A DNA stretch of 64,000 nt from Halichondria panicea. Lineage: Eukaryota > Porifera > Demospongiae > Suberitida > Halichondriidae. This document shows, in pieces, positions 1 to 64,000 of the stretch. Under the pieces are notes generated by a model. It was given only the letters and a program-made list of their open reading frames with translations. It was not told the DNA's origin and did no database searches. Where the stretch lies: assembly GCF_963675165.1 (NCBI RefSeq), contig NC_087380.1:3649803-3713802 (forward strand). The letters are read 5' to 3'. Position 1 is the stretch's first letter, and the number at the start of each line of letters is the position of its first letter. The position numbers were made by a program, and so were the translations under genes.

Positions 1-559
1 CCTGAGCTCCAGCCACTCTTCAAACAGCTCTCCAGACTGACCTACTGACATAGACTTCTCCACTGCACTACCTGTGAGAGGAGTAGTGCTTTACACATAA
101 CTACGATCTTTTGTATAGGATACTCTTACAGATTGTAAAAAAAATTTTTTACACATAATTACCATGCCAGTATCAAGATACAAATCTAAAACCTTATTAC
201 CACCTACGCATTATTAATTATGACTGTATAGATCTCTAAACTGACTTTGGAATTATTAACCTTTCGAAGCATATCTCAATATTCTGATACCTCACCTTCC
301 CCGAACTCGTTCAGGATGACGGCTATCTTCTTCTGATGCTGTTCAGTGAGGATGTAGTTCAACAGAGTCGTCTTACCAGCACCTGCATGATAGGGGGGCA
401 CAAGATCAATTCTACCACCCACAGGATCGGAGTACAGGGCACAGTATTATTAAAGTTCTTCCAAAACCTACCCAGAAACCCAGTAATTATTGTGACAGGA
501 ATTTTGACTATGGGAGGTATAGGTACCAGCTCTGGGACATCATCTTCTGAGTCTGACAT
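1..559 (-). CDS. ZNG1: ZNG1 (CBWD/COBW) zinc metallochaperone GTPase, 5' part
   Basis: This is a G3E-family P-loop GTPase which, in the animal ZNG1/CBWD family, delivers zinc to methionine aminopeptidase 1. Three exons are seen: 472-559 with the ATG at 557-559, 296-382, and 71 down to the window edge. The first exon encodes an acidic start ([14 protein letters not shown]), which matches the CPELVP-type zinc-delivery motif but lacks its usual Cys, then [12 protein letters not shown]. The Walker A motif is split by an intron (GFLG / [14 protein letters not shown]). Next come [10 protein letters not shown] and a third exon ending in [11 protein letters not shown], just before the family's CxCC metal motif, which lies outside the window. 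The phases 1-1 join without a break. The rest of the gene runs off the left edge. It is divergent from TYW2, with 1.37 kb between the two starts. The family assignment is very firm; the zinc role is family knowledge. Confidence 0.93.
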
Positions 560-862
560 GACTTTGACCAGAGCAAGTCTTTTTTTACTTTTCTGGGACT
601 CAAAGGTGGGTGGGGATTGGATAAAAGGGGAGTGGCTCAGTTGCTGCTGAGCTCAGTTTTGATCGAGTGTGCGATCCTCTTTCTCTAAGATCTAATTGCC
701 GGAATCTAGATGATCTGTTGCTCTGTTGCAGTTCAGTATGAGTGGAAATGTTCTTCTGGTGAAAAACAGGAGTCAAGTAAAAGGAATAAGGTAGATCTAT
801 ATCTATAGAGTAGTATCTAGACTATTAATAATTAATTTTATATCGATAGATACCGTACTGTA
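560..862. promoter_or_regulatory. Short unique segment between ZNG1 and the foldback, probable ZNG1 promoter
   Basis: This is the only non-repetitive stretch upstream of the ZNG1 start before the inverted repeat begins at 863, so the ZNG1 promoter is probably here. No TATA box or other clear element was recognised. The position argument is inference. Confidence 0.3.
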
Positions 863-1634
863 TAGAGTAAACAATGGAACTTCGAACAACACGGATTTTT
901 GAACGATTTAGCACCACGGTAAGCAAAAACAAACAGCGATATGCAGAATCTGACCCTACACAAGCCGACTTACATGCCTTAGGAACAAGCTGGGTTGAAT
1001 AGCAACATCGTAGCTCTTGCAATGATGACGTAATAATCCAGAAAACAAAAGTGTGCGATAGTTGGAATTTCGAAAAAAGTAATGTATCCCCGAACCGAGG
1101 TACTTGCCGCTTTAATTAGCTAATATCGAGCTTCCCATCAGCTTTAGTATGTCCTATTTAGGTATGTAGTGAACATAAGCAACACACTAAAATTACTTCA
1201 CTGCTACTCAAAACTGTATACAACCATCCACGTGGGTGTTAAAAGTGCTGATTCAGCACTTACTGTTCGAAAGTTTATTGTTTGTTTTGAGTAGCAGTGA
1301 AGTAATTTTAGTGTTGCTTATGTTCACTACATACTAAATAGGACATACTAAATAGCTGATGGGAAGCTCGATATTAGCTAATTAAAGCGGCAAGTACCTC
1401 TGTTCGGGGATACATTACTCTTTCCGAAATTCCAACTATCGCACACTTTTGTTTTCTGGATTATTACGTCATCATTGCAAGAGCTACGACGTTGCTATTC
1501 AACCCAGCTTGTTCCTAAGGCATGTAAGTTGGCTTGTGTAGGGTCAGATTCTGCATATCGCTGTTTGTTTTTGCTTACCGTGGTGCTAAATCGTTCGAAA
1601 ATCCGTGTTGTTTGAAGTTCCATTGTTTACTCTA
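863..1634. repeat. Foldback element with two 351-bp inverted arms
   Basis: Positions 863-1213 are repeated as the reverse complement at 1284-1634 with only small differences, around a 70-bp spacer. The transcript or single strand would form a very long hairpin. The element is itself flanked by an outer inverted pair (about 833-862 and 1889-1913, sharing the motif TATCGATAGATAC), so it appears to be inserted inside an older inverted-repeat element. No transposase is visible; it is a non-autonomous foldback. Confidence 0.85.
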
Positions 1635-1683
1635 GCGGGTATATTTCGAGGGTAAAAATTCTACCTGTATCATGTGTACATGT

Positions 1684-1898
1684 ACCGTATAGAGGGTATA
1701 TTTCGAGAGTATAAAAATGTTCGTGGTTTTCGCAGATTAAGCATGTACCGCGAACATTTATAACCGCGAATTTAATATCGCATGCATAATTATATGCTGC
1801 AAAAGGCTGCTATTCCATGAAAATGAAATCCGCAAAAACCTTTCTAAAGGCATTTTCATGAACATTTTTACCCTCGAAATATACCCGCTATACAGTAT
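1684..1898. mobile_element. MITE of the CGTATAGCGGG family, copy 1
   Basis: A short element with terminal inverted repeats (ACCGTATAGAGGGTATATTTCG at the left, the complementary form with ACCCGCTATAC at the right) and internal CGCGAACATTT / AAATGTTCG-type segments. Similar elements lie at 20,926, 22,297, 34,537, 35,737 and 57,019. There is no coding capacity. Confidence 0.7.
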
Positions 1899-1932
1899 CT
1901 ATCGATATAAATTATTGTAAACTGTTAGATTA

Positions 1933-3796
1933 ATGTTTTACTTCAGGAACCTTCTTGAGGGGTCTGGTTACTATGACAGATCCCGTTGCATTCAGCATAT
2001 CAACTCTACAATTTCTGGGAACTCAGACAATTATTTTGCAATCCCCATCACAACCGCGTGCATCGCACACCTCAACCAGCTGGCAACCCTCCCCATACCT
2101 TATACTGACTGTATTGTAGCACACGCCCAACTCCCTCTCTCTAAGAAAGCAAGAGCCAAGTTGCAGACGCCTTATCAAGTTCTCCGAGAAGCTGTTAAAA
2201 GTTTTCTCATCGACACACAACAATGCACCGTTGAGGACATTGAAACTCTGTTAAAGGACGTACCAAGATCGTGGGAAAGACATGGCGACTTGATTGCCTT
2301 GCCAGAGGACTCGTTCAGCGACTCAAGATGGCAAAAACATTTGCAATTGGTGAACGTAGAAATCCATAAACCCATTAGTGAAGAAATGCTGTTTGAGCAA
2401 AATCCACAACCAGGTGATGATGGTGGTATAACTATGAAGGCAGGAACAGAGGGCACAACACGCTCCCTGCTAAATGTGATAGCTGTTGCTCTCAACTGCA
2501 GAAGACTTGCTATCGACAGAAGTATATCATGTGACTCTTATCGGAGCTCGGGTGCATTGCTGTTGCTAGGAGACGACGGATGTGTGGAGCACGTGGACAA
2601 TGGTGTACGTTACGTGTTTGATGTCACCAAGTGTATGTTCTCCTCTGGTAATATAAGTGAGAAGTTACGAGTGGCCAACTTTAATTGTAAAGGAGAGACA
2701 GTTGTTGATTTGTATGCTGGTATTGGCTACTTCACCTTGCCCTACTTGGTACACACTGGCGCAGCTGTGGTACATGCTTGTGAGTGGAACAGTCATGCTG
2801 TGGAGGCTTTGGAGCGAGGTTTGCGTGCTAACAACGTCCACGACAAATGTGTTATTCACCATGGAAACAATCAAAAGGTGTGTGTCTTATCAGTACGTGC
2901 TCACAATCATATATTATAATTTGTGTTGAAATTTTTGCTGAACTAACGGGCAAAACATAAAGATCCAATAGATTTGTTCTCCGGAAGAAAATTGTTTATA
3001 CGGTTCCGGTTTAAATTTACTAGCTACGTAAGTGCTATAATTATGAAGTACCATGTTACACCACCCCCTTCAGGTGGCTCCAGTGGGTGTGGCTGACCGT
3101 GTAAACTTGGGACTGGTGCCGAGCAGTGAAGGAGGATGGGCTGTAGCGTGTAGAGCACTCAGGCAAGACACTGGGGGATGGATGCACGTTCACGGTAACG
3201 TCTCGTCAAAATTCAAAATTGGAAGTTTGAGCAAACAATCTAGCGATGATACTGGTAGTGAGAGCAATCCATGGGAAAAGACATCTGTCAAAGCTAGCAA
3301 GAGAGTGTCTGATGAATGCATTTGTAAGAACTCGTATGTAAAACTGAAAGAGCAATCATTATCTGCTACAAGCATCGGTCAAGGAGAAGTACTCTGTGTT
3401 TGTGATCATCAGCAAATGAATGAAACAACATCAGGCCAAGAAAAAATCGGGAAAAAATCGAAGCCATTAAGTGATGGTGAAACTGCTTGCAAATCTAGAG
3501 CAATGTCTCCTCAAGAAGTGTCAACTGATACAAGCCAAGACGGAACCACAATCCACACAGAACACTTAACTTCTTGTAGCAGAGTATTTCACGAATCCAA
3601 GGCCCCTATGAAACGAGAATTGTGGGAGGGATGGGCTCGCCATGTGGCTGGAGATATGTTAGAGTTGCTAAGAGCGCAAACCCCTGTTGGTGGGAAAGAT
3701 TGGAAGGTCACTGTGGGACACTTAGAGCACGTTAAATCTTATGCTCCTCATGTTGATCACATTGTTGTGGACCTTGAGTGTAGACCAACTATATAA
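1933..3796 (+). CDS. TYW2: TYW2 (TRMT12-like) tRNA wybutosine-synthesis aminocarboxypropyl transferase
   Basis: This enzyme transfers the 3-amino-3-carboxypropyl group of SAM to the wyosine precursor at G37 of tRNA-Phe. Two exons, 1933-2877 and 3074-3796, join in frame to 556 codons. Visible landmarks are DVPRSWERHGDLIALPEDSF (~aa 110-130), GCVEHVDNGVRYVFDVTKCMFS, the SAM loop VDLYAGIGYFTLP (~aa 256), HACEWNSHAVEAL, then in exon 2 GVADRVNLGLVPSSEGGW and the terminal SYAPHVDHIVVDLECRP. All of these are TYW2 signatures. The protein is about 100 residues longer than vertebrate TYW2 because a Ser/Lys-rich insert occupies roughly aa 362-493. The ATG at 1933 is the first in-frame one and lies directly after a repeat. 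An acceptor-like CAG at 1947 leaves open that an upstream exon supplies a different N-terminus. Confidence 0.92.
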
Positions 3797-4110
3797 TCCT
3801 GCTTACAGCAGTAATCAAAACTGTTGACTACATGTATAATAAATATGCTATTTTATGGAATTCAATCAAATCTGACACACAAAATTGACATGCAAACATC
3901 ATCAGTTATGCATGGGGAAATAAAAGAAGACATTCATAATTATTATGCTGCATACATGCATGTGTGTCCAGTTTACAAAACTAAAAAGAGAAGCAAAAAA
4001 ACGCCAATACCGGTAATGCAGTGCACATACGTAGGTATAGGCTACTCACACAAATAAATTTACATGTATATACTACACATGAACAGTGAAGATTTGAGCC
4101 ATTTAAATCT
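3797..4110. other. Short 3'-3' intergenic gap
   Basis: About 310 bp between the convergent ends of TYW2 and the leucine-rich-repeat gene. It is AT-rich, and I see no gene or clear repeat in it. Any polyadenylation signals of both genes should lie here. Confidence 0.4.
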
Positions 4111-7100
4111 TCATCCAATTGATGTCCCTCCAACGTACAGGCTTCGCATGTCACCCAGCCTGCGAGTGTTTGGTCCAGCTGCAGAAACAACAAGAGATAA
4201 TTAAAGGGCCATTAGATGATGAAACCTAGCTGACACTGTATACTCATATGGCAACTTTAAAGGATCCTTGTAACATCTCTAAGGACTATAAATCTTTATG
4301 AGACAAACCTGAAGGACATACATAATTATTTCCTCCACGGTCCTTTTAAATGGTTCACTGTTAATATCGAGCTCAAGCTAATTTATATAGACACCTAACT
4401 CACCGTGACTCTTAGCTGGAGATTGGTAGTGGAACATTCCCACACTGGTCTGTGCATGTGTTTGGTACGCCTGTAGTTGTGAGGTAATGGTGGGCGTGGC
4501 TCTTGATTGTCTCTGCTGTAATACAACAGTCGAGCTTTTAGAGATCCCCCTGCTGTCAGGTGTACTGTAGCTACTGGAAGCACTCGATGCTCCTGAAGAA
4601 ACAATAGTGTGAGAGTACTAGTGATATGTAATTACCAAAACAACATGCACACATGTCGATGCATCATTGGATTTACTGCAGATCGAGGGTGCACGTGTTC
4701 TATCAAGTATAGAATGACTAGCCGGTGTATAGGATATATGTTTCTAACGCAAACATTTATCTGTGACCATCATGGATACTATATAGATCCATGCACTTAC
4801 GTGATAGTCACTGTCAAGCATGACAGGATTGTGGCTAGATCTTGTAATTTGCTACTATATACATATCATATCCAGTATAAAGTTATAGCTATAGGACTTA
4901 CTTGATTTCCTTGTGACTGGTGGTGTCTTGGGCAGCCTCCTGTAAAAATAAGTAGATGCCTAATTTGTTCACACCATGCACACATTATTTCTAAACTGAC
5001 TTTGCCAAATAGCAAATTCAGTTATTGAAATCTCTGCCAATGAAATAGCATCTTCCATTTCAATATTAGATATACATGTACAATTCTTACTTTGTCATCA
5101 GCCTTCTTGAAGAGGAAATAGTGTTTTTCACATTCCCATTCGGTTTAGCAACAGCCCAAGCGTCATACTTGACAGAAGATTGATGTCTCGTCCTTTCTCC
5201 GGCCCTGGAACTTAGTTGAAACGGTCTGGTTGAGGTGTACGAATCCATGGGAGACATGTGAGGTTCCATCCGAGCACTCTCTTTTAGGCTTTCCATCTGA
5301 TGGCAACTGTGAGGATTGGAAGACTGAGAACAATTAGGAAGAGATTTCTCAGCTTCCCAGGTATTCACAAGAAGAACTTTAGGTGGTAAGGTCTTTAAAA
5401 TGTCTCTTTCAGTTTCTTCACTGTCAGGTACTGGTTTGTTTAGGATAGTCACAGATTCGGGGCTCGCCGTGATTGGTTCTGTTTCAAGGTTGTGAGCAGA
5501 ATATTGCTGTAGGACATGTCTCCGGTGCTCAAGTTGGGGACTGCCAGGAGGGTTAGTACCGGAGGTGGCTACATCCACTCTCATGACGGGTGACTCATCC
5601 TCTTCTGCAGACTCGTCCAGCTCCTGTTCACGCGTGTACGTGTATGTGCAAGGAAATACCATATGTACTATAATTATTGCACCTACTTGTTAACTCACAA
5701 ATTTTATAAACCATGTACGGCACACCAAACCAGCAAACAAAGGGTATAGACTATATACAGTGACTCGATCATATACAGTGGGTCAATACGACAAATGACA
5801 AACGAGTGTAACATGGCTATAAATATGTACCACACAGTGACAATATAGGAAGCATGTGTATGCATGAGCGTGCAGAGAGTATCCAAATACTTGACATGCA
5901 CTTACATCTTGTGAAGGTATAGTCTGCAGGTCATCTGACCTATAGCTCAGTTGGGATATTGGTCGTCCATACGGGATTGGACTATAATAGGAGCTGATGT
6001 CAGAGGTTTCAGTCTTGAGTGTGTACTCGCTACCGTCCAGAGAAGATGAACTAGGGAGAGTGAGAGTGGAGTGATCATGGGCTGGGGGAGGGGAGGGGGT
6101 GAGACGACTACGACTCAAGTCAGCTCCCAGGTTGTCCTTTGTCCAGCACCCAAGCTGTCGATCCCAGAGGAATCCACTTGTGTCAGTGTAAAAGTACGAG
6201 TCAGAAAAAACTACAGTATGGGAGAGAGAGCTTAATTCTGTGGATTTACAATTGGAATTGCCGCATGCAGATAAACATGCACTAGCTGAAAATGGTCTAC
6301 GTCTCGTAAATACTATAAATTTAGTCACTCAATGTATACCTTTTTTGGAGTTCATTTGCAGAACGGCTACTCCAGATTCTTGTATTGCAACAATCCTTGC
6401 AGCTTGCTATAGAGTGTGTAATAACTCACTACAAAACGAACACTGGGTTAGACTCACATTGTCACTGACAAGCACCAAATCTCCCAGTTCTGGCTCCCTG
6501 TGTGATCTAGAGTTGGTGGCACTCTTTGACGAAACTCTGGTTCGGGGTCTTCTTGAGACGGCACCAGCAGATAATGCTCTCAGGGCTCGTCCAGGAGACT
6601 TGGATTGAGTCGACTGTGAATGTGTGTTTGAGTAATGTGTGAATATTTTGTCAGGGTGGTCAAGCTGTCCCAGGCGCTACATTTATAATTAAGCGTGTGT
6701 TTGAATCTTACTTCATTTACTAAATCGTAAACGTATGTTTTATTGCTCAACCTTTTACTAGCTAACCTGTAGTAGTTGTGAAGTCGTACGTTGAACAGTC
6801 TGGCGATGTCTGAGTCTTCTGTTCCCTTTCACGTTAGCACTGGTTGCTTCAAGCAGATAGCTGGCCACATCATGGTACACATCCCAAACGTCACCCTACA
6901 CAACAAAAAATCAGTTAGCTGCAATATAATTATAGCTATAAGCTCATTCGGAGCTAAAAGATTGGCCAATAGTTATTGCCCACCTCACTTCAGTGTATAA
7001 TTTATATCAAGTCATAAAAAGTAAAAAAGTTGCTCACCCCTCGCGATTGGACCTTCCAAGCTATGCTTCCTATGATGTCCGACACATTTGAGGTCTTGGT

Positions 7101-10100
7101 AGCCACTGCCATCATTCTCATGAGGCCTGAGTGAGAAAAGATCCAGTCAGAAGTAAGTACATGAGTCAGTTCGTAGTTTACATGCAATTGTAGACTACGA
7201 CCTGACTCACTCGTCCCACGTCTGACATAGTTTTCTTTTAAAACTTTCTCAGGCAGACCGAATCTGAAGTAGTATCAAAAACAAGTCAGGATGGCCGAGT
7301 GGTCTAAGGCGCTACGTTCAGGTCGTAGTCTACAATTGTAGGCGTGGGTTCGAATCCCACTTCTGACATATTTTTGGCTATAAGTTTTTCAGGCAGACAG
7401 AATCAAGTCAGGATGGCTGAGGCGCTACCATTCAGGCCGTATGTTGTTAGGCGTGTGGGTTCGAATCACTCTTCTGATATACTTTTTGTTTTTGGGCTAT
7501 CAACAATTTAAGTTTCTCAGGCAGACCGAATCTAAAGTTAATACTTCCAACAAGTCAGGATGGCCGAGTGGTCTAAGGCGCTACGTTCAGGTCGTAGTCT
7601 ACGATTGTAGGCGTGGGTTCGAATCCCACTTCTGACATACTTTTTGGCTAGGAACGTTTCTCAGGCAGACCGTGTCTAAAGAATTTCTTACATAGCAAGT
7701 TAGAATGGCTGAGGCGTGGCTGAAGCGCTACATTCAGGTCGTATGTTGTTAGGCGTGTGGGTTCGAATCACACTTCTGACATACTTTTTCTTTTTGGACA
7801 AGTTTCTCAGGCAGACCAAATCTAAAGTAGTACAAGTCAGGATGGCCGACAAGTGGTCTAAGGCGTAGCGCTACGTTCAGGTCGTAGTCTACGATTGTAG
7901 GCATGGGTTCGAATCCCACTTCTGACATTTTTGGCTAGGAAAGTTTCTCAGGCTGACCGGCATCTAAAGTATTTCTGCCCGTCAGGATGGCTGAGGCGCT
8001 ACATTCAGGCTGTATGTTGTTAGGCGTGTGGGTTCAAATCACTCTTCTGATATAACTTTTTTATTGGGTTATCAACAAGTTTCTCAGGCAGACAGAATTT
8101 AAGTACCTCCAACAAGTCAGGATGGCCGAGTGGTCTAAGGCGCTACGTTCAGGTCGTAGTCTACGATTGTAGGCGTGGGTTCGAATCCCACTTCTGACAT
8201 AGTTTTTCTTTTTGGGCTATTAAAAGGTTTCTCAGGTAGACCGAATCTAAAGGTAGTTCCTACGCAAGTCAGGGTGGCCGAGGCGCTCTTCATTTAAGCC
8301 TTACAGTCTACGATTGTGGGCGTGTGGGTTCGAATTACACTTCTGATACATGTATACTTTTTCTTCTTGTGCTATCAAACAATTTCTCATGCGGACCGAA
8401 TCTAAAGTGGTACCTCCAACAAGTCAAGATGGCCGAGTGGTCTAAGGCGCTACGTTCAGGTCGTAGTGTATAGGTGTGGGTTCGAATCACACTGCTGACA
8501 TACTTTTCTTTTAATTCTTGGGCTGTTAAAAGTTCGCAGACCAAATCTAAAGTAGTAAACAAGTCAGGATGGCCGAGTGGTCTAGGCGCTACGTTCAGGT
8601 CGTAGTCTACGAGTGTAGGTGTGGGTTCGAATCCCGCATACCTTTACTTGATTCCATGGACTCGAAGAACATTGGCACTAAGCACATCAGGTGGATCACT
8701 TCAGAGGCAAGTAGACAGTGGCACTGCAAGTAGCTGCAAAGGAAAGAAAGCACTCTACAATAATTAAGTCATCAATTGCAATATACACTTACAATGCTTC
8801 TTTCTCTTTTCTTGGGCTCTTTGTTGTAAAACTACACAGCAGGGATATATCAATGAGTGCATGAGCTTTGGAAAACGTTATGTATGTGACCTTATCTCCA
8901 GTGAGCCCATCTTATTCTGTACACTTTCCATGATAACACAGAGACTCTTGTACAACTCCAGATAAAGGTTCCCTTCACGCTGTATAAGAAAGAATCGATG
9001 CCATCTCAACACACATTCTAAGCTATTAGCAGGAGAAATAGCCCAGGGATTAAATGCAAAAGCAAATTAGAAAAAAATTGGCAACTCTGAAAGATGTACA
9101 TGTATGCGTTGCTTTGCAAAGCAGCATCCCACGTGCACGCTGAGTGCTCACCTTCTTCTCTTCTCTGTCAACAGCTGCAGCACTGAGGAGTAGTGAGGCA
9201 TAGTCCAGGGTCATGTGAGCTGGCAGCCCAAATAAGTCCACACACCTCACTTTCCTGTGGTATGACAGAACACATTCAATTTCATATATGTAATCACATA
9301 ATTGTATTATGTGTTAAACGTACAGACATCTATAATTATAGCTAAACATGAGTCCTTGAATGGAACTATATAATTATGTTAGCGTAAGTACCAGTAGATA
9401 GTTCATCGTAGCTAAATGTACTTAGCATTCTAACAGAGACAAAATGGCTAATCAATAATTTTGAGTATGACATCGTTTTTGACATGACTACTATGGACGA
9501 TCCCAATCATTCAAAAAGTGTGAAAAACACTGTATACCCAGTGTAGGTCTGACATGCACACGAATCACTACAAGTTCAGTGCATTTGGCCTGGACGTTAT
9601 CACGTGACCGTAATGATATCAATGCACTAAACTTGTAGTGATTCACGCACGTATGTCGCCTCCTCTGACTCTTACCCAATAAAGTTTAATTTGGCTGTCT
9701 CCAGTGTGGCTCTCATGAGGTTGAGGGGAAGATCATATTCAAGCCCTGCCATTAACAACAGTAGGAGCATGTTGCACTGCTCCGTTTCTTTTTCTCTCTC
9801 CTCTATTAGTGCCTCCAGGTCCGGGAGGAGGGGGGTGTGGTGTGTGTACCGCTGCTGCAGCTGCAACTCTTGGTGGATGGAGTAGGCCAAGTATGATAGT
9901 CGTTTCTTGTCCATTTCTGCATACAATGAGAAACAGTGTAAATTAACGATGGTATATACGCACTGTGATTGCACTTACCAACATTGTGTGTGTAATTGAC
10001 TGGGAAACAGGCCATAAGGTGAGTTGTCTGTAAAAACAAGGCATAATGCGTGAATGATTAAACATAATATTGTCATGCAGCCTCAAGGACAAGGTTTTTA

Positions 10101-12163
10101 TATGTATGTGTATACATGTAGTTCTACACTGCTGTGATTGATATAATAATAAAATGAAAGCACTGCGGGTGCTGATGCCTCGATGGAGGTGTCAAAGCTA
10201 TATATAATTTATCATAAAGCTACTAGCTAATTGCTAATTATACATACATTATATCATGATGAAAATGTTTGCATTTGCAAGCAGAATCCAGAATCACAGG
10301 GAAACTCAAAAAGTGGGAAATGATCGACCATAATTGTTGTTAAAAAGAATCGCTCTCTTCTCACTTTTGCAGCTACCAATAGCTAGCATTCTAATGCAGA
10401 GCTATAACTACTAGAAACGCTCCATGGACAAGTTTTTCTACGCACTCTTCTGAAAAGGATGCATTGGCATTCCAAGTAAGCAAAACTATAGCCATAAACT
10501 CGATAGAACCAAGCATTATTTTGATAGTCATGTTTTCATGACTAGAAACTCTTACTTGCACTTTATGGATTTGAACAGCTGTAGCAGTCTACACAGACAG
10601 ACACACAAACACACTACCGTATATACCTCGCTTGCGAATGCGCACCATGGCATATAATTATATGCTCTGCATGAATACTACAACAGAAATAATTCGGCTT
10701 CTATATATACCCCACTATACATCTTCCTAACTATACTACATAGCGTTAGACCTTATCTCCGAACACTCCAGTGACAAGTAGATTCTTCATGGAAGAGGGC
10801 ACGAACACAGACTCAGTAGCTTTGTGTCTCTACACATTGACAACAGTTTAATTATAGTTATAGGCATTTGGTAATTGATTCCCACAAAACATGTATATAT
10901 GAATTTTAATAAAAGTGCAGGCATGATTATGACATTGCAACCTTCACCTCTGTGGCAAACATCTTTATAGAGATCAAAGGGCTCAAGGCTCGTACATTTT
11001 AAACTAAAGACCTCATTCAAAAAACAAGAGGAATTAGGTAATGTACTCACAACAGGCTGTGCTGAAGATTGAGACTGAACGAAGAACTGGGATAAATTTT
11101 TCTTTTCTTCAGCTAGACAACAAAACAGTGACATACGTAATAACAGTGCATATTCTTCAGTGTATCTACGGTTATACCTGAGACTATTCTCCCATCCAGC
11201 ATCCAAACATGAGGCAACGTGTCCACTACATGCTTACGATCTGTACAGTAAGTTATATTAATCCACCATTAATTTTCGCAAAATAATACAACTACATCTA
11301 TAATTGTATTGCTGACATGTATAGCACCATAGAGGCAAATATTGTCAAGGAGATATACTGTTGCTACGAATCCAACCCTAGACCACTAGAGAAAAGTGGA
11401 TGCATGGACATACAGTGAGGGTCCGAGTCCAATCGTTCGTTGCCTAGCAGTGTGAGTGAGATGATGGTCATGTGAGAGAGGTGCTTCAGCTCCTTCCAGT
11501 CCAGGTGATTGTAGCCAATTTTGAGGATACCCAAAACAGGAAACCTTGACAACCCACTGAGGCTTTTCACCTGTAAATACATTATGAAAACTGGTTGAGC
11601 ATCTGAAAATCGCAGCCTATGTGGGGATGGTTTGCTGTACTGTTTGTTGTGTTTCAGGGCTCATTACTTGTACGTAGGCGTACAGCTGTTAGATTTCCAA
11701 CTAAAATGTAGCCACATGTACCTGGATCTTTACAACCAAAGTCACCTTGTTTCCTGCGAGGTTGATGCTCCAGAGCTGTCGACAGTGGTAGAGGTTCCGT
11801 ACGGAGTCTATCAGGTTGTTGCATAGCACCAGTGTTTGCAGTCTCCTGCATACCTCCAGCCTTTCTATAGCAACTGTAAGGGAGTACTGTGTGATAGTAG
11901 ATACTATACACCCATTGATTGATTCACTAATGATTAGAGCCTATAATAATTATAGGAAACAATATGAAATTACCTAGAGCTTACCGATTTCATTCTCCGA
12001 AAGATCAACGTACTCCACCTCATTCAGGGGAAAGTTTGTATACTTTTTTAGAAGCTATGGTTAAATAGCAAAGTTAATCAGAGAGACACCTGGTTTAGCT
12101 GCTAGCTTAGTCTCTCTTAGATTTCTAAGACTACTGTATATATACCTGTTTTGTGATCCTCAT
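4111..12163 (-). CDS. Leucine-rich-repeat protein, about 918 aa, 22 exons
   Basis: Exons, 5' to 3': 12146-12163, 11985-12054, 11746-11873, 11414-11570, 11178-11240, 11051-11112, 10752-10829, 9979-10027, 9676-9916, 9152-9254, 8891-8979, 8793-8831, 8648-8733, 7038-7126, 6767-6895, 6458-6613, 6340-6406, 5906-6210, 5091-5623, 4902-4939, 4404-4592, 4111-4178. All phases fit and the total is 2,757 nt ending in TGA. The N-terminus holds leucine-rich repeats (VEYVDLSENEI, LQTLVLCNNLIDSV, LWSINLAGNK, FPVLGILKIGYNHLDWKEL) and an LRR cap (HVVDTLPHVWMLDGR). A helical region follows (MDKKRLSYLAYSIHQELQ, DVWDVYHDVASYLLE), then a Ser/Pro-rich, probably disordered C-terminal third. I do not recognise the orthologue. 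The six-codon first exon is the weakest part. The intron 7127-8647 carries a tRNA-Leu array. Confidence 0.8.
7184..7206 (-). repeat. Inverted tRNA-Leu fragment at the array edge
   Basis: These bases are the reverse complement of the anticodon-arm and variable-arm part of the adjacent tRNA-Leu unit (CAATTGTAGACTACGACCTGA), followed by a partial T-arm-like piece. This marks a rearranged left boundary of the tandem array. Confidence 0.65.
7285..7368 (+). tRNA. trnL-CAG: tRNA-Leu (anticodon CAG), intact unit 1
   Basis: A class II tRNA of 84 nt including the discriminator A. Acceptor GTCAGGA pairs with TTCTGAC. The D arm is GCC...GGC with the A box, the anticodon stem is CTACG/CGTAG around the loop TTCAGGT (anticodon CAG), there is a long variable arm with a TCTACAATTGTAGG hairpin, and the T arm is GTGGG-TTCGAAT-CCCAC. 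There is no intron and no encoded CCA. It lies on the plus strand inside an intron of the minus-strand LRR gene. Confidence 0.93.
7407..7477 (+). pseudogene. Degenerate tRNA-Leu-like unit (type B)
   Basis: It keeps the GTCAGGATGGC start and a near B box (GTGTGGGTTCGAATCAC) but lacks most of the D loop (GGCTGAGGCGC) and has a weak anticodon stem (CTACCATTCAGGCCGTATG). It is unlikely to fold as a functional tRNA. Confidence 0.75.
7554..7637 (+). tRNA. trnL-CAG: tRNA-Leu (CAG), intact unit 2
   Basis: Same 84-nt structure as the first unit, differing in the variable-arm hairpin (TCTACGATTGTAGG). All stems pair and both internal promoter boxes are intact. Confidence 0.93.
7699..7781 (+). pseudogene. 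Degenerate tRNA-Leu-like unit (type B)
   Basis: It starts GTTAGAATGGCTGAGGCGTGG, with an altered D arm and mismatched anticodon stem (CTACA / CGTAT), but a good T arm and a TTCTGAC 3' end. The A box is damaged. Confidence 0.7.
7836..7927 (+). tRNA. tRNA-Leu (CAG) variant with D-arm insertions
   Basis: The acceptor, anticodon (CAG), variable and T arms match the intact units, apart from one change in the T stem (GCATGGG). Two short insertions (ACA after GCCG and TAG after GGCG) break the D arm, so it may be a pseudogene. Confidence 0.6.
7981..8051 (+). pseudogene. Degenerate tRNA-Leu-like unit (type B)
   Basis: GTCAGGATGGCTGAGGCGC start with the D loop deleted. The B box is changed to GGTTCAAATC and the 3' acceptor strand is CTTCTGATA. 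Confidence 0.7.
8116..8199 (+). tRNA. trnL-CAG: tRNA-Leu (CAG), intact unit 3
   Basis: Identical in all stems to the unit at 7554; 84 nt with complete acceptor, D, anticodon, variable and T arms. Confidence 0.93.
8268..8349 (+). pseudogene. Degenerate tRNA-Leu-like unit (type B)
   Basis: GTCAGGGTGGCCGAGGCGC start. The anticodon region is changed (TTCATTTAAGCC), so no CAG loop remains. A recognisable GGGTTCGAAT B box is kept. Confidence 0.65.
8423..8500 (+). tRNA. tRNA-Leu (CAG) variant with shortened variable arm
   Basis: The D and anticodon arms are intact (loop TTCAGGT), but the variable arm is reduced and the acceptor (GTCAAGA / TGCTGAC) has two mismatches. Probably decaying. Confidence 0.55.
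8563..8640 (+). pseudogene. tRNA-Leu (CAG) unit lacking its 3' acceptor strand
   Basis: It matches the intact units up to the T arm (GTGGGTTCGAATCCCGC) but then ends, within a few bases of the splice donor of the LRR-gene exon at 8648. It has no TTCTGAC strand and so cannot form an acceptor stem. Confidence 0.75.
10140..10680 (+). repeat. Dispersed repeat, copy 1 (in an LRR-gene intron)
   Basis: Contains the chain GCACTGCGGGTGCTGATGCC, GAAACTCAAAAAGTGGGAAA, TGATCGACCATAATTGTTG, CTCTTCTCAC and CAGACAGACACACAAACACAC. The same chain recurs at about 38,697-39,245 (inverted), 47,575-47,845 (inverted, partial) and 62,160-62,625. It is non-coding, of unknown transposon class, and ends with an ACCTCGCTTGCGAATGCGCA-type motif. 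Confidence 0.7.
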
Positions 12164-12409
12164 GATTTAAATGATAACCACAGTAGGTTTAATTTGTGTC
12201 TTGCCTAGGTGGAAGCATATAGTTGAGTCGTAGACTGGTGCTAAGACAATGTAAACATAGTTCTATAGTACTAGATCTAGCTTCTACACACAGTACAAAT
12301 TATACTGAGGGGGAGTACACTCTATGCTAAACAAAAGGGGGCGTATCTCAATTCTGTAGTCTACATTCCATTTGCTGTAAATAGATTAATGAGGCATTTT
12401 CCAAAGATG
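12164..12409. other. Upstream flank of the LRR gene
   Basis: No gene recognised here. This is the probable promoter side of the minus-strand LRR gene, but no specific element can be supported. Confidence 0.3.
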
Positions 12410-13685
12410 TATGGGGTGCCGTTTGTGTCAAAATGCTGATTTTATCCACTTATGCAGAAGTACACTGACTTATACACAAGTGCACAGACTTATACCACAA
12501 GTACACTGACTTATGCAGAAGTACACTGACTTATGCAGAAGTACACTGACTTATACACAAGTACACTGACTTATACACAAGTGCACAGACTCATACACAA
12601 GTACACTGACTTATACATAAGTATGCTGACTTATACACAAGTGCACTGACTTATACATATAACCTGACTTGTATACAAGTACTTTCACTTATGCACAAGT
12701 ATGCTGACTTATACACAAGTATGCTGACTTATATACAAGTACACTGACTTATGCACAAGTGCACTGACTTATACACAAGTGCACAGAATTATTTTAACTT
12801 TTAACCTTTAACCCTTGCACTTACAGAAGCTCTGTAAACATTACTAAGAACAGGCTAGGCACATGCATGTACAGGCAGAGTCAAGGGGCAGACAATAGTA
12901 ATGTTTACAGAGCTTCTGTTAAGAGTTGTAGCAGCTTGAAAATTGCATTAGTAAACAGGTTTAAAGCGTTTGACAATACTTGCACATTTACTTGAAGATT
13001 CTGTCATGTCTCTAGTCTATAGAACAACCATGTGCAAAGGGTTAAAGGTTAAAGGTTAAATTAATTTAGCACGTGCACTTGTGTATAAGTCAGTGTACTT
13101 GTGCATAAGTCGGTGCACTTGTGCATAAGTCAGTGCACTTGTGCATAAGTCAGCATACTTGTGCATAAGTCAGTGCACTTGTGCATAAGTCAGCATACTT
13201 GTGCATAAGTCAAAGTACTTGTACAAGTCAGGTTATATGTATAAGTCAGTGCACCTGTGTATAAGTCTGTGCACTTGTGTATAAGTCGGTGCACTTGTGT
13301 ATAAGTCTGTGCACTTGCGTATAAGTCTGTGCACTTGCGTATAAGTCGGTGCACTTGCGTATAAGTCGGTGCACTTGTGTATAAGTCAGTGTACTTCTGT
13401 GTAAGTCAGCATACTTGTGTATAAGTCAGTGTACTTGTGTATAAGTCTGTGCACTTGTGTATAAGTCAGTGCACTTCTGCATAAGTCGGTGCACTAGTGT
13501 ATAAGTCAGTGTACTTGTGTATAAGTCAGTGTACTTGTGTATAAGTCTGTGCACTTGTGTATAAGTCAGTGCACTTCTGCATAAGTCAGTGTACTTGTGG
13601 TATAAGTCGGTGCACTTGTGTATAAGTCAGTGTACTTCTGCATAAGTGGATAAAATTAGCATTTTGACACAAACGGCACCCCATA
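12410..13685. mobile_element. Palindromic minisatellite element with terminal inverted repeats
   Basis: The ends are near-perfect inverted copies of about 54 bp (TGGGGTGCCGTTTGTGTCAA at the left, its complement at the right). Inside, about 12,440-12,790 is a tandem array of a 20-bp unit (ACTTATACACAAGTGCACTG) and about 13,065-13,650 is the same unit in the opposite orientation, with more copies (roughly 17 against 29). The centre holds a further palindrome (ACAGAAGCTCTGTAAACATT / AATGTTTACAGAGCTTCTGT) and AACCTTTAACCCTTGCA-type motifs. GATG flanks both ends and may be a target duplication. No protein is encoded. Confidence 0.85.
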
Positions 13686-13828
13686 GATGGGTGCCCACAG
13701 AAGTTAGAACAAATTTGTAAAAAACTCATAGTGGGAAAATAAGCACTGAATCTCTATTAACTACAACAACAATAAAAAGTTTCTATACAGATGTCGTGGG
13801 ACCACAGATTATTGATCTATGGTGGGGC

Positions 13829-16535
13829 TTAGTGTGGTTTTGAGTCTGGGGAGTATGCTTTTGTGGATCGCTTGCGAGGTTTCGGCAGTGGTGGTGGTGA
13901 GGATTGGGGAGAGGGGAGACGAGCTCGCGGTGATCGAGAGGGAAATTGGTCACTCTGTAGGTTGGGGGGTGGTTGTTGGAGGCTTTGTACTGGAGGAAAC
14001 TGACGAGATGGATGCTCGCTTGATATGGAACTAAAGTGTGTACGGCATGGCTGCTGTCTCGATGTGAGAGGAGAAACTTCCTCATATGGTAATGGAGGAA
14101 GCTGACGAGATGCCTTTTCATAAGGTGGTGAAGGGGGAGAGGATGGGAGTGATGGTAGTACTGGAACACTAGTAATATCATCATCATCATCATCATCTGT
14201 GGGAAAGTTCCTTAATGGAGAGTCAGGCTTTATCCAAATGCCATAGTAACCGGTTTTGAAGTTCCCACTATAAAAATAAATGATATGTGAGTTCACACAA
14301 AGCTACAGGCTATAGCTATGTACAGCAGGACAAGGTAGGTTACTACATTACCTGGTGCCTAGTTTTCTTGTTGTCAGCCCAATGAATACGGAACGAATGA
14401 GCTTTCCAAAGACCGCTGCATTGACAGGATTGATACTAAATGTAGCACAGTGCCTCAGGTAATGATTATAAAGTGTTTTCTTGGAAACATTGCAGCCTTC
14501 AGAAGCTTCAAAATTTTCACAAAGCCATTGGATCTATGAACACAAAGATCAGATAAAGAGAGGATCAGTTATTAGCAACAACAAAACAACAGACTTAGTT
14601 ATGTTTTGTGTGAGGCTTCTGAACGTTTGATATACCTATTTTATACAAACTTAAGTCAAATTGACATTGACAGCAGTACGTAAGAACAACTTACAGTCTG
14701 TGAATGGATTTTGTAAGCATATCGCATTCCCATCTGTCCTTGTTGAGCATCTGCGGACACAAGCTTACCGGACCTGTATTGCAACAACATACTAATTCAT
14801 TTGGTATAATTATGACGATCACTATGCCAGACATGAGAGTGTGACTAGGAGCGATCATGCTCCAGCTTGGAGTGATCATTATTTTGCTTAATTAGTGTGT
14901 GCTTTGCCTTACTTGACTAAAGATGAGTACGGTCCAGAATCATTTCCCGAGAATGTAGCGCAGAGTGACGTATACTGATTGGCATCCTTTACAGACACTA
15001 TAAAAATCACATACAGTCATATTTTTATGCTTGTCAAAAATTAATTTACCTGAACCAGGATCTGCAGATGAAGAAGTTTGGAGTCGTCCTTGAATCCAAT
15101 TCTGTCGGATTTCTTCTCCAGTGCCGTACCCACTCTCCCCTGTCACATCAGTAGCTTCTTCTTCATTTGTAGGGAGATCAACTTCTGTATAAAGTATACA
15201 TAGTTGAAAAAATAATACAAGCGTTGTGCAGATCCTATAAGTCCTACACCTGGTACGTGGTATAGTCGAGCAACAATAGAAATTACCTGCTAATATACGT
15301 TTAGTAGAACCTTTCCTTCCAGATCTTATAGTAACGATACCATCTAGGTCAGAAAACTTCGCTAATGACCTGGACTCATCTTCCTCTTCATCAATGGCGC
15401 CTAATCCGAATCGGCTCAATTCTATTAACTGAGCATCAGAAATCGGCAGAACGTTTGTAGCTATTGAAACTGGAATAGAAAATGTTAGGAATACACATCC
15501 CTTTTGAATAGATTCTAATGACAAAGCCCAAGAATTTATGTGCAAGGTCTTAGCTATACGGTTACAGAGTATAGTTATCTGCTGCAACATAATGGGACCT
15601 TCTTCAAAGTATTTCAGAGCAAACTTTGAGTGTTTACTGTCCTCGTTTTGACCAGGATGAAACACAGCGTGTGGCACTTCGAACACATTGTGTTTACAAT
15701 ATGAATTGAACTCATCCAAGTACTTTTGCATTTCGCGTTTGTCTTCTGATGACCCATATTCATTCACGACTAACTCTATAGTTTGATGATTGAAGAAAGA
15801 AGCCCTTTCCAGTAGAAGAATCATAAGCACTTGAGTCATTGTCTTCGAACTCATCAGCTGCATCTTTTCTTCTTTTGAAAAGATTGCAGAGGCTGATAAG
15901 AAAAGCTTAACACTATCTATTTCATCTTTGAAAGCTGGGGACTTCGACAGTGACAAGCAGAGCTTACGAAATGCACTCACAATTGATTTGTAATCAGTAG
16001 TTAACTTGTCGAGTAACATGTGTTTCTCTGGCTCACTTAAACGTTTAGTATCGAGATAAGGAAAAGTTGGTGAGCTAATACTAGGAGTTGTTTTCTCTGC
16101 TTTTTCTTGCGGACATCCAGACATGAAGAAATCTTCTAGAGTACACTTCTGACAGTATGGGCACACAAATCCTGGACCTTCACTTTCTTCAGAACTTACG
16201 AGTTGCTTCCCTTTGTAACATTCCTCGACTTTTCTGGTACAGTCATGCATCCATTCACCTTGACTCCTCAAAACAGCAATAAAATCTTCAAACAGTGCCG
16301 GTCGAGACTTTACCCTACATTCTACAGCACTGATAATTTTTCGAGCCCTAATAGAAGGTTCTGAGCCGGGGCCAACCTGTTTCAAACTTTCATATTCACT
16401 CTCTGATAAAAACCATTTACTATGGAATTCATTCCCCATATTGTCGATATTTCCTTTAATTGAGTCGATGAGTAGTACAGAACACTCTACAATCGTCTCC
16501 CATTCTGGCGATGCTTTTTCACGAGACGTATCCAT
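13829..16535 (-). CDS. CARD-like / RFX-domain fusion protein, copy 1 (722 aa)
   Basis: Exons 15287-16535, 15050-15184, 14913-14997, 14695-14773, 14352-14533 and 13829-14267 join in phase to 723 codons (ATG 16535, TAA 13829). Aa ~5-100 resemble a CARD (LLIDSIKG, FLSESEYESLK, IRARKIISAVE, LFEDFIAVLRSQGEW). CPYCQKCTLEDFFMSGC (~aa 125-141) is a possible zinc knuckle. Aa ~150-400 is a conserved helical region of unknown fold. Aa ~517-598 is an RFX winged helix: IQWLCENFEASEGCNVSKKT, LYNHYLRHC, NPVNAAVFGKLIRSVF, LTTRKLGT, then SGNFKTGYYGIWIKPDSPL. In the wing the usual GNSKYHYYG reads GNFKTGYYG. The tail is acidic, then proline-rich. RFX proteins bind X-box DNA; joining to a death-fold module is unusual. 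The RFX call is firm and the CARD call is by motif only. Confidence 0.85.
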
Positions 16536-17411
16536 GTGTGATGGTATAGGCTTAAACTTGAATAATATCTATTGCTGGACTTGAGAGATGAGTCCACAAT
16601 AATAATTATTTGGCTAACATAAATTCTAAATGACACTTTGGCAAGGCATGAATAGCTACTGTTTGCGTATAAAACCATCTTCTATATGTAATAACGCAGG
16701 GATCAGGGTTTTTTTGTGGCTTAAACATTGTCAACACAATGTCAACAGTCATGGTCGAAACATGCACACTCCCACAACTATGTATGGGTTCTATTATTGT
16801 GTGGTCTGACTAGTCCACATATTCACGTACACATGTTGACAGCTTTCTTGTTTTTTAGAACAGTCAGTCACAATAACTACAAGAGCCCATAAAGATGAGA
16901 AGTGCCTGTAACTGAAAGTCACGCTTCATAAGTGGCTATGATGACATTGCTGTATATAAGGAGAGTGCCAACTTGTACTTGCACTCCACGAAAATTTCCC
17001 AATATACAGTATAGATCTAGGCACTAGATCTATAGCCGCAGTGGCACAAGCACTTACTGTAATCTACCGAGATTGCGCCTACCCTAATTTTATGCTACAA
17101 AAGCAGCTACAGGTGGGATGGGCTTAATTTTGGATGTGGGCGTAATCTCGGCGGAGTAGGGTATATAATTATGTCACTTTCCACATATACGGTCAATCTT
17201 ATATTATACGCTATGCTACACATACATCCCTGTTGTGCCCCCATTATTATTGCTAAAGTGCATGTATATCATTATTTTGATATGCAAATTTGGGATAAAA
17301 TTTCCACGATTATTATCAAATGTACACAACTTTATATAACAAGATCTAGAGATATATAAATATGATTGTACAATACATGTACAGTATTAGGGTATATAGA
17401 ATGATACTTGC
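16536..17411. other. Spacer between RFX paralogs 1 and 2
   Basis: About 0.88 kb, AT-rich, with no gene seen. A weak inverted pair around 17,050-17,160 (CGAGATTGCGCC / GGGCGTAATCTCGGCGGAG) may be a small MITE. It should include the upstream region of paralog 1. Confidence 0.35.
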
Positions 17412-20047
17412 TTAAATTTTTTGTTGCATTCTCAGCTTGCTAGGTTTTGGAAGTGTTGGAGGCGGACGACGAGAGGGCTTACGAGCTTTTGGTAGTCTAA
17501 GAGGAAATTGTTCATTTTGTAGATTGGGAGATGGGAAGGACAACTGCTGAAGGAACGATTGTGGGAGACGCTTCAGTACTTGAGGGAGCTTACTAAATGT
17601 AGATGGCAGCTCACTTTGTAGAGAATGGTCCGAGGGATGATATGACTGCTGTACTGGTAGAAGAGGCGGTTGCATTTGATGATCAGATTCCTCACTTGGT
17701 AGTGGAGGTAACTGGTAAGCCAATTCCTCACTTAAAGGCTGACAAGACAGTTTTTCATTTGGTAGCGGAAGAGGGGAGGATAGCAATGGTGATAGCACTT
17801 GAACTTCAGGCATCTCAGTCTCATCTGTGGGAACGTTGCGTAAGGGAGAGTCAGGCTTTATCCGGATGCCATAGTAACAAGTTTTGAAGTTCCCACTACA
17901 CATAAAATTATAAAGATAAAGGAGAGGTATTTCACTATAGAAGGTATTACTTCTATATACTTTACCTGGTGCCTAGTCTTTTTGTTGTCATCCTAGTAAA
18001 CAATGAGTGAATGAGTTTTCCGAACACTGCTATAGTGACAGGCTCCATACTTAACGCAGTACAGTGTCTCCGGTAATGATCATAAAGTGTAGTCTTGGAA
18101 ACATAGCAGCTTTCAGAAGATTCCAAATTTTCATGAAGCCAGTGGAACTTTTATGGGAAAATTAACCAGATGAAAAGTAGGTGTTGGAAAAAATACTATA
18201 GCTATATTAAAGTAGATTTAGGAATATAACGTCAAGAACCATGCAAGACATACTGAACTCAAACATGACAAAAATACAATGTACCGTCTGCGTCCTGAAA
18301 GCGTATCGCATTCCCATCTGCTGTTGGAAAGCATCTGAGGACACAAGCTGGTTTGACCTGTATAGCATGTAACGATAGGAGGAGGATCACTCTGCCCGAC
18401 ATGCAACATGAGACTGCATGCTCTTAGGGATACACGTATATAGTTCTCCAGAGACTGAGTGCATGCATGTGTTTGGCCTTACTTGACTATATATAAAGAT
18501 TCGTATGGTCCAGAATCCTTTTCTGAGAGTGTAAGAAGTGGCGTATACAGATGCCAGTCCTTGATAGACACTGCATAATTATTTCAGACGACTAATAAAG
18601 TCCTCCATTGCCACAAATATTTACCTAAGTCTGAATCTGTAGACAAAGTGCTTTGATGTCCTTCACCAATCCACTCCTGTAGGACTGCCTCTCCAGTGCC
18701 GTATCCACTCTCCCATGTCACATCAGTAGCCTCCTCTTCATTATCAACTTCTGACAATATAGAAATTATAAATGTTGCATGCGTTTTGAACATTAGAAAT
18801 ACCTGCTTTATATAGTTCATGTTTGGTAGAATTTTCCCTGTCGAGCTTTAAAATAGTATCGTCAGTAGTATTCGAAAACTCTTCTAACGCTCTATCATCA
18901 ATGGCACCTAATCCATATCGGCTCAATTCTGTCAACTGACCTTCAGAAATTGGTAGAACATTAGTGGCTATCGCAATAGGGATGGCAAATGTTACGACTA
19001 TGCACCCCTTTTCAATGGATACCAATGACAAAGCCCAAGAATTTATGTGCAAGGTCTTTGCTATACGGCTGCAGATTTTAGTTATCTTCTGTAACTTAAT
19101 GGGATCTTCTTCAGAATCAGAGTATTTCAGGGCAAAGTATTTCGAGTGTTCTCTGTCCTCGGTATGACCAGGATGAAACACAGAGTGAGGTACTTCGAAC
19201 ACATCGTGTTCACAATAAGACTTAAACTCCTGCAAGTATTTTTGCATTTTGTGTTTGTCATCTGATGACCCAAATTCATTCACGACCAACTTTATAGTTT
19301 GATGATTAAAGAAAGAAACCCTTAGTTGAAGAATCATGAGCACTTCAGTCATTGTCTTTGAACTCAGTAGTTTCATCTTTTCTTCTTTTGAGAAGATTGC
19401 AGAGGCTGATAAGAAAAGCTTAATATTTTCTATCTCATCTTTCAAAGCTGGGGACTTGGACAGTGCCATGCAGAGCTTACAAAATGCACTCACAATCGAT
19501 TCATAATCAGTAGTTAACTTGTCAAATAACATGCGTTTCTCTGGCTCACTTAAACGTTTAGTATCGAGATAAGGAAAAGTTGGTGAGCTAATACTAGGAG
19601 TTGTTTTCTCTGCTTTTTCTTGCAGACATCCAGACATGAATAAATCTTCTAGAGTACACTTTTGACAGTACGGGCACACAAATCCTGGACCTTCATTTTT
19701 TCAGAACTTACGAGTTTCTTCGCTTTGTAACATTCCTAGACTTGTTTGGTACAGTCACGCATCCATTCACCTTGACTCCTCAGAACAGCAACAAAATCTT
19801 CAAACAATGCCGGTCGAGACTTTACCCTACATTCTACAGCACTGATAACTTTTCGAGCCCTAATAAAAGGTTCTGAGCCGGGACCAATCTGTTTTAAACT
19901 TTCGTATTCACTCTCTGATAAAAACCATTTGCTACGGAGTTCATTCCCAATACTGTCGACACTTCCTTTAATCGAGTCGATGAGTAGTGAAGAACACTCG
20001 ACAATCGTCTCCCACTCGGGTGAAGCTTTTTCACGAGACATATCCAT
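17412..20047 (-). pseudogene. CARD-like / RFX-domain paralog, copy 2, with two lesions in exon 1
   Basis: It has the same six-exon plan as copy 1: 18803-20047, 18625-18750, 18483-18570, 18285-18357, 17966-18147, 17412-17895. The start ATG (20047) and the CARD-like part are intact, but a TAG stands at 19736-19738 where copy 1 has GAG, and a 1-bp deletion near 19,693-19,701 shifts the frame just before CPYCQKC. After that the frame is open to the exon end, and exons 2-6 are clean. The RFX region (FHWLHENLESSES, LYDHYRRHC, VFGKLIHSLF, SGNFKTCYYGIRIKPDSPL) is more diverged in the DNA-contact helix than copy 1. Either a recent pseudogene, an assembly or allelic error, or a gene using an internal start that drops the CARD. 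Confidence 0.7.
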
Positions 20048-20570
20048 GATTAAATATGATAAATATGACTGAAACTTGATGAAGGAAAATATTGCTATAC
20101 TGGATTGCTGGGCTTGAGAGATGATTCAACAATTCAGAAAATAGTGACATTCCTTTACCGGTAAGGTATACTAGATTTACTTTTTCCGTTGAAATTTTAG
20201 TTCTATGTCAACTAACAGTTAGTTGAAACATGCACACATGTACATATACGGGTTCTATTATAATTATGGGCTGTATTTAGAATGTAGCCCCATTAGTTGT
20301 ATATGTGAATACTTATTGTTCTTCAATCACCCCACAAAAGTTGCATTGTACATATTATCCTCGTGGATGAGGCATAGTATAAACATAAGCACATGCACTG
20401 CAAATATTCATGCACACCGATGTAATAAAGCCTAACAAGGAAGTATAATTGTACATACACACTCAGTGACACTTGATGCCTGACCGCAAAGATCCCAAAG
20501 GTCATCAAAGCATTCCAGTACTATCATTCCAGTACTATGTATTCGATGTGTTCAATTGCACTAGATCTAC

Positions 20571-20744
20571 CCAGAAGAGGTACGACAGGCGCAGTGCAGC
20601 TCTATAGCAACGAGGTATAATTAGTTTTGATTGAGCAGTAATTATATGCCTACGCCCAGCCCGTGTCGTATGTTTTTGCTGAGTGTAATCATGTCAGAGG
20701 TTATAATTGTTTGAGCTGCACTGCGCCTGTTGGACCTCCTCTGA
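20571..20744. mobile_element. Short TIR element, CAGAGGAGGT family
   Basis: The left end CAGAAGAGGTACGACAGGCG and the right end GCGCCTGTTGGACCTCCTCTG are inverted copies over about 30 bp. The same end sequence bounds the larger element at 28,753-29,349. Confidence 0.7.
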
Positions 20745-20925
20745 GATCTACATATCACATTATTAGGATGGTATTCTGATACATCATGTATACAGATTTG
20801 TCAAAAATTCCTAAATCCTACTTAGGCAAGTGCGTGTATTCTTATCACTATACATGTATGGTATAATTATACTGTTGGGAAGGTACATGCATAAATTGAA
20901 GAAAAGGATACTATAATTTTTTTTA

Positions 20926-21107
20926 ATACCGCGAAACTTTCGAGGTGCTTAATTTCAATCCTCCACGAAAGTTAAGCTCCCACGAAATACTTAGCTAACG
21001 GAAAATGCAACATCATTTGACCAAATAGCACGAAATTTTCCACGAAACGCTTTTAGAGACACTTTCATGAAAATTAAGTGCCTCGAAAATTTCGCGCTAT
21101 ACGGTAT
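20926..21107. mobile_element. MITE of the CGTATAGCGGG family, copy 2
   Basis: TIRs ACCGCGAAACTTTCGAGG and CCTCGAAAATTTCGCGCTAT, with internal TCCACGAAA-type sub-repeats. About 180 bp and non-coding. Confidence 0.7.
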
Positions 21108-21974
21108 ACTAATTGTAAAGGCCATGCACCAAGGGGCAATATGTTATAGTTATTGACTGATTTATTTACTGCAAAAACAGCAAAACAGTCATTTGAACAT
21201 CAGTGGAGACAGTCAAGCTTGCTCTCACAGCCTCAGAATATGCAGTTGAGAACAGCTACATGGCATAGAGCTATACTGTATAGAGCTGCTGGTTCAGCTG
21301 GAAGCCATACATTTTGACCATGCAGACCAGCCCACCACCACTACATGCAGCTGCATGCAGCTGGCTGAGGTTTGCTCTTGTTTGTTAGCTAGCTAGCTGA
21401 GTAGTCTTACCTAGTCTGTTAGGTTATTGTCGACAAAACTACAACCTACTTGCAATTCTCTACCTCTGAGCCACAGCCTTGACTACTGAAAAAGCACAGA
21501 GCAAGAATTTGACTGCAGGCCTCATGAACATGGTAGATCTAGCTCAGTTCAATCCTGCACTATTAAATTTTTTCAATTTCATTGGTGTACACACATAATA
21601 TATTGTCAAGATGCTTCATGTCAATTCAAATCTGCTGAGGAAGTAAGATAATAAGAATAGTGCCTGGGGGAAGTAATTAATCACTGGACATCACCTAAGA
21701 TACAAAGTGAATCAGTAAATAAACGATTAATACGCATGCTGACACAGCAAGAATAGAACAAACATTATAATAATTTTACATTTCTGTCTGCGGCTATATA
21801 TGCAGCATGCATGCATGTGTAGCATAATTATATCTCTAGTATAATTATACGAAACTATACTTGTAATAATTAATATGCATGAAGACACCTTTTAATTTCT
21901 GCATTAAAGAGCTTACAATAATTTAATAGACATGCATATACAATCAAGATATAGCGTAAAAATAATTATAGAGA

Positions 21975-24900
21975 CTAAGAGAGCAAGGCTGCGTGTACAG
22001 GGTATTTTAAGGTGGTAGTGAGTCTATGGTTATGCTCTTCTAAAGAGTTCTCTTTGTAGAAAAAGACCAACTCCTCCAGGGAGTTTGAAGTACACGGGAG
22101 AGAGAAACCATATTTATTATTAAGAGTGAACACCTTCAAGTGGATAAGGCCATTATACCTGTGGGGTGTGCATGTGTGTCAAAGATTAGCACAGTCTTTA
22201 ATAAACACAACAAGACGTTGTAGTATACAGAAGCCTGTAATTATAGAGGTCGAATGAAAACTATATGCCCAAGAGCAGGATATATATACAGCTGTATACC
22301 GTATAGCGTGTAATTTTCGGGGGACAAAATATTCGTAGTTGAGCAGTATTTAGTCATTTGTGCATATTATTTTCGTGGTTGCTGCTTGCACTGCAGGTAA
22401 AAGTAGGCAAGGTCGCTTCATTCGTGGGTAAAATATTCGTGGTCAGACCTTCAACCACGAAAACCACGAATATTTTGCCCCACGAAAATTACCCTCTATA
22501 CGGTAGTAAACATAGACCTTTCCTGTGGTTGGAAAATAGAGGAAGTTTGAGGAAAATAGAACACAGTCAAGGGCTTAAAATCGAATAATTGTAGCTGCCA
22601 CATGCAGTTGCAATGCGAGTACGCTCGATCAGTGGAGTATAGGACTAAAATATTGGGGAGCCTATAATTATGTGGCCCCCCTGTTCCTACTCCACTGCAG
22701 CTATAAGTGTTTTAAGCTTCTATAGCCATGCTCTATAGCTCTTGAATTTGATTAGCAAATCATTAATTATAGGCTATAATTATATACATATTGCTTACGG
22801 TTACCAGTACTTAAACTTGAAGGTCAACGTTGCTATTCTACTTATATAGGAGTTTTAGCTCTACACCAGAGCGCTATAGCAACTGCTAGAATGATAAAAG
22901 AGCTGCAAAGCTGCACTAAGCAGCAGTTGCAATGCACAGTTTTCCGATCGTACTATAATAGCTCACATAATTTATGGCGGATATTATTTGCCAACGATAT
23001 CCTCAGAAATGCTTGTCACAAATGGTGCAATCTGATAGGTTACTGAGAGGTCCCTTATGAAAATTTATGTTTCAAGTCATAGCAATGATGATGCAGTGCA
23101 TTAAGTATTTTTGTGTTCTGCAGTGCAGCTTTGCAGCTTTTGTCTTACTCATGCAGCTACCAATAGCTCCTAGTGTAGAGCTAACTACTAAGACTCAGTG
23201 GCGTAGGCAGAGGGGGGCTGACGGGGCTAGAGCCCCCCTTTTGTGCGTAGTTACTAGAATGATGTCATTCAATGGAAATGTGGGCAAGGCCATCTACTGC
23301 ACTAGCCTCGATTCCAGGCTGAGTTATTTCTAGCTAGACCGACAACTTCGTTTTATTAAAAAAAAAATCAGCCTGGGATCGAGGCTATACTACTGCGCAT
23401 GCTTACTGCTGATGAAAAAGTGATTACCTTTTTTTTAGGTAAAATTGCAAGCTATTCAGCGCCTGCTCTGGCCCTGCTCAACGGATTTGAGCCCTGCCCT
23501 TCCCAAAATCCCGGCTACACCACTGTAAGTAGAATAGCAACTTTCTATTAGCAGTTTTTGCTATGCATGATTCTCAAGAGACAGAAACCGGCGGCCTTCA
23601 GTGTGAGTTTTTTTTTATATAGACTAGCCAGAGTGAAGCTTAAACATTGCTTGCAGAGTCTTCTTTGTGTTAATATATAGCCTAGCTTGCTTAGCACTAT
23701 TCTAAATCAGGCCTCGTCCAACGGTCACTGTGGGATTATGAGACCTCAGGCCCTTAGTAGCGCCCTCGCTGTGCTTGGGCCCTCGGGGTCTCATAATCCC
23801 ATAGAGACCTTGGACTCGGGAGTGCATTAACTAATTACAATACTTTTTGTTCACAGTAAGACATGCATGCACGTCTATAGAGATTTACCCATGAGTCTCA
23901 AGTATACACTCACATTATATAGAGGAAGTACGCGTGCATACTGAGCACTATAATTATACATGGGGACAATATATGTGCGTACGTACTAAGTTTGTGCATT
24001 ATAGGGAAAAAGCACTCACACAATGTCAATGCTGTGAGTATGTAGTAGCTGCTCTCCCTTCGGCAATAACCATTGGTTAACAGTGGGCCGACAAAGGAAG
24101 GTACCATTCTCTTTATTCCTCAATAGCTCACTAGCCATGTGCCTATAAAGGGGGAGGAAAAAAACTGTAATACTAAATCGGTACAGAGTGTGGAGCAAAA
24201 GCATACTAATTTTCTATAGCTGCATGCATCTTGACCATTATTTTAGCTAACATAATTATTAGACAAGTATACAATACAGGTTATAGGCTCACCTGTCTAC
24301 CTCACAATACCATGTCTCCCTTCTTAAGTGAGTGTTAGATGCCCCCTACAAAGAAAAATTATCACATCTCTGAGAACAAGATGCTGATAGAACATTCATC
24401 CTGTATGTGCACTGGCATTATACAGAATTAATTTTATACACATTTAGCTTATCTATATAAACTCACTGAGAACAAAAGACTTATTTACATGCATCTATTA
24501 ATTGTTGTTATCTATTGCATTATGTAGCTTATTACCAGGACCTCAAGAAAGAAGAAAATTGATTCTTCCAGGATCTGCAACCATTGAGCAGTTACAGCTG
24601 CAACAGACACACACGTACACACACACAGTCAGCTTTACCGTATCGTTCGTGCGGCTACGCCTCGAAACATAATTAGAGCACTGAAGTGCTAACCCTCGGC
24701 TATTGACATGAAAATTGCTAGGATTGGCCGGGAAAAACGACTCGTAAACGAAAAAAGTACATGTGAATGATGCTTTTGGTGGTTCCTCTGGCCAATCCTA
24801 GCAATTTTTCACATTTCAAATGTTTTTCTAGTCGGATATCTAGATGATTGGGGAGAGTTGGTACCATTGGTTAATTATCACTCTCAATTCTCAATATCTG

Positions 24901-27514
24901 CATGGTTGTCATTTTCTTACAAACGCCAACACTAGTACTCACCCCCGCACCTTTTGTATACCCTCTCAAAGTACACACACACACACACACAAACGGGCCG
25001 ACATGCAGAGCAATCATTATACCCCTGCAGCGTATATCTGCATTTGCACACTCGGGATAACTATTTACATGCGATCTTGAAGTGACAGCTATATATGAAG
25101 TTACTTACTGATACTGAGTAGAGTATTTGATGTGTTGGTGTTGTAGGTAGTGGGGGAAATGGTTTATCCTCTCTATCCGGTCGAGGAGGCCGTCTGGGAA
25201 GGATGCCCCTATGATTACAGGGGGGTAGTTTTAGGGTAAGCAAACTCAGCTGTATGTCTGGCAGTGGTGGGAGTGCCCTTTGACTATAGGAGTGAGTGGG
25301 AAACTGGAAATACTGGGGCGAACAATTTTTTTTGGGAGTGGTGGTGCAGTATTGGGAACTGATATGAGGGAAACAAGATCAATAGTAACGGTTCACTTGG
25401 GGCAGTAGTGTTTGATTGTATCACAAACTCTATTTATACATATAGCTATAAGCTCTTTAATCCCATTCTAATCTAACCCACCGAGTCAGAATTGAGTTGG
25501 TTGTGACAAAGCGTTAAATAGAAGGTATTTACATGGCTGCATGTGCATGCATGGGTCACCGGGGTGTTCCTATAATTATATAGAGTATATGTGTGTAGCT
25601 TCAGCCGACTGTTTCACTTGTAGTCGTCTTTACTCTATGTGCATGTTGACAGAACTAATCTGAGCTGACCAGGATTCAATCAGGATTAAAACCTCGTGTA
25701 AACACGGCTATAGAGAGAATGGTTAAACCTATTAACTTATGGACTAAAGTAATATAATTATACGTAAAATAAGTAGAATTGTCTCTGCAGCTTCAAGAAT
25801 ATGGCACCCAAACATACCACGCCTGAGAAATATAATGCAGTACAAATGAACATTGGCAGGCAGCGTTGCTGGCCACGGTGCTCTCAGAATGCTTATGTCA
25901 TGCTCTTTAAACTTCGTATGTATGGCCTTACTTGACAGATGTGTACGGTCCAGAATCAATTTCTGAAAATGTAGCAAGCAGTGGCGTATACTGATTGGCA
26001 TCCTTTACAGACACTGTATTTCAGACAAATAAAATAATGTATAGTCCTAAATTGCCAAAAAACAATTTACCAAAGTCTGAATCTGCAGACACTGACATGC
26101 TTTGGAGTCCTCCTTGGATCCATTGTTGTCGAACTGCTTCTCCGGTGCCATACCCACTCTCCCCTGTCGTGTCAGTAGCATTCTCTATAGTAGTAGAAAT
26201 GCCAACTCATATATAATTATAGAAGGTACAGATAACAGTATAAGTTAGCCATTGGTATACACGTACCTATCAATTCTTAGATTATAGAACTTCACTTACT
26301 CAATACATACCTGATTCATATTCTTCTGTTGTAGCAACTTTTCCATGTGAGTCTTCTAATGCACCAATGTCTTTATCACCACCTAATCCGTATCTGCTCA
26401 ATTTCATCAACTGAGCTTCAGAAATTGGCAAAACCTCAGTAGCTATCGCAATAGGAATGGCAAATGTTAGGAATACACACCCCTTTTCAATGGATACTAA
26501 TGACAACGCCCAAGAATTTATGTGCAAGGTCTTCGCTATACGATTACAGATTTTATTTATCTTCTGTAACATAATGGGACCTTCTTCAGAGTATTTTAGG
26601 GCAAATGTTGAGTGTTTAATATCCTCGTTTTGACCAGGATGAAAGACAGCGTGTGGCACTTCGAACACATTGTGTTTACAATACGAATTGAACTCATCCA
26701 AGTACTTTTGCAATTCACATTTGTCATCTGATGACCCATATTCATTCACGACTAACTCAATAGTTTGATGATTGAAGAAAGAAGCCCTTTCCAGCAGAAG
26801 AATCATGAGCACTTCAAACATTTCCTTTGAACTCGATAGTTGCATTTTTTCTTCTTTTGAAAAGATTGCTGAGGCTGATAGGAAAAGCTTAATATTATCT
26901 ATCTCATCTTTTAAAGTTTGGGACTTGGACAGTGTCATGCAGAGCTTACGAAATGCACTCACAATTGATTCATAATCAGTAGTTAGATTATCAAGCAACA
27001 TGTGTTTCTCTGGCTCACTTAAACGTTTAGTATCGAGATAAGGAAAAGTTGGTGAGCTGATAGGAGGTATTTTCTTTTCTTTTATTTTCGGACATCCAGA
27101 CATGAAGAAGCCCTCTAAAGTACACTTTTGGCAGTACGGACACACAAATCCTGGACCTTGACTTTCTTTAGACCTTTTAAATTGCTTCGCTTCGTAGCAT
27201 TGCTCGACCTTTTCGGTACAGTCACGCATCCATTCACTTTGACTCCTCAAAACAGCAACAAAATCTTTAAACAATGCTGGTCGAAACTTTACTCTATCTT
27301 CCACGGCGCTGATAATTTTTCGAGCTCTAATAGAAGGTTCTGAGCCGGGACCAATCTGTTTCAAACTTTCATATTCACTCTCTGATAAAAACCATTTGCT
27401 ATGGAATTCATTCCCAATGTTGTCGATATTTCTTTTAATTGAGTCGATGAGTAGTGTAGAACACTCGACAATTGTCTCCCATTCGAGCGAAGCTTTTTCA
27501 TGAGACACATCCAT
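21975..27514 (-). CDS. CARD-like / proline-rich / SH2 protein, paralog copy 3 (~680 aa)
   Basis: Exons 26311-27514, 26071-26184 and 25932-26013 are paralogous to exons 1-3 of copy 1 (CARD-like start, CPYCQKCTLEGFFMSGCP knuckle, helical region). No RFX exon follows. The next open exon in the right phase is 25109-25358 (proline-rich: RALPPLPDIQL, LPRRPPRPDREDKPFPPLP). It is followed by an optional 33-nt exon 24542-24574, then 24293-24345, 24020-24142 and 21975-22158, which encode one SH2 domain: TWYCEVDRHMASELLRNKEN, GTFLCR with the phosphotyrosine-binding Arg, then KYGFSLPCTSNSLEELVFFY and LKYPVHAALLS before TAG. The SH2 most resembles those of PI3K p85. Phases close to 2,043 nt. The alternative is two genes: a truncated copy 3 and a separate SH2 gene whose start I cannot find. 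Confidence 0.62.
22297..22506. mobile_element. MITE of the CGTATAGCGGG family, copy 3
   Basis: Inverted ends ACCGTATAGCGTGTAATTTT and AAAATTACCCTCTATACGGT, with internal TATTCGTGGT / ACCACGAATA pairs. It lies in the last intron of the SH2-containing gene. Confidence 0.75.
23196..23525. mobile_element. Short element with CAGTGGCGTAG-type ends
   Basis: Left end CAGTGGCGTAGGCAG, right end CCGGCTACACCACTG. CAGTGGCGTAGC-type termini are common on hAT-like non-autonomous elements. It contains an inner inverted pair (GCCTCGATTCCAGGCTGA / TCAGCCTGGGATCGAGGC, 23,306-23,388). Confidence 0.6.
24710..24815. repeat. Short inverted repeat
   Basis: AAAATTGCTAGGATTGGCC and its complement GGCCAATCCTAGCAATTTT flank about 65 bp. 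A related motif (TTTCCTGGCAATCCTAGCAA) occurs near 30,047, suggesting a dispersed family. Confidence 0.55.
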
Positions 27515-28120
27515 GTATGAGGGTAGCTTGATAAGTCAAATATTTTAGGCTTAAGTAGCGATGTCAGACCAATTTTCGTTTTGCTGTTTCTAACTCCTAT
27601 GTTCTCTTTTGCAGACTCTAGGCAAACCAGAAAAACCTGGATTTGGTCAAGCCATAGATAGCAGGGTGTTTTTTTTAGATATAAAGTAACCATGCTATCT
27701 TTTCTTTCGTATATACACAGTATCATGTGTCAGAACTCTCATCAATATCCACCTTACGCTTGTTTAAGCAACTTTTCTGTCAGTTTCATTTGATAGTGTG
27801 ATGTAGATTTAAGGCCATGCAACTATAGATCTATGATGCAACTTTGTTGACAGCTTCTAATTAATACAGTAGATTACTCCTGTCTTGTTTTGTGTGCAAA
27901 TTGAATCCTGTTCTTGCAATTTGTAGATTGCATTGTTGTCCCTGGAATTATCTCCCTTCAACAGAGGTTTTCAAATTGCTTCAGTAATATTACTTTCAGT
28001 TAGAGTAAGTAACCGATCTTCGCCAGATACCTATAATCGGCGGCTATTGCTCGAAGCACAAGACGATTTTGCACAAAACTAACTACATGGACCTACAGAT
28101 GGGTAAGAAAGTAACAGCTC
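27515..28120. other. Upstream flank of paralog 3
   Basis: About 600 bp with no gene recognised; the likely promoter side of the minus-strand CARD/SH2 gene. No element could be supported. Confidence 0.3.
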
Positions 28121-28722
28121 CCAAAAATTTGGAAAGAATAACTCGCTTGCGGACGGAGTGGTGGTCATGAGAAGTGAGCTGCCGAATTGATCAATTGTTG
28201 TCAGTGAGACATTTATCTCCGTCTTTGCACACTTACTAAGCACTGAAACTACCAACACTAAACAACATTTCTTGGCACAACTCTAACTAGTGAGCACTAC
28301 TTGCAGGTAAAGCAGGTAAAGCAGCGTTAGCTGCAGATCGAGCCCCACCCAGCTAGGCATGACAAAAATGTTATGCTGATTCAGCAATAATTATGCACAT
28401 AATCTTCAGTGCGGCCTGGAATCGAGGCTAATTCCTTTAATTATTGCTGACTGTGCACAATTGTTGCTGAATCAGCATTAAAATATTCGTCATGCCTAGC
28501 TGGGTGGGGCTCGATCTGCAGCTAACGCTGCTTTGCCTGCAAGTAGTGCTCACTAGTTAGAGTTGTGCCAAGAAGTATTGTTTAGTGCTGGTAGTTTCAG
28601 TACTTAGTAAGCGTGCAAAGATGGAGATAAATGTCTCACTGATGACAAATGATCAATTCGGCAGCTCACTTCTCATAACCACCACTCCGTCCGCAAGCGA
28701 GTTATTCTTTCCAAATTTTTGG
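28121..28722. mobile_element. Foldback element with ~270-bp arms
   Basis: The left arm (28,121 to about 28,391) returns as its reverse complement at about 28,436-28,722. Matching blocks include CCAAAAATTTGGAAAGAATA, CGCTTGCGGACGGAGTGGTG, GAGCCCCACCCAGCTAGGCA and GCAGATCGAGCC. Some blocks differ in small indels. It is non-coding. Confidence 0.85.
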
Positions 28723-28752
28723 TTAAGAAATAAATACAGGTAGACTCTACAC

Positions 28753-29349
28753 CAGAGGAGGTACGACATAGGTTGACCTTTTGCTAATGAGTTCCCGTAT
28801 TGCATTCCTGCAGCATGACATGATGGCACGCCCACATTTACCTAGAGGAGGTGTGGCCTTGCGTCATAATTTATCATCAAGTTTCACGGAGGAATTGTGA
28901 GTGTACGGAGAAAGAAGAGAATATACGGAAGCACAACACCAAAACTTGCTCTCCTAGCTAGCTAAAAGACTACAAACGATCGTAGTACTCTACAGTAGTT
29001 ATAAATAATGCCTAGCTATATCCTGTGACATAAGAAAATGAATAGCATAGTCATTGTTGGAGAAATAAGCTATAAACTTACAGTGTAAGAGTTTGTTGCG
29101 CTTTCTATGGCTCCTGTGTTAATGTAACACTTATAGTAGATACTAAGATTGATAAACTAGTAGAAAATGCCTCTTGGAGAGACTCCAGAAGAGATAAACA
29201 CAAAGAACAGTAAAATAGCGCTGACGGTGCATAAAATACCTGCTGAATTAACACAAATATTATGTGGGCATGACATCCTGTCATGCTGCAGGAATGCAAT
29301 ACGGGAGTAACTCATTAGCAAAAGGTCAACCTATGTCGTACCTCCTCTG
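28753..29349. mobile_element. TIR element of the CAGAGGAGGT family
   Basis: Ends 28,753-28,825 and 29,278-29,349 are inverted copies (CAGAGGAGGTACGACATAGG, TTGACCTTTTGCTAATGAGT, TGCATTCCTGCAGCATGACA). The interior is AT-rich with no ORF of note. It sits directly beside the 28,121-28,722 foldback. Confidence 0.8.
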
Positions 29350-29359
29350 TCTCTTGCTT

Positions 29360-29750
29360 GAGCAAGCTTATGATCATGCATAGACAACAATAAGCAATCA
29401 ATAAAAGGTATAAGCATGGTCTATATATACATGTATTATCAATGTTCTTCCAGTGATTTCTCAGTCCCAAGTTCTTGCCACATCGACACTGCGGTGACAA
29501 AATCAGAGCATGAATAGTGATTTTCAAAATCTAATGGCAATAATAATAATGGACATTGATCTTTAATACTGCCGAGTCTCGAATATAAACTCAGCTTAGT
29601 TATGGAGAAGCTCCCCCGCAAAGATGTCTAGTGGAAATCAACAAATCGGCCAATAACTCAAGAAGTATGATATCCCCACTTCTAATATAATATAGCTGAA
29701 GCAATAAAATAGCTAAAGCAATAAAATACCATCATGTACTACTACATGTA
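29360..29750 (+). repeat. Dispersed repeat, homologous to 57,830-58,205
   Basis: Most of this stretch is found again in reverse complement at 57,830-58,205 (shared blocks: GCTTATGATCATGCATAGAC, TTCTTCCAGTGATTTCTCAG, ATCTTTGCGGGG-type, ATTTGTTGATTTCCACTAG-type). At 57.8 kb it lies inside a larger TIR element, so the copy here is probably a piece of the same transposon family. Confidence 0.8.
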
Positions 29751-31144
29751 CTGGTTTTTGTGTTTTTCCTAGTAATTTTTATTAATTTTTTGCAAGGTAT
29801 GTTATGTGTTTGTGATGTTTTCCCTTACAGTACAGTGTTGAGCAAACATGCAAGTGTTGGATGTGTGAGTGGAGATTGTGATTCTTATTTCTTATTCTCG
29901 GTTCATTTTTACCCAACTTGTGTTTTGATTCTAAAATCATTATCAATAGTAGGCCACTCGACTGTACATGTTCCATGACGTTGTAACAGATTGGAGTTAT
30001 GCACTCGCCGAATTTCTTGTTTCTTCGCTTTTTCGCGCTTTTCTTTTCCTGGCAATCCTAGCAACGTTCACATTGCAAATGTTTTTTAGTTTTGATTCCC
30101 TTTCTTTTTCATTACAGTAGTACATTGATGATAAGATAAATGTGACGTTGATTAATTTGTCATCGTCCTGTAATCTTGTTGAAGATAATTATAAGTGGTC
30201 GTTGGACAGAAGTATATTATACTCTTCAATAATGAAAGCGAAATACCTGAAGAGGAACATCAAGAAGCAAGAGAAGTTCAAGAAGAGAAGACAGAACTGG
30301 AAGAAACATTATTATTTTATTCAGAATCTATGTGATAAAATGACAGCCATGTTTATACTATATACTGTAGATGTACTTCCAAGTGCAAAAGCATGGAGGC
30401 CTATGGCTATGGTATATCCAGTCAGTGCATACGTCTAGCATAAATAGCATACCTGAAGTGAGAGAATGGAGAGCTGAGCTGAAGAAAGGAGGCTTTGTAC
30501 TTTGTGTTATCGATGTCAAAGCCACGCCCATCTCATAAGTTGCCATGTGCGTTGCTGTGGCAGTCATTTAAAGATGGCGGAATTGCGTAGGTAAGAAAAG
30601 TAGAGCGTGAGAGGTCATCTGCCTCTTGGAAGCGAACGCAATTCTGAGAAAAACGCCCATGGTCCGGGTTCTAGTCGACTAGAGGCTGTATCTAGAATCT
30701 TCTGAACATGTCTGTACAAGGAGGAAATGCTTTCCAAGAATGTTACTTACTAACTTACTTACTTAGTCAGTCAGACGAAACGCGATGAAATATGAAAATA
30801 GTGCAATTTTTCAAATATCAATAGTAATGCATGAGAATATTCATTGACTATAATTTCACACATTTAGACAGATAAAAGGCTAACTAAGCTATCTGTCAAC
30901 TCAGTTTCTTGCTGTGGCCTTTCCCTGCAGAAATAGAGCAGTCTAAACACGAGTCAAAATTTGTGCAATAATTGAAAACACACACAACTGCACTGTCAAT
31001 CCTATGTACAACCTACTGGTTGTACTAATAGACTCACAACTCACACACACACATGTCAGACCAATGGAGAGTGGTCGAGGAGTGCACCTATAATTATAAA
31101 TTATAACTATACTAGTCAATACTTAATTTATATTGATTTCCCAG

Positions 31145-31551
31145 TTGTTGCTTGTGGTCCTCTCTCCGATCCTGTGAATGGACGAGTGGACACATCCTCT
31201 GGGAACATCTTCATGGATAGAGCTACCTACACGTGCGATAGTGGATACCTTCTAAGCGGGCCTGCAACACGGAGCTGTGGTGCTGACAGACAATGGACGG
31301 ACACTGAACCAACTTGTAATCGTATGATTTTGTGCACTAATGCAGTTTTAACTTTCATTGTGTCCTTTTTTCAGCTGTGGATTGCTGAGCTTTAGCTGAT
31401 CCTGCTAATGGAAGGGTTGATGCTTCGTCCGGAACCACATTCATGAACACAGCACTGTACAGCTGCAATACTGGGTATGACTTGGTTGGTGAGGGTACAA
31501 GGGTGTGTGAAGCTAATGGAAACTGGTCTCCTGTCACACCAACTTGTCAGA
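31145..31551 (+). pseudogene. Two CCP/sushi-domain exons, the second with an in-frame stop
   Basis: Exons 31145-31321 and 31375-31551 are both 177 nt with symmetrical phase 1 borders, as is typical of CCP exons. The first encodes a full module (VACGPLSDPVNGRV, ATYTCDSGYLLSGPATRSC, ADRQWTDTEPTCN) with four Cys and the conserved Trp. The second (DPANGRVDASSGTTFMN, YSCNTGYDLVGEGTRVC, NGNWSPVTPTC) is clearly its duplicate, but where the first reads CGPL it has TGC-TGA (31383-31388), so the expected Gly codon is a stop. CCP modules build complement-like and adhesion receptors. No signal peptide or downstream exons were found, so this is a remnant or a fragment of a larger gene. Confidence 0.75.
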
Positions 31552-32047
31552 GTACGTTCAAAGTCAGAGGTATATAGGAGGAACCACTTGGTCTTAGTTA
31601 ATTAAAGATCTTAGTTTTTGTGAAACTTCACCGCAAACACATATAGAACACTCATGTTACATGCATGTAGTCTCATGCATGTAATTGCGCGGCTATGAAT
31701 GAATCAAGTATATAAGTAGCTTTAAATCTCGCCAAATCTGTACGAGAGTAGAGATAACAGCTGGTCAGATCCGGCCATGATATGATTTTCATTCGTATGT
31801 CACTTGAGCACTCTGCATAGAATTTTATCGTGGACTTGGTCAGCTATTAGTGTCATGTACATGTTGTAATTGCGCATGCATGTCAAGTATATAGATGCAT
31901 GTATAAGTATAGATGTAAGAAAAGAAACGGTATATATACATGCAGATTTAGCGAGATTTAAACGACCTCTACTTGAAATACGTATTTTGAGTTGCCATGG
32001 TAGAAATTTGAATCATATTATGCTGGCGAAGTTTTACAAAACTAAAC
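31552..32047. other. Non-coding stretch
   Basis: I see no gene or clear repeat unit here, apart from partial motif sharing around ATGCATGTAAT with other AT-rich spacers. Confidence 0.3.
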
Positions 32048-32436
32048 ACCGTATATCTTCTAATTTATCGGACAGCAAAAAATAATTATTTTGGAAATTG
32101 TCCAGGTATAATTGGAACAGATTTTTATAGGGCATGCGAAGTGTCCGGAATAATTAGAACAAGCAAGCAGCTGCATGCGAGCTAGCTAAGTTTAATAGAA
32201 CAGGGTACGACTGAATAGTTGCACTAGTATCTAAAACTAGCTACTCAAAGCTATCTAACTGCAGCACTCTAAGTCTTACTTGCCGTCTATGAATGGTAAC
32301 TCAACTTTTCAAGGTATTGTCCGGATATTTGTAATATTAAAGTACAGGAGTGTCCGTTGTATTAGAACAACGAAAATTGCCCAAAAGAGTGTCCGGGGTA
32401 ATTAGAAGTGTCCGATAAATTAGAAAATATACGGTA
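32048..32436. mobile_element. TIR element, ACCGTATATCTTC family, copy 1
   Basis: Left end ACCGTATATCTTCTAATTTA, right end TAAATTAGAAAATATACGGT, with internal GTGTCCGGAATAATTAGAAC repeats. A second copy is at 52,211-52,733, and the two share internal sequence such as GAAATTGTCC and TTTTTATAG-GCATGCGAAGT. Confidence 0.8.
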
Positions 32437-32967
32437 GTAAAGTAATAATACATTTAGATATTCATTTACTTTTGTATCTGATTCTGCGTGACTTGCTTTA
32501 CTAATAAACCACTTTGCTAAATTGGTATGTTACAGTTTTACAGTAAAATACTTGCATTTCATTACATGCAGTTATAGAATTTATAGCAAGAATACTGGAG
32601 GCCATGATGGCATCTCTGGATGAATAACTTTGTTAGAAACTGAAACAATAATAATGCATGCATGTAGATAAGTCGAACCAGTTACAGTATTATATACATA
32701 TAGGACAAGTACAATAGCTATTGATTTCTGATTGATGTATGGACTACATGATTGTACTCTTGTATACATAGATCTAGCTGGATTTAAGTTGTTAATTGAT
32801 TTTTTATTTTTAGTTTATAGGCCTTGTTGTTCAAATGTTCACCATTGAAAAAAACTTGATTATCTTTTTTACATTATACCTCGAGGCGTAGCCACACAAG
32901 GGATACGCGGTGGCCTTGAAGGTCGTGCTATCGATGTGCTATACGAATTTGCCATAATGCACTTGTT

Positions 32968-33221
32968 AAACTAATGCCCCACCCCCTATCGGGAATAGGT
33001 GGGGATTAGACCAATCACATGATCTAATCCACTTACCTTTGGGCATGTTATTTGGTTTAATCCCCTGCATGGTAACCCCTAGTACAACATATAGGGTTAT
33101 GTGGGGAAAGTGTATTCAACTCTAAGTTCCTCCCTATAGGGAAGCAATTTCAATTAAGTATAATTCCCAACTAATTCCTATTTATCTCTGGTAGGAGGAC
33201 TGGGGAGTGGGGCATTAGTTT
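32968..33221. mobile_element. Short TIR element
   Basis: AAACTAATGCCCCAC at the left and GTGGGGCATTAGTTT at the right form perfect 15-bp inverted ends around about 225 bp of non-coding DNA. Confidence 0.6.
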
Positions 33222-33590
33222 GACAGTGCATAAAGGACTTGTAACTATAAGAAGCCATAATTATGGCATACATGAGGCTGAAATTAGGAGTAGTGTAATA
33301 AGATGGTATTGCCAAGGGGTGCTCATATTTTGTGTTGGTTTACGTGGAATGACCCTCATGCATATGGACATATGTACACTGGTGCGATAACCATATGTTC
33401 GTTTAGCATGGAATGACCCTTACATGGATTTATTGCTCATTGTAGTCAGACATCAAAGGATTGTACTACTGTTGGTATTGTAAATACAGTATGAGGTAAT
33501 ATCAAGAGTTCACTCCAATAGACAGTAAACAAGTATATACCAATTGAATGACTCACAAAAGTACAGCTGGACAGACAGTAAATGAAACGG
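33222..33590. other. 3' flank of MTREX
   Basis: Downstream of the MTREX stop; AT-rich, with no gene seen. It should hold the MTREX 3' UTR and polyadenylation site. Confidence 0.35.
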
Positions 33591-36500
33591 TCAAAGGTAT
33601 AAGCTAGCAGCAAACACAATATCTCTCTTGATCTTAACAATTCCTGCAGAATAAATAATTATAAATAACCACAGTAATAGAGTCAGGGCTGTCCCAATTA
33701 TATAGACAGGCAACTCTTTTGGTTTACAATGGAGTAATGCATGGGTATACCGTTAATTTGCATGCTTTTATCATAGATTGAAAACTCTAACTCTTCAATC
33801 TATGCTTCTATTCACCAATAAATATATGGGCCTATTTCTCCCCGGCTCATTAATTATAGAGTACACACTTCACCTTCAGCAAACTTGTTTTCTAGTTCAG
33901 TGTTTCCGATGGCCTTGGAGGCCTGACACATTTGCCTCATCAGTTCCTCTAGCCGGCGCATGCACCGAATCACACTGCCCTCAAACACATCCGTCATTTT
34001 GCATATCTGGGCGAACGAGGAGCCCTGCAAAAAGATATAATTATATGAAATACTGAGTGATGGTCAATCTGGAATGTTGTACAATAATTTCAGAATTCTA
34101 TGTCTATCATAGTGAAGTTTTACAGTGGGTGTGTAGGAGAAGCTACCAGTGGAATATCACTGCAGAACGACCTTCGCTTCTAATGTACGTAACTATTATT
34201 CTTAGCGCAAATGCCCTTACAAAAATAGTAGTGTTATACTTATGAACACAAATACCATATATTATTGGTTCGCATATACCGTTGCCCAAGCGTGCACTAC
34301 GTCCATGAGATGAGGTCTGAATTTCTCCACGTACTTGTCCTCCTCCAAAGGAAGTTTAGCCTCCACCGCCACCCTCGCTATCCTTCGGGCAGAGTCCTGC
34401 ATCATTTTGAGGGGCGTGGCCAACTCCTCTGTTAGTCGAGGAATCTCATCAGCCTGTGTGCATGGGGACGGTGTGTGGTTCTTACCATCTGCGAGCATTG
34501 CAACAAAAGATGCATAAATGAATACTGTATGATACATACCGTATATAGCGAGAAATTTTCGTGAGGTGCAAAATTTCGCTTTTTTCGAGGGCAGAGCCAG
34601 TTAAAGTGAAAATTAAAACTGGGATAAACTCCCACGCACCGGTATTTCACATGCAAAGCTCCTGGTGGTGGGTGTGGTTTCGTGGCAATGAAACGCGAAT
34701 ATTAGAACCCACAGAACATTGCTGCTGAGGGCCTAGCTGGAGGCAAATAGCAAAAATGTGCACCCGCAAAAATTTTCCACTATTCGGTACACAAACTACT
34801 CAGGTAGGTTAAGGCTGCTTTTTTCTTGAAATTGTTGAAATTGAAGAAAACGTGTACTACAAAAAACTACCATTTTTTGAAAAAATCTCGTCAATTACAC
34901 ATTATTTTTTCCAAAATGTATTGTAAACATGAATACCTTTCATCTGAAAACATATTACCATGGTTACTATCTTGGTATGTGCGTTAACTGTGACCAAATA
35001 CGACTTACCTTAACAATAGTTTTGAATACGCTGCCTCCAATACCAAGTTTTAGAAAGCTATATTGGTATCAAAAGAAAGCTTTTAGTCAGATCTACTAGA
35101 AACAAGGTGGATATTTGGTATGTACTCATTCTAGCTCTGATTACAGCAAATTTATTGAAAAAAATGCTAAAAAAATGTAAACATTTATGATTTGTATGCC
35201 TACTGTACAAAATACGTGATAGCAGCCCTAAATATCCACTTGGTTTCTATTGCATTGTAGTAAGCGCTTTCTTTTGATACTAAGATTGTACCATGAAAGT
35301 GATTATTGGAGGCAGCGTTCTTTGGTTTAAGTAAATAGCAAGTTAACGTACGCAGCAAGGCAGTATCCATGGCAACAATGTTATCATCCTGATCCATTTT
35401 ACGTTTATAATATGAATCCCGAATATAAAGGTACACAATGAAACCATTACACAATGACAATGAATGGATTGCAATGCACCCTCATTTATGGCCCATATTT
35501 ATGAAACGGCCTTAACCAACCTGAGTAAACAGCAAATTAATCGGCATGATCATTACTTACAAACCAAATGTGTGAGGCTTTGATCACAAAAACTTTGTAT
35601 CACCTTTTCTTCGAATACGAAGCAGGAGAGAAGAGCTACGGCTTGTTCCACTGACAGAGCGTTGAAGGCACCATTAAATATCAGCTCCGTCAACAGTAGC
35701 TCATCACCACTGCAATATAATAATAATATTACTTATACACCGTATAGCGGGACATTTTTGTGAGGTGCAAAATTTCGCTTTTTTCAAGGGCAAAGCAGTT
35801 CAAGCAAAAAGTTAAACTCCCACGCACCGGTATTTAAGCTTTTGGTGGTGGATGTGGTTTCCAGGCATTGAAACGCGAATATTAGAACCCACGAACATTT
35901 TTGCTGAGGGCTCTGGAGCCAAATAGCAAAAATGTTGGACCCGCGAAAATTTCCCGCTATACGGTATGCAACATAATTACAGTACTGTATTGGAAAGAAG
36001 TCACGGTTATAGTGTAGTGGTATCATGCAAGATTCCCATGTATTGTTGCATGCGACCGGTATTTTTCATAACCATGGCAACAAAAAATTACAATTGATTT
36101 TGTCTTGTAGGTAGTAACTAGCACTGCTGGAGTACATGTAGTATAGAAACGAAAGGGATTGGCAACGGGGGCAGTTCACGTGATGCTTTTACATTGAATG
36201 TACACAGATGGGCCTGAAACCATCCGTGTTTCGCCCTAAAACTCCCGCGAAAACCCGGGAAATGAATAATGCCTACTTCTCAAAGACCCCTCCAACACTT
36301 AAACACATGCCCCCTGCATGATGGTAGGTATCATTTAGAATATAATCTTGATTTTCGTGAAGTAGCTAGAGGTACACAGAGCCTCTGTCAGAGGCTTTTT
36401 CATGCTTGTGTTCCTATAGCACCTATGATATAGCTAAGGTTGTGTTACTAAGTAGTGTGCTGTGTCCCAAATCGCCACACAAATGAGGTGAAGTTGATGT

Positions 36501-38734
36501 ATAGCAGTAGAACTGCTTGTAAACTTTTTTTACAGACGGCAAAACAATTCTCATGAATTATTCATGTTTAGACTCCCACGTTAGAAGTAAGCCTTGAGGC
36601 GAAACACGGATGGTACCGGAAGTGCACTCCGTTGCCAATCCCTTTCTCTTCTATCTATGGTGGTATCATGCAAGATTCTGATTCCCAGGCAGTGCACTTT
36701 TTATCGGATATAATACAAACATTCACTTTCATTTTACCAACCTGCTGATCTCACAAGCCACTCTTCCTTTTACCTCTATCACGTCAGTTGCATTAGCATA
36801 GCCCAACCTGTAAAATTAATTGAAAGGTGTGCAGGATTTTTCAGAATCTTCTATGGACAACTAAGTTAAAATAATTATGGTAGTTTTTAAAATGCACAGT
36901 ACACTACTGCATGCACTGTACCGTAGTGCTCTTATATATGTATACACATGTCATAAGACTGCCATTATGGACAACCTTCATGCCACTGCAAAGATTCTGT
37001 AAACCCTGTAAAACAATATCTAAAAATTTCCCGTACTCTATTGGTCAATCAGAATTGGTATAACTGAGCCAAAAAATTCAGCTATTCTTTACCGTCTTAG
37101 CACTCTTTTTCTGCTCTTGAGTTCATCCATTTGCATGATGGTCTGTGCTTTTTTTAACTCCCTCTTAGCAGTACTAATCTCAGCATCAAGCTACATGCAG
37201 GGGTAATTATGCATGATAAGAGCATGATAGAAGCACATGTGTTTCAGGTGCAGACTAGACATTAGGGGAAATAAATATTTAGAAACTGAGAATAGTTAGC
37301 AATTACCCTCTCGGGCAATTTTGCTGTGCATGCAGTTCCTAGAACATTGGCGAGTATTATTCATAAAGTTTACTTCTTCCACGTTTACTCACGACATATA
37401 CGATACTATACAAGACGTATACAGAGTTATCCGATAAGACACCATATCATGTACATGTAAGTAATCAGCTTATCCCCAAACAGAGCCACATCCACGCCCT
37501 TGCACACACTCACACACATTATTTACCTCTATTTTTTCCCCACATAGGTTGTAGTTCTCATCCAGGTCGGCCATTTTGTGGGCAGAGCCAGCATACATCC
37601 GAGCCTCCAGAGTCTCTATCTTACGAACTATCTTCTTGAACTCCTCCTGCAATGTGTGGTCATGTATTATGCAGTGTGAGCACCGAAATAATTTATATAG
37701 TTATCAAAACCACTAACTATACCAGATTGATGAAGACAGTTATTGCCCAAGAATAACTATACCGTATACACATACAAATCGTACAATCAGGGTTATTTTC
37801 AGGATTTTGCACAAGTGGGCGAAAATGTGGGTTCCAAATATTAAGTGTGTGCATGATCGACAGGGTGAAAGTAGGAAATTTACTTGCTCCAAGCGGGTGA
37901 AAATTAACCCGCTAACCCGGACTGAAATGAATTTGCATCTTAATTATATAGCGTTGAGCCTGTACCCTATTTGCTCACTAAAACCATTATAACCTTAATA
38001 CTGTTAAGCATTATTATTGGCTACTAAAAACGTTTACACAGAGTATATTATGGTGTAAGTAGCCAGTTACCGTACACCATGCATGGTCAGAGTCAAGAAT
38101 TTATTAGACAAAACATGTAACTCATTTTATATCAGTCTGATGGCTAAAAGTTTGCTTACAGCTTTGGTATGCTTCCAAAATACACGATACAAAACAAAAT
38201 ACGAATGACCAGAATAACCAACACAGACAGACAGACACACAGACAGACAGAATGTTGGGGACTCGCTTCGCTCACCCTAATTATTATAACCCGGATAATA
38301 GAGAAAGAAGGGGATTAAAAACACTCTGTATATTGGATGCACACATCTTTTACATGCTAAACAACATAAACATTCATGTTTTCAACACCATTGTGTGTGC
38401 TCCCTCAGGGTGTCATACATGATTTTGAAGTAGAGGGGGAAACATTTGCTAAAAAAAAAGGTCTACTGTTATTTCAATACCATGTACTAGTTGTATGACT
38501 GAGTGTCCATAGCTGGCATACTAATGCCAGCGCTATGGACGCTCAGTCATACAACTAGTACATGAATGCAAATGTTAGGGGGGATATCCCCCCTTTCCCC
38601 TGTATGACACCCTGTCCCTACATTTAATATAAACGTAGAAGGTCTAGGCTTCAGTCAAATAGTACACAAAGCTGACAAGTACTGACAGCACATTATTATA
38701 CCTCGGTGCGCATGCGAAAGCGAGGTATACGGTA

Positions 38735-38766
<32 letters not shown>

Positions 38767-41700
38767 ACTGCTACAGCTGCTCAAGGATCAATCAAAAGTG
38801 CAAGTAAGAGTTTCTATAGGCTTCTAGTCATGTTTTCTTGGATTTTAATTCGTGGATTTGCAAAATAATGCTTCGTTCTCGAGTTATGCCTAGTTTTGCT
38901 TACTTGGAATGCCATTGCAGCCTTTTCAGAAGAGCACATAGCCAAACTTGTCTACCGAGTGTTGCTACTCTACTTAGTAGTTAGCTCTGCACTAGAACGC
39001 TAGCTATTGGTAGCTGCAAGAGTGAGAAGAGAGCTGCAAGGCTCTGCTGATGGCAGCCACTGACTTTGGCATCGATCGTTTTTAACAACAATCATGGTCG
39101 ATCATTACCCACTCTTTGAGTTTGCATGCAGCATGCAAATTAAAAAATGTTCATCATGTGTATAAAATTAAGCTATTAGTAGCTTTATGTTATGTAGCTT
39201 TGGCATCTTCACCGAGGCATCAGCACCTGCGGGTGCTTTCATTATAATTATGACTAACCAAATATCTATATAAAATTATTGTTGCAGCTGCACTTACTAC
39301 AGATAAAGATCGTCTGAAGTGCATTATATGCATGCATGTGTTCAACGTTCAAGTTCGCAGTGTGCAAGAATAATAATTATCGTGCTGCAAGTGTGTATAA
39401 CAGAGATATGACATCATTCACTTTCATTGTAATGTAGCGTTTATTATTATGATCACACGTACCTGTACAAGTCTGAATAACCCCAGGCCTCATCAGTTCC
39501 CCCCAAAACAATATTATTACTAAAAGTTAACAATACAATACCTTTGTGATGTGCATGTCCTCGACAGGATCGAGCAGTGGCAGACCATCAGGAAACCTCT
39601 TCTGTACCTCAAGAATGGACTTCTTCACTGCATGCTTGCTGTCCCCTGATCGAAGGTCCTTAGGCAGGTAGATCCTCACTGAGCTCAGCTTGGACAATTG
39701 GGAGAGGGTCAGTGGAATCACCTATGGAGGATGTCATGGTAAAGATACGAGTGGGGTGCTAGCACACAACAGAAATCAGTCTGACTTCACATTACTGCAA
39801 CCAATAACTAGAGCACTAAAGTGCTAACCCTCGGCTGTTTTATACTTGAATACAAAGTAGTATATGTATGAAGCATGGAAGCTGGCTAAATAGCAAGTAA
39901 CATGAGCAATGAAATTCCATCGTTCCTGGTACAGATCAAATTAGCTGTAAATACGTACCTCAATAAAAGGACACATGTAGAAGCTCGAGGCCAACGTGTA
40001 AGTTTAGCTTTTGCTTGTTTTTATACGACAACGAAGCTTTAACATAGAAATCTGCGCCATTGTTAAAGCTAATAACTTGTTGTGTGAAGGCTATCCATGC
40101 TGTAAACGCAGTGCTATCATCCAGGTGAGTAGATTCACAAATTACAGACAGACAGACAAACAAACAAACAAACAAACAAACCAAACTAGAGCACTAAAGT
40201 GCAAACTATCGGCTGGTGACATGATTATAAAGAAACCAGAGGATCCAGTGCATGTAGTATGTATGTCTAGCACAGCAACTCAGGAGCAATAAAACCAGAG
40301 TGGACTCATGAGGCATGCTGAGAATCGAGTTTTAGTGGTAGGCCTACACATGAGACCATGAGACATGCACTGTGGACTAGGATCACAGCAAAGAAGCCTG
40401 GAGTCTTAGAGAAGTATGGCTCCTTGGTGCTATAGGATCGAGACTCAAGCAAAGAAGTTAACAAACCAGTCACAATTCTAGCTTTCTACTTTAGTGACCC
40501 TTTTCCATTGTTCCTGGTACGGGATCACTTCAACTGCAAATACGTAGTCTATTTCGAATAAAGGCCGCGTGTAGTTAGCTAGCTACCAACGTGCAAGTCC
40601 AAGCTTCTTAGTTTTTGCTCGCTTTTATTTGACAACGAGGCTTTAACATCAAAATCTGCCACTATTAAAACTAATAACTTGTTGTGTGAAGGCTATCCAT
40701 GCTGTAAACGCAGTGCTGTGGCATCCAGGTGAGTAGATCGACTCACTCATTACAAACAGACAAACAAATCAACAGACTACTATACACGTGTGCCTCGGGT
40801 AATGACTACTATACCCACTGGCCGCGACACGACCTCAGGTAAAAAGCACTGCAGGTGCTGATGCCTCGGTAAAGCAGTGGCGGATCCAGAGGGGGTTCTT
40901 TGGGTTCAATCATAGATTAAAGAGTTAGAGGGATAGGAAACGGTTTGTATCTCGAGTAACATCCGCGCTACGCTGCGGTTTAATCGAGGCCATCACAACA
41001 ACATCTATTTCTACACTCAGTGCATAATAAACTACAAGTAACTGTGCTTAGTCCGTGCAACTCACTTATATTTCAAGGTCTATACCTATTGTAGTAGTCA
41101 TAAAACCAGCACGCTTACACGTTATATGTTCCAATAGCTCTAAAACAGCCTTGGGAACATATAACTTTATTGGAAAGTCTCTTTTTACTGGGTGTGGTCA
41201 GACATTAGCAAGTACTACACGTGGCTCATGGACTAGGCGTGTTATAAATTGCTGAAAGAGATGATGTCTCGAGGAAACACAGCTTTGGGAGTTACCCGGC
41301 AAAAATGTGCTTAATAGCCTCGTTCATAGGGCGTAGCGTGGATAATTTTCGAGGCTCCACTGCAGATTCAATGTAAAATCATCACGTGCACCACTCCGTT
41401 TCCTATCCCTCTAACTCTTCAATCTATGGTTCAATCGAACCCCCTTTGAGAAAGAAGTGAGTGGGAGGCTCAAGCAACTAGTTAGCAAGTTGTTCCTTTC
41501 TTACTAGCTTTCACATGCACTTCTCACTTACCTTTAGTCCTTGTTAGTCCTGCGAAGCTTTGTCTGTGCAGTTTCAGTGACTTCATATGAAGGCTAAAAC
41601 TCTCCAGCATAGTGCATGCAGACTGCTTATGAAAAAAAGTGATGACCTTTTTTTTTAGGAAAAATTCAGTGTGTTAATGCGCATGCTCACTGTTTCGAAG

Positions 41701-44700
41701 AAGTGACGACCTTTTTTTTTAACAGTCCTTGACTCCAGGGCTCTGACCAGGAACCCCCTTTCAAGAATCCTAGATCCGCCACTGTAAAGGCCGCACTAAA
41801 CATGAAGCTACTAGATCTAGTTATTAACAAGATGCTCAGTAGAGCATTCACCCCGTGCATTGAGCTTCGTCGCACAAGGGCAAAAAAAGATACGATAACT
41901 TTTTACCGTAATGACTTAAGATTGGATCGTGAATCTATAAAGCAACGATTAGTTTTTGTTGCTACAAGTTTCAAGAATAAGAAGCCTATTATTCAACCAC
42001 TGTCTCATTAGCAGTTAAAGCAGTCCATGAAATTGTCTAGTTCGCTCAAACAGCTCATTTTTGTGTCCACAAACCGACACACACACACACCAATCACTCT
42101 ACCCCTGCTGTGCACACGCGAGGTAAATTTACATTGGTGCAAAAAATGGGAATGATCGACCATGATTGTTGCTAAAAAGAATGCCAAATTTTGACACACA
42201 CACACACACACACAAACACTCTACCATATACCATGTGCAACCAGGCATAATGACATGTGAAATCGCTTACAGTGTAATGTAAACAGTGTTTCCCCCACAT
42301 AGAAAAAAACAGGGCCCTGTTTGAATAGCTAATTGAGTTTGGGAATCTGCACAGGTCAATGTTGATGAATTGGGGAAAGTCCTAGGCTCTCTATTTTGGT
42401 CATGCATATTGTCCATGTATGTGTGTGAGGACATAGAGAAGCTCTGTGCCAAAAATGGCACCCTTCCCCCCTCCTCCTTGTCTTTACACTGGGGGAAACA
42501 CTGTACTGAATCATTCAATAGAGATTCACATTACACCACTACTGATTTAACGCAATAGGTGGTCACTAATGGCGAGAGGTCACATGATACCTGCATTTCC
42601 CCCTTGTCATTGGATAGAGGGGGGCGTGGCACTGTTCTGTTACTGGCCGACTCAGTGGAGATACACAGCAGCACCTCCACAACGTAGATAGTCTCTGAGG
42701 TGTTCTGTCCGAGAGAGATATTGTTGGGTAATTGAATTTTGTTGCCAAATAATTATGATTACTAAAAGTGAAAGTCTGTTCGCTTGGCTACACGTATACA
42801 TGTACATAATTATGAGGAACCAAGTTCTATTTATTAGGGTTAGGGTTTATCCCATTAAAGCAGAGTCAAAGCTTTCAGTTACTGTAACCGAATCTTAAAT
42901 CATAGGACAAAATTGTCTTATGATCCTATTATAAGCAGCAATTTTGCTACTTACAGCAAAGGACTTTAAGAGCAGGATTTTCTACTCACCTTCAAGTTTG
43001 TCTTCTTCTGATAGTTGATGATGCAGCCCCATCCAAAATCAATCTCCTCTATCTCCACCCGCACTAAACGCCCGGATTGCAGGAATGGCACACAGTAAAT
43101 AGGCTGTACAATGTACAATTGTAACTCCTTGCCAAGTTTTTTCAGCTGCTGGCGTATACGATAATAGGCGGTAACATTCTCCTCGTTTTTGATCACTATG
43201 GCGTCCCGCTTGGTCTCTAGGGCTTTCACCTCTGTAGGGGGTGGAAGTAACACCATAATTAGCAGAGACAGCTAAAATGTGGTAGTGAGGATACAATTGA
43301 CCTTACTACCTTAAATACCTTAAACATGCATATGCGAACTTGCGAGGGGGTTGATCAATTCGCAACAATAAAATCGCAAAACCTAAATAATTATTAGTAA
43401 ATTAATACACACGATCCTTGCCAGAACGCAATCGCAAAGGGTCAACTGTTTTGCTGATTTGCAAAGGTTTTTACCCGCAAAATATTCTAGTAATACGGTA
43501 CGTGAGAGAGGGGACCATTGAGGAAACGGTCGGGAGGACAAGGATACTTACAGCCAAAGTGTTAGAATACGCCACAGCAGTCTATAGTTTAAAGCACAGA
43601 GATAGAGACACAAATAATAATCTTAAACTATATCTTCCCAGAGCATATCTCCACCCATCCCTCCCACTCACTCTGCTGCTTGACAGGCATGGCTGTGTTG
43701 TTCTGAAACTGGTAGAAAGACCTCTCGAGCATGTACTCCGGATTGATCTCCTCTACTCTCAGCAGGTTCAGCACCATGTTGTATGTCAGGTGGAATGCCG
43801 AGTTCAGCGCATTAGGTTGGCCCTAGGGCAGAAAAAGAGAGAAATGAAATGTGCATCATTGCTCACTTTTCAGCTTTATAATTAATGTAAGGAATAGCTA
43901 AAAAGATGCCAAGCATACATTCAAGTAGCGTGCATGCGCAGTCAAGCTCTACAGAAAGCTATTTAGACTCCTACAAGGCACTGCCAGCAAGCAGTTATAC
44001 AAAGGTGGGAAATTATAAAGCACCGACAAAAGTATAGATATGCCCACATACACTGGCCAACAAAAATAATCACCTCTTAGGCCTATATAGATACTTTACA
44101 CCATGTTAAAAAAGGCAAATGTATGTGATAAATTGAGACTGTGGTCCTGAAACCTTGAGTATGTCCTTGCCCACATTGGCATCCATCTGCTCATCAATCA
44201 TGAGCATACAGATCCCACGGTCGTCCAGACCACGCCTACCAGCACGCCCACTCATCTGGATGTATTCCCCTGATGTGATCTGCATGGGTAAAAAACAACA
44301 GCATCTTTAGTTAAGTGACAGCTATAAACAAAATAAGTTAATTGCTAGTGCTTTGTCTAAAATATATGCATTAATCGTACACTTCACAAAATGGCTAAAA
44401 TAGTATCGAGCCCAGAGCGCTTTGTAAAGAAACACAATGCATTCATTTGTGACAAAGCACAGCAACTTAATATTTCTGGTTCTGTCCGGTAAGCAGCCAA
44501 CCCACGAAATCAACTAAACGCTTTTAGAGGCCATTCCACAAAATTTAAGTGCCTCGAAGATTTCATGCTAACAAAAATCCCACAATAACCTAAAAGTGTT
44601 ATGGAAGAGGAGCTTGAGAAACAAAAGTCTGGGATGATCTTCAAGGATAGAAACATACCATCATAATTATGTGTACAGTAGAACCTCGATTATCCGGACA

Positions 44701-47700
44701 CCTTGGTTCCAGAAGCAGGCCGGATAAGTGAATATGCCGGGTAATCGAATAGATAAACCACACCTTGATCCACTCACTTTATTGATGAACAGCAGTGCCA
44801 CATGTTGTCTGCGCATGCGCAAAAGAAAAGCAGGCATGTCTCCATGGTAACAGCTGCAACGCGCATGCGCATTTGAGGGACACGCCCATTTTCTGAATTA
44901 TGTAATCTGATTAAAAAGAAAACTGCCAAGCCGGATAATCGAGGTTCCGGATAATCGAGGGCCGGATAATCGAGGTTCTACTGTACTGTATTGTGTACAA
45001 CACGTGTAGGGATTCAACCGTGTAGGGATTCAACCACTTAAGTGACTCTGCAAAATTATATGGAAATGCGGTCATAACCACTTACAAAACGTGATCCCTG
45101 TATCAGCCACTCCTTAACTTATTTATGGGCTCCTGACGTCATGCATGCATATACGTGTCGATTTCGAAATGTATACTCTTAAGCCAATAATATTTTCAAT
45201 GTGGAATATCAAGAAAGGCTGGCGGTTGTCAGGCATTGCCATGCATGCAGGTATATGTTTTTGTATGTTTCCCAGAATCAGCTATAGCAAAACTTCTAAG
45301 TAATAAGCTCACTGGGAAGACTCGTCTAAAACTGTGTTATAGAGCCATGTCAACCAAAGCTACCGCAGCACAGCTTTACTTGGAGAACTCCCTCCTGCAG
45401 AAAGATCATGCAGATCAATTGATGAGCATGCTGAGTGTCCCCTATGGTGGACTGGTCCTAGACCTTGGCTGTGGAACTGGCCATCTTGCTACCATTTTGT
45501 CTGACCTTGTGGGACCTGAGGGACAAGTTGTTGCTGTCGATCCTGATGCAGAGAGAATCAAAGTAGCAAAGAGAGAGAATTCACGACCCAACATCCAATA
45601 CTCTGTCGCAAATGACCAAACATTTCCTGGGAAAAGTTACGATCTGATTGTCTCAACACATGTTATTCACTGGATCAAGAACAAACAAGCTCTTTTAAAC
45701 CGTCTCTACAGCAAACTTGCTCCTGGAGGAATTTTCGGCTTTCTTACTTATGATGGCACTCCAGAATACCCACAAATAGTTAGCAAAGGCCTAAGTGTAT
45801 TAGTTTCCCCCAATTTTGAGAAGAATTTGAAATACAGGGTTTTGCAGAATCTTTGAAATAGAGGGTGTAGAGCGTTCCTTATATGGATATCTAATGTTTA
45901 CACATTGTGGTGTCATATACACATTGTGGTGAAATGCCAAGTCTGATTGGGAAGCAAAATTCAAAAACAAAATGGCTTTTTCTTGTGAAAAAAGCTGACC
46001 AAGGGGATATAAGGTGGAGAATAGTGCATCAGACAGAGCTGCTTGGACTGTCTTATCAAAGTGTTGCTGAGAATCTTCAAATTGATCCATCAACTGTTTG
46101 GAATAGTGCATTGTTGACATGCTGACTAAGATCTACAACTTTATGGTTGACCACAGATAACCTTATAAGGAACGCTCAACGCAAAACGCTTTTTGTGGAT
46201 ATTGCAAAGATTCTGCAAAACCCTGTACACAAGAATGAATTTGAAACGAAAGAATCTTATCATACCCTAGCCAATTCAGCTGGATTTAATGTTGCCTCAG
46301 CTAAAGTTGTTCACAAAGAGTTGACTTTTGTAAGTGTTGATGAGTTCTTAGAGTATTGGTCGGGTGTGTCTCATGGTGACTTCAGTGTCAGCGATGTCGA
46401 TGAGATGAAACTTAAAATCTTTAAAGAAAACCACGAGAAAGATCTAGTATCAAACCCGATAAATCTTGAAACTCTTTGCTTCGTTGTGGAAAAGGTTTAA
46501 TCTAGTTGTGCAAACTTGTATAGTTTGTATATATTGCTTAGGACAGTCTATGGAAAGAACATTACATACCACCATGTGTATGTCATTTATCTTTAATGTT
46601 TCTACTGTAGTGAAAGTATTTGCTAGAGTTGATGTCCATTCATTTTGACAGGTTACTTATGGCGCTATAATTATTAGTTGTATATTTTAACGGTGGAAGT
46701 ATAATAATTATGGGAGGCGATTCCCGCCAATATAGCTCTGTTTTCTTACAGTGCAACAACCAAAGAGAGTAGAACTTTTGTTTTTTTACGTTTTTGTGTA
46801 TATCTTCTAAACTAAATGTGATTGGATCAATTTGAGTGCAGGTACTGAAAGTTCAACTATTGGCGCTTCCAGTGGACCACCACCTGTTACATCATATGAC
46901 ATCATTATTCCAAAATGGCTGCTAGAATATGTGTACATTGGAAAATATGTTAGGCATGGAACTATCTTATATGTTTGAGTTAAGATCTGAAATTTGTTGT
47001 GCAAGTACTTCATTACCTTGCACATCTTTTGAGCTCCAGCGGAAGTGCAGGCTGTTAGTAGGTTCTGAGATACACAGAATTTTGTAAATTTTTAGTAGCA
47101 AATGTGTTAGGCATTGATTTTTTGAGTTTGTGCTAGTTAAGGTCTGATTTTTGAGGAGCATGTACTACAATAGTATACTTTTCATTTGTACTAACTTACA
47201 GGAGCTAGACCAGTCTCTTCTTTGCTAGAGCGGCCCTTCTTGTCAAAAATGGTGATTTTGCTCCATTTTGCTGCTCTTTGCCTGTTTTTGCTAACGTAAG
47301 CAATGATATTCATTGATTTGTGACATCACAAATCATCTTGTCTTTATTTGCTACATCCAAGCTCATGTGATGTCTAACCTGGCAACTACACCCAGTTGAC
47401 AGTCATAATGTGTCACAGGGGCGTGGCAATTTACACTATTACGCAACAGAAACCAAGAAAATCAACAGACAATATCCAATAAAGTACCGTATATATGAGT
47501 GCATAATACCATCTATATAAAAAAAAAGATTAGCAAATACTGGCTTCTCAGTTTGGAAATACTAACTTCTAGTATGCTATTAGCTTGCATCACTCGTTAG
47601 CTCTGCATTAGAACGCTATAGCTATTGGTAGCTGCAAGAGTGAGAAGAGAGTGCTTGGTGCAACAGCCATTAATTTTGGACTTCGGACGTTTGGTATCCT

Positions 47701-50700
47701 TTTTAGCAACAATCATGGCCGATTATTTCCCACTCTTCGAGTTTCCCTGCATGCAGCAAAAATTGATGCTAATTATTATGTGTGCATTAGCAACAGCTAG
47801 TACTTTGTTATGTATAGCTTTGACACATCCACCGAGGCGCCAGATGTTGTAAGACAGGAAGTGCTACAAGTTGCCTCATGAATATATTAATGAGAACAGG
47901 GTTTCTGATAAAAATAAAGGTTTTTAGAGCTATCTAAGTTGAAATATGCAATAAGAAGACAGTTTAACATACGAGTTAATACATTCCAATTTGTCTCCTA
48001 GTAACAAGTTCTAGTTCAGTAAATGGTCTGTGTTACGAGCTTTGGAAATTCAGAAAAATCACCCTTACTACTATCTGGCAGAGTTTGTTGGGTGTCATCA
48101 TTATGAATCTCATTATATAATAATATACAGTTTTGTACATTTTGCTGATATAATTTTTTGTGAAATGTCGATCTGGATACATTAAACAAGAGGGCGGCCA
48201 ATTATTTGTGAGTACTAATTTTTACTCCCATTCGCAGAAATAGCAGAAATTAATACACGCGAAAATATGTCACCTTAAGGTATAGTGTTGTGTGAGGTCA
48301 TCCTTATGAAACCATTAAAATACTTGAGGTATACTGTCTTGTCGGGTGTCTTAGGGCAGAAGACTGAATAGTAAAACTTCTAAAGGTCAAGAATTCTCAC
48401 TGAAAAGATCATCCAAAAACGATTTAGAGCCATGTCAACCATCAAAGCTATCGCAGCACAGCTCTACTTGGAGAACTCTCTCCTCCAAAAAGATTATGCA
48501 GATGAACTAATGAGCATGCTGAGTGTCCCCTATGGTGGACTAGTCTTGGACCTTGGCTGTGGAACTGGCCATCTTGCTACTATCTTGTCTGACCTTGTGG
48601 GACCTAAGGGACGAGTTGTTGCTGTCGATCCTGATGCAGAGAGAATCAAAATATCAAAGAGAGAGAATTCGTGACCCAACATAGAATACTCTGTCGCAAA
48701 TGATCAAACATTTCCCGGGGAAGGTTACAATCTGATTGTCTCAACACATGTTATTCATTGGATCAAGAACAAACAAGCTCTTTTCAACCGCCTCTATAGC
48801 AAGCTCGCTCCTGGAGGAAGTTTTGGCTTTGTTACTTATGATGGCACTCCAGAATTCCCACAGATAGTTAGCAAAGGCCTAAGTGCATTGGTTTCCCCCG
48901 ATTTTGAGGAGAATTTGAAATACACAAGAATGAGTTTTGAAACGGAAGAAACTTACCATACCTTTGCCAATTCAGCAGGATTCAATGTTGTCTCAGCTAA
49001 AGTTGTTCACAAAGAGATGACTTTTGTGAATGTTCACGAGTTTTTAGAGTTATGGTCGGGTGTGTCTCATGGTGACTTCAGTGTCAGCGATGTCGATGAG
49101 ATGAAACTTAAAATCTTCAAAGAAAACCACGAGAAAGATCTTGTATCAAACTCGATAAATCTTGAAACTCTTTGCTTCGTTGTGGAAAAGGTTTACTAGC
49201 TATTGCAAGCTTGTATTCAATATAATTATAATACTTTGTGACAATAAATTTATGTGTGAAAGAATATTGCATGTAATTTTGTCATGCACTATAATTATCA
49301 GTTCCATAATTATACGTCAATGGTGGATATAATTTTATTTTATGAAGTGCACTTTTCAAGTATTTGGAGTATACACGGTTTGTTACAGTTAAGCCGCCCT
49401 CGAATGCCTTTAATACTTTAGATTACCGTTGACCTATGAGGTATAAAGAAGATAGCGGGCACTTGTTGCAGATCCTATATCCTTCCGATGATACATCTCT
49501 CGTGTCGTTTGTCATATGTATATATATGCGAGCGGTTACCATATCGCATATATACTTTTATTCGAGCCTTGTACAATGGGATTGCGGTGTCTTATCGCAT
49601 AAATAATTATACCGCATTACGTTTTCAGGGCCTTTAAACTGGTCAAGTATGATTTTATGCACGCATAGAGAGTGTTTGACCTTGTGGGACCTGGAGGACA
49701 GAGTTGTTCTTGTGAATATCGATCATCAAAAAATTCCTCACAATGCCATGAACAGCTATGTATAGACAATTACGCATTCGTATCACTACATTGCAATTTG
49801 ATGGTTACTCGGCCCTTTTGTTAACATCAAAGATAAATGTCATATAGGCTTTGCAGTATCACAATACAACATTCTTGTCAATTTACTAATTACCTTATTG
49901 TTTTGGACCTCTTTTGATGACATAAGTATCGATTTCGGCATCAATTCTTGACCCCACACATGCAGACATAATAATATATTCAATGTGGAATATCAGGACC
50001 GGCTGGCAGTTGTCACGCGTTGACATACAGGTATTTTTTGTGTAGGTTTCCCAGAAACAGCCATAGTGAAGCTTTAATCACAGCTATGTCAACCATCAAA
50101 GCCATTGCAGCACAGCTATACTTCGAAAACTCTCTCCTCCAAAAAGACCATGCAGATCAATTGATGAGCATGCTGAGTGTCCCCTATGGTGGACTGGTCC
50201 TGGACCTTGGCTGTGGAACTGGCCATCTTGCTACCATCTTGTCTGACCTGAGGGATGAGTTGTTGCTGTCGATCCTGATGCAGAGAGAATCAAAGTAGCA
50301 AAGAGAGAGAATTCACGACCCAACATTCAATACTGTGTTGCAAATGACGAAACATTTTCTAGAGAAAATTACAATCTGATTATCGCAACACATGTTATTC
50401 ACTGGATCAAGAACAAACAAGCTCTTTTCAACCGTCTCTACAGCAAGCTCGCTTCTGGAGGAAGTTTCGGCTTTATTACATATGATGGACCACCCAGTTA
50501 TCCACAGATAGTTAGCAAGTGCCTAAGTGTATTGGTTTCCCCTGATTTTGAGGAGAATTTAGTATACACAAGAATGAGTTTCAAAACGAAAGAATCTTAT
50601 CATACCCTAGCCAATTTAGCTGGATTCAATGTTGCCTCAGCTAAAGTTGTTCACAGAGAGTTGACTTTTGTGAGTGTTGATGAGTTCTTAGAATAATTAT

Positions 50701-53700
50701 TGGTCGAGTATGTCCCACGGTGACTTCAGTGTCAGCGATGTTGACAATAAAAAACTGAAAATCTTCAAAGAAAACCATGAAAAAGAGTTTGTATCAGATC
50801 CGATAAACCTTGAGACTCTTTGCTTCGTTGTGGTAAAGGCTTACTAGTCATTGTAAACTTATATACAATATAATTAATTTTAATTGTTTATGTCATGTGT
50901 ACGTGTAATTCAATGAATCGTAAAGAGGGTAATTTTCGTTGGTGCAAATTTGCGCATAATTTACGAACTGCTTAATTAATATTCCGTATTTTAAATATTC
51001 ATACAGAGTAATTTATTTTCGTATGATGCTCTACAATACGAAATTTCTACCAATGATAATAACTCGTTACACGGTAATTAACTCCTTCAGTTTCTTCTCA
51101 TCGACATCGCTGACACTAAAGACTCCATGAGACACACCCGACCAAAATTTTAAGAACTCGTGAACATTCACAAGTCTTTGTGTTAGATATAGCAGCAACT
51201 AGTAACTAGACTAGAGTAGAGGTATGCTGAAACTTTGAGTTGTCCAGAAATTTCTTGGACTGGTAATTGCCCACAACAACCTAGCCTCGATCCCAGGCCG
51301 CCTCAAAGAGTGGGCCTGGTATCGTTTTAGCAAGGGCGTATGAAGAGAAGAGGGCATGCATGCAACTACAATCTATCAAATTACAAATGGGAGAGGGTGT
51401 GTGCTAAAAATAGACAAGGATGTGCACTTTAATACTCCATAGCTAGCTAGCTAGCTAGCAAGCTGTACTGTTGTAAGCATAATTATCTTGGATAGAGTTA
51501 GCCACAAAGGTCAACAAGCGGGAGAGAAGGACCAATGCTATTCCAGAGCTCCTGCTGTTGCCAAGAAGCAAGCTAACTAACGTTTAATAACAGATGTGCA
51601 TGGAAAGAAGAAAGCCCAGTCCTTGTTAGGGGCTAGGGAGCCTCGCTTCATTGACGTCAGTAGACGTACGAGCTTCTTCTCGGTACTGTTGCTTTGTCAC
51701 TTTAATAGTGGAGAAGCACCTTAATAAGCTGTTTGATACTTCGCACTAACAGCTACTGCAACTATATCTTTGCTGTAACACTGGTGGGTGTCTTGCCAGA
51801 TACGACGAGTCTTCTCATGAGTCTGAACCAAATTCTAGGGCGCTCTTCTAAATCAATTTTACGGTAAATTGCTAGTATAACAGTGTTCACGCCCACTATC
51901 ACGCCTATTTTATAGTGGGCGGTTGGCTAAATATAGTACCGGTTAATAAGCGCATCAACTAATAGGCGCATACTGGTTAGCAGACCAAGAGCCTTGATAG
52001 AAGGCGCATGATTTTCTGCACAGTTCTCTGCCCAACAACTGGTCTCCACACTTCTTTATAGGTGTTAAGTCTCTTTAACTACCGGTAGTTGTGTTGCTGC
52101 TGTCAGATATGACTATAGACATCTTGCAGACAAACGATCGAGCTAGCTAATGGAGATTTGCTTCATTGAAACGTCATGGGTGTGGTTAATTTCTATAAGC
52201 TCATCTAGATACCGTATATCTTCTAATTTATCGGACAGCAAAAAAAATTATAATTTTGGAAATTGTCTGGGTATAATTAGAACAGATTTTTATAGAGCAT
52301 GCGAAGTGTCCGGAATAATTAGAACAAGCAAGCACCTGCATGTGAGCTAGCTAAGTTTAATAGAACAGTGTGCGACTGAATAGTTTCACTATAGCAAGAG
52401 CGCATAAAAGAGAGAGAGCGTGTAACTTGCGCATCTGCTACAGAATCCAAAACCACTACTATAAATAGAACAATTCTTGAAATTGCTCACTGCTGCATGT
52501 GCATGAAAATGTAGTCCCACGTGACCATAGTTATATTTATAGCTATTAAAGCTATCTAACTGCAGCACTCTAAAGTCTTACTTGCCGTCTATGAATTTCA
52601 AGGTATTGTCCGGATATTTAGAACAGATGTAATATTAAAGCACAGGAGTGTCCGTTGTATTAGAAGAAAGAAAATTGCCCAAAAGAGTGTCCGGGGTAAT
52701 TAGAAGTGTCCGATAAATTAGAAGGTATACGGTAATAGGCGCATAGAGGCCTGCTTATTTCCCTATAGGCGCATGCGCTTACTAACCAATGCTGACTCAT
52801 CAATAATTAGACAACTATACATTGCGAGTTGCATACCCTCTTCTCTTCATACGCCCTTGGTTTTAGTTAGTGCATGCCTATGCACTGTACTTGGATTACA
52901 GCAAAGAAGCCTTGAGTCTTAGAAATTAGGATACTGCAGAGTAAGCAAAGAAGCCTTCCAAGACAACAAACCGCAATTATAACAAGTACCTCGAATAATG
53001 GCCGCGTGTAGCTTGTTCTGCCAATGTGCAACTTCAAGCTTCTTAGCTTACATTTGTTAACATCACTATTACAACTAATAACTTGTTGTGTGGAGCCTAT
53101 CCATGCTGTAAACGCAGTCCTGTGCATGGCAGCCAGGTGAACACGGACTCAGAATCACATGCACAGACCAGACAACTACAGAGCACTAAAGTGTAAACTC
53201 TCAGCTGGTGACACGATAATAAAGTAACCAGAGGAGTGATATACAATAAATGCAGTGCATGTAGTAGTATACACAACTGAGCTGTCTCTATATATATATA
53301 GCACAGGCGAAATAAAACTAAACCAGACTGGAGACATGTGCTGAGAACAGAGTTGTAGCGGTACATGAGACATGCACTGTGGACTAGGATCACAGCAAAG
53401 TAGCGTGGAGACTTAAAAGTATGGCTTCCAGAGACTGGGAGTCCTGCTAGCAAAGAAGCTTTCCAAGACAACAACTACAATCAGAACTAGGCTTTCTACT
53501 TTAATGACCCTTTTCATTGTTCCTGGTACGGGATCACTTCAGCTGCAAATAAGTGCCCCGAATAAAGGCCGCGTGTAGCTAGCACAATGTGCAAGTTTAA
53601 CTTCTTTATTCCTTACTCACTTATATTCAACAATGAAGCTTTAACATCAAAATCTGCCACTCCTAACTATTTACTGATTCTCGATAAAATTTCAATCTCT

Positions 53701-56700
53701 GCTACTTCGCCCAGATTCATATGCAAATTTTTGCAACAAGCTCTCACCTACTGACCTCAATTTTGGCCCCTTTTTTCCCATTAGTAACCCAATATATACG
53801 TACCCTAATGAAACTTCTCCCCCTATTCACATTAATGGCCAGAATGTGCAGGGGATTTATATGTTTTCGGCGGCCTTGAAGTACTCTCGGAATTGCAGGA
53901 CGACATTGACAATGACTTCTCAGAATAATTACTTGTTTATTGTTACAAAATAGAAAATGAAATTCTCCATGTCTGGTCAAATTTATGGGTGTCCACACTC
54001 GTTCTTGTATATGAAAATACATTTTTTGTCTTAAAACCTTAGCACATACAAACAAACAAACCAACTGACTGTTATAACCCGTTGGTCGTGGCCGCCCATG
54101 CACCTCAGGTTAACGCACAGTTACTGGTAGTTTTTTTAATTCACTTTTTGTGTACAAATTCCTCTCAAAATCAGGAGAAGAACTCATTACACATTTAGAT
54201 CCGTCGTAATCAAAAATCTGTTTTGGCACTTTTTAGGACCTCAAAAATGATATTTAATCATGGTGTGGTGGCGCTGTAATTACATCACAATTGCTACACC
54301 GATTCTAAATACTATATAACAATGACAAAGGCAGCTACTACTATGCAACCTTATAACTTATATAAATCCCCTGATTTTAAAAACAAGGATGGAATCATAC
54401 ACAGAGACACTCACACTCATAATGACACAGCTGCAGGATGCCACTACATGTGTTGTATACAGATTACTGGGTCACGTGAACGTTTCCAATCCCTTTCTCT
54501 ATTATCTATGCTGGAACATACAGAATCTCTTAGTTATGCCTCGACGTAGCCGCATGAGGAATATACAGTAAAGCTGACTGTGTGCGTGTGTGTGTTTGCA
54601 ATGCGACAAAAACTAACAGCTTCTAGCCACGTTCTTTTGGATTTGGATTTATGGATTAGGATTTGAACTAAAGCTTCTTTCTCGAGTTATGGCTAGTATT
54701 ACTCATTGAAGGCTAATCGAGGCTCAACTGTATAACACTAAACTTCTATTATCATAATTAGATCCATATCCTTAAAGATTATCTCTACTCATGAGGCTCC
54801 TCTTCTTTTGACGGAAGCAAAACATACGTCAAGGCAGTAAGCACGCGGGTGCTTATAGGATTTTGTATTCGCATTACAACTGTTGACCAGAAACAGCTGA
54901 ACACACACACCCGTAAACAAACTAGAAATCTTGAGGATGATACATTTTTTGTCCTGAGATCGCATCTCAGGCACTATACTTGTTGAATATGAGCAATACA
55001 AATACACTCATGCATGTGATACAGTGACATGGGCCGCCTACATCGTTTTACACAGTACTAGCAAACAGTCAATTCAACAATGCATACTAAACAGGGTCTA
55101 AGGTAATTTTTTATTAAGACGTTATCTATAGTGCATTCTCAGGGACAATTCTAGCTTGCAAAGAAGAGAAACTGGACAGATATTACTTAGAGAGCAATTT
55201 GTGTACAGTGTAGCTACAATTAGGCTACATGTATCCATTCCTGTTGACACTGCATCGGTATAGAGAAGCTTTTCCCACCAAAACGTATCAAGTCCTACCT
55301 CGTACAGAGACACCATTCACTCACCCATCTAAACTCCTTGCCATCAAACTTTCGTGCACTGGTGAATACCACTGTTCTAGCCGGCATGTTTAGCCCCAGG
55401 GCAAACGTCTCAGTAGCAAACAGTACCTATGGCATAAGGAGAGCAGTAGGAGACAGAATAATTCATCACTACATACTTCTGTGTATATGCATGCATTCAT
55501 ACAATATAAAATACACACTATCTACATGCATGACATACTTACAACAACTGGGAGTGAGTACTAATAATTATTATACTGTAGTTGTAAGGCTAAATACATA
55601 ATTATATGAACCAAAGGCTATATATTATATATATATATTTATATCCCGTTGCTACGTTGTTACCAAGTGCAATATGAAGCATATTGCACTGCTGAAAGTC
55701 ATATTGCACTGACCGCAAAGTCATATTGCACTGACCGCAAAACGCCCCTCTGGCAATTAGACAGACAATTAAATTAAAATTAAATTAATACGCATGAGAA
55801 ATAACAAGTATCAAAGTATGTCCAGCCATGCAGGAATGAATGTTCAGCACTGCTGGAGTTTCTTCTTGCAACCATGCAGGTTTTAAAATTGTCCAAGATT
55901 CATTTTGTGGAAGATTCTGTGTTCCTAGATCGATCTAGTCCTCGACATCGTGATGCATGTCAATTCTGCTTCACCGTAGCACTAGAAGTGGCTCTTTTTG
56001 CTGGGGGCATGAGCTGTTTTGCAGCAGTGTAGAAGCGAGCTTTCTTGGCTTGGTTATGAGGCCGAGCGTAGACCAGCAGCTAATACGGGGTGGGGCTGTT
56101 TCTTTGCAGCAGTAAGTGGGGCGGGGCTGTTTTGCAGCACCAGAAGTGGGGTGGGGCTGTTTTGCAGATTTCAGTTGAAACTCCAACAATTTTGTGTCAA
56201 GCCATTCGTCGGTCATGCCAATCTTATACGCTGCAGATACTGGCGTCTAGAAGAGAGAAGAGATGGAGCTGTGTCTAGAGTTGTCTCTGTCTTTTTTTGT
56301 GCTGTTTATATTGTGTTACTAGGACAGTGTTATGTTGCTATGCCCTCGGGATATAAACTAGTTATAACACGTGCACTCGGGCTGCATGGCATATATTGCA
56401 CTCAGCCCTCGGGGCTGGCGCCCTCGTGCTTCAGTGCAATATATTCCATACATCCCTCGTGCCCGTGTTATAACTATAACATATATTATCACCAAACTAC
56501 CTCCTCGCCAACACTACACACGTTTAACCTGACAAACTAGCTCCACTCACTTTGATAAGTCCTTCCTGGAACAGAATCTCTGTAGTCTCTTTGAGCAGAG
56601 GGAGAAGTCCAGAGTGATGGATCCCGATTCCTCTCTTCAGCAGAGGAAGGACGTGCTCTACCTGAGGCAGTTTCTTGTCCTCGTCTGATAGACAGTCGAT

Positions 56701-59700
56701 GGCCTTCGTGAACACTTCAGCCACAAGGCTCTTCTCATCCGCTGCGTGTGTGTGTGTGGGTGTGATGGGGTGTGCGTGATTAGGTGTAGGTGTGGTAATT
56801 AGGTGATAGTGGTGTGGGGTGATTACATGTTATACATGTACGGTATAGTAGCTAGTGCATGCTGATTCAGAAGTATTGTAAAATTGGGAATGAAGGGAAA
56901 CACTATTTTTCAATGATGAGACTAAATTTGAGTACTGCATATCATTATAGAAACGGTAAGCGAAAAAGAGCCCACAGAATTTAGTGATACTGAAGGCTAG
57001 ATAGAGAGCATAATGCATAACGTATAGCGGGTAATTTTCGTGGGGCAAAATATTCGTGGTTGGAGGTCTGACCACGAATATTTTACCCACGAAGGAAGTG
57101 ACCTTGCGTACCTTTACCTACAATCCAAGTAGCAACCACGAAAATATTACCCACGAAATGTCTCAATATTGCTGAACCACGAATATTTTGTCCCCCGAAA
57201 ATTACCCGCTATACAGTAATTATGTGCTATTTTCAAAACCTGTGTTGAAGTCGAGCTTGGACATTTGCAGAGCGTAGGCTTCGCAGTCTCGCCTACTGAA
57301 GCTGAACACAATCACCGGCTGCAGCTGCTTCTCCATGATCATCTTCACCACCTGATAACAGAGAAAATATCACAATTATCACAATAGTCCTTTCCACACA
57401 ACGGTAGAAGGGCTTTTCCAGCAGTCTGGGGGACGGAAGTGCTGCTGTCACGGCCACTTGAAGGGGATTGAAAACAGGATCACGTGAGCTTATGCTTGCA
57501 ACGTGAGGCCTCTGGGACCGTGCACGTTGCAATCAATAGACACCTTGAGGTGTGATTTTACTGGTTTTGAGGTAAAGAGAAGCTTTTGAAAAGAAGTAAA
57601 TGAGAGGATACTAGGTAAGTAAATGTATGAATAGCCCTAAAATTTGTCTTGAGGCATGGCTAGGTACAAAATGAAACATTATTACTAGCTAGAAGTCATG
57701 TTCACTCTCGGTAGCACACAAAATTTAAAGATTTTACAACACTTAGCTTCTCCTTTTTATTTGTGGGGTAAGAACTGACTTATGAATTGCATCTATTGTA
57801 AATAAAATAATGGTCACAGTAGTAGTACATGATGGTATTTTATTGCTTCAGCTATATATTGGAAGTGGGGATATCATACTTCTAGAGTTATTGGCCGATT
57901 TGTTGATTTCCACTAGCCATCTTTGCGGGGTATAACTAAGCTGAGTTTATATTAGAGACTTGGAAATATTAAAGATCAATGTTCATATTATTGCTTCCAA
58001 TCCATTAGATTTTGAAAATCACTATTCATGCTCTGATTTTGTCACCGCAGTGTCGATGTGTGGCAAGAACTTTGACTGAGAAATCACTGGAAGAACATTG
58101 ATAATTCATGTATAATTATGTTTAGACCATGCTTATACCCTTTACTGATTGTTCATTGTTGTCTATGCATGATCATAAGCTTGCTTATAAGCTTTCTTCC
58201 ATTAGTGGCACAAAAAGTTTATTGCAAGTTCAGCACTTTAAGCTGCATCCATGTTTAATTGGCCTGGTCTCGAGGCTACATCCATGGTCGCGGCTATAAT
58301 TGAGGTTGTAGCAAGGACGGTCCGTGTGAAATAGTGCTAATTGCCTGTGTTTCCAATCCCCTTCCTCTACTATCTATGGTTTGATTTACTGTCATAACTG
58401 CTTGTTTTCTGTGGGCTATAGCTCCTCTCCTGAGCGCTTGCTAACAATCACTCGTGCATTCAATAGCTAAAACTTCAATTTTGCATACAGTCTTGCATAA
58501 ATAGATCAAGCACATGGCAGTACAGAATGCAGTTGCAACTGAAGTGATCATTTTCATGCACATTTGATAGTAAAATGGGCGTGGCAGCAGCACTTCCGTC
58601 CCCCAGTGAGTCATTGGAAACTAATTGCAATGTCAGCACATTCCATTGAGTTAAGTAAAAAGGTCTATTATAGTGTTTGGGGTTTGAGCACATGACCCCT
58701 TACGCCAAGCTACTAGTATAACTGAACATGCATTCTACTCCAAGCCACAGGCACTTGCTACAGTCAATCAACCAACCAACATTTCAGTACAACTCTCTTA
58801 TGACAACAAAATTAATAGAAACATTCTATAACTCGGCCACAGAACTATACGTCAACTAAAAAACCTGGGACACGACAATCAAAACACTAATTATCGCTAT
58901 CAGTCACATGCAACAATTACGAAAACACGTACAGCACATGACATTCACCCTGAACATGTTGGATCCCCTCTGACCTCCCTTCCTTCCCCGCCCACCCGGG
59001 TCACGCGCACCCCCACTTCCACTTTGCATTTTGGACATGGCCAACTGGAAATTATCATCTCGGAAATTATCCTGCATTGTAAATGAATAGCAGTCAGTGT
59101 TTGCAATACAAGTGATACGTACATCCGACAATAGATAGGTGAATACTGCTGTGCTTTATACACAATGATATGTACATATGTAATTGATGATTGTGCAAAT
59201 CTACTATAAGTTGTAGTATTCTAGTTACTAGTGACTCACCTTCTCATCTTTGACAAGGTAGAGGCCATCCGCTCCATTAGGGTAGATGTAGTGTTGGAGG
59301 GGGGTGGGTCGAAACTCAGTGTACACCACATGACAAGGCTAGGGAGGCAAGTAAAAAAGAAAAGACGGTCAATGCAAGTTTCTATAGTGAGCACAATGGC
59401 TTCATGAATTTCAAAACTGGCGGAACACACATCCCATGCAAGCTATGAGGAAAACCATTACATACAAGTTGGCAATTTTTAGCATTGAAGTGCTATAAAA
59501 ATGGACTCTTTTTGAGACGTCACACGGGATGCAATAGAAATTGTTTGTTAAAGTACCACATAAAACGTTACCTACAGAATACACTTATTTTGACAAGTAC
59601 AATGCACGGGATGCAATAGATGTATTGACTGACTTGGTTGTGTAGATGACAGATCCACTCTGCAAACTGTCGTGCATTAGGTATGGTGGCAGAGAGAAAG

Positions 59701-62700
59701 ACGTAATGCACATTGTCTGGCAGGAGAATGATGGCTTCCTCCCACACCACTCCTCGCTCTGTATAATTACGGAGAAATGCAAAACTGTTACAATAATTTA
59801 TGGGCATCAAAACTCTGAATATTTACACAATTTGTCAACAAATTTTGTATAAAGACCTAATGTTTCATAATCCTTCATAATCCCATGTATGTTAGGTTAG
59901 GGTTAGGGTTAGGGTTAGAAAGTGTTTGTTTATACAAAATTATCACACAGACAGTCATGCATGCAGACATATTTTATTGTTATTTAACTAAGAGGAAATG
60001 TTCATTATGATTGTGTGTGCTACAAAGTGCATGCATAGTACTCTACAAACAGAACACTTCCTATAGTGTTTATATTCAGTTGTGTCATTACCAAAATGCA
60101 GCAACCTTTAGACTATCAACCAGCTACTCTAAGAAACAAAGAATAGAATCAACACTGCTGTCACAATGCTGTGTAAATCATTGAATGTTGCCTCAATTAT
60201 ATTAATACTGGTCATTCTACTCGTTTCAAGTCTTCAAACATTCAGCACACAAAGAGAAGGTATTCACTTTTGCAGTAAGTATACAGAACAAGTTAATTTG
60301 CTATCCCTACATATACATGTAGAGTATTAGAAGTAAAAGCAGTACTAGTCACTATAGTATAATTATTATAATTATGCATAAAAGTATTTACTTTTGCAGC
60401 AACAAGCATAAACTAAGTTTGCTAAGCATAGATAAGAAGGTTTACCTATGTAGCTAAGCAGTACACATGACACATGTCCACACACAGAGCCAGCTGTCTA
60501 CCTTTCCCTGAGGGGGAGGAACTACACCACCAACAACAGTGCTATACTTATCACTCAGATTGGACGAAACTCTGCAGGGAATGCTCTTGTTTGTCACACA
60601 AATTTTGAGAGTTGTTGCGGTAGACAAGACAGAAACCAAAACCGAGGCATTGGACTCTGGTTCTTCCCAAATGGGAGCCAAGTATTAGTAAGAAATAGAG
60701 GTGGAGATATTTACTTCAAAAGAGGAAGACAAATCGTGGCACTGAATCAAAGAAAAGTCGCGGAAGGACCGACTGGTCAATACTGCTGTGTAGTCGAAGA
60801 CAGGAGCAGACAGAATCAAACATTTTGTGCCAATATCGGTAAATACCTACATTGTATTATCTTAGCTGCAATTTACAAATTAAATTTTTTCCTTGCAGTG
60901 TTAACACTTCCTGAATCTCCCACACCAGCAAGAATCAGTTCATCATCTGATATGACATTTTCCACAGTAACTACAATTATAGAAGAAAACCATACTCAAA
61001 ATTTTAACGGGAGTTTATCTATCTCCATTGAAGGAATTAACACAACCAGTACAACCATGAGTAATCATACAGCGAATGTTGGATTGTTCATTGGAGTTGG
61101 GGTCTTCCTGATCATTGCTGGGCTACTCATAACATGCTCAGCTACATGTATAGGCTGTGCTGTAAGACATCGCAGAAAAAAAATGAAAAAGTAAGTTTTT
61201 GTATTAGAGCCTATACGTCATGCAGTATCGCTCTATAGTATCTAAAAAAAATCGTCTATTCCCTAAAACAGGAGTATAACGTCCATGCCAGACAGTCAAG
61301 CACAAACCAAGCAACAAACCAACTCAGAGAACCTGTATGATAGCCTACGACCGATTACACTGACGACTGAGCAAGATAAGGGACTTGGAACGCAATACAA
61401 AGAGCTTGTTGAAGACTCAGGGGTCTATGACTATGCCGACAGAGAGATTGTTCTTCATAGACCAATACGGAACAACATCACAGTGTGCGAACTCACTTCA
61501 AAAAATGGGGAACTTTCAAGTGCAAGATTTGTTGACGATGGTATTTATTATTAGCTTATTAATTTTGTTCAACAGTCAGTACATGTATACATTTTTAATG
61601 CTTTGGAGAACAAAACATAATAAGGCATAGAGCTACAGTAATGGAAGGTAGCCCTACATGTACCAGCTTGCCCTTCGACAGGAAATATTGAAGCTTATCT
61701 AGTGCAGGGTGAAACCTGCAGCTCATGCGCCAATTACACAATAATTTGCAATCTGGCATAACTTTTCCACGGTAAGTACGTTCCATGGAGTTTGCAATGA
61801 TTGGTTGGAAGCTCCTAGTTTGTAGATGATGGTGACCAATGATGGTGACCAATGAATGCTCAACACTTTCTGTACAGCATGTGCACATTCTTGACTCAAT
61901 GTGTTACAACTATAAAAACTTCACACAACAAGTTGCATAAGTGCGCAACAAACACACAGGAAGCACAGACATGATTATTCACTACAAGTGGTGGTTGTAT
62001 GCATGCATGTGTGTGTGTGGTAACATTGACTCTCAGCGTACCTGGGTCCCTCATGTAGTGGATCTCGTCAAATATCACCCATCCCACTTCTCGCATAACC
62101 TGAGAGTGGTCGGTAGGAACATACATAATAATACACATGTTTCAGTCTCACTATTCGTATTGAAAACACCGAGGGTGCTGGTGCCTCGGTGGATGTGCCA
62201 AACATAAAGCTATATACTAGCTATATTGCTAATACACTCAGCTGATGAACATTTTTGCATTAATTTTATTGCATGGAGGGAATCACAGGGAAACTCAAAT
62301 AGTGGGAAATAATTGATCATGATCGCTGCTAAAAAGGATGCTGCATCAGTAGAGCCTTGCAGCTCTCTTCTCACCCTTGCAGCTACAAGTAGCTAGTGTT
62401 CTAGTGCAGAGCTAACTACTAAGTAGAGTAGCAACACTCCATGGACAAGTTTGCTACGCACTCTTCTGAAATGGCTCCAATGGCATTCCAAGTGAGTAAA
62501 ACTAGGTATAACTCGAGAACGAAGCATTATTTTGCAAATCTATTTTGCAAATCTACAAATTAAAATCCAAGAAAACATGACTACTGTATACCTCGCTAGT
62601 GCATGCGCACCTAGGCATAATGAAAATCACAGAAATTTAATACACAGAGTGACATCCAATAAAAGTACCTAATAGATGCAGAACTATAACATGTACCCCA

Positions 62701-63844
62701 GCATACCTCAGACCCTCGGTAGAGCATACTTCTCAGAATCTAAGGGTGAGATTGCATCCATTAGAAAAAGTGACATAAGCATTGTATTTTGCACGTACCT
62801 CTGTCGTCATGACGATGCACGATGCACTGGGGTTGATGGTGACGTCGCCAGTCATTAGCCCAACGTCTTTGAACAGTTCCTGCATCTCCCGATACTTCTG
62901 ATTGCTCAGGGCCTGCAGGAATAACATCATTGTATGAAAACTCGAAAGCAATCACAGATCACTAAACCATCAATCATTTCCCTTAAGCCTAACTCTTATA
63001 TGTATGAGCACTCAAATTTAGCTAACAAAACAGGCCCATAATGTATATATCTCCATGCACAGAATCTAGGAATAACTTGCTTGTAAACGATACACAATGT
63101 AAATATCATTCTTGGTGTGTCTAGCTGTACATAATCTGGGTCTCAATAAGTACCTTGATGGGTGTGGTGTAGATGACCCTCTGTGTGTCCTTGAGCGAGA
63201 GAGCAATGGCGTACTCTGCCACCACTGTCTTCCCCGCTGAGGTGTGTGCCGACACCAACACTGACTGGTAGTTCTCGATGCATCGCAGCGCCTCCTTCTG
63301 GAATGGATCCAGTACGAACGGGTACTCCTATGGGAAGGGGGAGGGGGAGGAGTTAAACAGTGGATCATAGCATAGGCACAATCACTTCCATATAAAAAAA
63401 TTGGACCGAAAATTTAAATGGCCTGACGTAATTTAGTCTGAAGCTACGGTAATTGAAGCTACGGTAATAAGTACAAGCCTTCATCATAAAGCACTATGAA
63501 GACTATGATTATAATCGGAGCCGGCCGGCCACCGCTGTGACTATTGACAACTAAGCACTAAAACTCGAGTATTGTATTACTAGGATATTTTGCTGGTGAA
63601 AAACCTTTGCGAACGAGCCAAATCAGCAGAAAAATTGACCGCTTTTGCAATCTAACTATTGCGTTCTAGCAAGGATCGCATGTAATTATATCAAAGTGAT
63701 CAACGCTCACATAATTTTCATTCTCGCAAATATTTTAGTAATATGGTACGTGAATCTGCACACACGTGCCCTAACCCTCACCTTTGCTGGAGTGGCAGAC
63801 ATTGGTTTCAATGGCTGGTATTCATAAATGGGAGGCACAGCAAC
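33591..63844 (-). CDS. MTREX: MTREX (Mtr4/SKIV2L2) nuclear exosome RNA helicase, all but the N-terminus
   Basis: Mtr4 is the 3'-5' Ski2-like helicase that feeds RNA to the nuclear exosome within TRAMP/NEXT/PAXT. Exons, 5' to 3': 63782-63844, 63154-63327, 62799-62912, 62707-62739, 62042-62099, 59634-59758, 59240-59338, 58949-59071, 57240-57351, 56551-56741, 55325-55426, 44154-44279, 43672-43822, 42990-43231, 42591-42704, 39542-39721, 37527-37646, 37093-37190, 36742-36807, 35604-35709, 34280-34453, 33874-34024, 33591-33643. They close to 925 codons with TGA. Seen in order: SAHTSAGKT (Walker A), FDEIHYMRD (DEIH box), [66 protein letters not shown], the arch/KOW region ([11 protein letters not shown]), [32 protein letters not shown] and the C-terminal FAASLYL. 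The N-terminal ~110 aa lie beyond the window. Introns up to 11 kb are filled with repeats and nested genes. Confidence 0.96.
34537..34790. mobile_element. MITE of the CGTATAGCGGG family, copy 4
   Basis: Ends ACCGTATATAGCGAGAAATTTT and AAAATTTTCCACTATTCGGT-type, with internal GCAAAATTTCGCTTTTTTCG. It is very close to the copy at 35,737; both lie in MTREX introns. Confidence 0.75.
34798..35526. mobile_element. Foldback element (~730 bp) in an MTREX intron
   Basis: Inverted ends ACTCAGGTAGGTTAAGGC / GCCTTAACCAACCTGAGT and long complementary interior blocks (TGGTATCAAAAGAAAGCTTT opposite AAGCGCTTTCTTTTGATAC; CAAGGTGGATATTTGG opposite AAATATCCACTTGG). The whole element can form an imperfect hairpin. 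Confidence 0.75.
35737..35966. mobile_element. MITE of the CGTATAGCGGG family, copy 5
   Basis: Ends ACACCGTATAGCGGGACATTT and AAAATTTCCCGCTATACGGT; the interior is nearly the same as the copy at 34,537. Confidence 0.8.
36141..36656. mobile_element. TIR element, AAAGGGATTGGCAACGG family
   Basis: AAAGGGATTGGCAACGG and CCGTTGCCAATCCCTTT form the ends, with a second inverted pair inside (CATCCGTGTTTCGCC / GGCGAAACACGGATG). Related ends occur at 40,900, 41,400, 54,490, 57,455 and 58,350. Confidence 0.75.
38406..38614. mobile_element. Small TIR element containing an 84-bp near-perfect hairpin
   Basis: Ends CAGGGTGTCATA / TATGACACCCTG. At 38,481-38,564 the arms CATGTACTAGTTGTATGACT and AGTCATACAACTAGTACATG continue inward through GTCCATAGC / GCTATGGAC, leaving a loop of only about 16 bp. 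This is extrusion-prone and precursor-hairpin-like. Confidence 0.75.
38697..39245 (-). repeat. Dispersed repeat, copy 2 (inverted)
   Basis: Reverse-complement copy of the repeat at 10,140-10,680, including a (TG)n run where the other copies have (CA)n, CTGCAATGGCATTCCAAGT-type and AAGCACCCGCAGGTGCTGATG-type blocks. Confidence 0.7.
39960..40760 (+). repeat. Tandem pair of a dispersed repeat
   Basis: Two related units (about 39,985-40,135 and 40,575-40,745) share AACAACGAAGCTTTAACAT-like sequence, ACTTGTTGTGTGAAGGCTAT and CCATGCTGTAAACGCAGTG. Further copies lie at about 53,000-53,150 and 53,560-53,660. They are non-coding interspersed repeats. Confidence 0.65.
40875..41784. mobile_element. hAT-like non-autonomous element with a nested insertion
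   Basis: Ends CAGTGGCGGATCCAG and CTAGATCCGCCACTG; TAAAG flanks both sides. Within it, about 40,908-41,432 is a second inverted-repeat element (TAGATTAAAGAGTTAGAGGG and CCCTCTAACTCTTCAATCTA, with GGATAGGAAACGG inside). No transposase frame was seen. Confidence 0.75.
42284..42503. mobile_element. Short TIR element with CAGTGTTTCCCCC ends
   Basis: CAGTGTTTCCCCCAC / TGGGGGAAACACTG termini, about 220 bp, non-coding, in an MTREX intron. The end motif resembles widespread hAT-type MITEs. Confidence 0.75.
43320..43503. mobile_element. Short repeat, related to 63,565-63,757
   Basis: Shares TTTGCAAAGGTTTTTACCCGC-type, GATCCTTGCCAGAACGCAAT-type and AATATTCTAGTAATACGGTAC-type blocks with the repeat near the right end of the window. 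Both look like MITEs of one family. Confidence 0.55.
44676..44983. mobile_element. Tigger/pogo-type MITE with TA target duplication
   Basis: Starts CAGTAGAACCTCGATTATCC and ends in the inverted form GGATAATCGAGGTTCTACTG, with TA directly on each side (44,674-44,675 and 44,984-44,985). These termini are those of Tigger/pogo elements. It is 308 bp without coding capacity, so it would have been mobilised in trans. Confidence 0.9.
45347..46500 (+). pseudogene. SAM methyltransferase copy A, split by a mariner-type insertion
   Basis: A class I methyltransferase of the methyltransf_11/JHAMT-like type; its substrate is unknown. ATG 45347 gives [20 protein letters not shown], then the SAM-binding loop [45 protein letters not shown] and [11 protein letters not shown]. 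At NLKY the gene is interrupted by the element at 45,835-46,225 and resumes as [20 protein letters not shown] down to [18 protein letters not shown] and stop 46,500. Relative to copy B there is also a 1-bp deletion just after the insertion. The gene is intronless and nested antisense in the largest MTREX intron. A longer upstream open frame begins at 45,236 but is not shared with copy B. Confidence 0.8.
45835..46225 (+). mobile_element. Tc1/mariner-type element inserted in methyltransferase copy A
   Basis: Perfect inverted ends CAGGGTTTTGCAGAATCTTT and AAAGATTCTGCAAAACCCTG, with TA duplicated on both sides (45,833-45,834; 46,226-46,227). The uninterrupted site is preserved in copy B as AAATACACAAG. 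Inside, on the plus strand, about 45,960-46,110 encodes a transposase-like helix-turn-helix ([32 protein letters not shown]). The catalytic DDE part is missing. 391 bp. Confidence 0.9.
47575..47845 (-). repeat. Dispersed repeat, copy 3 (partial, inverted)
   Basis: Part of the 10,140/38,697/62,160 repeat family (AGCTATTGGTAGCTGCAAGA, AGCAACAATCATGGCCGATT, GACACATCCACCGAGGCGCC). Confidence 0.65.
48432..49199 (+). pseudogene. SAM methyltransferase copy B, single nonsense codon
   Basis: Full length and collinear with copy A: 256 codons from ATG 48432 to TAG 49199 in one uninterrupted frame except for a TGA at 48672-48674. That position is an Arg codon (CGA) in copies A and C, so one C-to-T change explains it. 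Motif I ([14 protein letters not shown]), [33 protein letters not shown] and [16 protein letters not shown] are all kept. The low level of decay suggests recent loss, a polymorphic null, or readthrough. Confidence 0.8.
49670..49720 (+). pseudogene. Small methyltransferase fragment
   Basis: About 50 bp match the DLVGPxGQ-VV segment that follows motif I in copies A and B (TTGACCTTGTGGGACCTGGAG), isolated between copies B and C. The match is short, so confidence is limited. Confidence 0.45.
50086..50847 (+). pseudogene. SAM methyltransferase copy C, 10-bp deletion and downstream stop
   Basis: ATG 50086 gives [20 protein letters not shown] and motif I ([18 protein letters not shown]). Then 10 bp present in copies A and B (CTTGTGGGAC) are missing near 50,248, shifting the frame. 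Further on, the part matching DEFLEYWSG contains AATAATTAT, which adds a stop, and other changes follow. The end matches copies A and B to TAG 50847. Upstream sequence from about 49,970 (TTCAATGTGGAATATCA...) is shared with copy A but not clearly with B, so A and C arose by a duplication that included the 5' flank. Confidence 0.8.
51079..51182 (-). pseudogene. Methyltransferase C-terminal fragment, inverted
   Basis: The minus strand encodes [18 protein letters not shown]-like sequence followed by [13 protein letters not shown], matching the C-terminus of copies A-C. Only about 100 bp remain. It is the only copy in MTREX orientation. Confidence 0.75.
51331..52859. mobile_element. 1.5-kb TIR element carrying a nested smaller element
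   Basis: Ends CAAGGGCGTATGAAGAGAAGAG and the complementary CTCTTCTCTTCATACGCCCTTG about 1.5 kb apart. The element at 52,211-52,733 is nested inside. No transposase was recognised. Confidence 0.65.
52211..52733. mobile_element. TIR element, ACCGTATATCTTC family, copy 2
   Basis: The same termini as 32,048-32,436 (ACCGTATATCTTCTAATTTA / AAATTAGAAGGTATACGGT) and a closely related interior with TGTCCGGAATAATTAGAAC, but longer. Confidence 0.8.
52860..55320. other. MTREX intron, repeat debris
   Basis: No coding exon was found. It contains further copies of the 39,960-40,760 repeat (about 53,000-53,150 and 53,560-53,660) and a lone AAAGGGATTGG-type end near 54,490. The rest is AT-rich. Confidence 0.4.
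56349..56482. repeat. Inverted repeat around GTTATAACACGTGCACTCGGG
   Basis: GTTATAACACGTGCACTCGGG at the left and the complementary CCCTCGTGCCCGTGTTATAAC at the right enclose CAATATATTGCACT-like palindromic pieces. The motif TATTGCACT also recurs at 55,670-55,740, so the surrounding 55.6-56.5 kb may be one decayed element that includes short GGGGCTGTTTTGCAG repeats at 56,088-56,166. Confidence 0.6.
57019..57219. mobile_element. MITE of the CGTATAGCGGG family, copy 6
   Basis: Ends ACGTATAGCGGGTAATTTTCG and CGAAAATTACCCGCTATAC, with inner ATATTCGTGGT / ACCACGAATAT pairs. It abuts the MTREX exon at 57,240. Confidence 0.8.
57426..58606. mobile_element. 1.2-kb TIR element carrying the 29.4-kb repeat
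   Basis: Ends CTGGGGGACGGAAGTGCTGCTG and the inverted CAGCAGCACTTCCGTCCCCCAG. The interior includes 57,830-58,205, the reverse complement of most of 29,360-29,750. No long open frame. Confidence 0.75.
59891..59919 (+). repeat. Interstitial telomere-like (TTAGGG)n
   Basis: About four consecutive TTAGGG units (GTTAGGTTAGGGTTAGGG and on) in an MTREX intron. TTAGGG is the usual metazoan telomere repeat. A shorter TAGGGTTAGGGTTT is at 42,836. Confidence 0.8.
60166..61554 (+). CDS. Single-pass Ig-like receptor with tyrosine-rich tail, nested in MTREX
   Basis: Four exons: 60166-60274, 60488-60838, 60899-61190, 61272-61554. They join in phase to 345 codons. A signal peptide ([20 protein letters not shown]) is followed by one Ig-like domain (aa ~38-153) with Cys residues at VCHTNF and the terminal [12 protein letters not shown], which is the usual F-strand YxC pattern. 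A Ser/Thr-rich stalk with NxS/T sites follows, then a membrane span ([20 protein letters not shown]) and a basic stop-transfer RHRRKKMKK. The cytoplasmic tail has YDSL, YKEL, VYDYAD and a terminal IYY. Such a layout suggests an adhesion or immune-type receptor read by SH2 proteins; this is inference. The gene lies wholly inside an MTREX intron on the opposite strand. The weakest splice site is the acceptor before 60488. Confidence 0.78.
62160..62625 (+). repeat. Dispersed repeat, copy 4
   Basis: Same family as 10,140-10,680 (GAGGGTGCTGGTGCCTCGGT, GGGAAACTCAAATAGTGGGA, GAACGAAGCATTATTTTGCA, ending ACCTCGCTAGTGCATGCGCA). It lies between two MTREX exons. Confidence 0.7.
63565..63757. mobile_element. 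Short repeat, family of 43,320-43,503
   Basis: Begins ATTACTAGGATATTTTGC and ends GCAAATATTTTAGTAATATGG, which are inverted over about 18 bp, with CCTTTGCGAACGAGCC inside. A MITE-like piece in the first visible MTREX intron. Confidence 0.6.
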
Positions 63845-64000
63845 CTGTACAGTACACACAAACAGATGAAGGAATTATTGTTTTGGCAAGTTTAGCACCA
63901 CACATCACTCTGTTATTAAATATACTGAAGTTTACGTATCATAGTATGCTAATGTCCCTTTTACACAACAGCTTAATTGTTGTATGCTTCTAAGAGAGAC

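Follow-up and report, generated by a model that had tools for sequence, protein, structure and literature searches.

A predicted gene of the sponge Halichondria panicea that joins a CARD and a TRADD-N-like domain to an RFX DNA-binding domain

Gene A and its tandem copies

The stretch of DNA that was analysed, here called the window, comprises 64,000 nucleotides of contig NC_087380.1 of the sponge Halichondria panicea. On the minus strand between positions 13829 and 16535 lies a gene model, gene A, that starts with an ATG at 16535, closes with a stop codon ending at 13829 and contains 722 open codons (722 aa) in six predicted exons (Table 1). All five introns have GT-AG borders, and their phases (1, 1, 2, 0 and 2) are mutually consistent. 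Short linkers are encoded by exons 2 and 3; exons 4-6 supply the RFX part with a Pro-rich tail. An earlier, sequence-only reading of this DNA had proposed one phase-consistent model leading from a CARD-like N-terminus through a Cys knuckle into an RFX domain. As a gene model this was borne out by the GT-AG borders, the phases and the open codons; the two junctions it had named, 15287/15184 and 14352/14267, were correct, with three more introns between them. The splicing of exon 1 to the RFX exons is predicted, on the basis of the splice sites and of five predicted boundaries and phases that A has in common with the neighbouring copy B. Intron 1 of gene A (15185-15286) was 102 bases long, compared to 52 bases in copy B and 126 in copy C. 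It contained no in-frame stop, thus its retention would add 34 residues.

Two tandem copies of gene A were found in the window. In copy B the exon order and phases were kept for exons 2-6; its exon 1 is interrupted by an in-frame TAG (19736-19738) and, nearby, by a frame change. Copy C (27514-21975) could be read as a phase-consistent protein of 669 aa, in which the SH2 exons are reached in frame from exon 3. This SH2 domain was of the PI3K p85 type: 29 of the 36 PDB sequences matched at E <=0.01 were PI3K regulatory subunits and seven were VAV, and the best match was PI3K p85-alpha with an E-value of 1.2e-19. By Pfam the same domain reached 19.8 bits, below the cut-off of 21. The RFX part of A gave no match in copy C at E <=10. 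As exon 3 is followed by RFX in A and B and by SH2 in C, one exon 3 leads to different outputs. We also considered A and C as sisters, their proteins being the closest, and rejected this grouping: the DNA distance in exon 1 was 0.129 for A-B, 0.143 for A-C and 0.157 for B-C, and dS was smallest for the pair A-B in both halves.

Other features were seen in the window on the downstream side of gene A. An inverted repeat lies just behind the gene at 12407-13688 and consists of two opposed arrays of 20-base units, 12448-12792 and 13073-13647; its best arms, 780 nt apart, were 251 nt long with 92% complementarity. Frames that by eye resemble leucine-rich repeats occur on the minus strand at 11364-12068. 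Four tRNA-Leu (CAG) genes are located on one strand at 7285-8500, their starts 269, 562 and 307 bases apart, within a tandem repeat with a period of about 150 bases.

Table 1. Predicted exons, domains and tandem copies of gene A in the window
Feature	Position	Strand	Description
Gene A exon 1	15287..16535	-	Open from the ATG up to a predicted GT donor following 15287; encodes CARD, Cys knuckle, helical and TRADD-N-like domains
Gene A exon 2	15050..15184	-	Linker; present in copies B and C too
Gene A exon 3	14913..14997	-	Linker; present in copies B and C too
Gene A exon 4	14695..14773	-	Probably derived from the exon preceding the DNA-binding exon of L001 (RFX1/2/3-type)
Gene A exon 5	14352..14533	-	First part of RFX DNA-binding domain
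Gene A exon 6	13829..14267	-	RFX domain end, acidic run, Pro-rich tail, basic cluster near C-terminus (cluster read by eye)
CARD	16200..16514	-	About aa 8-112; hhalign profile comparison and six helices in a low-confidence model
Cys knuckle CPYCQKC...GCP	16110..16163	-	aa 125-142; CPxCxxC common in aligned members
Helical domain with SF.N motif	15666..16064	-	aa 158-290; motif invariant
TRADD-N-like domain	15378..15650	-	aa 296-386; conserved GC at strand turn, weak Pfam TRADD-like_N
Tandem copy B	17412..20047	-	Same six-exon order with RFX; exon 1 broken
Tandem copy C exons 1-3	25932..27514	-	27514-26311, 26184-26071, 26013-25932; constant region and linker as in A
Copy C variable end	21975..25358	-	Pro-rich exon 25358-25109; SH2 exons 24345-24293, 24142-24020, 22158-21975

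The constant N-terminal region and its family

The unit encoded by exon 1 of A gave 113 match rows genome-wide (E <=0.001), with scores computed for 108 of 191 candidates and two rows contributed by some genes. This constant region, composed of the CARD, the Cys knuckle, the helical domain and the TRADD-N-like domain, preceded C-terminal domains that differed between loci: RFX in A and B, a p85-type SH2 domain in C and UvrD at the locus L004. At L004 (822-4355) the CARD/knuckle/helical/TRADD-N-like unit and a UvrD-type helicase, which scored 25.3 bits (cut-off 23), stand in one uninterrupted frame of 1177 aa. The next frame on the same strand resembles, by eye, a continuation of L004. Kelch, ankyrin or Death frames were found behind six further loci (six of eight frames matched), as neighbouring frames whose splicing to the unit is putative. 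Judged by its codon changes the constant region is under purifying selection, with a dN/dS of 0.27 over 398 codons in exon 1 between A and C.

The CARD identity of the N-terminus was not apparent from single-sequence searches. Protein A alone gave no Pfam CARD match, a Pfam scan of the exon 1 protein returned matches at chance level only, and Pfam CARD (PF00619) matched weakly (E 0.0093) in one of 15 family members. When the profile of the N-terminal family was compared with PDB sequences, the matches were weak and mixed (a SIN3-type protein at E 0.009, the ICEBERG CARD at E 1.1), and loci of this genome assigned to CARD or Death were therefore used for the comparison instead. The N-terminal family from this genome comprised 97 rows at E <=1, 32 of them at E <=0.001 by our count. 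As reference sets served 20 Pfam-CARD and 20 Pfam-Death loci out of 56 and 150 rows, respectively, mostly high-scoring and with some rows skipped; all 40 frames were confirmed as domain frames against the domain positions. Alignment A1 contained 15 of the 20 N-terminal sequences and alignment A5 12 of 23.

In the search with the family HMM, 12 CARD loci ranked before the first Death locus; they were the first 12 non-family matches, four of them at E <0.01. With hhalign, 35 family members scored 96.3% against the 20 CARD loci and 0.9% against the 20 Death loci. The CARD score was 95.9% without the four members that were also found by Pfam CARD (L045, L051, L055 and L056, four of the 20 distant members), 94.4% with 15 members and 82.2% with the six nearest. 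Across the full and reduced family sets the Death loci scored 0.5-2.0% and the reversed family 0.0%. When the domain stretches alone were compared, the values were 96.8, 96.6, 96.2 and 91.2% for CARD, 0.4-1.4% for Death and 0.1-0.2% for the reversed family. The family rows and the 56 Pfam CARD rows had 12 places in common, five of them above the Pfam cut-off and two at E <0.01 in the family search.

A fold model of aa 1-121 contained six helices, at low confidence (mean pLDDT 57.9). In a second look with VIA-align, this low-confidence model was compared with 134 chains, and CARD or other death-fold chains took ranks 1-33 with Z-scores of 4.8-7.8, the next fold following at 4.3; some of these chains are designed or unnamed proteins, and Z-scores below 8 may reflect merely a common arrangement. 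Foldseek of the same model gave a best E-value of 1.1 and none below 0.001. We concluded that the N-terminus of gene A is a CARD and not a Death domain. This identity, which had been proposed from the sequence alone, is well supported by the profile comparison (CARD up to 97%, Death at most 2%), and the predicted fold points weakly in the same direction.

The remaining domains of the constant region were compared in an alignment of 23 members (A3), made from 32 sequences after omission of a doubly listed piece of copy B, the second listings of two loci and near-duplicates. The knuckle motif CPxCxxC was counted by us in 20 of the 23 members and was absent from L023, L028 and L032. In the helical domain S246, F247 and N249 were invariant. 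In hhalign this domain matched none of the CARD, Death and N-terminal sets; since it matches neither CARD nor Death, it was left without a fold assignment. A second Death-like domain at this position would be compatible with the plan published for the sponge Amphimedon (PMC8195603).

The TRADD-N-like domain is of the alpha/beta type. Across the 23 members G346 was conserved at 90% or more and C347 was invariant, and a low-confidence model placed the G346-C347 turn between the strands 339-344 and 347-352; the model of the whole exon 1 protein had a mean pLDDT of 41.8. In the TRADD-N family the turn between beta2 and beta3 is described to hold a tiny residue and a Ser, sometimes a Cys (PMC8195603), and the modelled GC turn fits this signature. 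Pfam TRADD-like_N matched weakly in two of the 23 members (best E 0.012), and none of its eight matches in the genome was above the cut-off. The profile of the domain found no TRADD structure in the PDB and one designed protein at E 0.065. By profile the TRADD-N assignment is thus weak.

Kaur et al. (2021, eLife, PMC8195603) described 357 proteins with Death-like and TRADD-N domains in Amphimedon, an expansion of the NCOA6 clade. Most of these have one to three Death-like domains, a TRADD-N domain and a variable C-terminus, for which ankyrin, SH3-LRR, kinase, MATH, SH2, PDZ, caspase and other domains are named (PMC8195603). Gene A, as predicted, fits this large described class of sponge proteins. 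The CARD plus RFX architecture of the sequence-only reading stands as a gene model; its setting was already known from the Death-like/TRADD-N class described in PMC8195603. Scans of viral contigs and of bacterial and archaeal genomes with one to six short peptide patterns confirmed no relatives of the family.

The RFX exons: source, wing and selection

The winged helix that had been proposed for the C-terminus was confirmed. In the exon-joined peptide the RFX domain of A scored 88.5 bits with Pfam PF02257 (cut-off 27), and its nearest solved structure was human RFX1 (1dp7, E 1.4e-25). RFX matches in the genome amounted to six rows, which we read as five genes. One of these, the RFX1/2/3-type gene L001, is located on the same contig as gene A, about 250 kb off; in 10 kb around each of three other RFX genes protein A found no CARD unit. 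Over 74 residues of the RFX domain L001 was identical to A at 50 positions and to human RFX1 at 62.

Exon 5 has an equal length of 182 bases in A and L001, and for exons 4-6 the two genes agree in predicted intron position and phase. Exon 4 of A had 14 identical bases in a row with the exon of L001, and in both the predicted entry phase is 2 and the exit phase 0. The score of this match was reached by plain letter shuffles in 3 of 2000 cases for A and in 1 of 2000 for B. When the exon-4 peptide of L001 was used in tblastn, exon 4 of A was not found; the link between the two exons consequently rests on the DNA match and the phases. From these comparisons we concluded that the RFX exons 4-6 of A derive from an RFX1/2/3-type gene and are joined via a phase-2 intron, exon 4 probably coming from the exon of L001 before the DNA-binding exon.

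The peptide that follows in L001 is presumably the B/C/dimerisation region of RFX proteins; its best match in the window had an E-value of 3.1. In the published layout of cRFXa the B/C and dimerisation domains lie downstream of the DNA-binding domain (PMC10530576). Compared to both L001 and human RFX1, four positions were changed in A and B alike (74-aa numbering): R61S, S64F, Y66T and H67, the last being G in A and C in B. R72W was seen additionally in A. We take positions 61, 64, 66 and 67 to be part of the wing of the DNA-binding domain. RFX1 has been reported to read DNA through its wing (PMC4333399), and DNA-contacting residues are described as largely invariant in RFX domains (PMC10530576). 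The altered wing makes X-box binding by A uncertain. With four wing positions changed and a search of the window that yielded no dimerisation region, A may have lost the ability to bind specific DNA sequences. The usual X-box binding can thus not be assumed for the RFX domain of A.

Between A and B the dN/dS of the RFX domain was 0.58. Since the split of the two copies three of the 74 positions had changed in A alone and 14 in B alone (two-sided sign test, p about 0.013); at 21 further positions both A and B differed from L001. A codon lineage test was not significant, with four nonsynonymous and four synonymous changes in A, 17 and five in B, and 12 unresolved (Fisher p 0.20). Copy B reads as drifting, with a loosely held RFX domain. 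The RFX domain of A is probably, not certainly, held by selection.

Possible modes of action and comparison with known systems

We give about an even chance to the reading in which gene A is intact, is spliced and encodes a protein with the order CARD - Cys knuckle - helical domain - TRADD-N-like - RFX, belongs to a constant/variable family, took its own C-terminus from three exons (4-6) of an RFX1/2/3-type gene, and acts by the CARD-driven route proposed below. The same exons could instead belong to two neighbouring genes, a CARD/TRADD-N gene whose end precedes exon 4, next to a short RFX gene that starts from Met 504 or Met 506. These two codons, both in exon 4, are the only in-frame Met codons of protein A beyond aa 316, and the constant region occurs without RFX in copy C. 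However, the predicted splice sites and phases of exon 3 and exon 4 fit together in both A and B, the entry phase 2 of exon 4 of A matches an internal exon of L001, and in copy C the corresponding exon 3 leads in frame to the SH2 exons, so that we regard two separate genes as quite unlikely. Very unlikely, in our judgement, is a decaying fusion, where the tandem RFX copies would be functionless relics, B being already broken and A the next to follow. The two lesions in exon 1 of B, the ratio of 17 nonsynonymous to five synonymous changes in its RFX domain and the dN/dS of 0.58 between A and B would be expected from such a decay; yet A is open over 722 codons, its RFX domain has accumulated three changes against 14 in B, and exon 1 is constrained.

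For the protein itself we propose a route that would work through CARD assembly. Its boldest form, a possibility rather than a likelihood, would be a one-protein signalling transcription factor in which CARD assembly upon an immune signal replaces RFX dimerisation, an inflammasome-like oligomerisation thereby acting as a transcription switch at RFX-like sites. In the proposed route an upstream death-fold protein would nucleate the CARD assembly of protein A, with the TRADD-N-like domain as the switch at the junction. RFX domains clustered in this way might then bind RFX-like DNA sites, with the CARD assembly substituting for the lost dimerisation domain, and the transcription of target genes would change. 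The basic cluster near the C-terminus, read by eye, may aid nuclear entry. The main rival to this route is DNA sensing, a reverse flow in which the RFX domain would act as the receptor of DNA that is foreign or out of place, with the CARD passing the signal outward. In AIM2-like DNA sensors the DNA-binding end receives and the death-fold end signals. A variable C-terminal domain is part of the family plan (PMC8195603), the RFX changes are common to A and B, no RFX dimerisation part was found in the window, and a lost dimerisation together with a changed wing would suit a less site-specific contact with DNA. On the other hand A retains 43 of the 62 positions that are common to L001 and human RFX1, and we consider DNA sensing unlikely. 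Of the two routes we prefer the first, in which assembled CARDs would bring RFX domains together on DNA.

Among the top-ranked matches in the open-licence literature neither a death-fold domain in an RFX protein nor an RFX/CARD fusion came up, in agreement with the sequence-only reading, which knew of no RFX factor with a death-fold module. The family plan is known, and within the same literature matches RFX was not found reported as an output domain; RFX thus appears to be a new output domain of this family. Like A, the Amphimedon proteins have the N-terminal Death-like and TRADD-N unit followed by a variable C-terminus, and SH2, the domain of copy C, is among those named (PMC8195603). 'RFX', in contrast, has no occurrence in the main text of PMC8195603. 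Sponges have hundreds of proteins of this class (357 in Amphimedon, PMC8195603), and their outputs are largely predictions. As the tandem copies described here carry RFX or SH2 behind the corresponding unit, the output becomes testable with a nearly constant input. With the RFX1/2/3 factors, L001 and human RFX1, gene A has the DNA-binding domain in common, and with L001 also the predicted introns and phases of exons 4-6. It differs from these factors in the B/C/dimerisation region, not found in the window, in the R61S, S64F, Y66T and H67 changes, and in the CARD/TRADD-N unit in front. DEDD2/FLAME3 has a death fold of the DED type and is not known to carry an RFX domain. Like A it combines a death-fold domain with TRADD-N, and it has been called DNA-binding (PMC8195603).

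Should the fusion act as a transcription factor, a single chain would connect death-fold assembly with gene expression directly, and gene A would offer a simple model for the coupling of immune signalling to RFX sites. In vertebrates, the partner of NLRC5 and CIITA at the MHC enhancer is presumably an RFX5-type factor, in contrast to the RFX1/2/3-type domain of A. NLRC5 and CIITA are CARD-named or related immune proteins that act at the X-box elements of MHC enhancers (PMC3837245, PMC4374748), which they reach through a DNA-binding complex (PMC4374748). They are separate NLR proteins acting jointly with others, whereas in A the CARD and the RFX domain are found in one predicted chain together with a TRADD-N-like domain. 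If true, the one-protein factor would correspond, in cis, to the NLRC5/CIITA-RFX link of vertebrates and would have arisen independently in an early animal lineage.

Follow-up and report, generated by a model that had tools for sequence, protein, structure and literature searches.

A candidate chimeric gene joining a Death-fold-like head to a p85-type SH2 tail in a tandem array of the sponge Halichondria panicea

The locus

The window, by which we mean the whole stretch of 64,000 nucleotides (64 kb) of Halichondria panicea DNA that was analysed, carries a tandem array of three related gene copies on the minus strand. In copies 1 and 2 a common head is followed by RFX exons, while in copy 3 it is followed by a proline-rich exon and an SH2 domain of the p85 type. 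The features are as follows.

27514-26311, minus strand: copy 3 exon 1, the head, with a CARD-like N-terminus, a CxxCxxC-x9-C site, a helical part and a TRADD-N-like C-terminus
26184-26071, minus strand: copy 3 exon 2, ENATDTTGESGYGTGE..., common to copies 1 and 2 and in the same order in the NCBI model P0009 of copy 2
26013-25932, minus strand: copy 3 exon 3, with a phase-2 end; the same border precedes the RFX exons in copies 1 and 2
25358-25109, minus strand: copy 3 exon 4, proline-rich, matching the p85 exon that precedes the C-terminal SH2 (cSH2); phase 2 in, 0 out
24345-24293, minus strand: copy 3 exon 5, the start of a p85-type cSH2 (ETWYCEVDR)
24142-24020, minus strand: copy 3 exon 6, SH2 with GTFLCR
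22158-21975, minus strand: copy 3 exon 7, the remainder of the SH2 and the stop
18879..20047, minus strand: copy 2 head, with an in-frame TAG and a frame shift near 19736-19700
17412..18356, minus strand: copy 2 RFX exons and proline-rich end
15399..16535, minus strand: copy 1 head
13829..14772, minus strand: copy 1 RFX-side exons and proline-rich end (14772-14692; 14533-14351; from about 14267)

The seven exons of copy 3 (27514-21975) are separated by AG/GT introns and form one frame of 669 aa. The codon bases to the left and right of the six borders are 1/2, 1/2, 2/1, 0/0, 2/1 and 2/1 and each join is in frame, as the earlier note had said, although its list of phases (2/1, 0/0, 0/0, 2/1, 2/1) is partly unlike the recomputed borders. 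ATTAAA occurs downstream of exon 7 at 21927 and 21896, and the last intron contains inverted repeats.

The head family

The proposal that exons 1-3 are paralogous to those of copy 1 holds: the heads are 84% identical over residues 1-379 with an omega of 0.25, and exons 2-3 match in all three copies. The copy 3 head has 107 matches in the H. panicea genome, about 95 loci once merged, so a lineage-specific expansion of heads with variable C-termini is present in this genome, where the domains adjoining heads are RFX, p85 cSH2, other SH2 and UvrD-helicase. Among 19 chosen head members CARD exceeds the Pfam cut-off in a single one (P0011, 41% identical, 31.6 bits), and the window's own head gives no such match. 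Pfam TRADD-like_N reaches E 0.014 in one of the 19 and has no genome match at E<=0.01, and 16 of the 19 carry Gly-Cys at the presumed beta2-beta3 turn position. Head profiles gave no informative match in the PDB, nor was there one in NCBIfam. From its sequence the head looks like a Death-fold/TRADD-N-type adaptor module; it may be a sensor, as an earlier label had it.

The p85-type tail

Exons 4-7 match, in order and phase, the four 3'-terminal exons of a resident p85/PIK3R gene, which encode its proline-rich stretch and C-terminal SH2. That gene lies on the same contig 1.86 Mb away, and the agreement includes the phase-2 donor with which its last iSH2 exon ends. This resident gene has RhoGAP, nSH2 and iSH2 domains all above Pfam cut-offs. 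The copy 3 SH2 is p85-like as described previously, matching p85 alpha in the PDB (E 1.4e-19), and it groups with the resident cSH2 (support 99/94) in a tree where cSH2 sequences overall are not one clade. The whole domain scores 19.9 bits against Pfam SH2, slightly below the cut-off of 21 (a shorter piece 15.5), and the resident cSH2 itself scores 18.2. The two are about 70% identical, with dN 0.157, dS 0.49 and omega 0.32 (Fisher p 1e-4), and the tree branch of copy 3 is 0.19 against about 0.17 for p85, so that constraint on the copy 3 SH2 appears about equal to that on p85 itself. Two SH2 arginines are invariant in a five-row alignment, among them that of GTFLCR (FLxR), which we take to be the phosphotyrosine-binding arginine at beta-B5.

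When p85 pieces were compared with the window, the nSH2 matched only the same SH2 exon and the iSH2 and RhoGAP pieces gave nothing better than E 0.028. We rejected the idea that copy 3 is itself a p85 gene, as the window has no iSH2, RhoGAP or nSH2, and also the idea that it is only p85-like, as its SH2 groups with the resident cSH2. The sequence comparison supports the view that the copy 3 tail was duplicated from the 3' end of this resident p85.

Exon 4 bears out the PxxP-rich stretch noted earlier, with two +xxPxxP and two PxxPx+ motifs. It scores 77 against the p85 proline-rich exon, compared with 42 +/- 7.4 in shuffles, one of 2000 being as high. No ATG stands in its frame and a stop lies immediately upstream, both in favour of one gene; its frame stays open in 75 of 2000 shuffles, which we counted against a one-gene reading. 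Also counted against it, the resident p85 proline-rich exon gave no match in the window by tblastn at E<=1, nor at the DNA level. The other frames of exon 4 were rejected, having two and five stops, and the frame beginning VPNTAPPLPKK scores only 40 against p85 (85 of 2000 shuffles as high). The proline-rich stretches of copies 1 and 3 are somewhat similar (31 of 2000 shuffles as high; tblastn E 0.001), a likeness we cannot explain beyond composition. Kinship between the copy 1 and p85 stretches was rejected, with 480 of 2000 shuffles as high.

The RFX tail of copies 1 and 2

The RFX DNA-binding domain scores 88.4 bits in copy 1, where the best PDB match is RFX1, and 70.2 bits in copy 2, within P0009 (LOC135335266 isoform X3), a model in which part of the head is spliced to exons 2-3 and RFX. 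Across the window, tblastn located RFX at copies 1 and 2 and nowhere else. The copy 1 RFX exons are 69-72% identical to those of a resident RFX1-type gene (C4:3917211), with exon borders in common; in the part of that locus (L060) compared, the first RFX-side exon has no clear match. This gene is 253 kb from copy 1, and both tail donors lie on the contig of the array. The earlier idea of a tail swap within a tandem family is supported. The dS between RFX and its donor is about 1.34, against 0.33-0.38 for the head duplications. The split from the donor therefore predates the duplications and the shared ancestor probably had RFX, which favours, without proving, loss of RFX and gain of SH2 in copy 3.

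Head and SH2 elsewhere in the genome

A related head stands beside another SH2 at four further places in the genome against 0.15 expected, although two of these are copies of one locus and at one the match covers just the N-terminal half of the head. The head-SH2 pairing is therefore recurrent in this genome, which we counted in favour of a single chimeric gene. At L052, L053 and L054 a related head precedes an SH2 as in copy 3, but their SH2 domains lie apart from p85 in the tree, L052 on a long branch. Against a fusion, none of 11 head proteins found has an SH2 annotation; none of three proteins matching the tail is a fusion and there were no tail-sized matches, which carries little weight since the resident p85 was missed too.

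One gene or two

We consider it likely that the head and p85 tail of copy 3 form one chimeric gene. The splice between exons 3 and 4 (25932/25358) is predicted from the sequence. The exon 3 donor reads GTC AAG TAA, with an in-frame TAA, and all three copies have a TAA in this donor. A head-only product would be possible because of this stop if intron 3 were kept. A head-only and a fused isoform might then both be made, with the tail switched by splicing, a somewhat doubtful reading that overlaps that of a single chimeric gene; isoform X3 of copy 2 similarly ends in a retained intron behind an RFX exon, but this may be an annotation artefact.

It is improbable that there are two genes, a head gene that stops at the donor TAA after exon 3 and is polyadenylated near 25461, and next to it a small adaptor gene of its own with a p85-type tail, whose first exon would lie unrecognized in the gap. 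The 573-base gap does hold one ATTAAA, at 25461, and three ATG-to-phase-2-GT mini-exons, and four p85-tail copies elsewhere (L047-L050) sit behind unrelated receptor genes, which makes a stray tail next to copy 3 conceivable. The earlier statement that no other start or end was to be seen is thus not fully borne out, given the mini-exons and the TAA. On the other hand exon 4 must be preceded by an exon ending in phase 2, which exon 3 provides 573 bases away, one ATTAAA per 573 bases is near the rate on this strand (40 in 64 kb), and in the P0009 model of copy 2 the same phase-2 border of exon 3 serves as a splice donor. That copy 3 is a dead chimera, a p85-tail duplicate beside a head with neither part working, is very improbable: some stray tail copies are broken (L047, L049), the copy 2 head is interrupted by a stop and a frame shift and the last intron of copy 3 has its inverted repeats, but copy 3 is lesion-free after a dS of about 0.5, omega is low in both parts (0.32 for SH2 against p85, 0.25 for the head against copy 1) and the SH2 branch is about equal to that of p85.

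Origin and possible action

For the single chimeric gene, we propose that a head-RFX gene was duplicated, that one duplicate lost the RFX exons, and that exon shuffling via a phase-2 intron gave it a copy of the final four resident p85 (PIK3R) exons. Read from the sequence, open frame, homology, donor and constraint observed for copy 3, its function is predicted rather than observed. The protein would combine a CARD-like/TRADD-N-like assembly module, a proline-rich linker offering SH3 ligands and a p85-type cSH2 docking on phosphotyrosine sites. It should not carry PI3-kinase, because the iSH2 that binds p110 is missing. The p85 SH2 domains prefer pYxxM-type sites and, by analogy, that of copy 3 may do the same. 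Most likely either the SH2 would recruit the protein to receptors or adaptors that have been activated, so that the head nucleates CARD/TRADD-N signalling there, or copy 3 would compete with p85 for the same phosphotyrosine sites.

More broadly, copying of 3' exons from resident signalling genes could be renewing the outputs of a tandem immune array, a view we hold with slightly less than even confidence. RFX in two copies would give a Death-fold transcription factor, and p85 cSH2 in the third a Death-fold adaptor at PI3-kinase docking sites that may compete there. If expressed, such proteins would directly connect DNA binding, or the sites that PI3-kinase reads, with a Death-fold-type head.

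Comparison with known systems

Copy 3 shares with class IA PI3K regulatory subunits (p85/PIK3R) the proline-rich exon, the cSH2, exon order and phases, but lacks their RhoGAP, nSH2 and iSH2 and has an unrelated head. RFX1-type transcription factors have RFX exons like those of copy 1, where these are fused to a head, whereas copy 3 has no RFX. Literature searches on RFX-CARD, p85 exon shuffling and Porifera TRADD/SH2 found nothing relevant.

The head resembles the sponge NCOA6-clade TRADD-N proteins, which have an N-terminal Death-fold unit, TRADD-N and variable tails including SH2 and number 357 in Amphimedon (Kaur et al. 2021, PMC8195603). Their TRADD-N has a tiny residue together with Ser (or Cys) in the beta2-beta3 turn. 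Copy 3 is like these in its variable tail and the large expansion, and would be like them in a putative Death-fold and TRADD-N. Catalogues of this kind have already described shuffled domains in immune-type families of sponges, and the general design of a head with variable tails, SH2 included, is known too. Compared with the main text of that paper, where neither "RFX" nor "PI3K" occurs, what looks new is that the tails are of p85 and RFX type, which donors they came from and that they were exchanged within a single array. Relative to the NCOA6-clade set as described there, the tail here differs among tandem siblings and the donors can be named. Donor, acceptor and shared intron phase are nameable for two tails in one array, and the mechanism and order of events are therefore testable. 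If our reading is true, copy 3 would show the exon-by-exon assembly of new signalling proteins.

Gene model of copy 3

We consider it quite likely that copy 3 is a chimeric gene, which would have formed when the last four p85 exons were captured, and we infer a function for the chimeric protein. The exons of the model join into one 669-aa frame.

Exons of copy 3 (introns AG/GT-bordered, single frame)
27514-26311, minus strand, exon 1 (head)
26184-26071, minus strand, exon 2
26013-25932, minus strand, exon 3
25358-25109, minus strand, exon 4 (proline-rich)
24345-24293, minus strand, exon 5
24142-24020, minus strand, exon 6
22158-21975, minus strand, exon 7

The earlier note saw no other start for the SH2 part and no other end for copy 3. 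This stands in that exon 4 lacks an in-frame ATG and has a stop upstream, but is weakened by three chance mini-exons and one ATTAAA in the gap between exons 3 and 4 and by an in-frame TAA inside the exon 3 donor, all of which count against one gene. The nearest known phase-2 coding exon to exon 4 is exon 3.

A motif, [ED]SG[YF]GTG, lies 3' of the head in all three copies (26184-26071, 18736-18494 and 15161-15060) and behind the SH2 domain of L052, another head-SH2 locus (4231-4614). Elsewhere the window holds two oppositely oriented 20-bp tandem arrays separated by about 280 bp (12448-12792 and 13073-13647), and, by eye, three tandem methyltransferase-like ORFs on the plus strand (45191-50700).

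Origin of the SH2 tail

The p85-like character of the SH2 domain was upheld by a PDB match to PI3K regulatory subunit alpha (E 1.4e-19); the Pfam SH2 score of 19.9 bits is slightly below the cut-off of 21. The tail has 18 genome matches, the window's own exons included, and the p85 gene lies in one of the loci, L051 (C4:1.807-1.817 Mb).

Domains of L051
RhoGAP, two exons, 36.8 and 56.9 bits
nSH2, 59.8 bits
iSH2, 33.5 bits
End, proline-rich exon, then cSH2 over three exons (18.2 bits)

Exons 4-7 of copy 3 mirror this 3' end (entered in phase 2, then phases 0, 2 and 2). The last iSH2 exon of L051 ends in a phase-2 donor (GA|GTGAGT) and its proline-rich exon starts in phase 2, the 2/0 phases of the latter being based on frame and splice motifs. 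The copy 3 SH2 has 70% identity to that of L051. The proline-rich exon of copy 3 scores 77 against that of p85 (shuffles 42 +/- 7.4; 1 in 2000 as high) and somewhat resembles the proline-rich stretch of copy 1 (31 of 2000 shuffles as high); the p85 exon matched nothing in the window by tblastn at E<=1 or at the DNA level. RhoGAP, nSH2 and iSH2 parts were absent from the window, where the nSH2 query matched only the copy 3 SH2 exon itself.

In a 20-row phylogeny, of the kind that the earlier note proposed, the copy 3 SH2 clusters with the cSH2 of L051 and L050 (99/94) and joins Gigantopelta cSH2 (99/95); cSH2 overall is not one clade, because those of human and the database proteins P0013 and P0014 make up a second branch. 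The copy 3 SH2 has a branch length of 0.19, and the p85 side one of about 0.17, so the copy 3 domain evolves at about the rate of the p85 domain. Both SH2 arginines are retained, and dN is 0.157, dS 0.49 and omega 0.32 against p85 (Fisher p 1e-4, rounded counts).

Four further p85 proline-rich and cSH2 tails, L047-L050, lie near the p85 gene (C4:1.755-1.809 Mb). Each follows a receptor gene of sushi/transmembrane type (assigned from a Pfam Sushi match in L050 and by eye in L047, L048 and L049) with an end resembling DYEELNKL...ADY. L050 is almost identical to p85 (dS 0.014); the frame of L047 halts within SH2 and that of L049 shifts in the last exon. These loci show both that the tail is readily copied and that stray p85 tails occur.

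A search for the same architecture elsewhere, using all 107 head and 71 genome SH2 matches, found four same-strand pairs within 6 kb, versus 0.15 expected by random placement. A single C7 locus, present in two copies, accounts for two of them, and the head match of the C6 pair is limited to the N-terminal half of the head. The tree included three of these SH2 domains, and none of them grouped with p85.

RFX siblings and timing

Both copy 1 and copy 2 have an RFX domain (88.4 bits in copy 1, top PDB match RFX1) and are among six genome RFX matches, of which the gene at C4:3917211 is closest to copy 1 (69% and 72% identity over two exons, the first sharing both borders). The first RFX-side exon of copy 1 had no clear match at that locus. 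Synonymous divergence is 1.34 between these two genes, versus 0.29 for the RFX exons of copy 1 compared with copy 2 and 0.33-0.38 between heads of the array; the split from the RFX donor is therefore older than the head duplications. The p85 tail, at 0.49, would therefore have been copied at about the time of the head duplications, two events too close to order given a dS error of about 0.1 (rough estimate). For the RFX of copy 1 versus copy 2, omega is 0.65, which does not differ clearly from values of 1 or more (p 0.14). Copy 2 corresponds by sequence to P0009 ('uncharacterized protein LOC135335266 isoform X3 [Halichondria panicea]'); the head of copy 2 (20047-19690) is interrupted by an in-frame TAG and by a frame shift, and the NCBI model starts downstream of both.

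The head family and known systems

The copy 3 head has 107 genome matches, its own included, or about 95 loci once merged. P0011, a database protein with a head 41% identical, matches Pfam CARD at 31.6 bits. Among 19 chosen members (15 of 22 rows, left after removal of near-duplicates, together with the window's own head and three proteins), 17-18 of 18-19 retain a CxxCxxC-x9-C site. The C-terminal part weakly resembles TRADD-N (Pfam E 0.014 in one of the 19); the TRADD-N profile gave no match in the genome search. Gly-Cys stands at the presumed TRADD-N turn in 16 of 19, and the published turn motif pairs a tiny residue with Ser or, in some cases, Cys (PMC8195603). Elsewhere in the genome, L055 (C7:3338000-3347900) joins a UvrD-helicase domain (25.3 bits) and a head in one 1177-aa frame, with long helical-looking ORFs after it, and about a dozen head-related frames, most about 384 aa, lie in C1:14.9-17.4 Mb.

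Protein database searches found no deposited head-SH2 fusion, the tail searches having missed the resident p85 too, and among the papers listed by literature searches no title or abstract opening described a p85 or RFX tail of this kind. Heads of Death-fold/TRADD-N type with changing tails are already known, since the 357 such proteins of Amphimedon have tails that include SH2 (PMC8195603).
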